Below, piece by piece: positions 1-64,000 of a DNA stretch of 64,000 bases. The first letter of the stretch is position 1; every line of letters starts with the position of its first letter. The notes beneath the pieces were generated by a model. It saw only the letters and a list, made by a program, of their open reading frames with translations, ran no database searches and was not told the DNA's origin. Source of the DNA: Clostridium sp. (GTDB taxonomy: Bacteria > Bacillota > Clostridia > Lachnospirales > Lachnospiraceae); the NCBI GenBank assembly GCA_023664605.1, contig JAMPFF010000001.1:1-64000 (forward strand), read 5' to 3'. The translations under genes and the position numbers were made by a program.

Positions 1-392
1 CACTGTATTCTATTATACAAAAGGATTCCAATATCCGATTTGACTTTGCCCTGCGGTTGGCAAATGAATTAGAAATTGATGTGAATGAGATATGCTCCGC
101 CAGTCCATTTTCCGGTGCCATTACTGAAGAAGAAATATATCCCACGCTCCCGGACGGGCTGCATGGCGCACTCGATGGCAGCCGTGTAAAGACATATCTG
201 AAAAACTCTTTATATCCACTGATGTATCTGTTTGGGAAAAACAGTATGCCAGATGTGGATAACCTATTGACTTCATTTTATCAGTTGGATGATGAGGCAA
301 GAAAGGAAGTTGTTGAAACGATACAGTTTAAGCTGCAATACCACAGAGATCCGGAACGGGCAGAACAAGTCAAACAGATAAAAGGATGGTAA
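1..392 (+). CDS. Xre-type transcriptional regulator, C-terminal part (5' truncated by window edge)
   Basis: The frame is open from the first bases of the window and ends at a TAA at 390-392, so the true start lies upstream. About 130 residues are visible. The first stretch (ALRLANELEIDVNEIC) looks like the last helices of a Cro/C1-type helix-turn-helix domain. After it comes a region rich in acidic and aromatic residues that resembles a ligand or oligomerisation tail. No family name can be given for that tail. A strong hairpin terminator follows directly. The AT-rich composition and the repeat next to it suggest it belongs to an accessory element. The DNA-binding role is moderately likely. 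Its target is unknown. Confidence 0.6.
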   Translation, partial: LYSIIQKDSNIRFDFALRLANELEIDVNEICSASPFSGAITEEEIYPTLPDGLHGALDGSRVKTYLKNSLYPLMYLFGKNSMPDVDNLLTSFYQLDDEARKEVVETIQFKLQYHRDPERAEQVKQIKGW

Positions 393-399
393 AAAGAAA

Positions 400-432
400 G
401 CTCCAGTGAATAGCAAAATTCTCTGGAGTTTT
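400..432 (+). terminator. Intrinsic terminator after the Xre gene
   Basis: The stem CTCCAG/CTGGAG is followed by an inner GAAT/ATTC stem around the loop AGCAAA, then TTTTCTTTTT. This is a classic factor-independent terminator for the plus-strand gene ending at 392. The same hairpin sequence recurs at 2480-2519. Confidence 0.8.
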
Positions 433-456
433 CTTTTTATGGCACCGCTTTGGCAC
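403..456. repeat. att-like direct repeat, copy 1 (hairpin plus GGCACC-N10-GGCACC)
   Basis: CCAGTGAATAGCAAAATTC is identical to 2488-2506. It is followed by a T-rich stretch and two GGCACC hexamers with starts 10 bases apart (440 and 450). The same order occurs at 2488-2540 in the same orientation. Paired short direct repeats of this kind can be arm-type integrase sites or element ends. No integrase gene is visible in the window, so the att interpretation is inference. Confidence 0.6.
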
Positions 457-523
457 CTTCATACTATATTCATTTTAAAATAGCCCTAATCAAAGCCAAT
501 AATACATTTAAAGCAAAAATGCT

Positions 524-1096
524 CTACATTACAACAGCCCCATGATCCTGTGTTGATTGATTATAAAAATACAGATAGTAAAATGGATCAAATAGCAAAA
601 ACATAGATTCTTTGCTTAAGTCTCTATACCTAAAAGAATACTCTAATTCCTTAGTATATGCCGAGACTAAATCTTTGCCATATTGAAAAAAATCATTATT
701 GTATTCCTTTAGCAAGGACAATACAATATGTAAACAGATTTTCTCATTAATATATGTTGCGGTTTCAATAAATTCATCAGAATCATTTTCCTCAATTCTA
801 ATCCAAAATGGACGCAACTTCAATAACCAAAACACGAGTAAGCCTGTATTGATTTTATATTCATTTGCATCCATTTTTTTATGATAAATGCAAAAGTATA
901 AACGTCTCATATCAATCCTAACGATGATATCTTTTAATGCTTTTACATTCACTTCAATTCTCTCAGAATCAATTTCCGTAACATTGCAAAACTCGATAAG
1001 TTGTTGCTCAATTTTTGATAGTTCTTCATCAATATATGCTTCCGAAGGCTCTGTGTATTGAAATTCCAAATTATCCCAACAAGTCTTTTCCATCAT
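524..1096 (-). CDS. Hypothetical protein, third gene of RelA/SpoT cassette
   Basis: This is a 190-residue soluble-looking protein with no family I recognise. It is acidic at the N-terminus, rich in aromatic residues and Ile/Leu, and appears alpha-helical, with no signal peptide and no convincing membrane segment. Its ATG overlaps the stop of the upstream 66-residue gene in an ATGA arrangement, so the two are probably translationally coupled. It is the last gene of a three-gene unit that starts with a RelA/SpoT synthetase-domain gene. By analogy with toxic small alarmone synthetase modules it could be an antitoxin, partner or effector, but nothing in the sequence proves that. No clear terminator lies downstream. 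Confidence 0.6.
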   Translation of the reverse strand: MMEKTCWDNLEFQYTEPSEAYIDEELSKIEQQLIEFCNVTEIDSERIEVNVKALKDIIVRIDMRRLYFCIYHKKMDANEYKINTGLLVFWLLKLRPFWIRIEENDSDEFIETATYINEKICLHIVLSLLKEYNNDFFQYGKDLVSAYTKELEYSFRYRDLSKESMFLLFDPFYYLYFYNQSTQDHGAVVM

Positions 1097-1293
1097 TTAT
1101 CACTCCCAGTTAATATTTCCTTTACCAGTTTTTTCAATTCAGGATCTTCTGAAATTTTTTTTGCTCCACGAATGCATGGTTCAAGAGTCTCTCCCCGTCT
1201 TATAGGTGCATTATTGTCACAATGTAATACGCCTGCATTACATTGTTTACGCACCATTTCAATACTCATATTAAACATCTTTTTCTCCGCCAT
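1093..1293 (-). CDS. Small Cys-containing hypothetical protein, second gene of RelA/SpoT cassette
   Basis: This 66-residue protein starts MAEKKMFNMSIEMVRKQC and contains three cysteines (around residues 18, 25 and 40). Its C-terminal half is charged and helical (SEDPELKKLVKEIL). Its ribosome binding site AAAGGAG overlaps the stop codon of the upstream RelA/SpoT gene, and its own TGA overlaps the ATG of the next gene. Translation of all three genes therefore looks coupled. The family is not recognised. Small size and position next to a synthetase-domain gene fit an antitoxin or regulatory partner, which is inference only. Confidence 0.55.
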   Translation of the reverse strand: MAEKKMFNMSIEMVRKQCNAGVLHCDNNAPIRRGETLEPCIRGAKKISEDPELKKLVKEILTGSDK

Positions 1294-1298
1294 TGTCC

Positions 1299-2360
1299 CT
1301 ACTCCTTTATTTGTAAATTATATCTTTTGCATACTTTTTCAATATCAACAAACTTTTCCAGCAGATTATATGCTTCCCGACTAATAATTATTTTTTTATT
1401 TTCTTCTATTTCAAAAAATTTATCCACATTATTTACAATCATTCCATACATCAATATCTTATCTATGGTTAACTGGATTTTCAGTGCACATATTGCTTGA
1501 ATCAACCCATCATCAAACAACATATCTACATCCCTCACTGTAATTAATCCATATTTATCCAATATAGTACTTATATCGTCATAACTGTAAAATCTTGAAC
1601 CCAGTCGAACAAACTTTATTTTGAAATATTTTTCTAAACTCTCCTTATCAATTGCACAATCTAATAACTCTTGATATATGATATTATTAATCCTCTCTGC
1701 CAAATCATCATATTTCTTTACCAAACGCCCTATCTCGTTGTCGAGTAATTCCAAGGCTCCGGAAACTAAATTAGTCTCTCTAAGCATTTCTGCAGGAATC
1801 TCTGTATTTGCCATATTACTCTTGTACTGTCTATCATGGAATACTTGAGACCAAGCATCTTGCAAAACTGTTCGTAATTGGATTTCACATTTCATTCCCT
1901 TATATTTACGTTGCTCAGTTGAGAGTTGTTCCTCTTTTAAAGATATTATATAGTGCACCGAGAGATAACCAACTTCATTTGACTTTAACAATTTAATTTT
2001 ATCGTTGCTGTTGTCTTTATCTACATTGAACATGCTTTCAATAACACGCTGAATTGGAGCTATATCTTGAGGCAAATAACAAACTATTCTAACACCAGCT
2101 AGATCTGTTATTTGGTTTCTAGGATCATTATATTTCAAAACATAACCTTGGGTTACTTCATCGTATATCTTTTTCCCACATTTATCCGTTAGGCTTGCTA
2201 ATTTTTTAGCCCTACTAGAGTGATATGCATGTAACATGGCTCTTTCTTTTAAAGCATCAAGCACTTTTGCCAACACATATTGTGCAAACTCTGAATACTT
2301 TTTTTCATTCTCTTCATACCACTTCAAAAAATTCAATGTTCTCTGTTCTATATCAACCAT
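1299..2360 (-). CDS. RelA/SpoT nucleotidyltransferase-domain protein (small alarmone synthetase or ToxSAS-like)
   Basis: The protein has 353 residues. The N-terminal half carries the synthetase motifs of the RelA/SpoT family: a basic RAKKLASLTDK segment near 60, ITDLAGVRIV at 84-93 with the metal-binding Asp, GYLSVH at 131-136, and EIQLRT followed by DAWSQVFHDRQYK at about 159-180. There is no HD hydrolase domain, no TGS and no ACT domain, so it cannot be a long Rel enzyme. The C-terminal 150 residues are helical and unassigned. The family transfers pyrophosphate from ATP to GTP/GDP, or in toxic members to ATP or tRNA. The start at 2360 was chosen over a GTG at 2381 because GGGAG sits seven bases upstream. 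A promoter at 2404-2432 drives it. Confidence 0.8.
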   Translation of the reverse strand: MVDIEQRTLNFLKWYEENEKKYSEFAQYVLAKVLDALKERAMLHAYHSSRAKKLASLTDKCGKKIYDEVTQGYVLKYNDPRNQITDLAGVRIVCYLPQDIAPIQRVIESMFNVDKDNSNDKIKLLKSNEVGYLSVHYIISLKEEQLSTEQRKYKGMKCEIQLRTVLQDAWSQVFHDRQYKSNMANTEIPAEMLRETNLVSGALELLDNEIGRLVKKYDDLAERINNIIYQELLDCAIDKESLEKYFKIKFVRLGSRFYSYDDISTILDKYGLITVRDVDMLFDDGLIQAICALKIQLTIDKILMYGMIVNNVDKFFEIEENKKIIISREAYNLLEKFVDIEKVCKRYNLQIKE

Positions 2361-2403
2361 GTTTTCTCCCTTCGAGATCACATTTAACTACTTCTTATTT
2401 TCT

Positions 2404-2432
2404 AGAATAACGGTTTTTACATGATTTTTCAA
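2404..2432 (-). promoter_or_regulatory. Sigma-A promoter of the RelA/SpoT cassette
   Basis: On the minus strand TTGAAA is followed after 17 bases by TATTCT, 44 bases upstream of the chosen start codon. It is the only good promoter-like pair seen in front of the three-gene unit. Confidence 0.65.
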
Positions 2433-2479
2433 TACTTTTTTGGGCAAAAACAAAGAATTTAACTCGTTTTTTAATGATT

Positions 2480-2540
2480 ATGAAATTCCAGTGAATAGCA
2501 AAATTCACTGGAATTTCATTTTACGGCACCGTTTTGGCAC
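2480..2540. repeat. att-like direct repeat, copy 2, with perfect 17-bp hairpin
   Basis: Positions 2480-2496 and 2503-2519 are perfect reverse complements around the loop AGCAAA. They are followed by TTTTACGGCACCGTTTTGGCACC. The core matches copy 1 at 403-456, including the two GGCACC hexamers ten bases apart. Copy 2 lies just beyond the tuf terminator, so it may mark the junction between an inserted element and the conserved chromosome. The hairpin could also stop transcription, but no gene reads into it from the plus side nearby. Confidence 0.6.
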
Positions 2541-2568
2541 CGTTCACAACATTTTTACTGTTGCAAGA

Positions 2569-2600
2569 CCAAAAGAGACTTCCAAGAAAGCTCTCGGAAG
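2569..2600 (-). terminator. Terminator of tuf
   Basis: On the minus strand CTTCCGAG and CTTGGAAG form an eight-pair stem around AGCTTT, followed by TCTCTTTT. It lies 26 bases after the tuf stop codon. Confidence 0.7.
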
Positions 2601-2626
2601 CCCCATAAAATCTAGCTTTTTATCAA

Positions 2627-3814
2627 TTACTCAATGATACTAGCCACACGACCAGACCCAACTGTCCTGCCACCCTCACGGATAGCAAACGTAAGACCCT
2701 GCTCCATAGCGATAGGATGAATCAATTCGATTGTCATCTCTACGTTATCACCAGGCATACACATCTCTGTGCCATCCGGTAAGTTGCAAACGCCTGTTAC
2801 GTCAGTTGTTCTGAAATAGAACTGCGGTCTGTAGTTGTTGAAGAAAGGAGTATGACGTCCACCTTCATCTTTTGTTAAAACGTATACCTGAGCCGTAAAT
2901 TTCTTGTGGCAGGTTACAGAACCCGGTTTTGCAAGAACCTGACCTCTTTCGATATCTGTTCTCTGAATACCACGAAGCAGAACACCGATGTTATCACCAG
3001 CCTGTGCCTCATCCAGTAACTTACGGAACATTTCAATACCTGTTACAACAGATTTCTGAGTTTCTTCCTTAACACCAACGATTTCAACGTCATCAGACAT
3101 ATGAAGTGTACCACGCTCTACTCTACCTGTAGCAACCGTACCACGACCTGTGATGGAGAATACGTCCTCGACAGGCATAAGGAAAGGCTTATCTGTATCA
3201 CGCTGCGGGTCAGGAATATAGGAATCAACTGTATCCATTAACTCCATAATCTTGTCGCCCCACTCGCCCTTAGGATCTTCCAAAGCTTTTAAAGCGGAAC
3301 CTTTGATAATCGGGCAGTCTGTAAATTCATACTCTTCCAACTGCTCTGTGATTTCCATTTCTACCAGTTCAAGTAACTCAGGGTCGTCTACCATATCGCA
3401 TTTGTTCATGAATACTACGATATAAGGCACGCCTACCTGACGGGATAATAAGATATGCTCTTTTGTCTGAGCCATAACGCCGTCAGTAGCTGCAACAACG
3501 AGGATAGCGCCATCCATCTGAGCCGCACCTGTAATCATGTTCTTTACATAGTCAGCATGTCCGGGGCAGTCAACGTGTGCATAGTGTCTCTTCTCTGTCT
3601 CATACTCAACGTGAGCTGTAGAAATTGTAATACCTCTTTCTCTTTCTTCCGGAGCTTTATCGATATTCTCGAAATCTGTAGCTGTATTACCTGCTACTCT
3701 TTCAGCAAGTACCTTTGTGATAGCAGCCGTTAAAGTAGTTTTACCATGGTCAACGTGACCGATGGTACCAATATTACAATGGGGTTTAGTTCTTTCAAAT
3801 TTAGCTTTAGCCAT
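2627..3814 (-). CDS. tuf: Translation elongation factor Tu
   Basis: This 395-residue protein has the full EF-Tu length. EF-Tu is a GTPase that brings aminoacyl-tRNA to the ribosomal A site in the cytoplasm. Visible motifs are the P-loop [11 protein letters not shown] near residue 19, the switch I/II region with [12 protein letters not shown], the guanine-specificity NKCD, and the domain 2 and 3 sequences TGRVERG and [13 protein letters not shown] at the end. The start has GGAGG nine bases upstream. It has its own promoter (3887-3915) and its own terminator, separated from fusA by a 139-bp cloverleaf-like palindrome. Only one tuf copy is in the window. Confidence 0.98.
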
Positions 3815-3886
3815 TTCTAAAGTCCTCCTTAAATTGATTTTCTTTCATCATTCTTAATAGTTTCTTTTTTCAATCAGCTACCTTTG

Positions 3887-3915
3887 ATTATATTAAAGAT
3901 TGCCAATATTTTCAA
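3887..3915 (-). promoter_or_regulatory. tuf promoter
   Basis: On the minus strand TTGAAA, a 17-base spacer and TATAAT are present about 75 bases upstream of the tuf start. The -10 box is a perfect consensus. The promoter begins only 14 bases after the palindromic element at 3930-4068 ends. Confidence 0.8.
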
Positions 3916-3929
3916 GCATTATTTGCATG

Positions 3930-4068
3930 AACCATTCAGAACAGCAGAAATATTTGGAAAATAGTCGTTGACCGCTTGCGGACATAAGACTATTTTTGAA
4001 TATTTCTATTGGATAAATCCAAAACAGCGAAAAAATGCAACGCATTTTTGAGCCTGTTCTGAATGGTT
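3930..4068. repeat. 139-bp cloverleaf-like palindromic element between fusA and tuf
   Basis: A perfect 15-bp closing stem (AACCATTCAGAACAG at 3930-3944 with CTGTTCTGAATGGTT at 4054-4068) encloses three arms. Arm A pairs GAAATATT 3947-3954 with AATATTTC 3999-4006, and AAAATAGTC 3958-3966 with GACTATTTT 3988-3996, and is tipped by CCGCTTGCGG. Arm B is TTGGAT-AA-ATCCAA at 4009-4022. Arm C is AAAAATGC-AAC-GCATTTTT at 4031-4049. It begins 10 bases after the fusA stop and has no U tract, so it is not a plain intrinsic terminator. It could be a small non-autonomous element, a processing site or a structured RNA. Confidence 0.8.
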
Positions 4069-4078
4069 TCACACTGCT

Positions 4079-6196
4079 TTACTTAGATTTTGCCGCCAAA
4101 ACCTTTTCCTGCACGTTCTTCGGTACCTGCTCATATTTCTCAAAGAACATAGAATAGTTACCACGGCCCTGTGTCTTGGAACGTAAATCGGTAGAATATC
4201 CGAACATTTCTGCAAGCGGTACAAAACCTTTTACCATCTTGCCGCCGCCGATATCTTCCATTCCTTCAATACGTCCACGACGGGAGTTAATATCGCCGAT
4301 AACGTCGCCCATATATTCTTCCGGCATTGTCACTTCGACTTTCATGATAGGCTCCAATAATACCGGATTAGCCTTCTTCATAGCCTCTTTGAAGCACATG
4401 GAACCGGCAATATGGAATGCCATTTCGGAAGAATCGACTTCATGGTAGGAACCGTCATATACGTTGGCATTGACGCCAAGTACCGGGAATCCGCCAAGGA
4501 TACCTGCTTTTGCAGCTTCTTCGATACCTTCGCCAACTGCGGGGATATATTCCTTCGGAATCGCACCGCCGACTACGCTGGTTTCAAACTTGAATGTCTC
4601 TTCACCGTTCGGATCCATAGGCTCAAATTTAACTTTACAATGTCCGTACTGTCCACGACCGCCGGACTGTTTCGCGTATTTGTATTCCTGATCAACAGGT
4701 TTGGTAAAGGTCTCCTTATAAGCAACCTGAGGTGCGCCTACATTTGCCTCTACCTTAAATTCACGAAGCAGACGGTCAACGATAATCTCCAGATGCAGCT
4801 CGCCCATACCTGCGATAATGGTCTGGCCTGTTTCCTGGTCAGTATGCGCACGGAATGTCGGGTCTTCTTCTGCAAGTTTCGCCAGAGCTTCGCCCATCTT
4901 GCCCTGACCTGCTTTGGTCTTAGGCTCGATTGCAAGTTCGATAACGGGTTCCGGGAACTCCATGGATTCCAGAATAACCGGATGTTGTTCATCACAGATA
5001 GTATCGCCTGTCGTCGTAAATTTAAATCCTACCGCGGCAGCGATATCACCGGAATATACTTTATCCAGTTCCGCTCTCTTATTGGCGTGCATCTGTAAGA
5101 TACGTCCTACACGTTCTTTTTTATCTTTTGTCGCATTGAGTACATAAGAACCGGAATTCATGGTACCGGAATATACTCTAAAGAATGCTAATTTACCAAC
5201 AAACGGATCCGCCATAATCTTGAACGCCAAAGCGGAGAACGGTTCTTCATCGGAAGAATGTCTCTCTACCTCATTGCCGTCCAAATCCGTTCCTTTAATA
5301 GCCGGAATGTCTGTCGGCGCAGGCATATACTCCAAGATTGCATCCAAAAGCTTCTGAACGCCTCTGTTTCTGTATGCGGAACCGCAGCATACGGGAATTG
5401 CCCTGCATTCACAGGTAGCCAGGCGCAGCGCCTTTTTCATATCTTCTACGGAAGGCTCTTCACCTTCAAGATACATCATGGTTAAATCATCATCCAATTC
5501 ACAGACTTTCTCTACCAGTTCTTCACGGTATAAGTCAGCCTGGTCTTTCATATCATCCGGAATATCTACAATATCAATATTTTCGCCCTTATCATCATTA
5601 TAAATATAGGCTTTCATCTCGAACAAGTCGATAATTCCTTTAAAATCATCTTCTTTACCGATGGGCAGCTGCAAAATAATCGCATTTTTACCCAATCTGG
5701 TTCTGATTTGGTCTACAGCGCCGTAGAAATCTGCACCCAAAATATCCATTTTATTAATGAATGCCATTCTCGGTACGTTGTAGGTATCAGCCTGACGCCA
5801 AACATTTTCTGACTGTGGCTCAACACCGCCTTTTGCACAGAATACGCCGACAGCGCCATCCAGTACACGCAGCGAACGCTCAACCTCAACAGTAAAATCA
5901 ACGTGTCCGGGAGTATCAATAATATTGATACGATGCTCTAAAGCGCCCGGCTTAGGCTTACAGTTTTCTTCCAAAGTCCAGTGGCACGTCGTAGCGGCTG
6001 ATGTGATGGTAATACCTCTTTCCTGTTCCTGCTCCATCCAGTCCATGGTAGCAGTACCTTCATGAGTATCGCCAATCTTATAGTTTACGCCAGTATAATA
6101 CAGGATACGCTCTGTCAATGTCGTCTTACCGGCATCAATATGCGCCATAATACCTATATTTCTGGTTCTCTCTAATGGATATTCTCTTCCAGCCAA
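4079..6196 (-). CDS. fusA: Translation elongation factor G
   Basis: This 705-residue protein has the normal EF-G length. EF-G is the GTPase that drives ribosomal translocation and, with RRF, recycling. Motifs seen are the P-loop [15 protein letters not shown] at residue 17 onward, switch [32 protein letters not shown] and the NKMD specificity motif, followed by the domain IV sequence with [11 protein letters not shown]. The start has GGAGG about nine bases upstream. It lies 26 bases after rpsG and is probably co-transcribed with rpsL-rpsG. Transcription into tuf would have to cross the cloverleaf element. Confidence 0.98.
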
Positions 6197-6222
6197 GGTC
6201 TTTTCCTCCTGTTAATAACTAA

Positions 6223-6726
<504 letters not shown>

Positions 6727-6887
6727 TTACGCTCCAGGCTGCTCTCAATAAATCATCGGTACTCACATGTGTCCTCTAATTCAATGTGTTCGTGCGGTTT
6801 TCTATCTATTATATATACTATATACAAGAACAAGAATCCCAACACTAAATTAGTTCTGTTTGTGGTCCTAATCTTTTTACCTCTCAG

Positions 6888-6936
6888 CCCGCGAGTTTGC
6901 CTTGCAAACTTGCGAAGTTAATTCGCTTTGCGAATT
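6888..6936. repeat. Twin hairpins with three-base loops in rpsL-rpsG gap
   Basis: Two adjacent perfect or near-perfect hairpins are seen: CGCGAGTTTGC-CTT-GCAAACTTGCG (one wobble) at 6890-6914 and AATTCGC-TTT-GCGAATT at 6920-6936, which touches the rpsL stop codon. Read on the transcribed minus strand the loops are AAG and AAA closed by GC pairs. The architecture matches the pair at 47875-47924. There is no U tract, so termination is unlikely. An RNA processing or stability role is possible. Confidence 0.7.
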
Positions 6937-7355
6937 TACTTTTGGTTTTTCGGCTTCTTAGCGCCGTATTTGGAACGAGCCTGTTTTCTGTTAGCAACGC
7001 CTGCCGTATCAAGAGTACCTCTGATGATATGGTATCTTGTACCGGGTAAGTCTTTTACCCTGCCGCCTCTAATCAGAACAACGCTATGCTCCTGTAAGTT
7101 ATGGCCCTCGCCCGGAATGTAGCTTGTTACTTCGATTCCGTTGGAAAGACGAACTCTGGCAATCTTTCTGAGCGCTGAGTTAGGCTTCTTAGGAGTTGCT
7201 GTCTTAACAGCAGTGCAAACACCTCTTTTTTGCGGAGAAGCCGTATCGATTGCCGTCTTGTGAAGGGAATTCCATCCTTTCAGCAAAGCAGGCGCGGTAG
7301 ACTTCTTAACGGATGTCTGACGTCCTTTTCTGACTAACTGGTTAAATGTTGGCAT
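6936..7355 (-). CDS. rpsL: 30S ribosomal protein S12
   Basis: Starting at [15 protein letters not shown] gives 139 residues, the family length. The longer frame to 7436 adds unrelated residues and ignores the AGGAGG ten bases before 7355. S12 sits at the decoding centre of the 30S subunit. The conserved loops [11 protein letters not shown] and [24 protein letters not shown] are intact, with lysines at the positions where streptomycin resistance mutations arise. It is the first gene of rpsL-rpsG-fusA. The promoter at 7443-7471 is near-consensus. Confidence 0.97.
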
Positions 7356-7442
7356 TCTTTTCACCTCCTGTGTCTTTTTATTATCTGTGCCGGCGAAAGC
7401 TTTTTGCATACAAAAAAAACGCATTCGCGTACACACTAAAAT

Positions 7443-7471
7443 AGTATACTTGCCCGCAAATGCGTTGTCAA
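7443..7471 (-). promoter_or_regulatory. Promoter of rpsL-rpsG-fusA
   Basis: On the minus strand TTGACA, 17 bases and TATACT lie about 90 bases upstream of rpsL. The -35 box is a perfect match. It overlaps the short gap after the chemoreceptor gene stop (7496). Confidence 0.85.
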
Positions 7472-7495
7472 TACATTTTTTTACTTTTTTATTGC

Positions 7496-9631
7496 TTATT
7501 TCTTCGGAACTGTCCGTCCGCCCTTCTCATTCTTTTTAATATAGTTCTTGATTACCGTATTATCTTCCAACATCCGGCAGCCTACCATAACGGTTCCGGT
7601 GTCATTACGGTTTGTACGGATAACGGAACCTTCCAGCACGCTTTCATCCGGCAATGCAAAATCTTCAATCGTAAGTTCAACCTGTTTGCCTTTGATATCA
7701 CCAACATCTCCGGAAATGATATTACATGCAAAACCGCCTGCGCTGATATTAATCATTCTGCCGCGGTAACTTTCCTCGGTATCCTTTATCTTTATCGTAC
7801 ATGCGTTATCAAGGTTCATTCTGTCAAATTTTCTGCGGTTTACTACGGAAGGATTGCTGTTTACCGTGACGATATAGCAGTTGTTCCCCCTGCCCTGTAC
7901 ATTGGCAATCTTAATATCTTTCCAGTTATAAAGCACATTGTCCACCACAATCTGCATCTGGTAGTTTTTCATGCCGGTTTCCAACTGCACGGGAGAGGCA
8001 TCGGGTGATTTTAACGATATAACCACGCTGCTGTCCTCCTGCTCCAATACTTCACCTTTGTATTCCGTTTCCGTGTTGCCTGTTCCCTTGGTAAAAATGG
8101 AAAGTTTCATGCCCGCTCTTACGTCTTTCATGCCCATGAAACCGCCTTCGCCAAGTTTTTCCAGCAAATCTCCGACAACGCTTCCGATATTCTCTACATT
8201 CGTAGAAGTCTCTTCGTATTTGCCAAGCATTGACTTCGTCGTCATATCAGCATTCTCAATACTCTGTGTCATTACTTCCATGACATCGCAAATCTGCTGC
8301 ATGTTATCCACCATGCTCTGATTGGAATTTTTAACGTCTTTTACGGCCGAATCAACAATCTGTATATTATTGCCTAACTGTGAGGAATCGGTGGTAATAT
8401 CCAGAACGCTCTGGTTGACCTGCTCTACTTTTTCCGTAATAATCGTAATCAGGTTCAACGTTTCCGTAATGGACTGCGTAACTTTATCCGCCGTTTCTTC
8501 CAGTCTCTCCAAAGCATCCCTGATACGGCTGGAGGAACTTTGCGTTCCCATACTCAGGCTGCGGATTTCTTCCGCCACTACGGCAAAACCTTTCCCGGCT
8601 TCTCCGGCTCTGGCCGCCTCGATAGAGGCATTGAGCGCGAGCAGGTTCGTCTGGGATGTAATACCGTCAATCGTGCCTGTTTCTTCTTTTACCATAACAA
8701 ATTCATCTTTAAAATCAATGAGGACTTTCTCCACCTCGGAAGAAAGCTTTGCCATGACATTGGTAGATTCCACTACGCTGGAAAGTTCCTTGGAACTCAC
8801 ATTGGCATGTGTAACGGATTCCTCGATTAAATGCACCATTTCCTCAATCAATCCCGACACATTCTGTACCTGTGTATTAATACTGGAGGTCATATCCATG
8901 GAAGACATTGTCTTTTCATATAAAATATTGTTTTTCTCCGATAATTCCTCCATATTGTGAACGACCAAATGTGCGCCGTCTCGGTTTTCATCAGCTAAAT
9001 CCCTGACAACGTTGACGCCGTCCACTACCGCGTTACTTGCTTTTTTCACCTGGTCTACAGTCGTAACGACCCTTTGCATATTATTTTCCACGGAGCCTAT
9101 CAGAATATCGTCTGACTGGTTCATCTGGCTGATTGCCAGAATATAGCTTGCATAGCATATCAGCATACTGATAACCTGTACTTCATAACATACAATATCC
9201 GTCGGCGTATTCATTCCCGACATATAATGTTTTACAATAGATATATATAAGATAATATTATTGCAGATACCGCATCGTATAATATAATTCCTGTCTTTGT
9301 ATAAAATCATCACTCCGACAAGCGGCAGTATACAGACAAACGTAATATTGGATTCGGTCGTCATCATCAAAAATATGTAGAAGATTCCAAAACCGATAGA
9401 AACTGCATGTTTATAAATGTCATTCTCCATCCCCTTTACCTTTAAAAGGATAAAGCCGATTAAGAAAGGCAGCCAGCAAAAAGCTGCAAAAAGCGCAAAA
9501 TATCCCACTGAGCAGAGTCCTCTGAATATCTGGACAGCGTACACTGCCGTGAGAATAATACATAAAGTCAGCCATATCAGCATTGTTTTGCGGTTAGTGC
9601 TTTTTTTAAATACTTCCTCTTTGTATTCCAT
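7496..9631 (-). CDS. Methyl-accepting chemotaxis-type receptor fused to a C-terminal PilZ domain
   Basis: This 711-residue protein has about six hydrophobic segments in the first 170 residues and no large extracellular sensor loop. A long coiled coil follows with the MCP signalling tip ([20 protein letters not shown] and the following AEEIRSLS). The C-terminal 220 residues contain a YcgR-N-like beta region and then PilZ, with RKFDR (R600-x3-R604) and NISAGG (N628-x-S-x-x-G633). Those are the cyclic di-GMP binding motifs, so binding is likely. MCPs control CheA; PilZ would add a second-messenger input. Such a fusion is uncommon. The gene follows rpoC after a hairpin terminator. Start ATG has GAGGGGG just upstream. 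Confidence 0.88.
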
Positions 9632-9666
9632 ATAGCCCCCTCATCCTTTATTGTCTGCCGCTAATA

Positions 9667-9706
9667 CGAAAACCGCCAGTCCGGCAAGGCAGCCGGACCG
9701 TCGTTT
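9667..9706 (-). terminator. Probable terminator of rpoC
   Basis: GGTCCGGC and GCCGGACt form a GC-rich stem around tgcctt on the minus strand, followed by a short GTTTTCG. The stem is strong but the U tract is weak, so it may be leaky into the chemoreceptor gene. Confidence 0.55.
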
Positions 9707-9741
9707 TCTATTTCCCATAGAAGCAGATAAATAAAATAATA

Positions 9742-12700
9742 TTATGATTCCACTGCTCCTACTGCTTCTTTTGTTACTTCACCTTCTGCATCCCCCTGCA
9801 TTTCCTCGTCCATAACTTCCTCTTCCGACATCAAAGCGTCAACCGCCTCCTCGGACACTGTAATCTCTTCGTCCTCCGAAGAACCGTCATCAACATTTAA
9901 CTCGTCTCCTGAAGTCAGACGCGCAAGCAGATTCTCATCTGTACTCAACCTTGTATTGCGGTATCTCTTCATACCCGTACCGGCAGGAATTAATTTACCG
10001 ATAATAACATTTTCTTTCAGACCGATAAGCGGGTCGATTTTACCTTTGATTGCCGCTTCCGTCAATACCTTTGTCGTTTCCTGGAAAGAAGCCGCCGACA
10101 GGAAAGAGTTGGTCGCTAACGCCGCTTTTGTAATACCAAGCATAATCTGCTTGCCGTCAGCAGGCTCTTTTCCTTCTTTCACCAAAGCTTCGTTGATATC
10201 TTCATATTCCAGTACGTCAACCAGCGTACCCGGAAGGTATTCCGTATCGCCGCTGCTTTCAATCCGTACTTTCTTAAGCATCTGGCGCACGATGACTTCG
10301 ATATGCTTATCGGCAATATCAACGCCCTGCAGACGGTATACTCTCTGTACCTCACGCAGCATATAATCCTGCACCGCACGGATTCCTTTGATTTTTAACA
10401 AATCATGCGGGTTTACGCTTCCCTCCGTCAGTTCGTCGCCCGCTTCCAACGCCGCTCCATCCATAATCTTAATTCTGGAACCGTAAGGAATCAGATACGT
10501 CTTGGATTCTCCCGTCTCGTCGTTGGTAATGACAACTTCACGTTTCTTCTTGGTATCCTTAATCGTTGCCACGCCGCTGAATTCAGCGATAATTGCAAGT
10601 CCTTTCGGTTTACGCGCTTCAAAAAGCTCCTCGACACGGGGGAGACCCTGTGTAATATCGTCACCGGCAACACCGCCCGTATGGAACGTACGCATGGTAA
10701 GCTGCGTACCGGGTTCACCGATAGACTGCGCCGCTATAATGCCGACTGCCTCACCTACCTGAACCGCCTCACCGGTTGCCATATTCGCGCCGTAACATTT
10801 TGCACAGATACCGCTATGGGAACGGCAGGTCAAAATCGTACGGATTTTAACCTCTTCCACCGGTTCGCCTTTTTCATTTACGCCTACGCTTAAAATTTTA
10901 GCGGCACGGCTTGGCGTAATCATATGATTACGTTTTACAATCACATTACCGTCTTTATCTTTTATTTCCTCACAGGCGAATCTTCCCGTAATTCTGTCTT
11001 TTAATCCCTCGATAGTCTCTTTGCCGTCCATGAACGCCTTGACATACATACCGGGAATATCCTCGCGCCCTTCGCTGCAGTCTATCTCACGGATAATCAG
11101 CTCCTGGGATACATCGACCATACGTCTTGTCAGATATCCCGAATCGGCTGTACGCAGCGCAGTATCGGACAGACCTTTACGTGCGCCGTGTGCGGACATA
11201 AAGTATTCCAGAACGTCAAGTCCTTCACGGAAATTAGATTTAATCGGCAGCTCAATCGTTCTACCGGTCGTATCCGCCATCAATCCACGCATACCCGCAA
11301 GCTGTTTAATCTGCTGATTGGAACCACGGGCGCCGGAATCGGCCATCATGTAAATATTATTATATTTATCCAATCCTGCCAGCAATACCTCTGTCAGTTC
11401 CTTATCCGTCTCATTCCAGGTTTCAACAACTGCACGATACCGCTCTTCCTCCGTAATCAGTCCGCGTCTGAAATTCTGGGAAATCTTATCAACCGTCACC
11501 TGTGCCTCTTCCAGCATTTCCTGTTTCTTGGAAGGCACTGTCATATCGGAGATAGATACCGTCATTGCGGCCTTGGTGGAATAATGATATCCTGTGGACT
11601 TAATCAAATCCAGCACTTCCGCAGTCCTTACCGCGCCATGGATATTGATGACTTTCTCCAAAATCTGTTTTAACTGCTTCTTTCCTACATGGAAATCCAC
11701 TTCCAGCTTTAAGAAGTTTTCCGGCTTGCTTCTATCCACATAGCCCAAATCCTGCGGTAAAATTTCATTAAAAAGGAATCGTCCTAACGTGGATTCCTCA
11801 ATACCGGAAATCATTTCCCCGTCAGCGTTTTCTTTCTGCACTCTGACATGGATTCTGCTGTGCAGCGTACATTCGCCATTTTCATAAGCAAGAATCGCTT
11901 CGTTAATATTTTTATAAAATTTGCCTTCTCCGACTACACCCTCTCTTTCCTGTGTCAGGTAATAAATACCTAACACCATATCCTGAGAAGGAACTGCAAC
12001 CGGACCGCCATCCGACGGTTTCAACAGGTTGTTGGGCGATAAGAGCAAAAACCGGCATTCCGCCTGCGCCTCTACGGACAGCGGCAGATGCACCGCCATC
12101 TGGTCACCGTCAAAGTCGGCGTTGAATGCAGTACATACAAGCGGATGCAGCTTAATCGCTTTACCCTCGACCAGAATCGGCTCAAAAGCCTGAATACCAA
12201 GTCTGTGCAGCGTAGGCGCACGGTTTAACATAACCGGATGCTCCCTGATAACTTCCTCCAGCACATCCCATACCTGTGTATCAAGTCTTTCCACCAGTTT
12301 CTTGGCATTTTTAATATTCTGTGAAATGCCTCTTGCCACCAGTTCTTTCATAACAAAAGGCTTAAACAGTTCAATCGCCATTTCTTTTGGCAGACCGCAC
12401 TGATAAATCTTTAATTCCGGACCGACAACGATAACGGAACGGCCGGAATAATCGACACGTTTTCCGAGCAGATTCTGACGGAAACGTCCGGATTTACCCT
12501 TTAACATGTCGGATAAGGACTTAAGCGCACGGTTACCCGGGCCTGTTACCGGACGGCCTCTTCTGCCGTTATCAATCAAGGCGTCCACTGCCTCCTGTAA
12601 CATTCTCTTTTCGTTACGGACGATGATATCCGGCGCGCCAAGTTCCAATAATCTCTTCAAACGGTTATTTCTATTGATAATTCTTCTATACAAATCATTT

Positions 12701-13482
12701 AAATCAGAAGTAGCAAAACGTCCGCCATCCAACTGTACCATAGGACGTAAATCCGGCGGAATAACCGGAATCGCATCCATAATCATCCATTCGGGCTTAT
12801 TGCCTGATTCCCTGAATGCTTCTACCACTTCCAGTCTCTTAATAATGCGGGCGCTCTTTTGTCCGCTGGAATCCTTTAATTCCTCTTTCAATTCCGCTGC
12901 TTCCGTCTCTAAATCAATCGCCTCTAACAGCTCCTTAATCGCTTCCGCGCCCATGCCGACACGGAATTTGGAACCCCAGTTTTCCCTTGCGTCCTGGTAT
13001 TCCTTTTCGGAAAGAACCTGCTTGTATTCCAAATCGCTCTCTCCTGCATCCAGCACGATATAAGCCGCAAAATACAATACTTTTTCAAGCACTCTGGGAG
13101 ACAAATCCAAAATGAGGCCCATCCTGCTCGGGATTCCCTTAAAATACCAGATATGGGATACCGGCGCAGCCAGCGCGATATGACCCATACGCTCCCTGCG
13201 CACGCTTGCTTTCGTTACCTCAACGCCGCATCTGTCGCAGACAACGCCTTTATATCTGATTTTCTTATATTTACCGCAATGACATTCCCAGTCTTTGCTG
13301 GGGCCGAAAATTTTCTCACAGTAAAGCCCGTCTTTTTCCGGCTTCAATGTTCTGTAGTTAATCGTTTCCGGCTTTAATACCTCACCTCTGGACCACTCTC
13401 TGATTTTATCAGGAGATGCAAGACCAATCCTGATTGCATCAAATGTCATAGGTTGATATGCTTCCTGTCTTATTTCCGCCAT
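9742..13482 (-). CDS. rpoC: DNA-directed RNA polymerase beta' subunit
   Basis: About 1246 residues encode the catalytic clamp subunit of RNA polymerase. The N-terminal zinc-binding site ([20 protein letters not shown]), the catalytic [12 protein letters not shown] loop, the trigger-loop region ([25 protein letters not shown]) and a second zinc site ([13 protein letters not shown]) are all present. The protein ends in an acidic tail, as seen in Lachnospiraceae-type enzymes. The start was placed at ATG 13482 ([12 protein letters not shown]) by similarity to known N-termini. A GTG at 13494 is possible and has GGAAAG six bases upstream. It follows rpoB by less than 30 bases. Confidence 0.97.
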
Positions 13483-13508
13483 ATTAATACCCACGCCTTT
13501 CTTTCCGC

Positions 13509-16500
13509 TTATTCGTCAAAAGATTCTTCAAAATCAGCATCCAATTCCATATCGTCCTCTATAAAGTCCGATTCTTCTTCACTGCTGACAAGTTCTCCGC
13601 TTTCTTCATCAAACTCCTGCTTCTGATAGCCCAGAGAACCAAGAGATTCCTTATCATAATCATAATCCCTGGAATCACCCTCCATCTCGTAACGGTAATC
13701 CGTCTCACTATAATCAACGGATTCCATTATTTCAACTTCCGTCTGGTCTTCACGAAGTACCCTGACATCCAAACCAAGCGACTGCAATTCCTTTAACAGA
13801 ACCTTGAAAGATTCCGGAATGCCCGGCTCCGGTATATTGTCACCTTTAATAATTGCTTCATAAGTCTTGACACGTCCGACAACATCATCAGATTTTACGG
13901 TCAAAATTTCCTGCAGCGTATAAGCGGCGCCATATGCCTCAAGCGCCCAAACCTCCATTTCACCGAAACGCTGTCCGCCGAACTGCGCTTTACCGCCCAA
14001 CGGCTGCTGCGTTACCAGTGCATAAGGACCTGTCGAACGCGCATGAATCTTATCGTCTACCAGATGATGCAGTTTCAGATAGTGCATATGTCCGATTGTT
14101 ACAGGCGCGTCAAAGAACTCTCCCGTTCTGCCGTCACGGAGTCTTACTTTACCGTCCCTGGAAATCGGAACGCCTTTCCATACCTCACGGTAATCCCGAT
14201 TTTCGGACAAATACTCCATAACTTCCGGTAAAAGTTCATCTTTATGCTTTTTCTCAAATTCTTCCCATTCCAGATTGACGTAATCATTCGCCAAATCCAG
14301 CGTGTCCATAATATCATTTTCTTTTGCGCCGTCAAATACCGGCGTCGCTACGTTAAAGCCAAGCGCTTTTGCCGCCAAAGAAAGGTGTATTTCAAGCACC
14401 TGTCCAATATTCATACGAGATGGCACGCCCAGCGGATTGAGTACGATATCTAACGGGCGTCCGTTCGGCAGATAAGGCATATCCTCTACCGGCAGAACAC
14501 GGGAAACAACGCCCTTGTTACCATGGCGGCCTGCCATCTTATCACCGACAGAAATTTTTCTCTTCTGTGCGATATAGATGCGGACAGCCTGATTGACACC
14601 GGGCGATAACTCGTCTCCGTTATCCCTTGTAAATACTTTGGCATTAACGACAATACCGTATTCTCCATGCGGCACTTTCAAAGAAGTGTCGCGGACTTCA
14701 CGCGCTTTTTCACCGAAAATGGCACGTAACAGTCTTTCTTCCGCCGTCAGCTCCGTTTCGCCTTTCGGCGTTACCTTACCGACTAAGATATCTCCGGCGC
14801 GCACCTCCGCACCGATTCTGATAATGCCTCTTTCATCCAAATCTTTTAACGCGTCATCACCAACGCCGGGAACGTCTCTCGTGATTTCCTCCGGCCCTAA
14901 TTTCGTATCACGCGCTTCCGCTTCATATTCTTCTATATGAACTGATGTATATACATCCTCCTGCACCAGTCTTTCACTGAGCAGTACGGCGTCTTCGTAA
15001 TTATAGCCTTCCCACGTCATAAAGCCGATAAGCGGGTTCTTACCAAGAGCCAGCTCGCCACCCTCCGTGGACGGACCGTCCGCGATAACCTCGCCCTGTG
15101 CTACATGATTGCCCTTAAATACGATAGGCTTCTGATTGTAGCAGTTAGACTGGTTGCTTCTGGAAAACTTAGCCAGATGATATTCATCCTTTTCACCGTC
15201 ATCATAAGTCATCTTAATTAATTCGGAAGAAACATAGTCAATCGTTCCTGCCTTTTTCGCCAGCACGCAGACACCGGAATCGACTGCCGCCTTGGGTTCC
15301 ATACCCGTACCGACTACCGGCGCTTCCGTAAATAATAACGGCACTGCCTGACGCTGCATGTTGGAACCCATCAGCGCACGGTTTGCGTCATCATTCTGTA
15401 AGAAAGGAATCAATGCGGTTGCTACGGAAAATACCATCTTAGGCGATACGTCCATGTAATCGAACATTGCCTTCGGATATTCCTGCGTTTCCTCTTTATA
15501 ACGGCCTGATATACTATTCCGTGTAAAATAGCCGTTTTCATCCAGCGGCGCAGATGCCTGCGCTACGTGGTAATTATCTTCTTCATCCGCCGTCATATAT
15601 ACCACTTCATCCGTAACACGCGGATTCTGCGGGTCGCTCTTGTCGATTTTGCGGTAAGGAGCCTCCACAAAACCATATTCGTTAATTCTTGCATAGGATG
15701 CAAGTGAGTTAATCAAACCGATGTTAGGACCTTCGGGCGTCTCGATAGGACACATTCTGCCGTAGTGCGTATAATGAACGTCACGAACCTCAAATCCGGC
15801 TCTGTCACGCGACAGACCGCCCGGTCCAAGCGCGGAAAGACGTCTTTTATGCGTCAGCTCGCCTAACGGGTTGTTCTGGTCCATAAACTGTGAAAGCTGG
15901 GAAGAACCGAAAAATTCTTTGACCGCAGCCTGTACGGGTTTAATATTAATCAATACCTGCGGGGAAATTTCCTCCACGTCATGCGTCGTCATTCTTTCAC
16001 GGACAACTCTTTCCAGTCTGGACAGACCGATACGGTACTGGTTCTGCAAAAGTTCTCCTACCGCACGGATACGTCTGTTGCCCAAATGGTCTATATCATC
16101 ATCATTTCCGATGCCATACTCCAAATGGATATTATAATTAATAGAAGCAATAATATCTTCCTTTGTAATATGTTTCGGAATCAATTCATGTACATTTTTC
16201 TGAATTGCCTCTGCGAGAACCTCCGGATCGCCGCTGTATTCATCCAGAATCTGCTGCAATACAGGATAATAAACGAGTTCCGTAACGCCAAGTTCTCTTG
16301 GATTACACTCAACAAAGTGAGTAATGTCTACCATCATGTTAGACAATACTTTTACATTCTTTTCCTCTGTCTGAATCCATACATAAGGAATGGCTGCGTT
16401 CTGAATATCATCAGCCATTTCGGCCGTCACTTTATCACCGGCTTTCGCAAGCACTTCCCCTGTCGCAGTATCCACAACATCCTGCGCAAGTATGTGATTT

Positions 16501-17375
16501 CTGATACGGTTTCTAAACATCAGTTTCTTATTAAATTTATATCTGCCGACTTTCGCCAAATCATATCTTCTGGGGTCAAAAAACATAGCGTTAATCAGGC
16601 TTTCCGCGCTTTCCACGCTAAGAGGTTCTCCCGGACGGATTTTTTTGTACAACTCTAAAAGACCTTCCTGGTGATTCTCCGCAACGTCTTTTGTAAAGCT
16701 GGCTTCAATTTTAGGTTCGTCGCCGAAAAGTTCCCTGATTTCATCATTGGAACCAACTCCCAGCGCCCTGATAAGTACGGTGATGGGAACCTTTCTTGTC
16801 CTGTCAACGCGTACATAAAACACATCATTGGAATCCGTTTCATATTCCAACCATGCGCCACGATTCGGAATGAGTGTGGATGCAAACAGCCTTTTACCGA
16901 TTTTATCATGGCTAATCGCATAATAAATACCCGGTGAACGCACTAACTGGCTGACGATGACACGCTCCGCGCCATTGATAATAAATGTGCCGGTCTCCGT
17001 CATAAGAGGCAAATCACCCATAAAAATTTCATGTTCCGTAATCTCGTCCTTTTCTTTATTAATCAGACGAACTTTTACTTTTAACGGCGCCGCGTAATTT
17101 GCATCTCTTTCCTTGCATTTTTCAATAGAATACTTGATGTCATCCTTGCACAGCTCAAAATCTACAAATTCCAGACTCAGATGTCCGCTGTAATCTGAAA
17201 TAGGAGAAATATCGTCAAAGACTTCTTTCAGCCCCTCGTCCAAAAACCACTGATAGGAGTTCTTCTGAACCTCAATCAGGTTCGGCATTTCCAGAACCTC
17301 TTTCTGTCGTGCATAAGTCATACGCGTGTTCTTGCCAGAGGCAGTCGCGCGGATTCTGTTCTTTTCCATTGACAT
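13509..17375 (-). CDS. rpoB: DNA-directed RNA polymerase beta subunit
   Basis: This 1288-residue beta subunit has the rifampicin region [20 protein letters not shown] followed by [11 protein letters not shown] with unmutated-looking key positions. The [15 protein letters not shown] and [15 protein letters not shown] motifs are intact. The C-terminus has a long acidic extension ([16 protein letters not shown]). Either ATG at 17375 or ATG at 17369 could be used; GGGGTG favours the second slightly. It is separated from rplL by 320 bases that contain two hairpins but no evident promoter, so transcription probably reads through from the rplJL unit at reduced level. Confidence 0.98.
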
Positions 17376-17564
17376 TTCACCCCGTTCTTTTATGATTCAT
17401 GCCTATTCGCCGGAAAAAAATAATTCAAATAAGCATACCACACCACAATAGTGCATCCTATATTGTACTACAAGTGGAAAAATGAGTCAACGATTAATTT
17501 TAGAAATTTGTAAAAACAGATATGTATAGAGAAATGCAGAATCACTCGGCTTATTCCTAAGAGT

Positions 17565-17658
17565 GTCAGAATTGCTCGGTATTCGCCGGCAATTCTGACA
17601 GGCAAAATATAGAAAATCTAAGGCAGCGTCCTCCGCTGCCCTAGAATATCTTTTTGCC
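17565..17658. repeat. Composite hairpin element between rplL and rpoB
   Basis: The first hairpin pairs GTCAGAATTGC (17565-17575) with GCAATTCTGAC (17589-17599). The second has GGCAAAA (17601-17607) pairing with TTTTGCC (17652-17658), with GGCAGCG/CGCTGCC at its centre (17622-17640). The sequence CAGGCAAAA.TAGAA.GCAGCGTCC.GCTGC.TAGAA.TCTTTTTGCC is shared with 18157-18215 on the other side of rplL. The rest of the 320-base gap (17376-17564 and 17659-17695) shows no gene or clear promoter. A role in differential expression of rplL and rpoB, by partial termination or RNase III cleavage, is inferred. Confidence 0.75.
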
Positions 17659-17695
17659 AACATAAGGACAGTTCGCAACGCGCACTGTCCGTTGT

Positions 17696-18076
17696 TTATT
17701 TAAGTGTAACTTTCGCCCCTTCAGCTTCCAATTTAGCCTTAATGTCATCTGCTTCCTCTTTAGATGCACCTTCTTTTACCATCTTCGGAGCAGAATCTAC
17801 GAGGTCTTTTGCTTCTTTCAAGCCAAGTCCTGTTGCTTCACGAACAACTTTGATAACCTTAACCTTGTTCGGACCAACTTCTGTCAGTTCAACATCGAAC
17901 TCTGACTTCTCTTCTGCCGCTGCGCCGCCTTCGCCGCCGCCTGCTGCTGCAACTACTACGCCTGCTGCTGCAGATACGCCGAACTCCTCCTCGCAAGCCT
18001 TTACTAAATCATTTAATTCTAATACTGTCAACTCTTTGATTGCATCAATTATGTCCTGAGCGGATAATTTTGCCAT
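17696..18076 (-). CDS. rplL: 50S ribosomal protein L7/L12
   Basis: This 126-residue protein has the N-terminal dimerisation helices, the Ala/Gly-rich hinge ([20 protein letters not shown]) and the C-terminal domain [22 protein letters not shown] that binds elongation factors. It forms the multicopy ribosomal stalk on L10. SD GGAGG lies upstream of the ATG. It is flanked on both sides by related composite hairpins, which is unusual and may set its high molar ratio relative to L10 and RpoB. Confidence 0.97.
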
Positions 18077-18133
18077 GATAATTTACCTCCATTTTTTAAT
18101 TTTGTTATTCTGTGTAATGTGTACATATACATC

Positions 18134-18215
18134 GAAGAATGCGCAAGCATTCTTCCAGGCAAAACTTAGAATTTATTATGCAGCGTCCTTTGCTGCATTA
18201 GAAATTCTTTTTGCC
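18134..18215. repeat. Composite hairpin element between rplJ and rplL
   Basis: The first hairpin is a perfect nine-pair stem GAAGAATGC-GCAA-GCATTCTTC (18134-18155). The second is long and imperfect: GGCAAAA with TTTTGCC, AGAATTT with AAATTCT, and TGCAGC with GCTGCA, spanning 18158-18215 and ending directly at the rplJ stop codon. It is homologous to 17589-17658. The nine-base stem GAAGAATGC/GCATTCTTC recurs at 47876-47896. Confidence 0.8.
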
Positions 18216-18812
18216 TTATGCTTCTGTTACTGTCGCTGCGGGTGTCTCTTCAACTGCGGGAGTTTCCTCTGCCGCCGCTGCCGGAACCTCTTCAGCTACT
18301 GCTGCCGCCGGGGCTTCGCTTGCGGATGCACCGCCTTTTTCCGCCAACTGATTCATAACACGGGCGAAGTTTGTAATCGGAGACTGAATGCTGCCAAGGA
18401 ACTTGGAGAGCAATTCTTCTCTGGATGGAATCTTGGAAACATTGACAATTCCCGCCGCGTCATAAGCAACGCCTTCCACAATACCGCCTTTGATTTCAAG
18501 CGCTTCCGCCGTTTTTGCAAACTTGCAGAGAACTCTTGCGGGCGCGGTAGCGTCTTCCTTGGAAATTGCAAGCGCGCTCGGTCCTTCCAGATAGGAAAGA
18601 AGAGCTTCGCAGTCAGTATCCTTGAATGCAAAATTCATCATCGTGTTTTTGTAAACCTTATAGCTGATACCCTCCGCACGAAGCTGTCTACGAAGTTCCG
18701 TGTCCTGCTCTACCGTAAGTCCACGGTAATCAACCAGTACAACGGACTGTGCGTCTTTGATAGCTGCGGAGATTTCCTCTACGACAGGTTTTTTCAACTC
18801 AACTTTTGCCAT
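18216..18812 (-). CDS. rplJ: 50S ribosomal protein L10
   Basis: The protein has 198 residues. The N-terminal rRNA-binding domain (ISAAIKDAQSVVLVDYRGLT) and the helix that carries L7/L12 dimers are present. A C-terminal tail of about 40 residues is almost entirely Ala, Glu, Pro, Thr and Val, an extension common in this bacterial group. L10 anchors the stalk and, in complex with L12, binds the leader of its own mRNA in many bacteria. That leader is visible upstream (18855-18970). Confidence 0.97.
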   Translation of the reverse strand: MAKVELKKPVVEEISAAIKDAQSVVLVDYRGLTVEQDTELRRQLRAEGISYKVYKNTMMNFAFKDTDCEALLSYLEGPSALAISKEDATAPARVLCKFAKTAEALEIKGGIVEGVAYDAAGIVNVSKIPSREELLSKFLGSIQSPITNFARVMNQLAEKGGASASEAPAAAVAEEVPAAAAEETPAVEETPAATVTEA

Positions 18813-18854
18813 TACCTTTACCTCCTTATAGATTTCTCGCCGATTCAGGAGTTA

Positions 18855-18970
18855 ATATAAAAAACCTCCCCAAAGACAGGAAGGCTCATATCTTCATCGT
18901 AATATAAACTCTTCTCCTCGGTAGGCGATACGCTTACGCCTTACGGCACCTACTGTCTTCGGCATAATCG
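18855..18970 (-). promoter_or_regulatory. Ribosomal protein L10 leader (autoregulatory RNA) with attenuator
   Basis: The minus strand contains the conserved core GCCGAAGACAGTAGGTGCCG, then TAAGGCG and CCTACCGAGGAG, typical of the L10 leader family. A hairpin follows (CCTTCC-tgtcttt-GGGGAGG) and then TTTTTT, which forms an attenuator about 40 bases before rplJ. Known members bind L10-L12 and repress rplJL. Recognition is by conserved sequence, not by a covariance search. Confidence 0.85.
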
Positions 18971-19054
18971 AATGGTTCTTTCATTCGGTTTGGTCAACAC
19001 GACCTTATCTAAAATATCATACTGTAACTTACTTGTCAACTGTTTTTGTACATT

Positions 19055-20317
19055 TTATGGAAAAATAACATATCCCTCCGCGTCGATTAGCACATCCGGC
19101 GACATCCGGCGCATCTCACCGAGTACCCGCTCTTTTTCTTCTCCACTAAGCAGTGTTGTTTTACAGCCGCTTTGTAAGCAGGGGATGAACTGATAACTCT
19201 GCAAGCCGTCCTTTGTCAGGACGATTTTTACCATGCCAGTATCAAGCGTCTTGGAATTGAACCAGAAATTGCCGAGGCTGTAAATAACGGGAACGCCGTC
19301 TATCATATCTATTTTTTGCAAAATATGCGGATGGTCGCCTATGATTAAATCCGCCCCTGCCTCTACCATTTCGGGAGCCTGCTTATTCTGCGCCCAGTCC
19401 GTTTCCTCCTGATTCTCCGTTCCCCAATGGACATAGACCACGACAAAATCACTCTCCGCTTTTGCCGCCGCTATCACTTGCAGCAGTTTTTCCGCATTCC
19501 AGCAGCGGAATACGCCCGGAGAAATCTCCGTCGCGCCTTTGGTATCGGGATTATCCAGCCTTTCTATCTGCGTCGCCGAAATAAAGGCGATTTTTATATC
19601 GTTAATAATAAAATACACTGGTGCGGCCGCTTCTTCCAGATTCGTTCCCGCCCCCACATAGGGCATCCCGGCGTCTTTTAGCGTTTGCAGGGTATCCAGC
19701 AGCGCCTGCTCTCCATAATCATACGTATGGTTATTGGCAAGCGATACAATATCTACTCCCAAATCATATAAATAAGATACATATTCGGGCTTTGCACGGA
19801 ATGTAAACTGTTTCTCGTCAAGTGGCTCCCCTCTATTAGAATAAGCAAATTCATTATTTATCATCATAATATCCGCACTTTTCATCTCCGCTATCAATTC
19901 AGGCGCAATCCCGCTTTTAATGTCGCCGCCGTTTTTGATAAGCGTCGCCATCATCGCATAGTTAGGGTCAAAAAGCATATCGCCTGCAAACGTGATTGTC
20001 ACGCTCTCTTTATCCGCCGCCTCTTTGGCATAAATATTATTTGCCTCCATATATTCTTTATCCTGTAAAATACTGTCGTATTTTCCCGGTGGTACGGCTT
20101 CTTCCTTTTGTCCGTCATCCTCGGCAACGACATCTTTCTCCGGTATTACCGATATTACTTCCTGCACCGACGCATTCTCATTTTCATAACCGGTTTCCGA
20201 ATGATACCATAAATAAGAAAATATGCAAAAAAGCCCTATTGCCAGGGCAGACGCAAGGGTAATTAAAAAAGGCAGTATAAAATTAGAACGTTTCTTTCTA
20301 TATTTCTTTTTTTTCAT
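19055..20317 (-). CDS. CapA-family protein (metallophosphatase-like), membrane anchored
   Basis: This 420-residue protein has a very basic N-terminus (MKKKKYRKKRSN), one membrane helix at about 13-35, an acidic linker and then the PGA_cap/CapA domain. The motifs ITFAGDMLFD, NNEFAYS, SLANNHTYDYG, VHWGTE, IGDHPHILQ and SLGNFWFN are the family's metallophosphatase-like residues. Family members act in poly-gamma-glutamate capsule attachment, but many in Clostridia are uncharacterised. Its place between rplA and the L10 leader is odd. No ribosome binding site precedes the ATG, and an extended -10 box puts the predicted transcript start at the ATG itself. Confidence 0.85.
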   Translation of the reverse strand: MKKKKYRKKRSNFILPFLITLASALAIGLFCIFSYLWYHSETGYENENASVQEVISVIPEKDVVAEDDGQKEEAVPPGKYDSILQDKEYMEANNIYAKEAADKESVTITFAGDMLFDPNYAMMATLIKNGGDIKSGIAPELIAEMKSADIMMINNEFAYSNRGEPLDEKQFTFRAKPEYVSYLYDLGVDIVSLANNHTYDYGEQALLDTLQTLKDAGMPYVGAGTNLEEAAAPVYFIINDIKIAFISATQIERLDNPDTKGATEISPGVFRCWNAEKLLQVIAAAKAESDFVVVYVHWGTENQEETDWAQNKQAPEMVEAGADLIIGDHPHILQKIDMIDGVPVIYSLGNFWFNSKTLDTGMVKIVLTKDGLQSYQFIPCLQSGCKTTLLSGEEKERVLGEMRRMSPDVLIDAEGYVIFP

Positions 20318-20323
20318 AGACTT

Positions 20324-20332
20324 ATTGTATCA
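20324..20332 (-). promoter_or_regulatory. Extended -10 promoter, possibly giving a leaderless CapA mRNA
   Basis: On the minus strand TGATACAAT (TGn plus TACAAT) ends six bases before the CapA ATG. No -35 hexamer is convincing. The spacing would start the transcript at the A of ATG. It lies in the U-rich tail of the rplA terminator. Confidence 0.4.
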
Positions 20333-20339
20333 CATATTG

Positions 20340-20386
20340 CAAAAAAGAACACCCTTTCCTCCCATGCGGTTTCAGGATGTTCTTTC
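20340..20386 (-). terminator. Terminator of the rplK-rplA unit
   Basis: AAAGAACATCCT and AGGGTGTTCTTT pair around an A/G-rich loop and are followed by TTTTTTGC on the minus strand, immediately after the rplA stop codon. It separates the L11-L1 unit from the CapA gene. Confidence 0.8.
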
Positions 20387-20392
20387 TGTCAT

Positions 20393-21082
20393 TTAATATT
20401 TTGCCGTGCTGACTTTTACACCCGGCCCCATTGTCGTTGTCAGTGTAATGCTTCTTAAATACTGGCCTTTCAATGCGGACGGTTTTGCTTTGACAATCGC
20501 TTCCATCAACGCGTCAAAATTCTCCTGTAATTTTGCCTCGTCAAACGATACCTTACCTACCGGTACATGGATGATATTCGCCTTGTCCAGACGATATTCA
20601 ATCTTACCTGCTTTAATATCGTTGACAGCCTTGGTAACGTCCATTGTAACCGTTCCGGCTTTCGGGTTCGGCATCAGGCCTTTCGGTCCAAGCACCTTAC
20701 CGAGACGTCCTACGACGCCCATCATATCCGGCGTTGCCACTACAACGTCAAAATCCAGCCATCCGTCGTTCTGAATCTTGGGAATCAGCTCGTCGCCGCC
20801 TACATAATCCGCTCCTGCGGCTTCCGCCTCCGCTACTTTATCCCCTTTGGCAAATACCAAAACTTTTACTGTTTTACCGGTTCCGTTCGGCAATACTACC
20901 GCGCCGCGAATCTGCTGTTCCGCATGACGTCCGTCGCAACCGGTTCTGATATGCACTTCTACAGTCTCGTCAAATTTGGCTGTAGCCGTTTTCTTTACTA
21001 ATGCAACTGCTTCTGCCGGCTCATACTGCACCTTACGGTCTACGAGTTTGGCAGCTTCCTGATATTTTTTACCATGTTTCAT
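20393..21082 (-). CDS. rplA: 50S ribosomal protein L1
   Basis: This 229-residue protein has the L1 signature region [20 protein letters not shown]1 forms the mobile stalk near the E site and helps release deacylated tRNA. In many bacteria it represses its own mRNA. SD GGAGG precedes the ATG, and the gene starts 13 bases after rplK ends. A strong terminator follows its stop. Confidence 0.97.
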
Positions 21083-21095
21083 ATCCGTTCCTCCA

Positions 21096-21521
21096 TTACT
21101 CTTCTACTGTGATGCCCATACTTCTTGCAGTACCGGCAATCATGCTCATAGCAGCCTCTAAGCTTGCCGCATTTAAATCAGGCATTTTCGTCTCCGCAAT
21201 TTCCTGAAGCTTTGCTTTGGAAATGGTCGCCACTTTTGTCTTATTCGGTACGGCGGAACCTGATTTGATGTTGCACGCTTTCTTTAAAAGAACGGCTGCA
21301 GGCGGAGTCTTGGTTACAAAACTAAAGCTTCTGTCTGCATATACTGTGATAACGACAGGGATGATAACATCACCTTTATCAGCAGTCTTTGCGTTGAACT
21401 GTTTGGTAAATTCAACGATGTTGACGCCATGCTGTCCAAGTGCAGGACCAACCGGCGGCGCCGGCGTAGCTTTGCCGGCAGGAATCTGTAACTTGATATA
21501 ACCTTCTACTTTCTTTGCCAT
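21096..21521 (-). CDS. rplK: 50S ribosomal protein L11
   Basis: Starting at [18 protein letters not shown] gives 141 residues, the standard length. AGGAGG lies eight bases upstream. A longer frame to 21635 runs through a perfect hairpin and has no ribosome site. L11 binds the GTPase-associated region of 23S rRNA and is needed for stringent activation of RelA. The N-terminal [14 protein letters not shown] and the C-terminal [12 protein letters not shown] are conserved. Confidence 0.97.
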
Positions 21522-21583
21522 AATGGCACCTCCTAATATAATGTGGTATAGGCGCAGACACTCTCTGCCTGCTCCCACGTTGG

Positions 21584-21607
21584 CAGAATCACAGGCTTGT
21601 GATTCTG
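21584..21607. repeat. Perfect hairpin in nusG-rplK gap
   Basis: CAGAATCACA-GGCT-TGTGATTCTG is a perfect ten-pair stem in the 118-base gap between nusG and rplK. It has no U tract, so it resembles the other non-terminator intergenic hairpins of the window. Confidence 0.65.
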
Positions 21608-21639
21608 TCATATCTGTAACCGCCGAAGCGGACAAATAC

Positions 21640-22158
21640 CTATTTCAAATTTCTCACTTCCGCAAAGCTTATTTCGACCGGCGTCTCTCTTCCGAAGAGT
21701 TCTACGTTTATCGTCGCTGTCTGTTTGCCGTAGTCCATTCTCTGTACCACGCCGACCGTATCTTTCCATACGCCCGCAACGACTGCAATCGTATCTCCCT
21801 CCGCAAAATCGACCGTCACATTCTCGACTTTGATGCCGAGCGGCTTCATTTCTGCTTCCGAAAGCGGAACCGGTTTGCTGCCCGGTCCGACGAATCCCGT
21901 TACGCCTCTCGTATTACGAACGACATACCATGTATCGTCATTCATAACCATATTGATGAGTACATAACCCGGAAACATTTTTTTCTGGACGGTTTTTCTG
22001 GCTCCGTTTTTCATTTCCATTACATCCTGCAACGGCACGCGGACTTCCAGAATCTCTTCCTCCAAATGTCTGTTTTCAATAGTTTTCTCAATATTGGCTT
22101 TTACCTTATTTTCATATCCTGAATAAGTATGCACAACATACCAATTTGCTTCTGCCAT
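21640..22158 (-). CDS. nusG: Transcription termination/antitermination factor NusG
   Basis: Starting at [20 protein letters not shown] gives 172 residues. AGGGG lies seven bases upstream. The NGN domain (including [11 protein letters not shown]) and the C-terminal KOW domain ([19 protein letters not shown]) are complete. NusG binds RNA polymerase and modulates pausing and Rho action. Its stop is 118 bases from rplK. Confidence 0.97.
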
Positions 22159-22174
22159 ACGATTACCCCTCACT

Positions 22175-22387
22175 CTACAATGTTGTCAGGAAATCCACGC
22201 CATACTGAAGCGCGAAATCCAATATGGTAATTATTGCTCCGACTACAACCGAAATAGCAACTACCGCAATGGACTGTTTCAAAAGGGAATCCTTATCCGG
22301 CCAGGTAATTTTCTTAAATTCAGCTTTTACGCCATCCCAAAATTTAACCGGCTTCGGCGTCTTATCTGATTTTGCAGAATCTCCCAT
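22175..22387 (-). CDS. secE: Preprotein translocase subunit SecE
   Basis: The start at MGDSAKSDKTPK gives 70 residues, with AAAGGAG eleven bases upstream. The conserved amphipathic sequence KAEFKKITWPDKDSLLKQS and one C-terminal membrane helix are present. SecE clamps the SecY channel in the inner membrane. It lies 16 bases before nusG, the usual arrangement. Confidence 0.95.
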   Translation of the reverse strand: MGDSAKSDKTPKPVKFWDGVKAEFKKITWPDKDSLLKQSIAVVAISVVVGAIITILDFALQYGVDFLTTL

Positions 22388-22428
22388 AATATAAATTGCT
22401 CCTTTCAAAAGCGATGAACGATGAACAA

Positions 22429-22578
22429 TTACTTGGTTTCTTTATGCAAGGTATGTGTCTTGCAAAATCTACAATATTTCTTTGTTTCCATTCTGTCAGG
22501 ATGTGTTTTCTTATCCTTTGTGGTATTATAATTACGACGTTTGCACTCTGTACATGCTAATGTAATTCTTGTACGCAT
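22429..22578 (-). CDS. rpmG: 50S ribosomal protein L33
   Basis: A 49-codon frame gives [20 protein letters not shown] and ends [10 protein letters not shown]. Two CxxC pairs (CTEC and CRFC) are present, so it is the zinc-binding form of L33. GGAGG is eight bases upstream. It is the first gene of rpmG-secE-nusG and is followed by secE after 41 bases. Confidence 0.95.
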
Positions 22579-22653
22579 TTTTATTACCTCCGCTTGCCTG
22601 ATTTATCAAAATTTGAGCATAAAAAAAAGACCTCAATCTCATCTCGTTTGTCT

Positions 22654-22682
22654 AATATACCATAACATTATTTTTTCGTCAA
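22654..22682 (-). promoter_or_regulatory. Promoter of rpmG-secE-nusG
   Basis: TTGACG, a 17-base spacer and TATATT lie about 75 bases upstream of rpmG on the minus strand. Confidence 0.8.
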
Positions 22683-22721
22683 CTATTTTTCACTTTTTTT
22701 AAAAATTTTAGTAAATTACTA

Positions 22722-22748
22722 TAAAGAATCTGTAAAATCGTCCGATAT
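22722..22748 (+). promoter_or_regulatory. Sigma-28 (SigD/FliA) type promoter
   Basis: TAAA, 15 bases and TCCGATAT match the flagellar sigma-28 consensus TAAA-N15-GCCGATAA at ten of twelve positions. It precedes a FlxA-like gene by about 60 bases, which supports late flagellar control. Confidence 0.75.
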
Positions 22749-22806
22749 ATATAGGAAAAGAAAGATAAGGCAGACTGTAAATATAAGAAGGAGCATGATA
22801 CTAAAT

Positions 22807-23601
22807 ATGAATATAACAGGCGTACAGCAGCAGCCGGCAAACGCTATGGCGGCAAAGCAATCCAACCAGGACAGTCATGAAATCAATATTCAAAAGCAGA
22901 TAGTAACCCTTCAGGAAAAAATGAGGGGTATTACCTATGACAGCAAAATGTCTGCCGAAGAAAAAGATAATGAAAAAAAGGCGTTACAGGAAAAAATCCA
23001 AAACCTGAACAGCGAATTAAAACAATATCAGCTCCAGAAACGTCAGGAAGAAGCAGAAAAAAGGCAAAAAGAAGCTGCCAAACAAAAAGAAATGGAAGAA
23101 CGGCAGATGACGGAAAGCTCTTCCGATACGAAAGAAAACAGTGCGGCCGGCGTCTCTTCGGAAAATATAAGTGAGAGCGACGGCAATAACAATATGACAG
23201 AGCAGGAAAGCGGTCAGTCGGAATCCGACGCTATGCTTTCCATGGCGGGTACGAAAGAGCATCTTGCCGATATGCAGAAAATCCGCGCCAAACTGGAAAA
23301 TCAGATGCGTACCGCACCCACGGCGCAGGAAAAAGCCAAGCTGCAAAAAAAGATTGACGCCATATCCAAAAAGATGGGTGAAAAAATGCAGAAAATATCC
23401 GATACAATAGAGGATACACAAAAAGAAGATAACGCCCGTAAGGCAAAGGTTAAGAAACTTTTACAGGAATTTAGGGATAAACGGAAAAATATGAACGCGG
23501 CAGTTTCCAAAACAACGGATACTGCGCAAACAGGCAGCGGATACTGGCAGGACAGAGCCGCAATGCCCGGTAAAGTGCTTTTAACACGCAAAAAATCATA
23601 G
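22807..23601 (+). CDS. FlxA-like coiled-coil protein
   Basis: The protein has about 264 residues and begins MNITGVQQQPANAMAAKQSN. Its first third is a charged coiled coil (IQKQIVTLQEKMRGITYDSK and on, then KRQEEAEKRQKEAAKQKEME) typical of the FlxA-like family, which is found with flagellar genes and often under sigma-28. The middle is Ser/Glu-rich and disordered, and a second Lys-rich coiled coil follows. No signal peptide or membrane segment is seen. ATG 22795 is too close to AAGGAG, so 22807 is preferred. Function is not established. The sigma-28-like promoter supports a motility link. Confidence 0.65.
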   Translation: MNITGVQQQPANAMAAKQSNQDSHEINIQKQIVTLQEKMRGITYDSKMSAEEKDNEKKALQEKIQNLNSELKQYQLQKRQEEAEKRQKEAAKQKEMEERQMTESSSDTKENSAAGVSSENISESDGNNNMTEQESGQSESDAMLSMAGTKEHLADMQKIRAKLENQMRTAPTAQEKAKLQKKIDAISKKMGEKMQKISDTIEDTQKEDNARKAKVKKLLQEFRDKRKNMNAAVSKTTDTAQTGSGYWQDRAAMPGKVLLTRKKS

Positions 23602-23630
23602 TTGCGTATCTACTTATTAAATGCTACAAT
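23602..23630 (+). promoter_or_regulatory. Sigma-A promoter before FliD-like gene
   Basis: TTGCGT, a 17-base spacer and TACAAT follow directly after the FlxA-like stop codon and precede the next start by about 100 bases. Confidence 0.55.
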
Positions 23631-23727
23631 GGAAATAATAATATAATCAATCCATTATCGCATGGCAACGGACAGCCATTTGGATGTGTACATGATAGCA
23701 GATTTCAAGGAAGAAAGGAGGCGCGTC

Positions 23728-25038
23728 ATGGCTAATACAATTCAGAACTACTCTAATGTATACAACTACTATATGACTACTTATGCGCCCAGGTCGAGTA
23801 CACCTTATGATTCCCATAAGAAGAGCGAACTGAGAAGCGTCTATAATTCCATTGTCAAAATGAATAAAGAGGCTCCTATATACATTCTGGATACCAGTAA
23901 GGAATCTTGTGCATTTGCTATTGGTATGAAAGAAAATGCGAGAGAACTCCGCAATGTAATTGCATCGCTCGGCGATTTGGACGAAGACGAATTGTTGAAC
24001 AAGAAAGCGGCATATTCCAGCAATGAAAATATTGCATCCGCTTCCTATATCGGTACACCGGCAGAGAGCGCAAGTACACCCTCTCTGGACGTGGAAGTGC
24101 ATTCCCTTGCCACCTCGCAGGTAAATATGGGAACTTATCTTCCCGCCAAAGAAGCAATTAATCTTCCCTCTTCTACTTATTCTTTTGATGTTAGTATTGA
24201 TGATTTGAACTATGAATTCCAGTTCAACATTAAGCAGGAAGATACAAACGGAGACGTACAAGAGCGTCTTACCCGTTTGATAAACAACGCGAATGTCGGT
24301 ATTTCTGCGCAGGTAGTGTCAGACGGTGAGGGTAACTCCAGTTTGAGACTGGAATCCAATGCAACCGGTTTAAAAAACAATAAGACGGAAATATTCCATA
24401 TATCAGATGAACGTACCAGCAAAACGGCCGGTACTGTCGATTATTTTGGTCTGGACTATACGACGTCGGCTGCATCGAATGCCAGCTTTTCCGTAAACGG
24501 CGAAGAACGCACATCACCATCTAATCAGGTAACGATAGGCCGTATGTATCAGCTTCACTTGAACGGCGTCAGCAGCGAAGACGGTGAAACCGCTTCTATC
24601 GGCTTAAAGACCGATGTGGAATCTTTAACCGAGAATATCAGCACACTGGTACGCGGATATAATTCATTTTTACGCGCCGCTGCGGAATACAGCGACAGAC
24701 AGCCGAAAAGCAACCGTCTTGTCCATGAACTTGGCAGTATTACCAGAGTATATGCGCATGGACTGACATCGGCCGGATTAAACCTGAATCTGGACGGCAC
24801 ATTGGAAATCGATGACGAAGCGGTTCAACAGACGGCTATGGGCAGCGACGCCAAAGAGGCATTTTCATCCGTTATGGATTTTACGCATTCACTTGTCCGT
24901 AAATCCAACCAGATTGCATTAGACCCGATGAACTATGTCAATAACATCGTTGTAGCCTATAAGAATCCGGGCAAGAATTTTGCCACGCCTTATATCACAA
25001 GCGCCTACAGCGGTATGATGTTTAATAGTTATTGCTAA
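23728..25038 (+). CDS. FliD-like flagellar capping protein (divergent)
   Basis: Starting at MANTIQNYSNVYNYYMTTYA gives 436 residues, with AAAGGAGG six bases upstream. The region SLDVEVHSLATSQVNMGTYL and the beta-rich segment after it, the segment TENISTLVRGYNSFLRAAAE, and the C-terminal LNLNLDGTLEIDDEAVQQTA resemble the FliD/HAP2 fold. The typical N-terminal coiled-coil start is replaced by a 50-residue unfamiliar segment. FliD caps the filament and helps flagellin folding. It could instead be a filament-associated paralogue. Its last codons overlap the convergent carboxyltransferase gene by four bases. Confidence 0.7.
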   Translation: MANTIQNYSNVYNYYMTTYAPRSSTPYDSHKKSELRSVYNSIVKMNKEAPIYILDTSKESCAFAIGMKENARELRNVIASLGDLDEDELLNKKAAYSSNENIASASYIGTPAESASTPSLDVEVHSLATSQVNMGTYLPAKEAINLPSSTYSFDVSIDDLNYEFQFNIKQEDTNGDVQERLTRLINNANVGISAQVVSDGEGNSSLRLESNATGLKNNKTEIFHISDERTSKTAGTVDYFGLDYTTSAASNASFSVNGEERTSPSNQVTIGRMYQLHLNGVSSEDGETASIGLKTDVESLTENISTLVRGYNSFLRAAAEYSDRQPKSNRLVHELGSITRVYAHGLTSAGLNLNLDGTLEIDDEAVQQTAMGSDAKEAFSSVMDFTHSLVRKSNQIALDPMNYVNNIVVAYKNPGKNFATPYITSAYSGMMFNSYC

Positions 25039-26648
25039 AGCGGGATATTCCCGTGTTTCTTTTCCGGCAGTTTAACCTGTTTATTTTTCAATCCGTGAAG
25101 CGCTTTCAAAAGCGCTTCTCTTGTTTCTTCCGGTTTGATGACCTCATTAACATACCCTCTTGCCGACGCCACATAGGGATTTAAGAAACGCTCCTCATAC
25201 TCCGCCTTGCACTGTGCGCGCATTTCTTCCGGATTGGGCGCCGCTTTGATTTTTTTCTTAAAAGCAATATTCACCGCGCCGTCCGCGCCCATAACCGCAA
25301 TTTCCGCAATCGGCCATGCGTAGACGATATCGGCTCCCATTTCTTTTGAGTTCATCGCAATATACGCGCCACCGTATGCCTTGCGCATAATCAGGGAAAT
25401 TTTCGGCACGGTTGCCTCCGAATACGCATACAAAATCTTCGCGCCATGGCGGATAATGCCGTTATGCTCCTGTTCCGTTCCCGGTAAGAATGCCGGAACG
25501 TCTATTAATGTAATAAGCGGAATATTGAAGCAGTCGCAGAAACGGATAAATCTTGCTATCTTATCCGATACATGATAATCTAAGGAACCGCCCATAACGT
25601 TTGGCTGGTTGGCGATAAAGCCTACGACTTTGCCTTCCATCCTGCCCCAGCCGACAACGCCGTTCATGGCAAACTCTTTCTGTACCTCAAAGAAACTGCC
25701 GTCATCTACAATGCAGTCAATTACTTCTTTGACGTCATAAGCGTGTCTGGAGTTATCCGGAACGATATCCCTGATTTTAGCCGCCTTTCCTTTGGCCACG
25801 TTTTCTACTTTACTGAGTCTGCCAAAGACTCTGCCTACGCCGCCGGGCAGATGGTTCTGCCGCTCTTTGGTATTGATAACCGGCGGTTTTTCCGTATTAT
25901 TGCTCGGCAGATAGGATAACAGTTTCCGGACGCCCATCAGGCACTCTCTTTCGGAATCATAAGTAAAATGGGAAACGCCGCTCTTTTTGGCGTGTACGTC
26001 GGCGCCGCCCAATTCCTCTACCGACACTTCCTCATTAATAACGGTTTTCACCACGTTAGGACCGGTAATGAACATTTTGGAAATATCTTTTACCATAAAA
26101 ATGAAATCGCAGATAGCCGGCGCGTAACATGCGCCGCCGGAGCAGGGACCTAAAATAACCGCAATCTGCGGAATCACGCCCGAAGCCTGCGTATGGCGAA
26201 GAAACATCCCGCTGTAGCCGCTTAACGAGGAAATACCCTCCTCAATTCTTGCGCCGCCGCTGTCATTGATACAGATAAGCGGCGCTTTCATCTGCATTGC
26301 CATATCCTGAATACGGCAGATTTTAAAAGAATGATATTCGCCCAGCGTACCGCCGATAACCGTAAAATCTTCACTGGAAACAAAGACCAACCTGCCGTCT
26401 ATTTCGCCGTATCCCGTTACGACGCCGTCTCCGGGTACACGTCTTTTATCCAGGTCAAAATCATCGATTCTGGACTCTACAAATCCGTCCACTTCCACAA
26501 AAGTGTCTTTATCAAGCAGCATCTCAATACGCTCTCTTGCCGTAAATTTCCCGCTTTGATGCTGCTTTTCAATTCTGGCTCTGCCTCCGCCGGCAAGGGC
26601 CTTCTTTCTTCTCTCATCCAATTCCCGAACAGCTTCATCCCAATCCAT
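25035..26648 (-). CDS. Acyl-CoA carboxylase carboxyltransferase subunit (PccB/MmdA family)
   Basis: This 537-residue protein has both crotonase-like halves of the biotin-dependent carboxyltransferase: DSGGARIEEGISSLSGY and GPCSGGACYAPAICDF in the first, and GAKILYAYSEATVPKISLIM with RKAYGGAYIAMNSK in the second. The family moves carboxyl groups between biotin and propionyl-, methylmalonyl- or similar CoA. No biotin carrier or decarboxylase beta subunit lies next to it here, so whether it is a methylmalonyl-CoA decarboxylase alpha or a carboxylase subunit cannot be decided. GGAGG precedes the ATG, and a near-perfect promoter lies at 26721-26748. Confidence 0.88.
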   Translation of the reverse strand: MDWDEAVRELDERRKKALAGGGRARIEKQHQSGKFTARERIEMLLDKDTFVEVDGFVESRIDDFDLDKRRVPGDGVVTGYGEIDGRLVFVSSEDFTVIGGTLGEYHSFKICRIQDMAMQMKAPLICINDSGGARIEEGISSLSGYSGMFLRHTQASGVIPQIAVILGPCSGGACYAPAICDFIFMVKDISKMFITGPNVVKTVINEEVSVEELGGADVHAKKSGVSHFTYDSERECLMGVRKLLSYLPSNNTEKPPVINTKERQNHLPGGVGRVFGRLSKVENVAKGKAAKIRDIVPDNSRHAYDVKEVIDCIVDDGSFFEVQKEFAMNGVVGWGRMEGKVVGFIANQPNVMGGSLDYHVSDKIARFIRFCDCFNIPLITLIDVPAFLPGTEQEHNGIIRHGAKILYAYSEATVPKISLIMRKAYGGAYIAMNSKEMGADIVYAWPIAEIAVMGADGAVNIAFKKKIKAAPNPEEMRAQCKAEYEERFLNPYVASARGYVNEVIKPEETREALLKALHGLKNKQVKLPEKKHGNIPL

Positions 26649-26720
26649 GATAATCCTCCATATATGCCTGTGATATTGTTTTGAAGTTCCAATACTTTGG
26701 CTTTCAAACTATTTAAGCAA

Positions 26721-26748
26721 ATTATAGCAGAGTCGTACCGATTGTCAA
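26721..26748 (-). promoter_or_regulatory. Promoter of the carboxyltransferase gene
   Basis: TTGACA, 16 bases and TATAAT on the minus strand, about 75 bases before the start. Both hexamers match the sigma-A consensus exactly. Confidence 0.85.
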
Positions 26749-26770
26749 GCGTTTATCGCAAGAAATCTTC

Positions 26771-27919
26771 TTAATGTAAATGCTGCGCCTCTGCTTCCAC
26801 CATCTGCAGGGCGGCCGCAATCACTTTATCCATGTCATAATAACGGTATGCACCAAGCCGTCCGCCGAATAGAACCTGCGGCTGTGAATCCGCCAGTTTT
26901 TGGTATGCGGCAAACAACGCGTCGTTTTTCTCGTTATTGACCGGATAATACGGTTCCTCTCCCGCTTTCCATTCAGCCGGATACTCCCTTGTAATGACAG
27001 TTCCCGGCTGTCTGCCAAATTCAAAATGCTTATGCTCGATGATTCTTGTATAGGGCGTTTCTTTATCCGTGTAATTGACTACCGCATTGCCCTGATAATT
27101 CTCACACTCCGCCATTTCCTCCTGCTCAAAACGCAGTGAGCGGTATTCCAGATATCCCAACTGATACTGAAAATATTCGTCAATCATTCCCGTATAGAGT
27201 ACCTTTGTAAAGCTGTTGCCTGCCCGGTCAACAAAATTCGGGTTCTCTTTGTCCGGAGCAGATTTGATATACTCCTGATAAGAAATTCCCGTCTTTACTT
27301 CGATGCCCTGCAGCATTTTTTCTATAATAGCGGTATATCCGCCAACCGGAATTCCCTGATACGGGTCATTGAAATAGTTATTGTCGTATGTGAACCGTAA
27401 CGGCAGTCTTTTGATGATAAAGGCGGGAAGTTCTGTGCAGTCACGCCCCCACTGCTTTTGCGTATAGCCTTTTACAAGCTTTTCATATACATCCCGCCCC
27501 ACCAGTGATAATGCCTGTTCCTCCAGATTTCGGGGTTTATCAATATGCAGTTTGGCTATCTGTCTGTCAATCTCCGCTTTTGCCTGCGCAGGCGTCACGA
27601 CGCCCCACATCTTGCTGAAAGTATTCATATTAAACGGAAGATTATAAAGTTCGTCATGATATCTCGCTATCGGTGAATTAATATAATGATTAAAAGAGGC
27701 AAACCCGTTCATATAATCCCACACCTTTTTATCCGATGTGTGGAAAATATGCGCTCCATACTTATGCACCTGAATGCCTAAAACGGATTCCGTATAAATA
27801 TTTCCCGCAATATGTTCCCTCTTATCAATGACAAGGACTTTCCTGCCTCTTTTTTTCATCTCGTATGCGAAAACCGCGCCGAACAAGCCGGAGCCAACAA
27901 TCAAATAATCATACTGCAT
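26771..27919 (-). CDS. glf: UDP-galactopyranose mutase
   Basis: Starting at MQYDYLIVGSGLFGAVFAYE gives 382 residues, with GGAGG upstream. The FAD-binding VGSGLFGAVFAYEMKKRG and the signature GAHIFHTSDKKVWDYMN are clear. The enzyme converts UDP-galactopyranose to UDP-galactofuranose for surface glycans. It follows a small HTH gene by 22 bases in the same direction, so the two are probably co-transcribed. The longer frame to 27970 lacks a ribosome site. Confidence 0.95.
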   Translation of the reverse strand: MQYDYLIVGSGLFGAVFAYEMKKRGRKVLVIDKREHIAGNIYTESVLGIQVHKYGAHIFHTSDKKVWDYMNGFASFNHYINSPIARYHDELYNLPFNMNTFSKMWGVVTPAQAKAEIDRQIAKLHIDKPRNLEEQALSLVGRDVYEKLVKGYTQKQWGRDCTELPAFIIKRLPLRFTYDNNYFNDPYQGIPVGGYTAIIEKMLQGIEVKTGISYQEYIKSAPDKENPNFVDRAGNSFTKVLYTGMIDEYFQYQLGYLEYRSLRFEQEEMAECENYQGNAVVNYTDKETPYTRIIEHKHFEFGRQPGTVITREYPAEWKAGEEPYYPVNNEKNDALFAAYQKLADSQPQVLFGGRLGAYRYYDMDKVIAAALQMVEAEAQHLH

Positions 27920-27941
27920 ACTAAGCCTCCATGTGAAACTT

Positions 27942-28283
27942 TTACTGCTCCGGCGCCTGATATTTCTCAAGCTGCGCGTAATCTTCCATCAATTCCAGAG
28001 CTTTCTTTCTTCCTGTCTTGTTCAATTTGATGTAATACTGCATAACCCTGTTTTCGAGAATTTTGTTACCCAGCGGACTTTTCTTATCCAATGGAGAAAA
28101 ATCAACCGGATTCAAATTCAGCCTATCACACATCCGGATAACAGTTCCATATGCCATTCCCTCAATTCCCCTGTCCAGTGCAGTTACGAGCGTAGAATAA
28201 GGAATCTCCATTTCGATTGCAAATTGCCTTACGCTCTTGTACTGTGATAAAATTTCTGCCTTTAAGATTTCTGCCTTGGTCAT
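27942..28283 (-). CDS. Helix-turn-helix (Xre-like) protein
   Basis: The protein has 113 residues. Residues 14-60 (KSVRQFAIEMEIPYSTLVTA, then AYGTVIRMCDRLNLN) form a Cro/C1-type helix-turn-helix. The C-terminal half is helical (NKTGRKKALELMEDYAQLEK). The ribosome site AAAGGAGGG precedes the ATG. It lies immediately upstream of glf. It may be a local regulator of that unit or an unrelated small DNA-binding protein. Confidence 0.75.
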   Translation of the reverse strand: MTKAEILKAEILSQYKSVRQFAIEMEIPYSTLVTALDRGIEGMAYGTVIRMCDRLNLNPVDFSPLDKKSPLGNKILENRVMQYYIKLNKTGRKKALELMEDYAQLEKYQAPEQ

Positions 28284-28459
28284 ATGCCAGTCCCTCCTTT
28301 AATGTAAAAATTGATGTTCACCGCGAAGCAATCATTTCTCCATCGCCTCATAGTTATTATTACTTTACCACACATACGGCAAAAAAGGAACTCCTTAATC
28401 TGCAAATTGAACGGAATTTCGTTACTTTGGTCAAAATAGCAAAAATTTCTTTAAAATTA

Positions 28460-28489
28460 TTGTCTAAAAAGACTATAAGATGATAGAAT
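28460..28489 (+). promoter_or_regulatory. Promoter of the tandem glycosyltransferase genes
   Basis: TTGTCT, 18 bases and TAGAAT lie about 50 bases upstream of the first glycosyltransferase gene. Confidence 0.5.
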
Positions 28490-28541
28490 AGTTTTATCAC
28501 TGAATTTATATTACTATCAAGAGAAAGGCTTATATATCGCT

Positions 28542-29588
28542 ATGTTACCTATTACAGTCTGCATGATTGCAAAAAATGAAGATATTCACATTGAGGAATG
28601 CCTAAAAAGGCTTCGCCCCTGTAAATTTGAGATTGTCGTCGTCGATACCGGCTCCGTTGACAGAACCATCGAAGCGGCAAAAAAGTATACCAATAAAGTT
28701 TATCATTTTGAATGGTGCAACGATTTCAGCGCGGCCAGAAACTACGCTGTCAATCAGGCTTCCAATGACTGGGTCTTAAACATTGACTGCGACGAGTATC
28801 TGGAAAATATAAACCTTGCCGATATCGAAGAAGTTTTACAGGACAATCTTTCCTCCGTAGGCATGATTGTCCGCAACAACCCCTATATCATTCAGGGCGT
28901 ACGCTCCATTATGACCGAACGAATCGGCAGACTTTTCAACCGTAACTATTGTCACTATGAAGGGAATATCCATGAGCAGGTCACCACACTGGACGGAGCG
29001 GAACCCGCGAGCTTTCATCTGCCTCTGACCTTTTATCATGAGGGGTATGTTACGGAGTCCGATAAACGTATGCGCGCTACCCGTAACCTGGAAATGCTGC
29101 TGCGGGATTTGGAGGTAAAAGGCCCCAATCCCTATATCTATTTCCAGCTCGGACAAAACTATGTCTCTTTAAATGACCTGGAAAAAGCGGCGCACTATTA
29201 TAAACTCGGCCTTGACCTTAATGCGGACCCGCATTCCGCTTTTGTGCAGAGCATGACCGAAACTTACGGCTACTGCCTGATTGAACTTGCCAAATATGAT
29301 ATCGCGCTGGCTTTGAAAAAGAAATACGAACTTTTCGCCAACCGCGCGGACTTTGTATACTTGATGGGTATGATATATATGAAAAAAAATATGTGGGAAG
29401 AGGCTATCGCGGAATTTAAGAAAGCAACCACGCTGACCTCCTGCTCCCGTAAGGGCGTCAACAGCTATCACGCCTACTATAACATCGCCTCCATCTATGA
29501 AAAACTTGGCGAGATGGAAAAGGCCAAAGAATATTATTTAAAATGCGGCGATTACAGCAACGCCGTAAAAAGACTGGGAGAATTATAA
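28542..29588 (+). CDS. Family 2 glycosyltransferase with C-terminal TPR repeats (SunS-like), copy 1
   Basis: The protein has 348 residues. The GT-A domain (MLPITVCMIAKNED, VVVDTGSVDRT, NIDCDEY as the metal-binding acidic motif) covers about 1-200. The remainder has TPR-type helices (YIYFQLGQNYVSLNDLEKAA; YYNIASIYEKLGEMEKAKEY). The same architecture occurs in SunS, which glycosylates a peptide, and in many clostridial protein glycosyltransferases. It is soluble, with no membrane anchor. A close paralogue follows two bases downstream. Substrate is unknown; flagellin or a surface protein is a guess from the flagellar genes 4 kb away. Confidence 0.85.
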   Translation: MLPITVCMIAKNEDIHIEECLKRLRPCKFEIVVVDTGSVDRTIEAAKKYTNKVYHFEWCNDFSAARNYAVNQASNDWVLNIDCDEYLENINLADIEEVLQDNLSSVGMIVRNNPYIIQGVRSIMTERIGRLFNRNYCHYEGNIHEQVTTLDGAEPASFHLPLTFYHEGYVTESDKRMRATRNLEMLLRDLEVKGPNPYIYFQLGQNYVSLNDLEKAAHYYKLGLDLNADPHSAFVQSMTETYGYCLIELAKYDIALALKKKYELFANRADFVYLMGMIYMKKNMWEEAIAEFKKATTLTSCSRKGVNSYHAYYNIASIYEKLGEMEKAKEYYLKCGDYSNAVKRLGEL

Positions 29589-29590
29589 GT

Positions 29591-30646
29591 ATGCTGCCGA
29601 TTTCTGTCTGTATGATTTCTAAAAACGAAGAACAACACATTGGAGAATGCCTAAAGAGGTTAAAACCCTACCATTATGAGATAGTTTTGGTCGATACCGG
29701 TTCTACAGACCGCACTGTAGAGATTGCTAAAAAGTATACCGACAATATCTATCACTTTGACTGGGTCAATGATTTCAGTGCGGCAAGAAACTTTTCTTTT
29801 GCCCAGGCCTCTAATGACTGGGTGCTTGTCATCGACTGCGACGACTACGTAGAGTCTATCGATGAAAAAGCGCTTTTTGAACTTATGACAAATAATCCCC
29901 GCAGCATCGGACAGATTCTGACCCGTAACCGTTTCACGCAGGACGGTCAGACTTCCTATGAAAATGTCTATGTCAGCCGTTTTATCAATCGGAAATATTA
30001 TCAATTTGAAGGGAAAATTCATGAGCAGTTCGAGCCGATTGCGGAAAATATTACGAAAAAATACTTTCGGACGCCGGTTATCGCTACCCATGTAGGATAT
30101 GACGGTCCAGAAGAAGAAATGCGGGCAAAATCCCTGCGTAACATTACGCTGCTGGAAAAGGAACTGGAAACGACAGGCCCCGACGCCTATTTATATTACC
30201 AGCTCGGACAAAGCTGCATGAAATTAAAAGATTATGAAAAGGCATATGAATGGTTCAATTTGGGACTTTCCATGGATGTGGAACCCGCTTTGGATTATGT
30301 GCAGACAATGGTGGAATCCTATGGTTACTGTCTGTTGGATTTGAAACGCTACGAAGAAGCCTTGCAGCTTGTCAATATTTATGACGTTTTTGCCATTAGA
30401 GCCGATTTCGTCTTCCTGATGGGGCTTATTTACATGAATAACGGGCTGCTTACAGAGGCGATTGAAGAGTTCAAGAAGTCTACTACTATGTCACAGTTTT
30501 GTGTGGAGGGCATTAACAGCTATCGTCCTAACTATAATATCGGCGTCATCTATGAATGTACCGGGAAACTGGAATTGGCACGGAAATATTATAAAAAGTG
30601 CGGAAAGTATGAACCGGCTAAGGCAAGGCTGCGGGCGATAGGGTAA
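29591..30646 (+). CDS. Family 2 glycosyltransferase with C-terminal TPR repeats (SunS-like), copy 2
   Basis: Starting at MLPISVCMISKNEEQHIGEC gives 351 residues. It aligns end to end with the preceding gene (CLKRL, VDTGS.DRT, HF.W.NDFSAARN, QASNDWVL.IDCD, then the TPR tail), so the pair arose by tandem duplication. The acidic motif is VIDCDDY. It is co-transcribed with copy 1. Its 3' end overlaps the convergent ybaK gene by 29 bases. Confidence 0.85.
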   Translation: MLPISVCMISKNEEQHIGECLKRLKPYHYEIVLVDTGSTDRTVEIAKKYTDNIYHFDWVNDFSAARNFSFAQASNDWVLVIDCDDYVESIDEKALFELMTNNPRSIGQILTRNRFTQDGQTSYENVYVSRFINRKYYQFEGKIHEQFEPIAENITKKYFRTPVIATHVGYDGPEEEMRAKSLRNITLLEKELETTGPDAYLYYQLGQSCMKLKDYEKAYEWFNLGLSMDVEPALDYVQTMVESYGYCLLDLKRYEEALQLVNIYDVFAIRADFVFLMGLIYMNNGLLTEAIEEFKKSTTMSQFCVEGINSYRPNYNIGVIYECTGKLELARKYYKKCGKYEPAKARLRAIG

Positions 30647-31121
30647 GGGATACAATATCTGCATATTCGGCTGACGTCACCTGCTGTAAGTCTTTGGGCG
30701 ATAAGCGGAGGGAAAGACCAATTCTGCCTCCACTGATGCATATCTGTTCCAATGCGCCCGCTGATGCGTCAATCACCGTCGGAAATTGTTTCTTCATGCC
30801 AATGGGAGAACAGCCGCCTCTCACATATCCGGTAACATTGGTAATATCCTTTGTCGGAATCATTGTCATGGACTTTTCGCCCACGGCCTTTGCCGCTTTT
30901 TTCAAATCTACGGAAGCTAAAACAGGAACCACAAACACATAAAAGGACATGCTTTTCCCCTGCATAACCAGTGTTTTATAGGAAATCTGCGCCGGTATTC
31001 CCGACACTTCCGCGGCATGGACGCCGTCAATAAATTCTTTGCATTCGTAGGTTATTGTCTCGTATTCTATTTTATTTTTGTCCAAAATACGCATTGCATT
31101 TGTTTTTGCTTCTTTACCCAT
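30618..31121 (-). CDS. ybaK: Cys-tRNA(Pro)/Cys-tRNA(Cys) deacylase, YbaK family
   Basis: Starting at MGKEAKTNAMRILDKNKIEY gives 167 residues. The motifs VHAAEVSGIP, YKTLVMQGKSMSFYVFVVPV, the lysine-rich DLKKAAKAVGEKS and GYVRGGCSPIGMKK are those of YbaK/EbsC. The protein hydrolyses misacylated tRNA. It overlaps the end of the upstream deacetylase gene by eight bases and the convergent glycosyltransferase by 29 bases. No strong ribosome site is visible, which fits coupled translation. Confidence 0.9.
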   Translation of the reverse strand: MGKEAKTNAMRILDKNKIEYETITYECKEFIDGVHAAEVSGIPAQISYKTLVMQGKSMSFYVFVVPVLASVDLKKAAKAVGEKSMTMIPTKDITNVTGYVRGGCSPIGMKKQFPTVIDASAGALEQICISGGRIGLSLRLSPKDLQQVTSAEYADIVSLTLSPAALP

Positions 31122-32127
31122 CGTTTTCAATCTGCCTGCCTTCAAAATTCATATGGAAGTTTTCCCGGTAAATAAGCTGCGAAACGGGTACAATTTCATA
31201 TCCCATATCCTCTAAGCCGGTAATCAGCGTCTCTAACGCCTGCGCCGTATATTCGGCACCGTTATGGCAGAGGATGATGCTGCCGTTCCCGAGATTTTTA
31301 TGATTTGTTACGGTATCAATTATACTATCTAATCCCTCGTTTTTCCAGTCCAGAGAATCGACGTCCCATTGAATTGCATAATATTGACATTCTTTTGCCA
31401 CATTAATGACATCATTGTCATAATCTCCATAAGGCGGTCTGAATAAGAACATATCATATCCGGTAAGCTCTTTTACCTTTCTATGTACCGACATGAGTTC
31501 CTCTGTTTTTTCCTCATTGGATAATTCGCTCATATTTTTATGATTCTCGCTGTGATTACCCAAGTCATGTCCTGCTGCCAGTATTGCCTTGACGTCATCA
31601 GGATAGGTTTCCACCCATCCTCCGGTCATAAAAAAAGTCACATGGATATCATGTTCCTTCAAAATGGATAAAATCTCCGCCGTATCATCATTGCCCCACG
31701 CGGCGTCAAAACTGAGTGCGACTTTCTTTTCGTCCGTATCGACGCAGTAAATGGGTACATTGCGCCCGCCTGTTTCAAAATTCATGGCTGCAGCGTCTCC
31801 AAAACCATTATCAGTTACATTATCCAAAGATGTTCCAGCCGTGGCGGCATCCTCCGACGCTATGATATCTTCGCTGGCTGCTGTATCGTTTTCACCGCTT
31901 GCATCCGCTGCCGCGCCGGATTCACCGCCCGTTTCTGCGACGTCTGCCGCCGTGCCGGATTCACCGCTCGTTTCTGCTGTTTCGTCTGCCTTTACGCCGG
32001 ATTCGTCGTCTGCTTTAACTCTCACAACTTCTTTCGCTTCTGCCGTTACGCTGCTTTCCGTCTGATTTCCACAGCCCGTTAAGACTGCCGCCATCAAAGC
32101 CGCCAGTATCATTTGTTTTTTTCTCAT
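31114..32127 (-). CDS. Polysaccharide deacetylase lipoprotein (PdaB/NodB-like)
   Basis: The protein has 337 residues. A lipoprotein signal with lipobox LTGC ends at Cys19. A low-complexity Ala/Gly/Ser/Glu linker follows with two near-copies of AETxGESGxAAD. The NodB domain covers about 125-330, with SFDAAWGNDDT (catalytic and metal Asp region), the metal histidines in GHDLGNHSENH, and RPPYGDYD. The SFDxAWG variant is typical of sporulation-linked PdaB-type deacetylases in Clostridia. It probably removes acetyl groups from peptidoglycan or another surface glycan outside the membrane. Confidence 0.88.
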   Translation of the reverse strand: MRKKQMILAALMAAVLTGCGNQTESSVTAEAKEVVRVKADDESGVKADETAETSGESGTAADVAETGGESGAAADASGENDTAASEDIIASEDAATAGTSLDNVTDNGFGDAAAMNFETGGRNVPIYCVDTDEKKVALSFDAAWGNDDTAEILSILKEHDIHVTFFMTGGWVETYPDDVKAILAAGHDLGNHSENHKNMSELSNEEKTEELMSVHRKVKELTGYDMFLFRPPYGDYDNDVINVAKECQYYAIQWDVDSLDWKNEGLDSIIDTVTNHKNLGNGSIILCHNGAEYTAQALETLITGLEDMGYEIVPVSQLIYRENFHMNFEGRQIENDG

Positions 32128-32190
32128 AATAATTCTCCATTCTTCCTAATGTTCCATCATATACAGCCTTATCTTCTGTATCCTACAGCG

Positions 32191-32319
32191 TCAAATCGAC
32201 TGGCATGTTAAGAATATAACAATCCCAATCATAATAAGCCACAAAATAACGCCGCATACCTTTAACATTTTTTTCTTATCGCCCTTGTTCTCTCCATCGA
32301 TATACATTTCCGTATACAT
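32191..32319 (-). CDS. Small single-span membrane protein
   Basis: A 42-codon frame gives MYTEMYIDGENKGDKKKMLK followed by a hydrophobic helix (about VCGVILWLIMIGIVIFLTC) and TGA. The charged N-terminus then one membrane helix is a typical small membrane protein plan. AGAGG lies ten bases upstream of the ATG. It occupies the gap between the deacetylase gene (start 32127) and the MATE gene. Function is unknown, and the call rests on composition and position only. Confidence 0.45.
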   Translation of the reverse strand: MYTEMYIDGENKGDKKKMLKVCGVILWLIMIGIVIFLTCQSI

Positions 32320-32387
32320 ACCCCGCTATCCTCTTTCTTTTCCTGACTTGTATTTTTTTCTGTTTCCATACATAATATTACCCTCTT

Positions 32388-32433
32388 GTTGCATCAAAGT
32401 TTCATCATTTTTGCATCATTTTTGCATCATTTT
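32388..32433. repeat. Short tandem repeat in intergenic region
   Basis: The unit TTTTTGCATCA or TGCATCATT recurs about four times in a row with small variations. The wider gap 32128-32603 otherwise holds the small frame at 32191-32319 and the MATE promoter. The array has no spacers and is not CRISPR-like. Confidence 0.5.
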
Positions 32434-32539
32434 CATAATAGAAACCAAATACACACTTAAGCGGATTATTAAGTTAAGGCTGCCAATTTTGAATTTTTTT
32501 AAATTTTGGCGGTCTTAATGCAGTTATTGTAAAAAACAT

Positions 32540-32568
32540 TTGAAAAAGAGAAAAGAAAGGTGTACCAT
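32540..32568 (+). promoter_or_regulatory. Promoter of the MATE gene
   Basis: TTGAAA, 17 bases and TACCAT lie about 35 bases before the TTG start of the MATE gene. Confidence 0.5.
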
Positions 32569-32603
32569 AGAGCAAGATGCACATACAATCGGAGGGATAA
32601 ACC

Positions 32604-33983
32604 TTGCATTCCAAGAAAATTGATATGACAACCGGTCCTATCATGAGAAACGTATTTCTATTTGCCATTCCCATTGTTATCGGCAATATTCTACAGCAAT
32701 TATATACTACTGTTGATACGCTTGTCATCGGAAAATATTGTGGAAAGACGTCTCTTGCCGCTGTCGGAACAAGTTCGCAGCCGGTAGAGGTTTTTTTGTG
32801 CATTTTTTTAGGAATCGGCTCCGGCGTTTCCATATTGGTATCCCAGAGTATCGGCTCCAAAAATATCGACAGAATCAACCGGCTTTGTAAAACATCCGTA
32901 TTTTTCATTTATATATGCGGCATTCCACTTTCAATACTCGGTTATCTTGCCGCGCCTTTTTTACTGAAAGTCATGGGTGTTCCGGCGGACGCCTGGGCAG
33001 CCGCCCTCACTTATACGCGCATTATCTTTTTAGGCACGACAGGCAGCCTCGGCTACAATATGAACGCCGGTATTCTGCGCGGCATGGGCGACAGTAAAGC
33101 CTCTCTCTGGTTCCTTGTCGCATCCTGCGTCGTCAATATCGTTTTGGATATTATATTCGTCGCCCTGCTCAAAATGGAAGTGTCCGGCGCCGCGCTTGCC
33201 ACTATCATCGCCATGTTTATTTCATGGTGTATCAGCATATGTTACATAAAAAACAAGTTCCCCGAACTGCATTTTCCTGTTTTTTCACGGCATTTTCATG
33301 CGGTGGAATTAAAATCCATCATCAAAATCGGACTTCCGATTGGCTTAAATAATTCCCTGTACTCTTTCGGGCATATGGTAACGCAGACGATGGTAAATGC
33401 ACAGGGTTCCACCTTTATGGCGGGTCTTTCCGTCGCGGGCAGAATTACCGGCTGTTCCAATATGGCAATTTCAGCGCTTTCCGCCGCCGCTACCACATTT
33501 TCCGGACAAAATTATGGCGCCCGGAATATTGAGCGCCTAAGAAAAGGTTATATTAAGATACCTGTCGTTTCCGGCATGATTACGCTTGCTTTCGGCTTAT
33601 TCTTCATTTCCATCAGAATGCCTATTCTCAGATTCTTCTCTACCGACCCGGAAGTTTTAATGTATGCAAGCCGTTACGTTGTCATCACTCTGTTAGCGCA
33701 ATGGATGTTCGCCGTGTTTAACGGCATCAGTTGTTTTGTCAACGGCGTCGGTCTTGTAAAATATACGACCGTTATCAACCTGTTAATGCTCTGGGCGGTA
33801 CGGATTCCATCCGCCTATCTTATCATGAGATTTTTTGACGGCACGTTTATCATGTTCTGTTTCCCTATCAGCTTCGCATTCGGTATGTTCTGCATGATTG
33901 GCTACTATCTCTTTTCACCTAAATGGAAAGCGATTATTAGTCAGGAAAATACGCCGTATAACCGCCGTCTTTCTGACGTGTGA
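32604..33983 (+). CDS. MATE family multidrug/sodium-type exporter
   Basis: This 459-residue membrane protein has about twelve hydrophobic helices. The first helix region (VFLFAIPIVIGNILQQLYTT, then VDTLVIGKYCG) and its repeat after residue 235 (IIKIGLPIGLNNSLYSFGHM) are the two pseudo-symmetric MATE halves. These proteins export cationic drugs or metabolites in exchange for H+ or Na+. The start is TTG, chosen because GGAGGG is seven bases upstream; the next ATG (32625) lacks one. The 3' end overlaps the convergent CapA gene by 47 bases. Confidence 0.9.
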   Translation: MHSKKIDMTTGPIMRNVFLFAIPIVIGNILQQLYTTVDTLVIGKYCGKTSLAAVGTSSQPVEVFLCIFLGIGSGVSILVSQSIGSKNIDRINRLCKTSVFFIYICGIPLSILGYLAAPFLLKVMGVPADAWAAALTYTRIIFLGTTGSLGYNMNAGILRGMGDSKASLWFLVASCVVNIVLDIIFVALLKMEVSGAALATIIAMFISWCISICYIKNKFPELHFPVFSRHFHAVELKSIIKIGLPIGLNNSLYSFGHMVTQTMVNAQGSTFMAGLSVAGRITGCSNMAISALSAAATTFSGQNYGARNIERLRKGYIKIPVVSGMITLAFGLFFISIRMPILRFFSTDPEVLMYASRYVVITLLAQWMFAVFNGISCFVNGVGLVKYTTVINLLMLWAVRIPSAYLIMRFFDGTFIMFCFPISFAFGMFCMIGYYLFSPKWKAIISQENTPYNRRLSDV

Positions 33984-35400
33984 TTGTCAACGGCTGTAAT
34001 GTATAGTCTGTAACCTGGCAGCCCTTTGGCGTACGGGATACGGTGAACGCTGCCATACCGCCTTTCACGCAAGTTTCCTCTTTCTGTGCGCTGATAAAGT
34101 TGCCGATGGAATAAAAAATAAGCATTTCATGTCCGCTTTCATCTGTAAGAATCGTATATGGCTGAAGCGTGTGCGGATGCGTACCGACAACCACATCCAC
34201 CTTACATTCCAGAAAAACTTTCGCCCACTTTTGCTGAAATTCGTCGGCGTTTTCCATGTATTCCGTCCCCCAATGGGCAAAAACAATAACAAAATCCGCC
34301 TCTTCCCCTGCCTTTGTAACCGCTTCCCTGATTTTATCCTCATTCTCCAATAAATGTACCATATTGGGATTTTCTTCCGGTATTCTGATACCGTTCGTAC
34401 CGTAGGTATAATTAAACAACGCAAAGCGGATGCCGTTTCTTGTCACTATCTCATAAGGTTTTTCTTCTTTCTCATCCGCAGATTGTATACCAAGGCATAT
34501 GATATCATGCTCCTCGAAAAATTCCTTTGTCGTCCGTATTCCCTCCGCGCCTTTATCAAGCGCATGGTTGGTCGCACACGTCACAACGTCAAATCCGGCG
34601 TCTGCGATTGCCTCTCCTGCCTGAATTGGTGTGCCAAACCTCGGATAATCGCTGTACATTGCGGGATTGTCCGTAAGCGGCGTTTCCTGATTAATGACAG
34701 ATATGTCACTTTGCTCAATCTGTTCCCTGATATTTTCAAATAAAAAATCGAATGTCCCGCTTTCCTGCAGTCCATATCTGTAAATCTGTTCATGAATCAG
34801 ATTATCCCCGAATACCACAATGGAAACGTCCGTATCCTCTTTGACAAATCCCCAAAAGTCCCAAATAAAACTATTGCTTTGTCCATCCGGCTCCGTCAGC
34901 CAAAGGCGAAAGCCGCCCGTTTCTTTTTCCTCCGCGCATATCTCGGCAACGTCCTGACCAATGTAGGACGACATCCATTTTGGTTTTATGTTATCTTCCT
35001 GATATTCATATACAAAAATATGCTGCGACCATTTCCTTTCATCTTTTTCTACCCAGAAAGGTCTGTGTTCTCCATAACGCCCGATTTTCCAGCAAAGTAA
35101 TATCAGTTCTTCTTCTTTATCATTGTCAATATCAACAGAGATAACGGACTGCACTTTCAGATTTTCCGGAGAAGTCCACACAAGCGCGTCCCCTTGCAGG
35201 ATACGGACTTCCTTTCTTTCCAGCAGGATTTCATATTTTCCCGTCTGCGCCGAAATATCCTCATTCTTCCACACAATCCAGCGCGGCAGAAAGAAACCGT
35301 CTTTCCATAAAAAGAGAAAAACGGTTCCTATACTTACTATCATCATTAAAATAATACCGATTTTAATAACTGTCTTTTTCAATATCTTATTCCCACTCAT
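33937..35400 (-). CDS. CapA-family protein with N-terminal membrane anchor
   Basis: Starting at MSGNKILKKTVIKIGIILMM gives 487 residues. One membrane helix is followed by a 150-residue extracellular region of unknown type (SVDIDNDKEEELILLCW looks like an FG-GAP-type repeat). The PGA_cap domain then shows VVFGDNLIHE, NQETPLTD, CATNHALDKG, FAHWGTE, GTHPHTLQ and SIGNFIS. It is a second member of the family found at 19055-20317. It overlaps the end of the upstream DUF3160 gene by 14 bases, so the two are translationally coupled and probably act together at the cell surface. Confidence 0.85.
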   Translation of the reverse strand: MSGNKILKKTVIKIGIILMMIVSIGTVFLFLWKDGFFLPRWIVWKNEDISAQTGKYEILLERKEVRILQGDALVWTSPENLKVQSVISVDIDNDKEEELILLCWKIGRYGEHRPFWVEKDERKWSQHIFVYEYQEDNIKPKWMSSYIGQDVAEICAEEKETGGFRLWLTEPDGQSNSFIWDFWGFVKEDTDVSIVVFGDNLIHEQIYRYGLQESGTFDFLFENIREQIEQSDISVINQETPLTDNPAMYSDYPRFGTPIQAGEAIADAGFDVVTCATNHALDKGAEGIRTTKEFFEEHDIICLGIQSADEKEEKPYEIVTRNGIRFALFNYTYGTNGIRIPEENPNMVHLLENEDKIREAVTKAGEEADFVIVFAHWGTEYMENADEFQQKWAKVFLECKVDVVVGTHPHTLQPYTILTDESGHEMLIFYSIGNFISAQKEETCVKGGMAAFTVSRTPKGCQVTDYTLQPLTITRQKDGGYTAYFPD

Positions 35401-37567
35401 AATGATATCGATAACTGTCCGTCCATTCCGGCTGCTCGAACCGATTATCATAATTGTAGTATCCCTCTTCGTCCGGGGAAATACCCATCATCTCGCGCCA
35501 CTTTGCATCGGTCATCCTATCACTCATCTTCCACGGAAATTGATAGAATGTATAGACGCTTCCTCTGGCAAGTTTTATCTTTCCCGCCACATTTACAACA
35601 ACATAAATGTCGGACGGGTCTCCCGTTGCCGCCTCTAAGACCGTACCGTTCGGGTCTGTGGCGATATCCACAACAAGCGCGGCAGGAAAAGCCTGTGAGG
35701 TAATTTGTCCCTCCGGAACATTTTCATCTTTGAATGTTTCGTACCAGAAATGCTCGATACTGCCGCCATACGACCTGATGAACTCATATTCATCCTCTGT
35801 CAAATCTTCGTTTTGCAATTCTTTGACTGATATAGTCAATAATTGTTCCGCCATCTGCGAAAGTCTTGATAGGTTCTCTGCATCTTCCGCATTAAGCACA
35901 CCGTATTCTTTCAATCCCTGCGCGGTCTGCTTCGCAAGGCGGACAAATCTTTCATACACAAGCGGTTCCGGTTCCACATATCCCCTGTCATCGGGTATGT
36001 CCTCATCTCCGCCGCCCATCTGGGCTATGACCTGTTTGGAATAAAGAACCGTATCATGTTTTAACTCCGTAAAACTGCCCGCAAAGCATTCCAAATCTTT
36101 CTTCACCCATTCTTCGTTCTGCATAAAAACAGGATATCCCTCTCCTTTTACACTAAGCAGCGGACGAAGCGTATGCAGCCAGCCCGCATACAGGCTTGCC
36201 GACCATAGAGAAGCGTTTTCCCCGGAAAGCTCCTCCCGCAGTTTATTCATATTTTCCATGTAGCCGTCGTATTCCGTTTCGCCGTTTTCTTCCAGAATAT
36301 GAAGCGCCGTATCACTGCCAAGCGCGGCAGGTACGTCCAGTACGTCCGGAAGCATACGTTTATCGCCTGCGCTGTTTTCCTCCACCATGCTGTAAATGAG
36401 ATTCTGCATAATAACGGCGTCTATCGTAAAACGCTGCCCCATAAAGCGAAAACCGGTAATTACGTTATTTTCTCCCTGCATAATAGGAATAGAGTTAATC
36501 TGCGGCGCGGGAAGCTCCGCTGTCAAGGTATGAAAAGTCTCAAACGCTTCTTTATCCGAAAGCAGGCTTTCTACCGTAACGGTATCTCCATACGCCTGTT
36601 TAAGCGCCGACGCATATTCACAAACGCCCAAATCGTCGCTTGCCCCTGCAAAAAATGAGGTTACGGCATAAACGGAACGCCACATTTCATAAGCCTGTCC
36701 GTCATCCTTCATGGCAAGCGTCATTAACAGCGCGCTTCTGTCCATTTCCGTCTCTTCCTGCTTAAAGTGGATTCTGCCATACCACATCATAGCCTTGAAA
36801 TATTTTTCCAGTCCGGCGTCTCCCTTATAATAACCGCGCGGAATATACTGTGTGTAATTTTCTTCGTCTCCGGTGATGCCGGAATATTGAATGCCATCCG
36901 CCCGCTCAATCATGGCAAGCTCATTTTGAACGATATCCGCTGCATCATCAGGCACTGCCACACTCTCATCTAAAAGTTTTGTTCCTACGCCAAAGAAAGC
37001 GACATTACGCTTTGCCGCGCTCTCCCATTCGCTCCCTTTTAACGCCTCGTACTGTTCGACACTGTCAAGAAGCATTTTTTCGCTCAACTGCTTGACTGTA
37101 TCCGTCAAATATCCTTTTTCAATATTTTTTAACAAATGCGCAAAATACAAATGGTATGTATGCATCAGGGAGTCCACGGTTATAAAATTGGGAATAAAGC
37201 CATACCTGTTCGTTTCATAGATATTAAAAAACTCATGTCCGGCGTTCCCGCATACGACAAAACCGTTCTTGGCAATCTTAGACGCCAATTCATCCTCAAA
37301 ATAAAACTGCCAGAGGTTTTCCACATTACTTAAATCCGGCGCAATCGTATATGGCTTTACACAAGGCGTTACATTCACGCTGTCCACGGTCATATCCGCT
37401 ATTAACTGCGGTCTTTGCCCATCGAAAAAAACCGTTTCTTGTGCCGTCTCCGTATTGGAAAGCGCCGGAGTTTGACTTTCCTGTGCCGTTTCGTTCGCCG
37501 CGCACGCAGTCAAAAGACTTACCGATAACAGCAGCACAATGACTTGTCTGCTTTTTGACTTTTTCAT
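35387..37567 (-). CDS. DUF3160 lipoprotein
   Basis: The protein has 726 residues. The signal peptide ends in the lipobox LTAC (Cys22). The body contains motifs I associate with DUF3160: FVVCGNAGHEFFNIYETNRY, FFGVGTKLLDESV and YIPRGYYKGDAGLEKYF. The role of the family is unknown; members are secreted and often alongside CapA-like or envelope genes. The next gene (CapA) begins inside its last codons. It lies outside the membrane, attached by lipid. Confidence 0.8.
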   Translation of the reverse strand: MKKSKSRQVIVLLLSVSLLTACAANETAQESQTPALSNTETAQETVFFDGQRPQLIADMTVDSVNVTPCVKPYTIAPDLSNVENLWQFYFEDELASKIAKNGFVVCGNAGHEFFNIYETNRYGFIPNFITVDSLMHTYHLYFAHLLKNIEKGYLTDTVKQLSEKMLLDSVEQYEALKGSEWESAAKRNVAFFGVGTKLLDESVAVPDDAADIVQNELAMIERADGIQYSGITGDEENYTQYIPRGYYKGDAGLEKYFKAMMWYGRIHFKQEETEMDRSALLMTLAMKDDGQAYEMWRSVYAVTSFFAGASDDLGVCEYASALKQAYGDTVTVESLLSDKEAFETFHTLTAELPAPQINSIPIMQGENNVITGFRFMGQRFTIDAVIMQNLIYSMVEENSAGDKRMLPDVLDVPAALGSDTALHILEENGETEYDGYMENMNKLREELSGENASLWSASLYAGWLHTLRPLLSVKGEGYPVFMQNEEWVKKDLECFAGSFTELKHDTVLYSKQVIAQMGGGDEDIPDDRGYVEPEPLVYERFVRLAKQTAQGLKEYGVLNAEDAENLSRLSQMAEQLLTISVKELQNEDLTEDEYEFIRSYGGSIEHFWYETFKDENVPEGQITSQAFPAALVVDIATDPNGTVLEAATGDPSDIYVVVNVAGKIKLARGSVYTFYQFPWKMSDRMTDAKWREMMGISPDEEGYYNYDNRFEQPEWTDSYRYHYEWE

Positions 37568-37613
37568 TGTGATATCCTTCTTTCCCCTTTGAAAATTTTA
37601 TCAAAAAAGCAAT

Positions 37614-38795
37614 TTAGTGATGGAACAGTCTGATTCCGGTAAAGCACATCACCATACCATATTTATTACAGGTTTCAATGACATTGTCGTCTCGTACGGA
37701 ACCGCCCGGCTGTGCGACATATTTTACGCCGCTCTTATAGGCGCGTTCAATATTATCTCCGAATGGGAAGAACGCGTCGGAACCTAATGCAACATCTCTC
37801 ATGCCATCAAGCCATGCGCGTTTTTCTTCTCTTGTAAATCTTTCCGGCTTTACCTTGAAAATCTTCTGCCATGCGCCGTCGGCAAGCACGTCCATATCAT
37901 CCTCGCCGATGTACAAATCAATGGAATTATCCCTGTCGGCGCGTCCGATTCCGTCTACAAACTGTAAGCCCAACACTTTCGGCGACTGGCGTAAAAACCA
38001 GTTATCAGCCTTGGAACCGGCAAGTCTGGTACAATGTATTCTGGACTGCTGCCCCGCACCGATGCCGATTGCCTGTCCGCCTTTTACGAAGCAGACCGAA
38101 TTGGACTGCGTATATTTTAACGTAATCATTGCGATAGCAAGGTCGATTTTCGCCTGTTCGGGCAGGTCTTTATTGTCTGTTACAATTTTACTAAAGAACT
38201 CTTCGTCAATCTTTAACTCATTTCTGCCCTGTTCAAAACTGACGCCGTATACCTGCTTCACTTCAATCGGCGCCGGAACATAATCCGGGTCGATTTCAAT
38301 GACGTTATAATTTCCTTTTTTCTTGGCTTTTAAAATCTCCAGCGCCTCCGGCTCGTACCCCGGCGCAATCACGCCGTCGGAAACTTCCCTCTTAATGATT
38401 TTCGCCGTTGCCGTATCGCATATGTCCGATAAAGAGATAAAATCGCCAAAAGAGGACATTCTGTCCGCGCCGCGCGCCCTTGCATACGCATTGGCAAGCG
38501 GGGTAAACTCCATATCCAAATCGTCTACCCAGTATATTTTTTTCTCCACCCCGGAAAGCGGAAGTCCTACAGCCGCCCCCGCCGGAGATACATGCTTAAA
38601 AGAAGTGGCTGCCGCAAGCCCGGTCGCTTTCTTTAATTCCTTTACAAGCTGCCAGCCGTTAAACGCATCCAGAAAGTTGATATAGCCCGGCTTGCCGTTC
38701 AATACCTTAATCGGCAGTTCACCCCCGTCCGCCATATAGATTCTGGACGGCTTCTGGTTCGGGTTACAGCCGTATTTTAATTCCAATTCGTTCAT
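37614..38795 (-). CDS. purH: Phosphoribosylaminoimidazolecarboxamide (AICAR) formyltransferase, stand-alone
   Basis: This 393-residue protein corresponds to the C-terminal AICAR transformylase part of bifunctional PurH. The conserved regions ELKYGCNPNQKPSRIY, TSFKHVSPAGAAVG and QSNSVCFVKGGQAIGIGAGQ with SRIHCTRLA are intact. It transfers the formyl group from 10-formyl-tetrahydrofolate to AICAR. The N-terminal IMP cyclohydrolase domain of normal PurH is absent. A PurO-type cyclohydrolase encoded just upstream completes the step to IMP. Confidence 0.93.
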   Translation of the reverse strand: MNELELKYGCNPNQKPSRIYMADGGELPIKVLNGKPGYINFLDAFNGWQLVKELKKATGLAAATSFKHVSPAGAAVGLPLSGVEKKIYWVDDLDMEFTPLANAYARARGADRMSSFGDFISLSDICDTATAKIIKREVSDGVIAPGYEPEALEILKAKKKGNYNVIEIDPDYVPAPIEVKQVYGVSFEQGRNELKIDEEFFSKIVTDNKDLPEQAKIDLAIAMITLKYTQSNSVCFVKGGQAIGIGAGQQSRIHCTRLAGSKADNWFLRQSPKVLGLQFVDGIGRADRDNSIDLYIGEDDMDVLADGAWQKIFKVKPERFTREEKRAWLDGMRDVALGSDAFFPFGDNIERAYKSGVKYVAQPGGSVRDDNVIETCNKYGMVMCFTGIRLFHH

Positions 38796-38819
38796 AATAA
38801 TAACCGTTACCTTTCTTTT

Positions 38820-39536
38820 TTAACTGTTATGTTTGTTTACAATCCTCGTCTCGTATTTTCCGGTCGCAATCTCAATATATCTGACAAAGAGGGAAACCTT
38901 ATTTTCTTCATTTAAGTTATCCCATATCGTCTGCGTAAAGCTGTCAATATCCCCCTCTATGCCAATCCATGTCGGCTCGCCCTCGAAACTCGGCAGCGGA
39001 TTACCGTCTCCCATATATGTATGGATAAAATGCCCTTCGCCCGCAACAGGATTTTCATAGGCGAACGTATAGCGGTTAGCTGCGTCCGGATTGCCGTTAT
39101 TGCTCTTTAAAATGGACATTGCATAGTTATATCCGCCGTTTTCTATATGCATAATACCGGAAATACGGGGCGTATAATTCGGCGCGTCCGGCTCGTAAGT
39201 CCTTGTGCGAAGCGACTGTTCAAAAGTCTGCTGCTTATCCATCAATTCATAAATCGTATCGGTCTGGTCGCCGTTTGTTACGATTGTTTTATTGCCTAAC
39301 ACCCTGACCGGCGCGTAAATAACGAGGCTTGGATCCTCTAACTTCGCCGGGTCGTATGCCTGTGTCCTGATACCCTCGCCGTCCGCTACAAAAATACGGT
39401 TCCTGCTGTTTTCGCTCCTGCCCATGATAAAGTAAGCGGCAACTGCATACTTAGAATCCGCGGATTTGCCAAGGACGATGCCCCTGCCGGGGTATACATT
39501 CGAGGCTAACTCCTGTGCCAGTGATATTTTTTCCAT
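38820..39536 (-). CDS. purO: IMP cyclohydrolase, PurO type
   Basis: The protein has 238 residues, starting MEKISLAQELASNVYPGRGI. Its sequence (GIVLGKSADSKYAVAAYFIM, GRSENSRNRIF) resembles the archaeal-type PurO/IMP cyclohydrolase family and not the PurH cyclohydrolase domain. It would close the purine ring of FAICAR to give IMP. It lies 24 bases upstream of the AICAR formyltransferase gene and downstream of guaB, so purine steps from AICAR to XMP are clustered. Confidence 0.88.
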   Translation of the reverse strand: MEKISLAQELASNVYPGRGIVLGKSADSKYAVAAYFIMGRSENSRNRIFVADGEGIRTQAYDPAKLEDPSLVIYAPVRVLGNKTIVTNGDQTDTIYELMDKQQTFEQSLRTRTYEPDAPNYTPRISGIMHIENGGYNYAMSILKSNNGNPDAANRYTFAYENPVAGEGHFIHTYMGDGNPLPSFEGEPTWIGIEGDIDSFTQTIWDNLNEENKVSLFVRYIEIATGKYETRIVNKHNS

Positions 39537-39633
39537 ATAAGTTCTCCGTTTCTATTATTATTTCCTCAGCCTGCATGTTTGGATGCACCCATTCGCATTC
39601 CGCTTCGCTTCATGCTCATGGTCTGTACTCGCC

Positions 39634-39739
39634 AGATGGAAACGCCGTTTCCATCTACGCCCCTCTATAACAGATGTCATTGCAAATAAATTTGCCTGTC
39701 ATCTGTTATAAAGGGGCTGACGGGAACATTCTGTTCCCG
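39634..39739. repeat. Cluster of perfect hairpins between guaB and purO
   Basis: Three hairpins follow one another. AGATGGAAAC-GCC-GTTTCCATCT lies at 39634-39656. A long stem at 39660-39716 has CCCCT/AGGGG, TATAACAGATG/CATCTGTTATA and an inner GCAAAT/ATTTGC. CGGGAACA-TTC-TGTTCCCG lies at 39721-39739. Loops are three bases in the outer two. None is followed by a U tract. It belongs to the same class of intergenic structures as those at 3930, 17565, 18134 and 47836. Confidence 0.75.
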
Positions 39740-39748
39740 CCTGGCTCG

Positions 39749-41230
<1,482 letters not shown>

Positions 41231-41241
41231 TTATATAAAAA

Positions 41242-41269
41242 TTACTGCCAGTCCTAAAACTGACAGTAT
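41242..41269. terminator. Terminator hairpin between DUF gene and guaB
   Basis: TTACTGCCAG and CTGACAGTATA pair around tcctaaaa and are flanked by T-rich runs on both strands, so it can stop transcription from the membrane-protein gene on the minus strand. Confidence 0.7.
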
Positions 41270-41280
41270 ATTTTTTATGG

Positions 41281-41775
41281 TTAATCAGTAAATACTTTAC
41301 GCGGAGCAACCATCTGGATTGCTTTCACCATTTCCGCATTCGGCTCTAAGATAACTTTCAAATTTCCCTCATAAACCATCATATATTTATTATTGTCCTC
41401 CACATCCTGCGAGCTGTAATCAACCGTTTTCATATCGCGGTTTTTGTACGCGTCAAGATGATACGACTTCACCGGCGCCAAAATTTCCATTCGTCCTACG
41501 TCATAAACAGCGGCTTTCTTGCGCTTGCTCTTTGCCAGAACCTTGTCAACCTTGATTTCCTTGTCCAGATACAGATATTCATATTCAATATCGGCGTTCA
41601 TGTATACAAAGTAGGAAGCCACTCCCAGTACAATCGCGATAATCAACGCCCTGAAATCAACCAGCCCGACAATAAAGAAACATACCGTCAGCATCATAAG
41701 CAGGGTCTTGAGCAACCGCATGAAGAAAGGCGTCTTTCTCGCAACAAGACATTCCACATAGGTTTCACTTATCAT
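41281..41775 (-). CDS. Conserved membrane protein (DUF6106-like)
   Basis: The protein has 164 residues. Two hydrophobic helices (about residues 20-60) are followed by a cytoplasmic region starting with IEYEYLYLDKEIKVDKVLAK, which looks PH-like and beta-rich. I recall similar proteins as DUF6106 in Lachnospiraceae, with moderate certainty. The function is unknown. GGAGG is seven bases before the ATG, and a promoter lies at 41820-41848. Confidence 0.65.
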   Translation of the reverse strand: MISETYVECLVARKTPFFMRLLKTLLMMLTVCFFIVGLVDFRALIIAIVLGVASYFVYMNADIEYEYLYLDKEIKVDKVLAKSKRKKAAVYDVGRMEILAPVKSYHLDAYKNRDMKTVDYSSQDVEDNNKYMMVYEGNLKVILEPNAEMVKAIQMVAPRKVFTD

Positions 41776-41819
41776 AATTCATCCTCCAAAGCCATTCCGT
41801 TTCAATCGGTGATACATAC

Positions 41820-41848
41820 ACTATACCATGATTTTTTTTTTTGTACAA
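41820..41848 (-). promoter_or_regulatory. Promoter of the DUF6106-like gene
   Basis: TTGTAC, 17 bases (mostly A) and TATAGT on the minus strand, about 45 bases upstream of the start. Confidence 0.65.
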
Positions 41849-41908
41849 GAAAATACAACGCATTTTTATTCTTTATTCTTTTTTCAGAAAAAATCCACTT
41901 CTTGTTCA

Positions 41909-41937
41909 TTGACATCATTTCCCGAAGAAAGTATCAT
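41909..41937 (+). promoter_or_regulatory. Promoter of the 41971 gene
   Basis: TTGACA, 17 bases and TATCAT about 34 bases upstream of the start on the plus strand. The -35 is a perfect match. Confidence 0.7.
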
Positions 41938-41970
41938 AGTATGATAACTACATGAGAAAGGAAGAGTTTC

Positions 41971-42771
41971 ATGACAATGCACAACTCCCTGCACGGGGAA
42001 ATCAAAGAACAGAACCGGAAAACCAAAGACATGAGCTTAAAAGGAAAGCTGCAGTATTTCTGGGATTATTATAAAATACACACCGCCGTCATACTGGCGG
42101 TTCTGGCGCTTACCATTATGTTTATCCAGCAGTACCGCGCCAATAAGGATTATGCTTTTTATGCCACGCTCATCAACGTAAATACCAACCTGGTACAGAA
42201 CAACCAGTGGAGCGACGAGTTTGCGGCTTATGCGGGCATTGATACGGAAGAATTTGCCGTTGCTGTCGATACTTCTTTCATATTATCTAACAGCGATTTT
42301 TCTGAATATTCCATTTCCAGCATGGAAAAACTGGTTGTCATGATATCAGCCGGCATCATAGACGTTATTGTGGCGGATACCGGCACATTTGAGAGCCAGG
42401 CACAGAATGAATATTATGCAAACCTTGAGGAGGTTCTTCCACAGGAAATGCTTGATAAATACAGCGATTATCTTTATTATACGGACGCCGCCACCATTGA
42501 GGCAACGGAAAACGCCCTTTATGCCGAAGAGGAAATGCCCTCGCCCGACACTTATATCATAGACCATCATGACCCCTCGTCAATGGAACAGCCGATTCCC
42601 GTAGGCATCTGTCTCCCGGAGGGAAACAAGCTGATAGAAACCGGCTGCTATGATTATCTTGCTGAAAATAACACCATGTACCAAGGTTATCCGTCGGAAG
42701 CGGTTTTAGGCATTACCGCCAACTGTTCCCACATTGATACGGTGATTAAGTTTCTGGAGTTTCTTGAGTAA
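41971..42771 (+). CDS. Membrane-anchored hypothetical protein
   Basis: The protein has 266 residues: a basic N-terminus, one membrane helix (about residues 38-54, KIHTAVILAVLALTIMFIQQ) and a 210-residue outer domain. The outer domain has Ser/Asp-rich strands (DVIVADTGTFESQAQNEYYA) and resembles a truncated periplasmic-binding-type fold, which is uncertain. Similar single-pass proteins are common in Lachnospiraceae. It lies alone under a good promoter, and its end overlaps gatB by 26 bases on the other strand. Function unknown. Confidence 0.65.
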   Translation: MTMHNSLHGEIKEQNRKTKDMSLKGKLQYFWDYYKIHTAVILAVLALTIMFIQQYRANKDYAFYATLINVNTNLVQNNQWSDEFAAYAGIDTEEFAVAVDTSFILSNSDFSEYSISSMEKLVVMISAGIIDVIVADTGTFESQAQNEYYANLEEVLPQEMLDKYSDYLYYTDAATIEATENALYAEEEMPSPDTYIIDHHDPSSMEQPIPVGICLPEGNKLIETGCYDYLAENNTMYQGYPSEAVLGITANCSHIDTVIKFLEFLE

Positions 42772-44200
42772 GGAACTCTTTTAACATCTGATTGACCGCG
42801 GCGGGGTCGGCTTTTCCTTTCATCGCTTTCATCGTCTGTCCGACCAAAAAGCCGAGCGCTTTTTCCTTTCCGCCCCGGTAGTCCTCCACGGACTGCGGAT
42901 TTGCCGCAATTACCTCTTCTACCGTCTTTCGCAGCGCATTTTCGTCGTTGACTGTTTTTAGCCCTTTCTCCTCCACATAGGCTTCCGGGTCGATATCTTC
43001 CGCAAACATGACCTCAAACACCTCTTTTGCCACCGAGCTGTTAATGGCTCTGCTGTCCACCAGTGCAATCAGTTTGGCAAGATTTTCCGGAGAAAAGCAT
43101 AAATCCTGCGCATCCACTTCCTTTTCTTTCATAAGGCGCATCGTCTCGCCCATCAGCCAGTTCGAGACTTTCTTCGGCTGTTTACAGATAGCGGATGTCT
43201 CCTCAAATAAATCCGCCATGCGCTTGGACTCCGTGATAATTTCGATATCATAATCGGGAATCCCGTATTCTTCTTTATAACGCGCCATTTTTTCCGTGCG
43301 AAACTCCGGCTGCCCCGCGCGAATCTCTTCTAACATCTCATCACTTACCACAACGGGTACAAGGTCAGGGTCAGGAAAATAGCGGTAATCCTGTGCGTCC
43401 TCTTTGCTGCGCATCGCATAGGACTCCCCTTTCGTATCATCCCACCGCCTCGTTTCCTGAATAACCTCTTTGCCCTCTTCGATAAGGTCAATCTGGCGTT
43501 CTGTCTCTCCCTCGATGGCTCTTACAATCGCCTTAAAGGAATTTAAGTTCTTCATCTCCGTCCTTGTGCCGAAAGCCTTTTCTCCCGCTTCCCTGACGGA
43601 AAGATTCACGTCCGCCCGCATGGAACCCTCCTGCAGTTTACAGTCGGACGCGCCCAGATATTGAATGATTAAACGAAGCTTTTCCAGATAGGCAATGACT
43701 TCTTTCGCGCTTCTCATATCCGGCTCCGATACAATCTCAATCAGCGGTACGCCGGAACGGTTATAATCGACGAGAGAGCAGTCCTCCCATTCGTCGTGAA
43801 TCAATTTTCCGGCATCCTCCTCCATATGGATTTCGTGAATGCCTATCGTTTTGACGCCGCCCTCTTCGGTCTCTATTTCCACGCCGCCGTTTCGACAGAT
43901 AGGCAGATAGAGCTGGGATATCTGGTAATTTTGCGGATTATCGGGGTAAAAATAATTCTTTCTGTCAAATTTGCCGTATCTTGTGATATCACAGTTCGTC
44001 GCAAGCCCTACCGCAATCGCATACTCCAACACCTGCTTATTTAATACCGGCAGAGAACCCGGCATACCGGTACAGACCGGACAGGTATGCGTATTCGGCG
44101 CTTTGCCAAACGCCGTGGAACAGCCGCAGAAAATCTTGGTCTTTGTCGCCAGCTCCACATGCACTTCCAGACCGATAACGGTTTCGTATGTCTTTGCCAT
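42746..44200 (-). CDS. gatB: Aspartyl/glutamyl-tRNA(Asn/Gln) amidotransferase subunit B
   Basis: This 484-residue protein starts MAKTYETVIGLEVHVELATK and has the GatB kinase-like core with the zinc-type cysteine set (CGCS, CPVC) and EPDMRSAKEVIAYLEKL. The C-terminal YqeY/tRNA-binding tail is complete. GatB phosphorylates and transamidates Asp- or Glu-tRNA bound in the GatCAB complex. AGGAGGTG precedes the ATG, and the gene follows gatA directly. Confidence 0.97.
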   Translation of the reverse strand: MAKTYETVIGLEVHVELATKTKIFCGCSTAFGKAPNTHTCPVCTGMPGSLPVLNKQVLEYAIAVGLATNCDITRYGKFDRKNYFYPDNPQNYQISQLYLPICRNGGVEIETEEGGVKTIGIHEIHMEEDAGKLIHDEWEDCSLVDYNRSGVPLIEIVSEPDMRSAKEVIAYLEKLRLIIQYLGASDCKLQEGSMRADVNLSVREAGEKAFGTRTEMKNLNSFKAIVRAIEGETERQIDLIEEGKEVIQETRRWDDTKGESYAMRSKEDAQDYRYFPDPDLVPVVVSDEMLEEIRAGQPEFRTEKMARYKEEYGIPDYDIEIITESKRMADLFEETSAICKQPKKVSNWLMGETMRLMKEKEVDAQDLCFSPENLAKLIALVDSRAINSSVAKEVFEVMFAEDIDPEAYVEEKGLKTVNDENALRKTVEEVIAANPQSVEDYRGGKEKALGFLVGQTMKAMKGKADPAAVNQMLKEFLTQETPET

Positions 44201-44201
44201 A

Positions 44202-45680
44202 TCAGCCCACCTCCTTTGCCGTCACGGGAAACGCGCCGCGCGCTTTCTCATAGGTATAAGCCGTCTGAATCAGTTTTTTCTCCTGAAAACAATCCCCGAT
44301 TAACTGTAAGCCAATCGGCAGTCCCGCCTTATCCTGTCCACACGGGAGGCTGATGCCCGGCAGCCCCGCCAGATTCACCGCTATCGTATAGATATCTCCC
44401 AGATACATCTTAAGCGGGTCGGCAAGGCTTTCTCCCAGCCTGGGCGCCGTCGTCGGCGCGGCGGGTCCTAATATCACATCATACTTTGCAAACGCCTCGT
44501 CAAAGGCTTTCTTAATCAGGGCTTTTACTTTCAGGGCTTTTAAATAATAAGCGTCGTAATAACCGGAGCTTAATACGAAAGAACCCAGCATAATGCGGCG
44601 TTTGACTTCTTCGCCGAATCCCTCCGAACGGGATTTTTTATACATATGATGAAGCCCCTCGTAGTCTTTCGTCCGATAGCCGTACTTAATGCCGTCAAAG
44701 CGTTCCAGATTGGAACTTGCCTCCGCCGCCGCAATGGTATAGTAGGTCGGGATGGCATAGTCTACCAGGCTTAAATCAAAATATTCCACAATAGCGCCTT
44801 TTGCTTTCAACGTCTCTCCCGCTTTTAATATGGCGTCTTTCACTTCCTTATCCAGTCCTTCGCCGAAATAGTCGTTCGGAATGCCGATTTTCATTCCCTT
44901 TACGTCGTCTGTCAGCGCGGACATGAAATCCGTATCTTCTCTGGCGATGGAGGTGGAATCTTTCTCGTCGTGGGAGGCAATCACTTCCAAAACCGCCGCG
45001 CAGTCCGTCACATCTTTCGTCAATGGTCCAATTTGGTCTAAAGAGGAACCATAGGCAATCAAGCCGTAACGGGACACCGTTCCATATGTCGGTTTCATGC
45101 CTACCACGCCGCAAAACGACGCGGGCTGCCTGATAGAACCGCCGGTATCGGAGCCAAGCGCATAAAAACATTCGCCCGCCGCGACTGCCGCCGCCGAACC
45201 GCCGGAGGAACCGCCCGGCACACGTTCTATGTTCCATGGATTTTTCGTCGCCCCGAATGCCGACGTCTCTGTCGTCGAACCCATGGCAAATTCATCCATA
45301 TTGGTCTTTCCCAAAATAACTGCTCCGTTTTTTTGCAGTTCCAACACCGCCTGTGCGGAATAGGTCGGCACAAAATTTCCAAGGATTTTGGAAGAGCAGG
45401 TCGTCAGCATACCCGCCGTACATAAATTATCCTTAATCGCCACCGGCACCCCCGCTAAAGGAGAGTCCAGTTCGCCCGTTTCTATTTTTTTCTGCACCGC
45501 CTGTGCCTGTGCCAGCGCGCCGTCTTTATCTATGGTAACATAGCAGTGGTAAGTCTCTTCTTTTTCCTCCATACGGGCAATCACTTCTTTTACCGCTTCT
45601 ACTGCCGTCGTCTTTCCACTCTTAATTGCCGCGGCAAGTTCCACGGCGGTCATATCCGATAAATACATCTTGATAGTCAT
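44202..45680 (-). CDS. gatA: Aspartyl/glutamyl-tRNA amidotransferase subunit A
   Basis: This 492-residue amidase-signature protein has the catalytic Lys (VAIKDN), the first Ser in the GSDTGGSIRQPASFCG loop and the preceding VPGGSSGGSAAAVAAG. GatA releases ammonia from glutamine for GatB. The first ATG sits one base after AAAGGAG, so an internal ATG at 45668 is also possible. It lies between gatC and gatB. Confidence 0.97.
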   Translation of the reverse strand: MTIKMYLSDMTAVELAAAIKSGKTTAVEAVKEVIARMEEKEETYHCYVTIDKDGALAQAQAVQKKIETGELDSPLAGVPVAIKDNLCTAGMLTTCSSKILGNFVPTYSAQAVLELQKNGAVILGKTNMDEFAMGSTTETSAFGATKNPWNIERVPGGSSGGSAAAVAAGECFYALGSDTGGSIRQPASFCGVVGMKPTYGTVSRYGLIAYGSSLDQIGPLTKDVTDCAAVLEVIASHDEKDSTSIAREDTDFMSALTDDVKGMKIGIPNDYFGEGLDKEVKDAILKAGETLKAKGAIVEYFDLSLVDYAIPTYYTIAAAEASSNLERFDGIKYGYRTKDYEGLHHMYKKSRSEGFGEEVKRRIMLGSFVLSSGYYDAYYLKALKVKALIKKAFDEAFAKYDVILGPAAPTTAPRLGESLADPLKMYLGDIYTIAVNLAGLPGISLPCGQDKAGLPIGLQLIGDCFQEKKLIQTAYTYEKARGAFPVTAKEVG

Positions 45681-45706
45681 GCTCCTTTCTTCTATTAATT
45701 TCTTCA

Positions 45707-45740
45707 GGGGTTTGCGAAACGCCTATCTGCAAGGTTTGCA
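45707..45740. repeat. Two mini hairpins in gatC-gatA gap
   Basis: GTTT-GCG-AAAC (45710-45720) and TGCAA-GGT-TTGCA (45728-45740) are short stems with three-base loops. They are weaker than the other intergenic hairpins but share the loop size and intergenic position. Confidence 0.4.
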
Positions 45741-45748
45741 TTCCGCTA

Positions 45749-46039
45749 CTAGAAAGTCCGTGGAACCATAAACATTCCATCCTTTTGTTCCGGCGCATTC
45801 GATAATAACTCTTCTCTTATGTCAGAGTTTGTTATCACATCTTCCCGAAATACATTCTGCACTGGAAAGACATGAGACATCGGCTCTACGCCCTCCGTAT
45901 CCAGTTCACTCAATTTATCAATATATTCTAACATCCGGCTCATGTCCGTTTTCGCTTTCTCCTTTTCCTCGTCGGAAAGTTCCAGCTTTGCCAGGATACC
46001 TACATATTCTATCGTTTCATCCGTAATCTTTTCCGCCAT
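45749..46039 (-). CDS. gatC: Aspartyl/glutamyl-tRNA amidotransferase subunit C
   Basis: This 96-residue protein has the GatC pattern [40 protein letters not shown] and the C-terminal [10 protein letters not shown]. It is the small subunit that holds GatA and GatB together. It follows aspS by 22 bases, in the order aspS-gatC-gatA-gatB. Confidence 0.95.
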
Positions 46040-46061
46040 ACGCTGCGCGCTCCTTTCCCTA

Positions 46062-47813
46062 TTAACTTCTTATTTTAATATGCACCTCTCTAAGCTGCTG
46101 TTCCGTCACGTCATTCGGCGCGCCGCACATAAAATCCTGTGCCGTGCCGCTCATCGGAAAGGCGATAACCTCTCTGATATTCTCCTCGCCGCGAAGCAGC
46201 ATAATCATACGGTCTATACCCGGCGCCATGCCCGCATGCGGTGGTGCGCCAAACTGGAACGCATTATAGAGCGCCCCGAATTTCTTTTTCAAAGTTTCCT
46301 CATCATAGCCCGCAATTTCAAAGGCTTTTACCATAATCTCCATATCGTGGTTACGAACCGCGCCGGACGACAGTTCCACACCGTTGCAGACAATATCATA
46401 CTGATAAGCTAAAATATCCAGAGGCTCTTTCGTCTGCAATGCTTCCAGACCGCCCTGCGGCATGGAAAACGGATTGTGCGTAAATCCAATCTGCTTTGTC
46501 TCCTCATCCAGCTCAAACATCGGAAAATCATTCACATAGCAGAAACGGTACGCTTTTTCTTCTATCAATCCCAATTTCTCACCCAGCTCCGTTCTAAGCC
46601 TGCCTGCGTAATAAGCGGCTCTTTCCTCTTTATCCGCAATAAAGAAAATCGTATCGCCAACGGCTAAATCCGCCAAAGACGCCAGTTCCTTTTTCAACTC
46701 CTGCGGGATGAATTTATCAATCGGTCCTTTATAGGACATATCTTCGTCCACTTCCAGATAGCCTAAACCACCCATCCCCATATCCGTTGCAAATTTCAGC
46801 AATTTCTCATGGAAACCTTTTGACATATCGGCATGAACTTTAATCGCACGAACTGTCCTATTATGGAATGGTTTAAACGAACATTCTTGAAAAAATGCGG
46901 TTAAATCAATAATCCGCAGCGGGTTTCTTAAATCCGGCTTATCCGTTCCGAACTCCAGCATCGCCTGTTTGTAGCTGATAACCGGATAAGGCGCTTTCGT
47001 CACCTCATAGCCCTCGGGCGCAAATTTCTCAAAGGCGGCGGACAACACTTCCTCACCTACGCGAAATACATCCTCCTGCGTTGCAAAACTCATCTCAAAA
47101 TCAAGCTGGTAAAATTCACCCGGCGAACGGTCGGCGCGCGCATCCTCATCCCGAAAACACGGCGCAATCTGGAAGTACTTATCAAATCCTGACACCATAA
47201 GAAGCTGCTTATACTGCTGCGGCGCCTGCGGGAGCGCATAAAACTTTCCTTTATACTTTCTGGACGGCACGATATAGTCTCTTGCTCCCTCCGGTGACGA
47301 CGCGCACAAAATAGGCGTCTGAATCTCTAAAAATCCCAACTCCGTCATTTTTTCCCGTAAAAAGCTGATAACCTGGGAACGGAAAATAATGTTGTCTTTG
47401 ACTTTTTTATTTCTTAAATCCAGATAGCGGTATTTCAACCGCACATCCTCTCTTGTTTCTTTGGAAGTCATAACTTCAAAGGGAAGCTGTTTATAGACCT
47501 TTCCAAGCACTTCCACTTTATGCGCCTCTAATTCAATCGTTCCGGTCGGAATTTTCGGGTTATAGGTTTCCTCGTCTCTTTTCTCGACAAGCCCCTGAAT
47601 GGAGATACACATCTCCTTGGAAAGCCCGTTTAAAAGGGAGGTATCACGCATAACGACCTGCAAAACGCCGTACATATCCCGCAAGTCCACAAAGGAAACG
47701 CCGCCGTGGTCCCTGATATTTTCCACCCATCCGGCTACTTTTAGTTCCCTTCCGATGTCCTGCTCGGTAATCTGCTGCATTGTCACTTCTCTGTAAATGT
47801 TTTCTGTTTTCAT
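46062..47813 (-). CDS. aspS: Aspartyl-tRNA synthetase (bacterial type, probably non-discriminating)
   Basis: The protein has 583 residues. The N-terminal OB fold for anticodon binding ([20 protein letters not shown]), class II motif 2 ([20 protein letters not shown]), a GAD insertion and the C-terminal motif 3 ([15 protein letters not shown]) are complete. Co-transcription with gatCAB suggests it also charges tRNA(Asn) for later amidation. That is inference; residues that set discrimination were not checked. Start ATG 47813 has GGAG seven bases upstream, better than ATG 47819. A T-box leader controls the operon. Confidence 0.95.
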
Positions 47814-47835
47814 AATCATGCTCCTTTTCCGGTTT

Positions 47836-47940
47836 CCGGGACTTTTTATACTGTAGGAAATTATTCAATACAGCGGAAGAATGCAAAGCATTCTTCCCAA
47901 GAAAATCGCGAAGCGATTTTCTTGTATAAAAAAGTCCCGG
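47836..47940. repeat. Composite cloverleaf-like element between T-box terminator and aspS
   Basis: A closing stem pairs CCGGGACTTTTTATAC (47836-47851) with GTATAAAAAAGTCCCGG (47924-47940), one base bulged. It encloses CTGTA/TACAG (47851-47873) and two perfect hairpins: GGAAGAATGC-AAA-GCATTCTTCC (47875-47897) and CAAGAAAATCGC-GAA-GCGATTTTCTTG (47898-47924). The second has the GCGAAGC mini-hairpin loop. The stem sequence GAAGAATGC also occurs at 18134. The right side of the closing stem overlaps the T-box terminator. Confidence 0.8.
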
Positions 47941-48236
47941 AATACATTTTGTATTCCGGGACGGATAATTTTCATACCCGCGGTACCACCCGCATTGACA
48001 AGCCGCCATCTCTAACAAGATGTTTTACCGCCCTGCCCACTCTGACACTTAACGCGTGCAACGTATTACCCTAGCATAATCCTACCATCCAACAGTACGG
48101 GATAATATTCTTACATTCAGATAATCTGCTCCGGAGTGTTCCCAATCTCTACTTCCTGCAAACAACGCTCTCAGTCGATGACGCCGTATTCCTGTTGCTC
48201 TCCATAAAGCGAGTCTCTTTCATCGCATTTTTTATA
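47927..48236 (-). promoter_or_regulatory. T-box leader of aspS-gatCAB
   Basis: The minus strand carries the universal antiterminator core GGGTGGTACCGCGGG (about 47978-47992). About 15 bases later comes a strong terminator, GTCCCGGAATAC with GTATTCCGGGAC and a T tract (47927-47962). Roughly 240 bases of structured leader lie upstream. Uncharged tRNA binding would favour antitermination. Operon content predicts tRNA(Asn) or tRNA(Asp) as ligand; I could not place the specifier codon with confidence. Confidence 0.9.
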
Positions 48237-48241
48237 ATTAT

Positions 48242-48270
48242 TGTATACCATAATACAATTAAAAATACAA
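48242..48270 (-). promoter_or_regulatory. Promoter of the T-box/aspS operon
   Basis: TTGTAT, 17 bases and TATACA on the minus strand just upstream of the leader. Confidence 0.6.
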
Positions 48271-48319
48271 GCATTGTATCTGAAAAAATACAATCGCAGG
48301 CTTTCTGCCAAACTGATTT

Positions 48320-49933
48320 CTAATTTTTTGCCAGTTTTTTCACAAGATAGGCAAATTCATCCCGATATTCATCCTTATCCGTATCAAGGCCTTGTAATCT
48401 GTCAATCACCGTCTGTATGGTCGCATTTCCCTTATAGGAACTGTCAGTGACGACCAAGCCAAACTCGGCAACCGCCAATGCGAAACGCATATCTTCCTGT
48501 GGCGTCTGCGTATAGTCATTTTTATCGACAGGATAGGATAAAAGAATGCTGTTTTGTCCATGCGGTTCTTTATAGCGGATGTTGACCGTAAACCACTCTT
48601 CATCCGGCAGCGTTTTTGCTTCCGCATATTTTAAAGAAGTTCCCGCATAAGTGGACGCGCTGTCCGTCGTCACGATTTCATAGAGAGCCGTCACTGTATG
48701 CCCTGCGCCGATTTCTCCCGCATCCTTACTATCGTCCGCAAAATCCTGTTCCGCCAGCCGCCTGTTCTCGTAGCCGATAAGACGGTATCCCGCCACCACA
48801 TCCGGATTAAACTCCACCTGGAATTTTACATCCTTAGCTACCGTTACAAGCGTTGCGCCCATTTCCTCTACCAAAACTTTTTTCGCCTCCGACATGGAAT
48901 CGATATAAGCATAATTGCCATTTCCTTTATCCGCAAGGATTTCCATCTTATTGTCTTTGATATTCCACGTTCCAAAGCCAAGCACCGATAAATAAACGCC
49001 GGTCTCTTTCTTCTTGCTGATTAACTCCTCCAGTTCTTCCTCTGTCGTCAGTCCGACGTTCAAATCGCCGTCCGTTGCCAGAATAACCCTGTTGTTGCCG
49101 CCCTCAATAAAATACCGTTCCGCAATGCGGTATGCCGTGATAATACCGTCGCTTCCTGCCGTGGAGCCGCCAGCCGTAAGGGCGTTTATCGCGTTCACAA
49201 TCTCCTTTCGATTAGCTCCGCTTTCCCCCTCTAAAATAACCCTGTCCTCACCTGCATATACAACGATAGACACCGTATCTTTCTTGGTCAGATTTTCGGC
49301 TAATAACGTAAAGGCTTTCTGCAGTAACGGTAGTTTATCCCGACTATTCATGGAACCTGAAACATCCAGTAAAAAGACCAGATTCGACGGTTTTGCCTCG
49401 GAAAAATCAATATCTTTTGTTTTTAAGCCAATCATCGCCACCTTGCTGTTTTCATTCCACGGACAGTCCGTAATCTGTGTCGTAACGCCGAAAGGTTCAT
49501 CCTTTTTCGGATTAGCATAATCATAATGAAAATAATTTAACAGTTCTTCAATTCTGACAGCGCCGTCAGGTATTTCATCCAACGCATAGCCGTCCTCAAT
49601 CATTCTGCGCAGATTGCTGTAGGAAGCCGTATCCACATCCGCGGAAAAAGTAGAAAGCGGATTGACAGATGCAGGCACAAAGCCCGTTTCCTCTATGACG
49701 CTGTATTCCTCCGCGTTCATTATCTCATATCCGTAATCAGCAAACGAAGTTCCCACATAACCGCCGCTATCCTCCGCGGCTTCTGCCGCCGTGGCGGAAG
49801 CGTTCTCATAGCTGCCCGACCAGCCTCCATCATCCATGGAAGTTGACGCGCTGTCTTTCTTACCGCCGCATCCCGTTAAAGCGGTTAGCATCATAACCAT
49901 GCTGCATCCATAACATAACAGTCTTTTTTTCAT
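48320..49933 (-). CDS. von Willebrand factor A domain lipoprotein
   Basis: The protein has 537 residues. The lipobox LTGC ends the signal peptide. An N-terminal vWF_A-associated region (SVNPLSTFSADVDTASYSNL) precedes the vWA domain with MIDAS motif DVSGSMNSRDK and a TDGDLNVG motif, and a C-terminal DUF3520-type domain follows. It has the architecture of YfbK-type surface proteins. It lies downstream of two sigma factor genes and may be a target or sensor of that system, as in other bacteria where vWA and ECF sigma genes are neighbours. That link is inference. Confidence 0.88.
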   Translation of the reverse strand: MKKRLLCYGCSMVMMLTALTGCGGKKDSASTSMDDGGWSGSYENASATAAEAAEDSGGYVGTSFADYGYEIMNAEEYSVIEETGFVPASVNPLSTFSADVDTASYSNLRRMIEDGYALDEIPDGAVRIEELLNYFHYDYANPKKDEPFGVTTQITDCPWNENSKVAMIGLKTKDIDFSEAKPSNLVFLLDVSGSMNSRDKLPLLQKAFTLLAENLTKKDTVSIVVYAGEDRVILEGESGANRKEIVNAINALTAGGSTAGSDGIITAYRIAERYFIEGGNNRVILATDGDLNVGLTTEEELEELISKKKETGVYLSVLGFGTWNIKDNKMEILADKGNGNYAYIDSMSEAKKVLVEEMGATLVTVAKDVKFQVEFNPDVVAGYRLIGYENRRLAEQDFADDSKDAGEIGAGHTVTALYEIVTTDSASTYAGTSLKYAEAKTLPDEEWFTVNIRYKEPHGQNSILLSYPVDKNDYTQTPQEDMRFALAVAEFGLVVTDSSYKGNATIQTVIDRLQGLDTDKDEYRDEFAYLVKKLAKN

Positions 49934-50036
49934 AAAAATATTCCTCCCTATTTTCGTTTTATGACGCTCTATAGCGCCGCCTGATACAAAAGATACGAAT
50001 AGGGAGGAACTTTTTTATGGGTTTTTTCAAAATTTT

Positions 50037-51254
50037 TTATAATTTATAAAAATCACAGTTTATGACTGTCTGATTTTGCTCTGATTCAGTCTTTATTGCA
50101 TCCTCTTTTTGCGCATCCTCCTCTTCATACTCTTCTTGTGCATGGATGTAACTACAATCTTCTGCCAGAGTTTCCACTGTACTTTTCTGCTCCTTACTGC
50201 ACATGGCACAGCTGCAGTTTATTATCTGCACTTTTTCTTTTAGTTCCTGAATCGGAATCTTAGAATCTATTGATACCATGTCACAATCTATAACAGCAAT
50301 TCCTTTCGTATTATCATGCAGCATATCCTCAGTCAAAGCAAATGTGTCTCTGGCAGCAATCACAACCGCATCCTTTCTAATGGTCTTTAGCTTTTTATAC
50401 TTAACGCGATTAGCAGGAAACTTCTCTGCCAGCATTTCATCTGCATACAATCTGCCGCGCACAATCAAGGAAATGTCCTGCAGCTTCTCCTCATCCTCAC
50501 TTTTTAGCATAAAGTTCCCGTCAATATAAATTTTTCCGCCTGATTCGCAAAGCAGTTCTTTCGTCAGGTTCTTTTCTTTCGAGTAATAATATCCCTCGGG
50601 AATCATATCCAGTTCCACATCTTCATCGAAGAGGAGCGCCGCCGTTTCAAACAGTTTTTCCGCAAGAAGCCCTCTTTGGGTAATAAACTGTACCCCCTTT
50701 TGCCGCAGGCTCTCCACATCCAACGTTTCATCTGCAATAATGACTTCATTTTTAGCGTAATATTTCTGATTCCTGCATCTTAAAAGAAATGTTTTGTCTA
50801 ACAGAAACGTACTTTTCAGCTTTACCGCATCTCCCGGATAACTTTTCTGAGAACCATTCACCACCATCGGCGGAAGATTCTGTAACGTGGACGGGTATAT
50901 AACATTACCGTTTACTATGATTTTTACGATGTTGTCAAGCGCCTTATCAGCGTCTTTCCCGATTGTCAGGTTTCCGTTTACTGTCAACAACACTTTATTC
51001 CTGAAAGACGTCTCCCCGCTCAACACGCAGTTGCCATTTTCGCAGATAACATCGATTGTTTCCGCCGCATCTTCCATCATCATAATTTCGCTCGCATTGA
51101 TAGACACCGGATATTCCGCCAGAATTATTTTGGAAGATTCGGACATAATGATGTAATCCGCGTTTATGTTTATACTCCCATATTGACTTAATACTTCCTT
51201 TGACGGCGTTCTCGTATCACATACATCTGCATTAATAATCAGTTTCTTCTCCAT
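50037..51254 (-). CDS. Beta-repeat protein of unknown family, encoded after an ECF sigma gene
   Basis: This 405-residue protein has no signal peptide and no membrane helix. It has repeated short strands of the type ININADYIIMSESSKIILAE, VLLTVNGNLTIGKDADKALD, KIIVNGNVIY and GGKIYIDGNFMLKSEDEEKL, which suggests a beta-solenoid somewhat like bactofilins but longer. A CSCAMC cysteine cluster is near residue 350 and a very acidic tail ends the protein. It follows a sigma factor gene by 16 bases, so it could be a cytoplasmic sigma partner or a structural protein. I do not recognise the family. Confidence 0.6.
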   Translation of the reverse strand: MEKKLIINADVCDTRTPSKEVLSQYGSININADYIIMSESSKIILAEYPVSINASEIMMMEDAAETIDVICENGNCVLSGETSFRNKVLLTVNGNLTIGKDADKALDNIVKIIVNGNVIYPSTLQNLPPMVVNGSQKSYPGDAVKLKSTFLLDKTFLLRCRNQKYYAKNEVIIADETLDVESLRQKGVQFITQRGLLAEKLFETAALLFDEDVELDMIPEGYYYSKEKNLTKELLCESGGKIYIDGNFMLKSEDEEKLQDISLIVRGRLYADEMLAEKFPANRVKYKKLKTIRKDAVVIAARDTFALTEDMLHDNTKGIAVIDCDMVSIDSKIPIQELKEKVQIINCSCAMCSKEQKSTVETLAEDCSYIHAQEEYEEEDAQKEDAIKTESEQNQTVINCDFYKL

Positions 51255-51270
51255 TCTATTTTCTCCATTC

Positions 51271-51726
51271 TTATGTCAAATATAGTTTTAACAGTTTCTT
51301 TCTAAGCGTTATCAACCTTGCCCTGATTGTAGATGCAGAAATGTGCAGTTTCTCCCCTATCTCGTTGGAACGATAGCCAAGCTCATAGCGCATACGGTAT
51401 AGTTCCCGTTCTTCCGGCGTTAATGCCTGCAATAGTTCTTCCACATTAACCGCGTCAAATCCCTCTTCTTGGACAACATCCATATTTATAGTCATATTCT
51501 GCGCTTTGGCTCTTCTTCGCACAGCATCAACAAAAATGTTTTTTGCCGTTCTGTAAAGCCATGAGCTCTGCTGTCTTTCATTCAATCCAAGGAATATATG
51601 CGCATTCTGTAACGCCCGCAGATAAGTTTCCTGCACGATATCCTCTGCAAACTCCCTGTTGCTTTGGGTCAGCTTCATACAAAACCAGAGCAATTTATCG
51701 TAATGCTTCGTATAAAATCCGTCCAT
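51271..51726 (-). CDS. ECF-type RNA polymerase sigma factor, second of the cluster
   Basis: This 151-residue protein has a sigma-70 region 2 (FAEDIVQETYLRALQNAHIF, AKNIFVDAVRRRAKA) and region 4 (LTPEERELYRMRYELGYRSN with EIGEKLHISASTIRARLITL). It directs RNA polymerase to a small regulon. It is transcribed with the beta-repeat gene. A TAACCGGTTA palindrome (51774-51783) and a weak TTGCTT/TAGTAT pair lie upstream and may control it. Its own anti-sigma factor is not obvious, and the membrane protein upstream belongs to the other sigma gene. Confidence 0.88.
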   Translation of the reverse strand: MDGFYTKHYDKLLWFCMKLTQSNREFAEDIVQETYLRALQNAHIFLGLNERQQSSWLYRTAKNIFVDAVRRRAKAQNMTINMDVVQEEGFDAVNVEELLQALTPEERELYRMRYELGYRSNEIGEKLHISASTIRARLITLRKKLLKLYLT

Positions 51727-51773
51727 TCAAGGACTTCTCCTTTCTATCACAAGTGGTTCACAAGCGATTTATT

Positions 51774-51783
51774 TAACCGGTTA
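51774..51783. promoter_or_regulatory. Perfect palindrome upstream of second sigma gene
   Basis: TAACCGGTTA lies about 50 bases before the sigma gene start, near the expected transcription start of a weak TTGCTT-16-TAGTAT promoter. It may be an operator. No binding protein can be named. Confidence 0.3.
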
Positions 51784-51826
51784 TACTAATATGACGAATG
51801 AGAAAAGCAAAGTGTTTATTCTATTT

Positions 51827-52603
51827 TCATTTTTTCGCTGCCGTTAAGACAACAAGCCTATCCTGCTCATATTGCAGGGAAACTTCATAATTTTCCTCTT
51901 TTGCCAACCCTTTTTCTTCTCTTGGCGCACGGACAAAATCATACTGCGTCTTATCATTGCATATCAATTCTACCTGCATACCATCTTCCATCACAGCATC
52001 CGCGTCCGCTTCTATCACAACGGCATGATATACGGTTTCTTCCCCTGTTTCATCCACCTGTAGAATCTGCACAACAGCCCCTTCCAAAACCTGCCCGTCC
52101 GTCAATTCCGGCAATGTAGAAGCTGCTTCTTCCGGCGCTTCGGATGTCTCCGATGCTGAATCCGTCTCTCCCACGGGTTCCTCCGCCGCTCCTGAATCCG
52201 CCTCTCCCACGGGTTCCTCCGCCGCTGCCGAAGCCGACTCTTCTACAGGTTCGGACGCCTCCGCTGCCGCCGTCGTACTTGTACTCATCGAACCCGACAT
52301 ATTCCCTTCGTCCGCAAGTGAAGTATCCGCAGCGCTGCTGCTGTTTTTGTACGAACCCGTAATGCCCATAATAACGGCAGGAAAAAGGATGACGACACAC
52401 AGGCACGCAGCCGCTAAAAGCCCCCAGCGTTTCCACGACGCCTGTTTTCTGACAACAAAACGCTCCGGGCGCACGGTGACAGGCTCTTCCAGGGTCGTCG
52501 TGGCTATCTTTTTGTCAGAGAGTCCGGCTTCAATCCGGCTCCATAAATCCGGCGTTTCATTTTGCTTCATTTCTCTATATTCCAGCTCAAAATCCCGTTC
52601 CAT
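51827..52603 (-). CDS. Anti-sigma-like membrane protein
   Basis: Starting at MERDFELEYREMKQNETPDL gives 258 residues, with AAGGAGG seven bases upstream. The N-terminal 60 residues are a soluble sigma-binding-type segment, one membrane helix follows (about WGLLAAACLCVVILFPAVIM), then an outer Ser/Glu/Ala-rich linker and a small beta domain (VLEGAVVQILQVDETGEETV). The linker contains two copies of EEPVGExDS encoded by 36-base direct repeats (52158-52229). Its start overlaps the end of the upstream sigma gene by 17 bases, the usual arrangement for sigma and anti-sigma pairs. Confidence 0.75.
   Translation of the reverse strand: MERDFELEYREMKQNETPDLWSRIEAGLSDKKIATTTLEEPVTVRPERFVVRKQASWKRWGLLAAACLCVVILFPAVIMGITGSYKNSSSAADTSLADEGNMSGSMSTSTTAAAEASEPVEESASAAAEEPVGEADSGAAEEPVGETDSASETSEAPEEAASTLPELTDGQVLEGAVVQILQVDETGEETVYHAVVIEADADAVMEDGMQVELICNDKTQYDFVRAPREEKGLAKEENYEVSLQYEQDRLVVLTAAKK
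52158..52229. repeat. Two 36-base direct repeats inside the anti-sigma gene
   Basis: GAATCCG(T/C)CTCTCCCACG and the bases after it occur twice in a row in frame, coding for EEPVGE-type units of 12 residues, with a degenerate third copy next to them. Length variation by slippage is possible. Confidence 0.7.
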
Positions 52604-53144
52604 AGCCACACCTCCTTAACTTTTTCACCGCGTTTTTATATCTCCATGTTACCGTGCCAAGCGGAATCTGCAACGACCGGGCAATCTCCTGAAACGTCAT
52701 GTCGCCCAGAATCTTCATATTCATAATCTGCCGTTCGTTTTCTTTTAATTCAGAAAATGCCTCTTCAATCGACGCATCGCCAATCACTTCTTGCTCCACC
52801 GGACTTTCCCATTCCGTATTTTGCCCGGGCGGCGTCTGCTCTATTTCCTCTATAATTTCCCTCGCTTCTTCTTTTCCATATTTTCTCAAATAATCAATCG
52901 CCATATTCCTGGCAATCGTTGTCATCCATGTCTTATGTCCGCTTCCGCCCTGATAATAATCGGCTTTATCCCATAATTTAATAAAAAAATCGCTTGTCAC
53001 ATCCTCCGCGCTTTCCCTATTGCGCAGAACGTCCTTGACAATCGCATATATCAAAGTGATGTAGGCTTCATAAATTTCCAACAGCCCCTGTTTATCTCCC
53101 CGCCGGATTTTATCAATGGCAGCGTCAAATTGTATATCTGTCAT
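52587..53144 (-). CDS. ECF-type RNA polymerase sigma factor, first of the cluster
   Basis: Starting at MTDIQFDAAIDKIRRGDKQG gives 185 residues, with AAAGGA six bases upstream. Region 2 (RNRESAEDVTSDFFIKLWDK, TTIARNMAIDYLRKYG) and region 4 (LKENERQIMNMKILGDMTFQ and EIARSLQIPLGTVTWRYKNA) are complete. It overlaps the membrane anti-sigma gene, so release by signal-dependent proteolysis of that protein is a reasonable model. The dapL terminator ends only about 20 bases before its start, so its own promoter must overlap that hairpin or transcription reads through. Confidence 0.9.
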   Translation of the reverse strand: MTDIQFDAAIDKIRRGDKQGLLEIYEAYITLIYAIVKDVLRNRESAEDVTSDFFIKLWDKADYYQGGSGHKTWMTTIARNMAIDYLRKYGKEEAREIIEEIEQTPPGQNTEWESPVEQEVIGDASIEEAFSELKENERQIMNMKILGDMTFQEIARSLQIPLGTVTWRYKNAVKKLRRCGYGTGF

Positions 53145-53165
53145 ATGGTATCCTTTCTGTAGGCG

Positions 53166-53197
53166 AAAAAAGCACAAGCCGGACCGCTTGCGCTTTT
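53166..53197 (-). terminator. Terminator of dapF-dapL
   Basis: AAAAGCGCAAGC and GCTTGTGCTTTT pair around ggtccg on the minus strand and are followed by TTCG, about 30 bases after dapL. Confidence 0.75.
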
Positions 53198-53226
53198 CAT
53201 TCTTAATAACCGAAGTTTTTCAGCCT

Positions 53227-54441
53227 TTACATTTTCACGAGACGGTCAACCGCCTCTACCGTATTTTCATAGCTTCCGAATGCCGTTAATCTGAAATATG
53301 TCTCGCCGCTCGGTCCGAAACCGGAACCCGGCGTTCCTACTACATTGGCATTTTCCAGCAGATAATCAAAAAACTCCCAGCTTGTCATGCCGTTTGGCGC
53401 TTTTAACCAGATGTAAGGCGCATTCACGCCGCCCGATACCGTATAGCCTGCATTTTTCAGCCCGTTTAAAATATAAGCCGCATTTTTCATATAATAAGCG
53501 ACCAGCTCTTTCGTCTCTTTTTTACCCGCTTCGCTGTAAACCGCTTCTCCGGCACGCTGAATAATATACGGCGCGCCGTTATACTTTGTGCCGTGGCGTC
53601 TTGCCCAGAGGGAATGCAAAGAAACATCCCCGGCTTTTAACTCTTTCGGAATCACCGTAAAGCCCAAGCGGACTCCGGTAAATCCGGCATTTTTAGAAAA
53701 AGAGCGAAGCTCGATTGCGCATGTTCTCGCACCGTCGCATTCATAAATGGTATGTGGTACATCCTCTTCTGCAATATAAGCCTCGTAAGCGGCATCATAA
53801 ATAATGACAGAGCCGTTCTTATTGGCATAATCAACCCATTCCTGTAACTGCGCTTTCGTTATCGTGGAACCTGTCGGATTATTCGGAAAGCACAGATAAA
53901 TCAAATCCGGCGTTTTCTTCGGCAATTCCGGTGCAAAACCATTCTCCGCAAGACAGGGCATATAAATCACATCACTCCAGTTGCCCGTCGCCGCATCATA
54001 TGTACCCGTTCTGCCCGCCATTACATTAGTATCCACATAAACGGGATATACCGGGTCGCAGACCGCAATCTTATTATCCACGCTGAAAATTTCCTGAATA
54101 TTGCCGGAATCGCACTTTGCTCCGTCGGAAACAAAGATTTCATCCGCTTCGATTTGGCATCCTCTTGCCTTATAGTCATTGTCGGCTATCGCCGTACGCA
54201 AAAACTCATATCCCAAATCCGGCGCATAACCGCGAAAAGTTTTGGCATCCGCCATTTCATCCACCGCGCTGTGCAGCGCGCCTATTACCGCAGGCGATAA
54301 CGGCTGCGTCACGTCGCCGATGCCCAGACGGATAATCTTCTTATCCGGATTGGCCGCCGCATACGCATTTACTTTTTTTCCAATCGTAGAAAAAAGATAA
54401 CTGCCGGGCAGTTTCAAATAATTATCATTTACTTTTACCAT
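53227..54441 (-). CDS. dapL: LL-diaminopimelate aminotransferase
   Basis: Starting at [20 protein letters not shown] gives 404 residues, with GGAG six bases upstream. Fold-type I aminotransferase motifs are seen: [30 protein letters not shown] and the PLP lysine in [18 protein letters not shown]. The enzyme converts tetrahydrodipicolinate directly to LL-diaminopimelate, bypassing the acylated route. It follows dapF, the next enzyme of the pathway. Confidence 0.95.
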
Positions 54442-54480
54442 GTCTGTCTCCATTCCTTTCCCAAAACTTCACTACTAAAG

Positions 54481-55326
54481 TCAACGGGCATAATCACCGT
54501 CAAAAACAGTCTCTGCAGGCCCCGTCATATAGACAAGGTTCTCTTCTCTATTCCACGTAATCTCAATTTCGCCCCCTAATAGTTTAACAATAACAGTCTC
54601 ATCCGTCAAACCATTTAAGATACACGCAACGACCGTCGCACAGCAGCCCGTTCCGCAGGCAAGCGTTTCTCCGGTTCCTCTCTCCCATACCCGCATCTGC
54701 ACATGCGCCCTGTCCAGAATCTTTACAAATTCCGTATTCGTCCGTTTCGGGAAACGCTCATGATTCTCAAAAAAAGGACCAATCTTTTCTATTTCCAAAT
54801 GTTCCACATCATCCATAAAAACAACGGCATGGGGGTTCCCCATTGACACACATGTCATTTTATACTCTTTGCCATTTACCAGAATCGGCTCATCCACAAT
54901 CCTGTCTTTGCCATTCTCGATGACTGCCGGGATTTTCTCCGGATGCAGTTCCGGCGCGCCCATATTGACCTTAACCGTATCTACCTTTCCGTCTTTTAAG
55001 AAAAGTTTCAGGTACTTTATCTGTCCGCAGCTGATAACGCTGATATCCGTCTTATCGGTCAGCCCTTTGTCATAAACATATTTTGCCACGCAGCGGATAC
55101 CGTTGCCGCACATCTCCGCTCTGCTGCCGTCCGCGTTATACATTTCCATCTCAAAGTCCGCTTCATCGGACGGATTAATAAAAATTGCGCCGTCTCCGCC
55201 GATTCCGAAATGCCTGTCGCTGATTTTCCTGACAAGCTCCGGTTTTTCCTCCTGCGCTATTTTCTCCTCAAATCCATTAATATAGATGTAATCGTTTCCG
55301 CATCCGTGCATCTTTGTAAACTTCAT
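54481..55326 (-). CDS. dapF: Diaminopimelate epimerase
   Basis: Starting at MKFTKMHGCGNDYIYINGFE gives 281 residues, with AAAGGA upstream. The two catalytic cysteines are in AEMCGNGIRC and ERGTGETLACGTGCCATVVA. It interconverts LL- and meso-diaminopimelate for peptidoglycan and lysine. It lies 39 bases upstream of dapL in the same operon. Confidence 0.96.
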   Translation of the reverse strand: MKFTKMHGCGNDYIYINGFEEKIAQEEKPELVRKISDRHFGIGGDGAIFINPSDEADFEMEMYNADGSRAEMCGNGIRCVAKYVYDKGLTDKTDISVISCGQIKYLKLFLKDGKVDTVKVNMGAPELHPEKIPAVIENGKDRIVDEPILVNGKEYKMTCVSMGNPHAVVFMDDVEHLEIEKIGPFFENHERFPKRTNTEFVKILDRAHVQMRVWERGTGETLACGTGCCATVVACILNGLTDETVIVKLLGGEIEITWNREENLVYMTGPAETVFDGDYAR

Positions 55327-55392
55327 AAAACGGGTTCCTTTCTTTTCCAACTGACATTTTCCCTGTCTGCCCCTATTGTACCACACCGCCAT

Positions 55393-55872
55393 TTATTTTT
55401 CTATATCTTCCTGTTCTATCCCTGCCGCCGCGTCTGTTCCTGCCAAAACCATCTTTTCCCAGCTTCCATCTTCCTGATATTCATAACGGAAAGTTCCCAA
55501 ATCGCCCGACTTTACCCGGAAATTATAACTTTCATCTTCCCACATCACCCAGCCGAAATCCCAAGCCCTGTATACTTTCTGTATGGAAAATACTTCTTTT
55601 GCCAGAGTATTGTCTACGACTGCAATATTGACATAGTGTACCGACACGCTTGCATCCTCTTCCACCGACGTCCGTATCGTATATTGTCCATCATAAGAAT
55701 CATATTCCTCCGGATGCCTTTCTATCTGGGCGTTTAATGCCTCGTTGTGCGCACGGGTAACAATATAAGCCGTGTATGCGCCTATACCCAAAATAAAGAA
55801 CAGTAAAACCGTTACGATAATCAGTATGATTTTGAAAGGCTTGCGGGTTTTGGGTATATTCTGCTGACTCAT
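55393..55872 (-). CDS. Single-pass membrane protein coupled to a RelB-like gene
   Basis: The protein has 159 residues. A basic N-terminus, one membrane helix (KIILIIVTVLLFFILGIGAY) and an outer beta-rich domain (DGQYTIRTSVEEDASVSVHY, VWEDESYNF region) can be seen. No family is recognised. Its ATG overlaps the TGA of the upstream RelB/DinJ-like antitoxin gene (ATGA), at the place where a toxin gene would normally be. It does not look like a RelE or YafQ toxin. Confidence 0.65.
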   Translation of the reverse strand: MSQQNIPKTRKPFKIILIIVTVLLFFILGIGAYTAYIVTRAHNEALNAQIERHPEEYDSYDGQYTIRTSVEEDASVSVHYVNIAVVDNTLAKEVFSIQKVYRAWDFGWVMWEDESYNFRVKSGDLGTFRYEYQEDGSWEKMVLAGTDAAAGIEQEDIEK

Positions 55873-56129
55873 TCGTCTACCTCAATAATATCATGTTCTA
55901 CGCCCTTTCCGGCATTAAGAGCTTCTACCCCTCTGCGTAAATGTGCCATATTACTTTCAGAATAAAACGGATCAATAGACACCTCAAAAGGAATCCTTTT
56001 TTCTCTTGTCATCTTTTTAGCAAATATAGTAATCGCAGTAGTCATATTCATGCCAAGTTCCTGACATGTCTGCTCCATGTTTCTTTTTAATTCTTCATCC
56101 ATACGAATATTTACCAATGTTTGCGCCAT
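55869..56129 (-). CDS. RelB/DinJ-family antitoxin-like protein
   Basis: Starting at MAQTLVNIRMDEELKRNMEQ gives 86 residues, with GGGAG nine bases upstream. The ribbon-helix-helix region (TLVNIRMDEELKRNMEQ, then ELGMNMTTAITIFAKKM) is typical of RelB/DinJ. Such proteins neutralise RelE-family mRNA-cleaving toxins and repress their own operon. No toxin gene is next to it; the coupled downstream gene is a membrane protein. It may be a solitary antitoxin or a plain regulator. Confidence 0.8.
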   Translation of the reverse strand: MAQTLVNIRMDEELKRNMEQTCQELGMNMTTAITIFAKKMTREKRIPFEVSIDPFYSESNMAHLRRGVEALNAGKGVEHDIIEVDE

Positions 56130-56235
56130 AATAATAATCTCCCTTCCTATTTGGCTTATAGTACCACGCAATAAAGATATTGTTAACACATTGTCTTTAC
56201 ACGCTCTCATCTTTATCACTTAATATTTATGCTAT

Positions 56236-56721
56236 TTACAGATTCTCCACTTCCAAATACAGCGCATTTTCCTCTTGCAAATAATAAACTTCCCCTGCAT
56301 AACGCCATCCCAGCATTTTCATCTGAAACTCCCGGTTAAAAGTCCAGACCGCCTCATTATCTATGCCCATACCCTCGGCAAGATGAGGCTCAATCGGGAT
56401 TTTTATCTGCTCGTCCTCATGATATTTATTTTTCTTCTCTCCCTGATACTGACCGGCAATCATGTCCATTTCATCACTGCCGATAATAATAACCGCCGTC
56501 AAACGATAATTGGTCGGACCAATAAAATCAAAAAACGGACTTCCTATTATCTCTACTTTATAACGACAGCTTTCTATCCCCTGCATTTCGGGAAATTCCG
56601 CTTGTATCCATGCTGCGTCCTCTCCGTATGTAATCCTTTTTTTATGATTGATATATAAAATAAAAAATGCCGCCGCCGCAAGAAAAACCGCCGATATTAT
56701 CATTACTTTTTTCCTGTTCAT
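56236..56721 (-). CDS. Membrane-anchored hypothetical protein
   Basis: This 161-residue protein has one N-terminal membrane helix (MIISAVFLAAAAFFILYI) and an outer domain with no recognised family, ending in EENALYLEVENL. GGGAGAG is upstream of the ATG. It is divergent from trpE. It may be in the same direction as, but not clearly the same operon with, the RelB-like gene 107 bases downstream. Confidence 0.6.
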   Translation of the reverse strand: MNRKKVMIISAVFLAAAAFFILYINHKKRITYGEDAAWIQAEFPEMQGIESCRYKVEIIGSPFFDFIGPTNYRLTAVIIIGSDEMDMIAGQYQGEKKNKYHEDEQIKIPIEPHLAEGMGIDNEAVWTFNREFQMKMLGWRYAGEVYYLQEENALYLEVENL

Positions 56722-56836
56722 ATAGTAATCTCTCCCGACGTCTTATATGATAAAAAACTGTCTTACAGTCTATTTGCAAAAACTTAATTCATTATAGCAG
56801 ATTAGGATATAAAAGGGAAGAATCAGCACAAATCCC

Positions 56837-56902
56837 TTGACACGCACCGCAAAACATGAAAGAATCATTCTGTCAGGGGCATTTTTATGTTCTTCATGAC
56901 AG
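56837..56902 (+). promoter_or_regulatory. trp promoter and leader hairpin
   Basis: TTGACA (56837), 17 bases and AAGAAT (56860-56865) form a promoter. Shortly after, CTGTCA (56870-56875) and TGACAG (56897-56902) form a hairpin whose right arm abuts the ribosome-binding region. No T-box core is present and no Trp-rich leader peptide is evident. Confidence 0.55.
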
Positions 56903-56922
56903 GAGAAAGGAATGGTAATCAT

Positions 56923-58389
56923 ATGAATTTTTTACCCACTTTAGATGATGTCCAAAAAATTGCCGCCACAGGCGAGTATAAAGTCGTGCCGGTAAGCTGT
57001 GAAGTGCTCTCGGATATCTGCACACCGATTGAAGCGGTAAGAATCCTGAAAAATGTATCGACCCACTGTTATATGCTGGAATCGGTTGCCGAAAAGGAAA
57101 AATGGGGACGCTACACATTTCTCGGCTTTGACCCCAAACTGGAAATCACCTGTATAGACGGTGAAATGAAAGCCGGTAACGTTTCCATCAAAACCGACAA
57201 TCCGTCTGCATTCCTGCGCCAGATTCTTGCCGATTATAAAAGCCCCTGCTTTGACTATCTTCCGTCTTTTACGGGCGGTCTGGTCGGCTATTTTGCCTAC
57301 GATTATCAGGGCTATCACGAACCGGCGGTCAGGATAAAAACGGTCGATACTGAATCGTTTAAGGACGTTGATTTAATGCTTTTTGACAAAGTTATCGCCT
57401 TTGATAACTTCCGCCAGAAAATTATATTCATCGTCAATATGCCGTTAGAGGATATCAAAGTCGGCTACAACAAAGCGGTTATGGAATTAAAACAACTGTG
57501 CAGTCTGCTCCGCACGGGGGAAAAGAAAAAAGAACCCGCCGGGAAACTGCTTGGCGAAGTTACGCCTCTATTTGACAAGGCGCGTTACTGCGAAATGGTG
57601 GAAAAGGCAAAACATCATATCCATGAGGGCGATATTTTCCAAATCGTACTTTCCAACCGTTTAAGCGCCCCTTTTGAGGGCAGCCTGTTCGATACATACA
57701 GGGTGCTTCGCACCATCAACCCGTCGCCTTATATGTTCTATTTTTCAGGAACGGACGTTGAAGTTGCGGGAGCTTCCCCGGAAACGCTTGTAAAACTGGA
57801 AAACGGCATACTTCACACATTCCCGCTTGCCGGAACAAGACCCAGAGGCAAAACGGAGGAGGAGGACAACGCGCTGGAAACAGAACTTCTCGCCGACGAA
57901 AAGGAACTTGCCGAACACAATATGCTGGTCGATTTAGGTCGCAATGACCTTGGTAAAATAAGTAAATTCGGCAGCGTACAGGTAGAAAAGCTGCATTCCA
58001 TCGAACGTTACTCTCACGTTATGCACATTGGTTCTACTGTCAGGGGGCAAATCCGTGAGGATTACGACGCGCTGGACGCCATCGAGGCGGTTCTGCCCGC
58101 CGGAACGCTCTCCGGCGCACCGAAAATCCGCGCCTGCCAGCTTATCGGCGAATTGGAAAACAACAAGCGCGGCATATACGGCGGCGCCATCGGTTATATT
58201 GATTTTACCGGCAATATGGACACCTGTATCGCTATCCGCATTGCCTATAAGAAAAACGGCAAGGTCTTTGTCAGAAGCGGAGCGGGCATTGTCGCCGATT
58301 CCATAGCCGAAAAAGAATATGAGGAATGTATCAACAAGGCAAAAGCCGTTGTCAACGCGCTGACGCTTGCAGAGGAGGTGGATTTATGA
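56923..58389 (+). CDS. trpE: Anthranilate synthase component I
   Basis: Starting at MNFLPTLDDVQKIAATGEYK gives 488 residues, a normal TrpE length. The chorismate-binding domain motifs GDIFQIVLSNR, FAGTRPRGKT-like (PLAGTRPRGKTEEEDNALE), LVDLGRNDLGK and the end IDFTGNMDTCIAIRIAY are intact. It makes anthranilate from chorismate with ammonia supplied by TrpG. Its TGA overlaps the trpG ATG. PabB is less likely, because trpD follows. Confidence 0.93.
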   Translation: MNFLPTLDDVQKIAATGEYKVVPVSCEVLSDICTPIEAVRILKNVSTHCYMLESVAEKEKWGRYTFLGFDPKLEITCIDGEMKAGNVSIKTDNPSAFLRQILADYKSPCFDYLPSFTGGLVGYFAYDYQGYHEPAVRIKTVDTESFKDVDLMLFDKVIAFDNFRQKIIFIVNMPLEDIKVGYNKAVMELKQLCSLLRTGEKKKEPAGKLLGEVTPLFDKARYCEMVEKAKHHIHEGDIFQIVLSNRLSAPFEGSLFDTYRVLRTINPSPYMFYFSGTDVEVAGASPETLVKLENGILHTFPLAGTRPRGKTEEEDNALETELLADEKELAEHNMLVDLGRNDLGKISKFGSVQVEKLHSIERYSHVMHIGSTVRGQIREDYDALDAIEAVLPAGTLSGAPKIRACQLIGELENNKRGIYGGAIGYIDFTGNMDTCIAIRIAYKKNGKVFVRSGAGIVADSIAEKEYEECINKAKAVVNALTLAEEVDL

Positions 58390-58961
58390 TTCTGCTCATA
58401 GACAACTACGACAGTTTTTCCTATAACCTCTATCAGCTTATCGGGGAAATCAACCCCGACATTAAAGTCATCCGTAACGACGAGATGAGCGTCGATGAAG
58501 TCAGGGCGTTACAGCCTGAGCGCATTATCCTTTCCCCCGGTCCGGGCAGACCGGAGGACGCGGGCATTACCATGGAGGCTGCCAAAACGCTCGGAAAAGA
58601 AATTCCCGTTCTCGGCGTCTGCCTCGGTCATCAAGCTATCTGCGCGGCTTTTGGCGCGACCGTCACCTACGCAAAGGAGTTGATGCACGGAAAACAGTCC
58701 GTTGTTACCTTTGATTCCGACTGCCCACTATTTAAAGGCTGCCCCGAACACGCGCCCGTGGCGCGTTACCATTCCCTTGCGGCAGACGCAGCGACCATTC
58801 CCGAAGAACTGAAAGTAACTGCCGTTACAGCCGATAACGAAGTAATGGCGGTTCAGCATAAAACCTATCCCATTTTCGGCGTACAGTTCCATCCCGAATC
58901 CATTATGACGCCGGACGGGAAAACCATGCTATATCATTTTATAAAGGAGATATCACTATGA
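58386..58961 (+). CDS. trpG: Anthranilate synthase component II (glutamine amidotransferase)
   Basis: This 191-residue class I glutamine amidotransferase has the catalytic Cys in [14 protein letters not shown] and the His/Glu pair in [10 protein letters not shown]. It supplies ammonia to TrpE. Both ends show ATGA overlaps with trpE and trpD, so translation is coupled. A dual role in folate synthesis as PabA is possible. Confidence 0.93.
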
Positions 58962-59977
58962 TTAAAGAAGCCATCGTAAAAATCGTGAATAAGGAGGACC
59001 TCACCTACGACGAGGCGTATACCGTCATGAACGAAATCATGAGCGGAGAGACAACGCCGACCCAGAACGCCGCTTTTCTTGCCGCGCTTTCCACCAAAAG
59101 CACAAGAGCGGAGACAACGGATGAAATTGCCGGATGCGCCGCCGCCATGAGAGACCACGCAACCAAGGTAGAGACCGATATGGAACTGTTTGAAATCGTC
59201 GGAACGGGCGGCGACAACGCACACAGTTTTAATATTTCCACCACTTCCGCCCTCGTCTGCGCAGCAGGCGGCATGAAAGTTGCCAAACACGGCAACCGTG
59301 CGGCTTCCTCCCAATGCGGAACCGCGGACTGCTTAGAGGCGCTTGGCGTCAATATCGAGCAGAGTCCGGAAAAATGTATCGAACTTTTAAAAGAGGTCGG
59401 AATGTGTTTCTTTTTCGCACAGAAATACCATACTTCCATGAAATATGTAGGCGCTATCCGTAAAGAGCTCGGATTCCGCACCGTATTCAATATTCTTGGT
59501 CCTCTCACCAACCCCGGAAGCCCGGCTATGCAGCTTCTCGGCGTATATGACGAATATCTTGCCGCGCCGCTTGCACAGGTTTTGATAAGCCTTGGCGTCA
59601 AACGCGGCATGGTCGTATACGGTCAGGACAAATTGGACGAAATCTCCATGAGCGCGCCCACCACCGTCTGCGAAATCAAAGACGGCTGGTTTAAATCTTA
59701 TACGATTACACCGGAGCAATTCGGATTTGCGCGCTGCAGCAAAGCCGACCTTGCAGGCGGTACACCCGCAGAAAACGCGCAAATCGTCCTCGATATCTTA
59801 AACGGTGAAAAAGGTCATAAACGTAACGCGGTCTTAATGAACGCCGGAGCGGCTCTCTACATCGGCGGGAAAGCCGAAAACATGGCGGACGGCATCCGCC
59901 GCGCCGCAGAACTGATTGATTCCGGCAAAGTCATGGAGACTTTGCAAAAGTTAAAGGAAATAAGCAACCGCGCTTAA
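58958..59977 (+). CDS. trpD: Anthranilate phosphoribosyltransferase
   Basis: This 339-residue protein has the PRPP-binding motif [14 protein letters not shown], the KHGNRAASS loop and the [20 protein letters not shown] region. It attaches phosphoribose to anthranilate. It is the last gene of trpEGD here. The usual trpC, trpF, trpB and trpA do not follow; a terminator lies 13 bases after the stop. Confidence 0.95.
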
Positions 59978-59989
59978 ATACAAATATAC

Positions 59990-60022
59990 AAAAAAGATGG
60001 CTGTTTTTAAGCCATCTTTTTT
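59990..60022. terminator. Bidirectional terminator after trpD
   Basis: AAAAAAGATGGCT and AGCCATCTTTTTT flank a T-rich loop. With a poly-T tail on both strands it can end trpD from the left and the DCD-fold gene from the right. Confidence 0.85.
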
Positions 60023-60065
60023 AATTTGGATGTTCCAAGACTGTTTTTACATTCTTGCTTCAATA

Positions 60066-61046
60066 CTATAACCATCCTTCCACCAATGCCACAATCACTC
60101 CTGCCAGTACTGTAACTAAAAACGTTGCAACTATTGCTCCTATTTTTCCTTTTATTCCCGCCTCAGCATTTTTCTTAATAATACTGTCTTTTATTTCGTC
60201 CGAATTCTTTCCTATTTTTTGAATATCTTCCTGCATTCTATCTAACTTCAAATCCGTTTTAACAGTTTTGCTATCAAGTTCCCTTAATTGCATTTCGACA
60301 GAAGAAAATCTATCACTTAACGACTTATTTTCCTGCTCTCTTTTCGTTGATTCTTTTAAAAGGTCATTTGCAATCTGACTGACCTTTTCTTTTAATCCGC
60401 GAACATCTTCACCTAATTGCCCTTGACTTTCCCGAAACGCTTTCTGCAATTCTTTCAATTCTATCTCAAGATTTTGCGGATTTACAGGTTTATATTTTTC
60501 AATAAGAGTTAAAAGCTTTTCCGGAAAAGACTCTATAGAAGTAGGCTTTTTATACTCTGAAAGCATTTCCTCATTGGTCAATTCAAAAAAATTTGCTGCC
60601 ACAATTTTGGTTCCCGGACTCAAAGTGTATGGTGTTCCTGCAACATTTCTCAATCCAAATACTAAATATCCCTCATAGCCTGGATCAATCGTTAATCCTC
60701 CCATTAGCTCTATTCCATCTTGTGCTAAACTCCGCTTTGGACTCAATTGCGCGTAAACATTAGATGGCAAAACCAACCTTTCCCGGCTCAACACAAAAAC
60801 CACCTCTCCCGGCTCTACTACAGCTTTTCTAATATCTTCAGCGCTTTTTAAATCCTTTTCATAATCCATAACCCGTCCAAAATACGCCTTTAAGAAGTTG
60901 CTGCCTAATCTAAAATCGTATTTTATTCCCTCCGCACAAAACAAATCACCATTTATAATGACTGTCTCTTCCTGAACCCATTCCCTGATTTGATTTTCTG
61001 TTATCACTTTAGACATATTCACATACCCCTCATGTGCCTTATTCAT
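60066..61046 (-). CDS. DCD/dUTPase-fold protein fused to coiled coil and C-terminal membrane helix
   Basis: This 326-residue protein has three parts. Residues 10-160 look like a dCTP deaminase/dUTPase-type fold (PGEVVFVLSRERLVLPSNVY, KRSLAQDG at 104-111, IDPGYEG at 120-126, PGTKIVAANFFEL). Residues 185-290 are a long coiled coil. A single hydrophobic segment ends the protein (KGKIGAIVATFLVTVLAGVI). Against the E. coli Dcd motif RSSLAR the match is KRSLAQ, and the catalytic Glu position in the next strand appears to be Gly (YLVFGLRN). It is therefore probably not an active deaminase. AGGAGG lies eight bases before this ATG. Confidence 0.75.
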   Translation of the reverse strand: MNKAHEGYVNMSKVITENQIREWVQEETVIINGDLFCAEGIKYDFRLGSNFLKAYFGRVMDYEKDLKSAEDIRKAVVEPGEVVFVLSRERLVLPSNVYAQLSPKRSLAQDGIELMGGLTIDPGYEGYLVFGLRNVAGTPYTLSPGTKIVAANFFELTNEEMLSEYKKPTSIESFPEKLLTLIEKYKPVNPQNLEIELKELQKAFRESQGQLGEDVRGLKEKVSQIANDLLKESTKREQENKSLSDRFSSVEMQLRELDSKTVKTDLKLDRMQEDIQKIGKNSDEIKDSIIKKNAEAGIKGKIGAIVATFLVTVLAGVIVALVEGWL

Positions 61047-61256
61047 TTCCTGTACCTCCTATTGTTCATGGATACCTTTCATTAAAATCATAACTTATCC
61101 GGTGTACAATAAATGGAACAGTAATTCATTTTATCTATAACAATATATTGTATCTTGCGTTATCCTTATCGCATTATATTGATGCATTCATGATTTGTTT
61201 TCATTATAAATATTCACATACTACATGTCAAGGCTAACAAGACTTAATCAAGATAT

Positions 61257-61350
61257 TCCTATTATCTACAGCAGTCCTGCCAAACAAATGAGAATCTTTC
61301 CGGCAGAACTGCCTGATTATGCATAGTGCATATAAGAATCAAGATTTATT
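61257..61350. repeat. Direct repeat with twin mini hairpins, copy 1
   Basis: The 66 bases 61257-61322 match 63321-63386 with two mismatches. They contain GCAG-TC-CTGC and GGCAG-AA-CTGCC hairpins. A second shared block, ATATAAGAATCAAGATTT, follows at 61330-61347 and at 63430-63447, with about 36 extra bases between the blocks in copy 2. The 333-base gap 61047-61379 holds only this repeat. Confidence 0.85.
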
Positions 61351-61379
61351 TCCCTATATTTCTCCACCAATACCAAACT

Positions 61380-61694
61380 CTATCTAACTAACATTTGTAA
61401 TGCCATTAACAAGCCCGAAGATACCACATTACTCATAACATTAGTGAAAAAATTATCCTTATTCTTTTGAATAAATCCTTTCAAACCTGCTTCATCTTTT
61501 TTTCTTACAATTTTCTCAAACTCAGATATCGTTTGTATACCCGCCTTATCAAATACTGTATCCTTGTTATACGCAGAAAGAAACGATTCTAATTCATCCC
61601 AGTCTCTACTTTCTAACTGTCTGACTATTTCAACATTTTTATACTCATTAAACGTCTGGCTGCCAATTTTACTATTATTAATATTAATTTGCAT
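61380..61694 (-). CDS. Small protein, second gene of a two-gene accessory unit
   Basis: The protein has 104 residues. It starts with a strand-rich segment (ININNSKIGSQTFNEYKN) and continues with a charged helical middle and a hydrophobic C-terminus (about residues 83-104, FFTNVMSNVVSSGLLMALQM). The first segment matches the last segment of the upstream gene product (INMENCTIESCSINEYKDN). AAAGGA overlaps the stop of the upstream gene, so the two are coupled. The family is not recognised. Confidence 0.6.
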   Translation of the reverse strand: MQININNSKIGSQTFNEYKNVEIVRQLESRDWDELESFLSAYNKDTVFDKAGIQTISEFEKIVRKKDEAGLKGFIQKNKDNFFTNVMSNVVSSGLLMALQMLVR

Positions 61695-61699
61695 AATCT

Positions 61700-62197
61700 T
61701 TATCCTTTGAATATATTATCTTTGTACTCATTTATAGAACATGATTCTATCGTGCAGTTTTCCATATTAATTCTGTATCCACTGCCAGAGTTAATACAAT
61801 TAACAATAGTCTCCATAATCTCGATTGAAAAATTATGATTGGCACAATATAAATATATGGTTTCTCCTGAATTCAAACTCAAAACCAAATATTCGCCCCT
61901 GTCTTCATTCTCTTGTGTTATTCGATAAATAATCCATCCCCCCAATACTGCTATCGCCAATCCAATTAATATTAGTATTGCGTTTTTCGTAAAAAGACAA
62001 CATAGTCCAAATAAAATCATTGCAAATGTGTATAATGGATATGGCTGTTTAGGTGAAGCTGCTGTTCTCATCCTTGAAATATTGGGCAATGAAATCATTG
62101 TTTCATTATAAATAAAAACATTTTGGTCAATCTTCAATTCTTTAGTAATGATTTTTTCCTGTTGATTGTTTCCTATATTTACCTTTGCATCATTCAT
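61700..62197 (-). CDS. Membrane protein with PH-like ends, first gene of a two-gene accessory unit
   Basis: The protein has 165 residues. Two membrane helices (about residues 57-93) lie between two cytoplasmic parts; NVFIYNETMISLPNISRMRT and EYLVLSLNSGETIYLYCANH look like the halves of a DUF6232-type beta domain. The N-terminus has VNIGNNQ, and the C-terminus has INMENCTIESCSINEYKDN, nearly the same as the start of the next protein. AAGGAAGG precedes the ATG. It is AT-rich like its neighbours. Function is unknown. Its sharing of a motif with its partner suggests direct contact. Confidence 0.6.
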   Translation of the reverse strand: MNDAKVNIGNNQQEKIITKELKIDQNVFIYNETMISLPNISRMRTAASPKQPYPLYTFAMILFGLCCLFTKNAILILIGLAIAVLGGWIIYRITQENEDRGEYLVLSLNSGETIYLYCANHNFSIEIMETIVNCINSGSGYRINMENCTIESCSINEYKDNIFKG

Positions 62198-62330
62198 GTA
62201 TATTTCCTTCCTTTTATCAATGATTTTAATAACTTAATTATATTCTATCATTTACTAAAGGAATTTTTTCTTCATATTTTGACAATAATCATGCTATTTT
62301 TGCTCTTAAAGACTTCTTTTTTCTTCACTT

Positions 62331-63200
62331 CTACATTCTTGCCTCAAACTCCGCAATGCTTGATGCCCTTGCTGCGGCTTTAAGCCATCTGCCGATAACA
62401 TCCATATTCGTTTCCTGCTGAAGCTTCTGCATGATTCGCTGCGGAACTTTTCCAAGTTCTTCCAGCAGCTCTATTGTACTCTCGATTTTCCCCTCTATGA
62501 TACCTTCTCGTCTGATTCTGTCTGCAATTTCACACATGATGTTCACTCCTTCTTTCTGCATCTTAAAATAATGTACTCGTTCCACAATTCTTGGAAAATT
62601 CACTGTTTGATATAACGGGTCAGAATTTTCCATATATCTTAATAATTCATTTATCTTTTCATCTTCTGTCGGATATTCCAGATTGAAATACCTCTCATGC
62701 AGGCCATTATCCATATCTATAACAGTTTCATTTGCAGTCCTTTCACCCGCAGTCGCTTTGTCTATAACTCTGCCCTTTCCATATGCCATTCTATGTACCT
62801 GGTAATCACCTCTGCGTCCGCCGATAAAATCCTTTCTGGTAATGTATATGATTGTCACGTCCGGCAGTTCATAGTAGTCTTTACCCTTTTCCAAAATACT
62901 CATATCAATACTTGACAGATAGTAACGGCTCCTTTTAAGCGGTGCAGTTTCTTGGTACATCTGCAATTCGGCATTAATCAGCCTCCCGAATATATCTTCC
63001 GCCAGAATATCCAATTCCACAGAATGTTTTTCCAGATTTCGTATGGTATGCTGTGTCTGCACATTTTTAAGGACAATCGTTTCATCACATAAAAGAATGC
63101 GGCACAACTCCTGACAAGCTACGATATCTTCAAACACCTTTCCGGCAAACAAGTCGCTTGTCAGGTTGAATTCCTGCAGTATCTGCTGTTTTTCTTGCAA
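62331..63200 (-). CDS. PD-(D/E)XK nuclease family transposase (Rpn-like)
   Basis: Starting at TTG 63200 (AGGAGG eight bases upstream) gives 289 residues; a GTG at 63221 is also in frame. The motifs SVELDILAEDIFGRLINAEL followed by Gln show the Asp and E-x-Q of the PDDEXK_2 family, and PDVTIIYITRKDF and the DMDNGLHERYFNLEYP region also fit. Members are annotated as putative transposases or recombination-promoting nucleases. The gene looks full length. It lies inside the pair of 66-bp direct repeats. Confidence 0.75.
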   Translation of the reverse strand: MQEKQQILQEFNLTSDLFAGKVFEDIVACQELCRILLCDETIVLKNVQTQHTIRNLEKHSVELDILAEDIFGRLINAELQMYQETAPLKRSRYYLSSIDMSILEKGKDYYELPDVTIIYITRKDFIGGRRGDYQVHRMAYGKGRVIDKATAGERTANETVIDMDNGLHERYFNLEYPTEDEKINELLRYMENSDPLYQTVNFPRIVERVHYFKMQKEGVNIMCEIADRIRREGIIEGKIESTIELLEELGKVPQRIMQKLQQETNMDVIGRWLKAAARASSIAEFEARM

Positions 63201-63320
63201 GATAGTTTCCTCCTTATCCACTTAATGCAGGAGTCTGCTATCAGAACAGAAAATAAATGAAGCATATAATGCACTTTCAAATGCTATTTTTACTTATCCA
63301 CTCTACAGGAGGTCAATTTA

Positions 63321-63450
63321 TTTCTATTATCTACAGCAGTCCTGCCAAACAAATGTGAATCTTTCCGGCAGAACTGCCTGATTATGTACTGTGCCACGGA
63401 TGAGTACCAAAAAGAAAAGCACAATACATATATAAGAATCAAGATTTGTT
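63321..63450. repeat. Direct repeat with twin mini hairpins, copy 2
   Basis: Positions 63321-63386 match 61257-61322 at 64 of 66 bases, same orientation. The second block at 63430-63447 also matches. Between the blocks copy 2 has an extra AT-rich stretch. The wider gap 63222-63552 holds no gene that I can support. Confidence 0.85.
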
Positions 63451-63552
63451 TTTTGTTATTTTTATAACGGTATTATAACACAAGGTAATTATGTTTGCAA
63501 TATATTTTGCAAACTTTTATGAACGAATTATCGTTTTTACAAATCAAATAAT

Positions 63553-64000
63553 TTACACTATTTCTCTTTCTCTAGGTACAGCATACATAACCAGCTCTGC
63601 ATTACCCAAGCGATTATTATATGATGGTGCATATTTTCTAAACATAATCTTGTATTTATCCACTATCTCATAAACCAACAATGGCAACTCTACGATATCT
63701 TCCGGTTTATGATATGCACATATTGCTAAAACAGGACGATTCTTCTTTATGCATTCTTTTAAGCCTATTATAACTTCCTTTTCCATACCTTCTATATCCA
63801 TATTTATTAAGGTTATTTTTTTATCTATATAATATTCTACACTGCTTTTATCCAGATATATATTTTTAAGTTCAATTTTATGAAGTAAATCATCCGGTAA
63901 AATATTTATATTCTTTCTCAGCTTTCGGTATGTATCTCCATCTCCTTCTACACCATATATCTTCTCAAATTGTTCTTTTCTATTTTCTATAAAATAGAAT
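63553..64000 (-). CDS. FkbM-family methyltransferase, C-terminal part (truncated by window edge)
   Basis: The frame stays open from 63553 to the right edge (about 148 residues visible). Sequence such as DKKITLINMDIEGMEKEVII and RPVLAICAYHKPEDIVELPL is typical of the SAM-dependent FkbM fold, where the D-x-E-G motif and the AxYHxxED segment are conserved. These enzymes methylate hydroxyl groups of sugars or natural products. The N-terminus lies outside the window. It is AT-rich and may belong to a surface-polysaccharide locus. Confidence 0.8.
   Translation of the reverse strand, partial: FYFIENRKEQFEKIYGVEGDGDTYRKLRKNINILPDDLLHKIELKNIYLDKSSVEYYIDKKITLINMDIEGMEKEVIIGLKECIKKNRPVLAICAYHKPEDIVELPLLVYEIVDKYKIMFRKYAPSYNNRLGNAELVMYAVPREREIV

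Follow-up and report, generated by a model that had tools for sequence, protein, structure and literature searches.

The locus described here may be set against several known systems. Among the toxSAS enzymes, FaRel is flanked by two antitoxin genes, and the residues R64/K66/S70/K74/R95/E145/Q147 are given for FaRel2 (PMC11782079). In the fused toxin-antitoxin CapRel-SJ46 an N-terminal SYNTH domain is joined to a C-terminal part (PMC9712102). Panacea (DUF4065) is a single conserved antitoxin family that accompanies many unrelated toxins, toxSAS included (PMC8832971, PMC10440598), and the anti-phage toxin-antitoxin-chaperone system CmdTAC comprises three coupled genes encoding a variable toxin, a small antitoxin and a larger common partner (PMC11618068). 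The NetFlax network includes, as node D27, a toxSAS antitoxin of Clostridium hylemonae. No earlier description of a RelA/SpoT three-gene system of the kind reported below was recognised in the open-access literature, in a search that was far from exhaustive.

A three-gene insertion downstream of tuf

The cassette consists of three coupled genes positioned between two 89% identical repeats, immediately 3' of tuf (Table 1), in a 64,000-nucleotide stretch of DNA from the gut bacterium Clostridium sp., hereafter the window. Open reading frames, repeats and a RelA_SpoT domain match all confirm this arrangement, which had been proposed in an earlier note on the same DNA. The tight coupling also claimed there is evident in an AAAGGAG, resembling a ribosome-binding site, that overlaps the TAG stop of the synthetase gene, and in an ATGA shared by the stop of the 66-aa gene and the start of the 190-aa gene. 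ATG 2360 is a likelier start for the synthetase than GTG 2381, GGGAG sitting just 5' of the former. The single promoter of the note finds weak support in a candidate upstream of the synthetase gene, the two strands of 300-2700 together having 18 promoter-like sites, compared with 11.4 (sd 3.3) in shuffled sequences. The G+C content of the cassette is 31.1%, against 44% for the window, and is lower than that of every sliding window in the remainder of the 64 kb.

Table 1. Positions of the cassette, its repeats and adjoining features in the window.
Feature	Positions	Strand	Remarks
HTH regulator gene, 3' part	3..392	+	End of integrative mobilizable element; contig start cuts gene
Left direct repeat	402..457	n/a	Hairpin + GGCACCGCTTTGGCACC
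190-aa 'big' partner	524..1096	-	Undescribed-family member; window-free profile E 5.9e-10
66-aa gene	1093..1293	-	Occupies 'small' partner position; no detectable homology to small family
RelA/SpoT synthetase	1299..2381	-	353 aa from ATG 2360; 360 aa from GTG 2381
Cassette promoter candidate (weak)	2404..2432	-	9/12 matches
Right direct repeat	2487..2541	n/a	Hairpin + GGCACCGTTTTGGCACC
Terminator-like hairpin	2575..2604	-	Directly downstream of tuf
tuf, chromosomal neighbour	2627..3814	-	EF-Tu; translation named by eye

The repeats pair 402-437 with 2487-2522 and 430-457 with 2514-2541 (89% identity each, approximately 2085 bases apart), with a strong hairpin making up the initial part of either copy (z -7.3 and -10.4). 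Their description as 19 bases plus paired GGCACC is borne out by counts. The 19-mer CCAGTGAATAGCAAAATTC has two copies in the window at up to three mismatches (mean 0.03 in shuffles) and, with no more than two mismatches allowed, two copies in the whole 3.6-Mb genome, both at the cassette, while a GGCACC-n5-GGCACC pair is found at both 441-457 and 2525-2541 (mean 0.12 in shuffles).

As expected of an att-bounded unit, a genome of the same genus (G787) carries a natural empty site with a single repeat copy, adjoining an integrative mobilizable element. Window positions 1-457 and 2498-3403 map there to contiguous DNA with one common 45-bp copy; the cassette is a precise insertion, in keeping with the suggestion of a mobile unit. 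Window 1-457 is 85.5% identical to the corresponding G787 locus (L122), in which the full 160-aa counterpart of the gene cut at 3..392 has an HTH domain; the cut piece yields no Pfam match of its own. The 3' side of tuf is a variable, insertion-prone site in the genus, and the G787 element at this same site carries an AbiEii type IV toxin gene. The repeat-bounded unit holds only three plausible genes, with no recombinase among them, while an integrase is present in the element neighbouring the site in G787. The three-gene unit has been horizontally acquired, and this may have taken place at the tuf-downstream site jointly with an integrative mobilizable element or in tandem to one; the unit may still be mobile today.

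The partner families and their neighbours

We refer to the family of the 190-aa protein as big; the 66-aa protein occupies the position of a second family, small. A profile of big constructed without the window recovers the 190-aa protein (Table 1) which, on this profile evidence, is a true member of an undescribed family. The earlier note knew no family for it; matches to Pfam, NCBIfam, PHROGs, PADLOC or PDB sequences are not recurrent, none reaches a described family above chance level, and the big profile has no match at all among PDB sequences at E up to 10. Neither partner protein of the window matched a known antitoxin family, and sets of 17 and 40 big proteins gave no such match. Among isolated matches, one to KwaB of Kiwa in PADLOC (E 0.0013, one of 17 members) vanished on profile comparison (probability 0.1%, a weak test employing only two KwaB-like sequences). 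Those in Pfam (PAS_GdpP at E 0.022, PELOTA, WSD and others), each from one of 17 members, were taken as chance; those in NCBIfam and PHROGs, likewise rejected, were each confined to a single one of 40 members (lowest E 0.0089 in the former and 0.00043 in the latter). The conserved tyrosines of big are, by eye, spaced YxxxY and a YXXY-type neutralising motif, as in CapRel, is therefore not claimed.

Distribution of the family is patchy, with matches in 21 of 397 sampled Lachnospiraceae genomes. Phage records match neither the window's big nor a typical one; plasmid records do not match the former and match the latter once, distantly, in Azospirillum. A scan of viral contigs with alignment A4 and the Azospirillum protein as sole queries gave no match. 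The match at L006, with flagellar-looking neighbours and not found again by profile A1, and that at L047, inside a signalling-type gene, were both taken to be spurious. A RES-like neighbour noticed by eye in L095 is not adjacent to big.

Searches with big alone gave 40 named loci; a RelA/SpoT synthetase adjoins big in 35 of them, the other five having AbiH-like, multi-TM or metallophosphoesterase genes. Clustering of 39 loci at 70% identity (the partial L091 was dropped, as from alignment A5) gives 22 clusters, 17 of them with the synthetase. In the 21 big-matching family genomes the adjoining synthetase is of intact length in 14, split, truncated or fragmentary in three and absent from four, L047 included; the two samples overlap, at least seven of the 40 loci having contigs that agree in length with ones of the family sample. 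A recognisable small gene of around 75 aa is present in 34 of the 35 loci with big and synthetase. The triad is conserved in other genomes, as the co-occurrence check suggested in the earlier note had sought.

The window shares the synthetase-small-big order of most triads; small-synthetase-big (L043, L044) and small-big-synthetase (L090) also occur, with small assigned by eye in these three. Distances are correlated between synthetase and big (r 0.92, 23 loci), synthetase and small (0.89) and big and small (0.91; 22 loci each), with none of 9999 permutations as high in any case. All three families are under purifying selection, dN/dS being 0.01-0.10 for the synthetase (three of four pairs computable), 0.01-0.08 for big and 0.03-0.28 for small (four pairs each), with dS above 1 in several pairs.

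The genes found in place of the synthetase are diverse. At L073 an AbiH-like gene takes its place, matching PF14253 at E 1e-11 within the initial 66 of the 260 positions of the model. AbiH, an abortive-infection protein of long standing, is not known to have an assigned mechanism. Multi-TM proteins with 3-4 hydrophobic segments are found at L077, L082, L085 and L133, a metallophosphoesterase at L092, and a two-TM protein at L093 and L094, with a weak SLATT_5 match (E 0.007) for L093. The presence of big elsewhere beside unrelated toxin-like genes suggests that a modular system of toxin or phage-defence type has gone unrecognised.

L073, L093 and L094 were left out of the first small alignment and later searched or added; the small of L073 matches at E 3.8e-14 although outside the training set. 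The small-sized gene before big encodes a TM segment in four of four multi-TM loci and in none of 49 others. No significance is claimed for the YYG seen by eye at the C-terminus of some small proteins, since it arises where their coding sequence runs into the start codon of the gene that follows. By sequence searches, the 66-aa protein of the window cannot be shown to belong to the conserved small family.

Small and big could by themselves form a two-gene toxin-antitoxin pair to which synthetases and other genes are accessory, as the three gene orders and the occurrence of a small-sized gene with big but no visible effector, at L046 and on an Azospirillum plasmid, would allow. The near-constant third gene, a synthetase or another effector-like gene at each of the 40 loci, and the confinement of the TM segment to small-sized genes with multi-TM partners make this highly improbable.

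The synthetase

The window enzyme contains a RelA_SpoT domain (PF04607, E 1.8e-18) at residues ~56-220, followed by a C-terminal part of ~130 aa without significant matches (residues 226-360 give weak PHROGs matches at E 0.015 and worse, and none in Pfam). The active-site residues R57, K59, K67, D93, R98, Y139, H143, E166 and Q168 are invariant in 24 aligned synthetases; those other than Y139 and H143, compared by eye with the residues given for FaRel2, cover the ATP-binding and catalytic positions of a toxSAS SYNTH domain. That the enzyme might be a housekeeping RelP/RelQ orthologue, an outcome that the earlier note held to be adverse, is contradicted by its score of 49.4 bits against the NCBIfam equivalog GTPPhKinYjbM, for which the NCBI cut-off is 320. 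It matches the PADLOC candidate PDC-S33 (E 2.2e-14) and PHROG 9640 (E 7.1e-44), neither library giving a function, in alignments that end before the C-terminal part, at residues 214 and 255.

The nearest relatives of the enzyme are stand-alone genes, chromosomal within the family, and none of 29 family loci examined for such relatives has big within ~1.5 kb. The earlier proposal is sustained as regards triads elsewhere, but not as regards the window's own type of synthetase. In the tree, from which Lysinibacillus L098 was left out, the enzyme falls on the stand-alone side; this suggests an independent pairing, unproved in that placement within the cassette clade is not rejected by an AU test (p 0.28).

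These placements bear on whether the window contains a chance capture, in which a CapRel-like synthetase regulated by its own C-terminal part is co-transcribed with big and an unrelated 66-aa gene, true modules being the Lachnospiraceae triads only. The undetectable kinship of the 66-aa protein would agree with this, as would the C-terminal part, which lies beyond nearly all alignments to relatives, and the single occurrence of relatives on a phage and plasmids in five records examined. It is nevertheless rather unlikely, given that the three genes are tightly coupled and arranged as in most triads, that the window's big is a true family member, and that the AU test allows the other grouping.

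Somewhat less unlikely, though still improbable, is a stress-signalling operon in which the synthetase would produce (p)ppGpp under regulation, with small and big as activators or allosteric sensors rather than antitoxins. The active-site residues are intact, as they are in non-toxic synthetases, the best-matching relatives of solved structure are, like YwaC and YjbM, GTP pyrophosphokinases, and the chromosomal stand-alone relatives and strong purifying selection point the same way. However, the restricted occurrence of big in the family speaks against such an operon, and a shared control pair better explains why big, with small where recognisable, also accompanies AbiH-like, membrane and phosphoesterase proteins.

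A proposed module and its described counterparts

We favour, as slightly more probable than not from the sequences, a three-part toxin-antitoxin or abortive-infection module in which the control pair is reused and the effector can be exchanged. The effector, the RelA/SpoT synthetase, would use ATP as its pyrophosphate donor, the acceptor being either a nucleotide, which would yield an alarmone, or the ends of tRNA; growth would stop in consequence. Until triggered, the enzyme would be kept silent in resting cells by the 66-aa and 190-aa proteins, with big as a common inhibitor or sensor core and small as an adaptor coupling it to the particular effector; a trigger, perhaps a phage product or the loss of a labile partner, would then release the enzyme. 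Exchangeability is proposed because this pair would govern different effectors from one genome to another. Secretion-system export, considered in view of PMC12691689, has left no sign in the sequences.

More tentatively, small and big may constitute the core of an undescribed modular defence family, in which big is the common sensor or inhibitor and small a plug-in adaptor that follows the effector, even into the membrane when this is multi-TM. RelA/SpoT synthetases, AbiH-like proteins, membrane proteins and phosphoesterases would be swapped in and out, the window synthetase having been separately recruited from a stand-alone lineage. The substitution of an AbiH-like gene for that of a RelA/SpoT enzyme, with the same two partners, would offer a shared, testable logic for both; a simple neighbourhood analysis of the big family could reveal further effectors, and membrane-anchored small proteins suggest a direct physical way to test which proteins bind each other.

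Like the toxSAS FaRel, FaRel2, PhRel and CapRel, the cassette has a SYNTH-domain enzyme with intact ATP-site residues and co-operonic small partner genes. Unlike theirs, its partners match no alarmone hydrolase, Panacea/PAD1 or pseudo-zinc-finger antitoxin in Pfam, PADLOC or PDB sequences, a comparison by sequence only in which a shared fold would be missed. The window synthetase shares with CapRel-SJ46 an N-terminal SYNTH domain, a C-terminal part and phage-borne relatives; it differs in a C-terminal part not recognisable by sequence as a pseudo-zinc finger and in two extra genes. With CmdTAC the cassette has in common three coupled genes, a variable effector and a small plus a larger common partner, whereas none of 17 big proteins matches SecB (Pfam, E up to 0.05). 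Although big has no DUF4065 match and is paired with a second, small protein, the association of one conserved partner family, here big, with many unrelated effector-like genes recalls Panacea and NetFlax.

The cassette and the family of its 190-residue protein

The three genes of the cassette (window positions 458-2486) lie close to the window's first base, which is itself the start of a 589-kb contig. As the earlier note described, they are tightly coupled: all lie on the minus strand, with a ribosome-site-like AAAGGAG across the first stop codon and an ATGA overlap thereafter. The single promoter also proposed there is weakly supported. The G+C content of the cassette is 31.1%, lower than in any equal-length sliding window across the rest of the 64 kb (minimum 33.7%, mean 44.8%).

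Genes of the cassette in window coordinates
Gene	Position	Strand	Remark
RelA/SpoT synthetase	1299-2381	minus	likelier start ATG 2360, giving 353 residues
66-residue gene	1093-1293	minus	
190-residue gene	524-1096	minus	member of the big family

Used as a single query, the 190-residue protein matched 4 of 299 family genomes, itself counted. Two of the matches (L004 and L005) have a coupled gene of 63-71 residues before the matching gene, and the synthetase of L005 is 22% identical to that of the window; a further match, L006, is probably spurious. With a profile built from three such proteins, hereafter the big family, 21/397 family genomes were matched. Broader sampling gave matches in 5/391 genomes of the class (two of these from the window's own family) and 2/398 of the phylum, own genome counted. 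The 190-residue protein is a member of this family, being matched at E 5.9e-10 by a profile of 39 members from which the window was excluded; L046, by eye its nearest sister, reaches only E 0.015 against the same profile. That the protein lies outside described families, as previously stated, is borne out: whatever big members match in Pfam, NCBIfam, PADLOC or PHROGs is confined to a single member each time, and no match was found among PDB sequences. Neither were matches found in viral contigs, searched with an alignment of big proteins (A4) and the Azospirillum protein described below, nor in phage records.

A conserved gene pair and its various partners

Six closely related big proteins, used in a single scan of genome contigs, retrieved 40 loci, most of them from Lachnospiraceae according to their record titles. 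A synthetase adjoins big in 35 of them (downstream of it in L090), and in 34 of these 35, L090 being the exception, a profile detects the gene of about 75 residues that we call small. The profile was built from most of the 34 loci; L066 and L069, outside its training, score E 5.9e-25 and 6.6e-6, respectively. Pairwise distances of the three genes are correlated (r 0.89-0.92 over 22-23 loci) and their dN/dS is low. In L069 (Sellimonas caecigallum) and L038 the beginning of small is in one open frame with most of big, the result of a natural fusion or deletion. Small and big are a conserved and apparently undescribed pair accompanying RelA/SpoT synthetases in gut Lachnospiraceae.

The same pair accompanies AbiH-like, membrane and phosphoesterase genes less often, and 5 of the 40 loci have no synthetase beside big. 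In L073 an AbiH-like gene (PF14253, E 1e-11) lies directly upstream of small (E 3.8e-14, outside training) and big; since the PF14253 match covers its N-terminal part only, it is perhaps short or cut. L077, L082 and L085 encode a protein of 156-172 residues that has three or four hydrophobic segments. The small-sized gene that follows it codes for a membrane segment at the N terminus and is recognised by the profile only in L085 (E 2.7e-6). This multi-transmembrane set recurs in L133, a phylum match (G997). As BLAST finds no similarity among the multi-transmembrane proteins (best E 0.33), they were grouped by architecture; a transmembrane segment in the small-sized gene is present in 4/4 such loci and 0/49 others, the latter including some near-duplicates. 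In L092 a small-sized gene is followed by big and then by a metallophosphoesterase gene. In two class matches (L093 in G645, L094 in G703) big is followed by a two-transmembrane protein, the two being 46% identical; L007 has a one-transmembrane gene upstream, and L095 (G552) no clear partner. L046 and L138 (3726-4576) have a small-sized gene and big with no obvious effector. The latter, on plasmid AZO_p5 of the alphaproteobacterium Azospirillum lipoferum, encodes a distantly related big protein (26% identity, E 2e-4), the start of whose gene is overlapped by the small-sized gene. Separately, KwaB-like genes in L169 and L170 have a membrane-protein-like gene upstream, by eye a Kiwa-like arrangement.

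A different synthetase in the window

The window's synthetase matches PF04607 (E 1.8e-18), has its active-site residues intact and finds its best solved relatives among GTP pyrophosphokinases (E 5e-10). At 49.4 bits it falls short of the 320 bits set as cut-off for NCBIfam YjbM, and it matches PADLOC PDC-S33 (E 2.2e-14) and PHROG 9640 (E 7.1e-44) only within its first 255 residues. Relatives at E <=1e-12 occur in 87/397 family genomes. In 29 loci (L140-L168), drawn from the 98 matches listed, own hits among them, the synthetases are 30-41% identical to the window's over the synthetase domain, and the first sixteen measure 329-418 residues. Big was found within about 1.5 kb either side in none of the 29, and the 24 that were inspected showed no recognisable partner gene. 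L141 and L144 encode stand-alone synthetases of the window's kind (366-371 residues), that of L141 preceding a gene which by eye resembles peptide release factor 3. Matches also occur in 14 phage and 37 plasmid records, the relative being single in the five inspected: one Vibrio phage and four plasmids, of which one, from Bacteroides, also has phage genes. In a 49-row tree, the 25 cassette synthetases are united in a single clade (100/99), and the enzyme of the window groups with 19 stand-alone and four mobile synthetases; its placement in the cassette clade is not rejected by the AU test (p 0.28).

The 66-residue protein scores at background level against the small profile; its likeness to small (NNAPIRRGETLE / GNTSPIRYGTME), read by eye, does not count as evidence. 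As to co-occurrence elsewhere, a point raised in the earlier note, the triad of synthetase, small and big is conserved in other genomes, but the window's own combination (360-residue-type synthetase, 66-residue gene and big) was found in no other locus examined.

Insertion downstream of tuf

The direct repeats reported to flank the cassette are confirmed: they span 55-56 bases, are 89% identical and lie 2085 bases apart, each comprising a strong hairpin followed by GGCACC-n5-GGCACC. Their common 19-mer has no further copy in the genome at <=2 mismatches. In the same-genus genome G787, counterparts of window 1-457 (85.5%) and 2498-3403 (85.8%) are contiguous and have one repeat copy in common, a natural empty site for the cassette. 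The same tuf-downstream site is there occupied by an integrative mobilizable element. Its genes include those for tyrosine integrase (PF00589, E 1.3e-22), Mob_Pre relaxase (E 5.1e-19), an AAA protein and AbiEii type IV toxin, the last two each at E 3.1e-27. Because the left neighbour of the empty site is the HTH gene closing this element (L122, matching window 1-457), the repeats seem to be a signature that marks the ends of such elements, with the cassette between two such ends. The cassette has no recombinase of its own, and may be either self-moving or cargo remaining from a tandem insertion.

The tuf 3' region was matched in 16 of 21 genus genomes searched, and similarity to the window stops at 2571-2627 (the tuf end or its hairpin) in 9 of 11 regions examined. 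Fragments of the tuf 3' end are found repeatedly elsewhere, G795 having three in 12 kb with different cargo between them, and this end seems to be a recurrent insertion point building arrays. The G795 fragments (contig C4; L137 2515, 5121 and 9266) delimit separate cargo, which includes one HATPase_c_4 and one HNH gene. Further fragments on other contigs of the window's genome (G000:C23, two places, and G000:C51:312-421) are perhaps ends of other elements. Three big loci in the family sample adjoin tuf: the window, G181 (L036) and G221 (L044).

The version carried by the window is divergent: its synthetase is a different one, and it is inserted at a site of mobile elements. On balance, we lean towards regarding its cassette as a modular toxin-antitoxin or abortive-infection system. 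By sequence its partners fall outside the partner definitions of both Panacea-toxSAS and toxin-antitoxin-chaperone modules, although it would act in the manner of one or the other.
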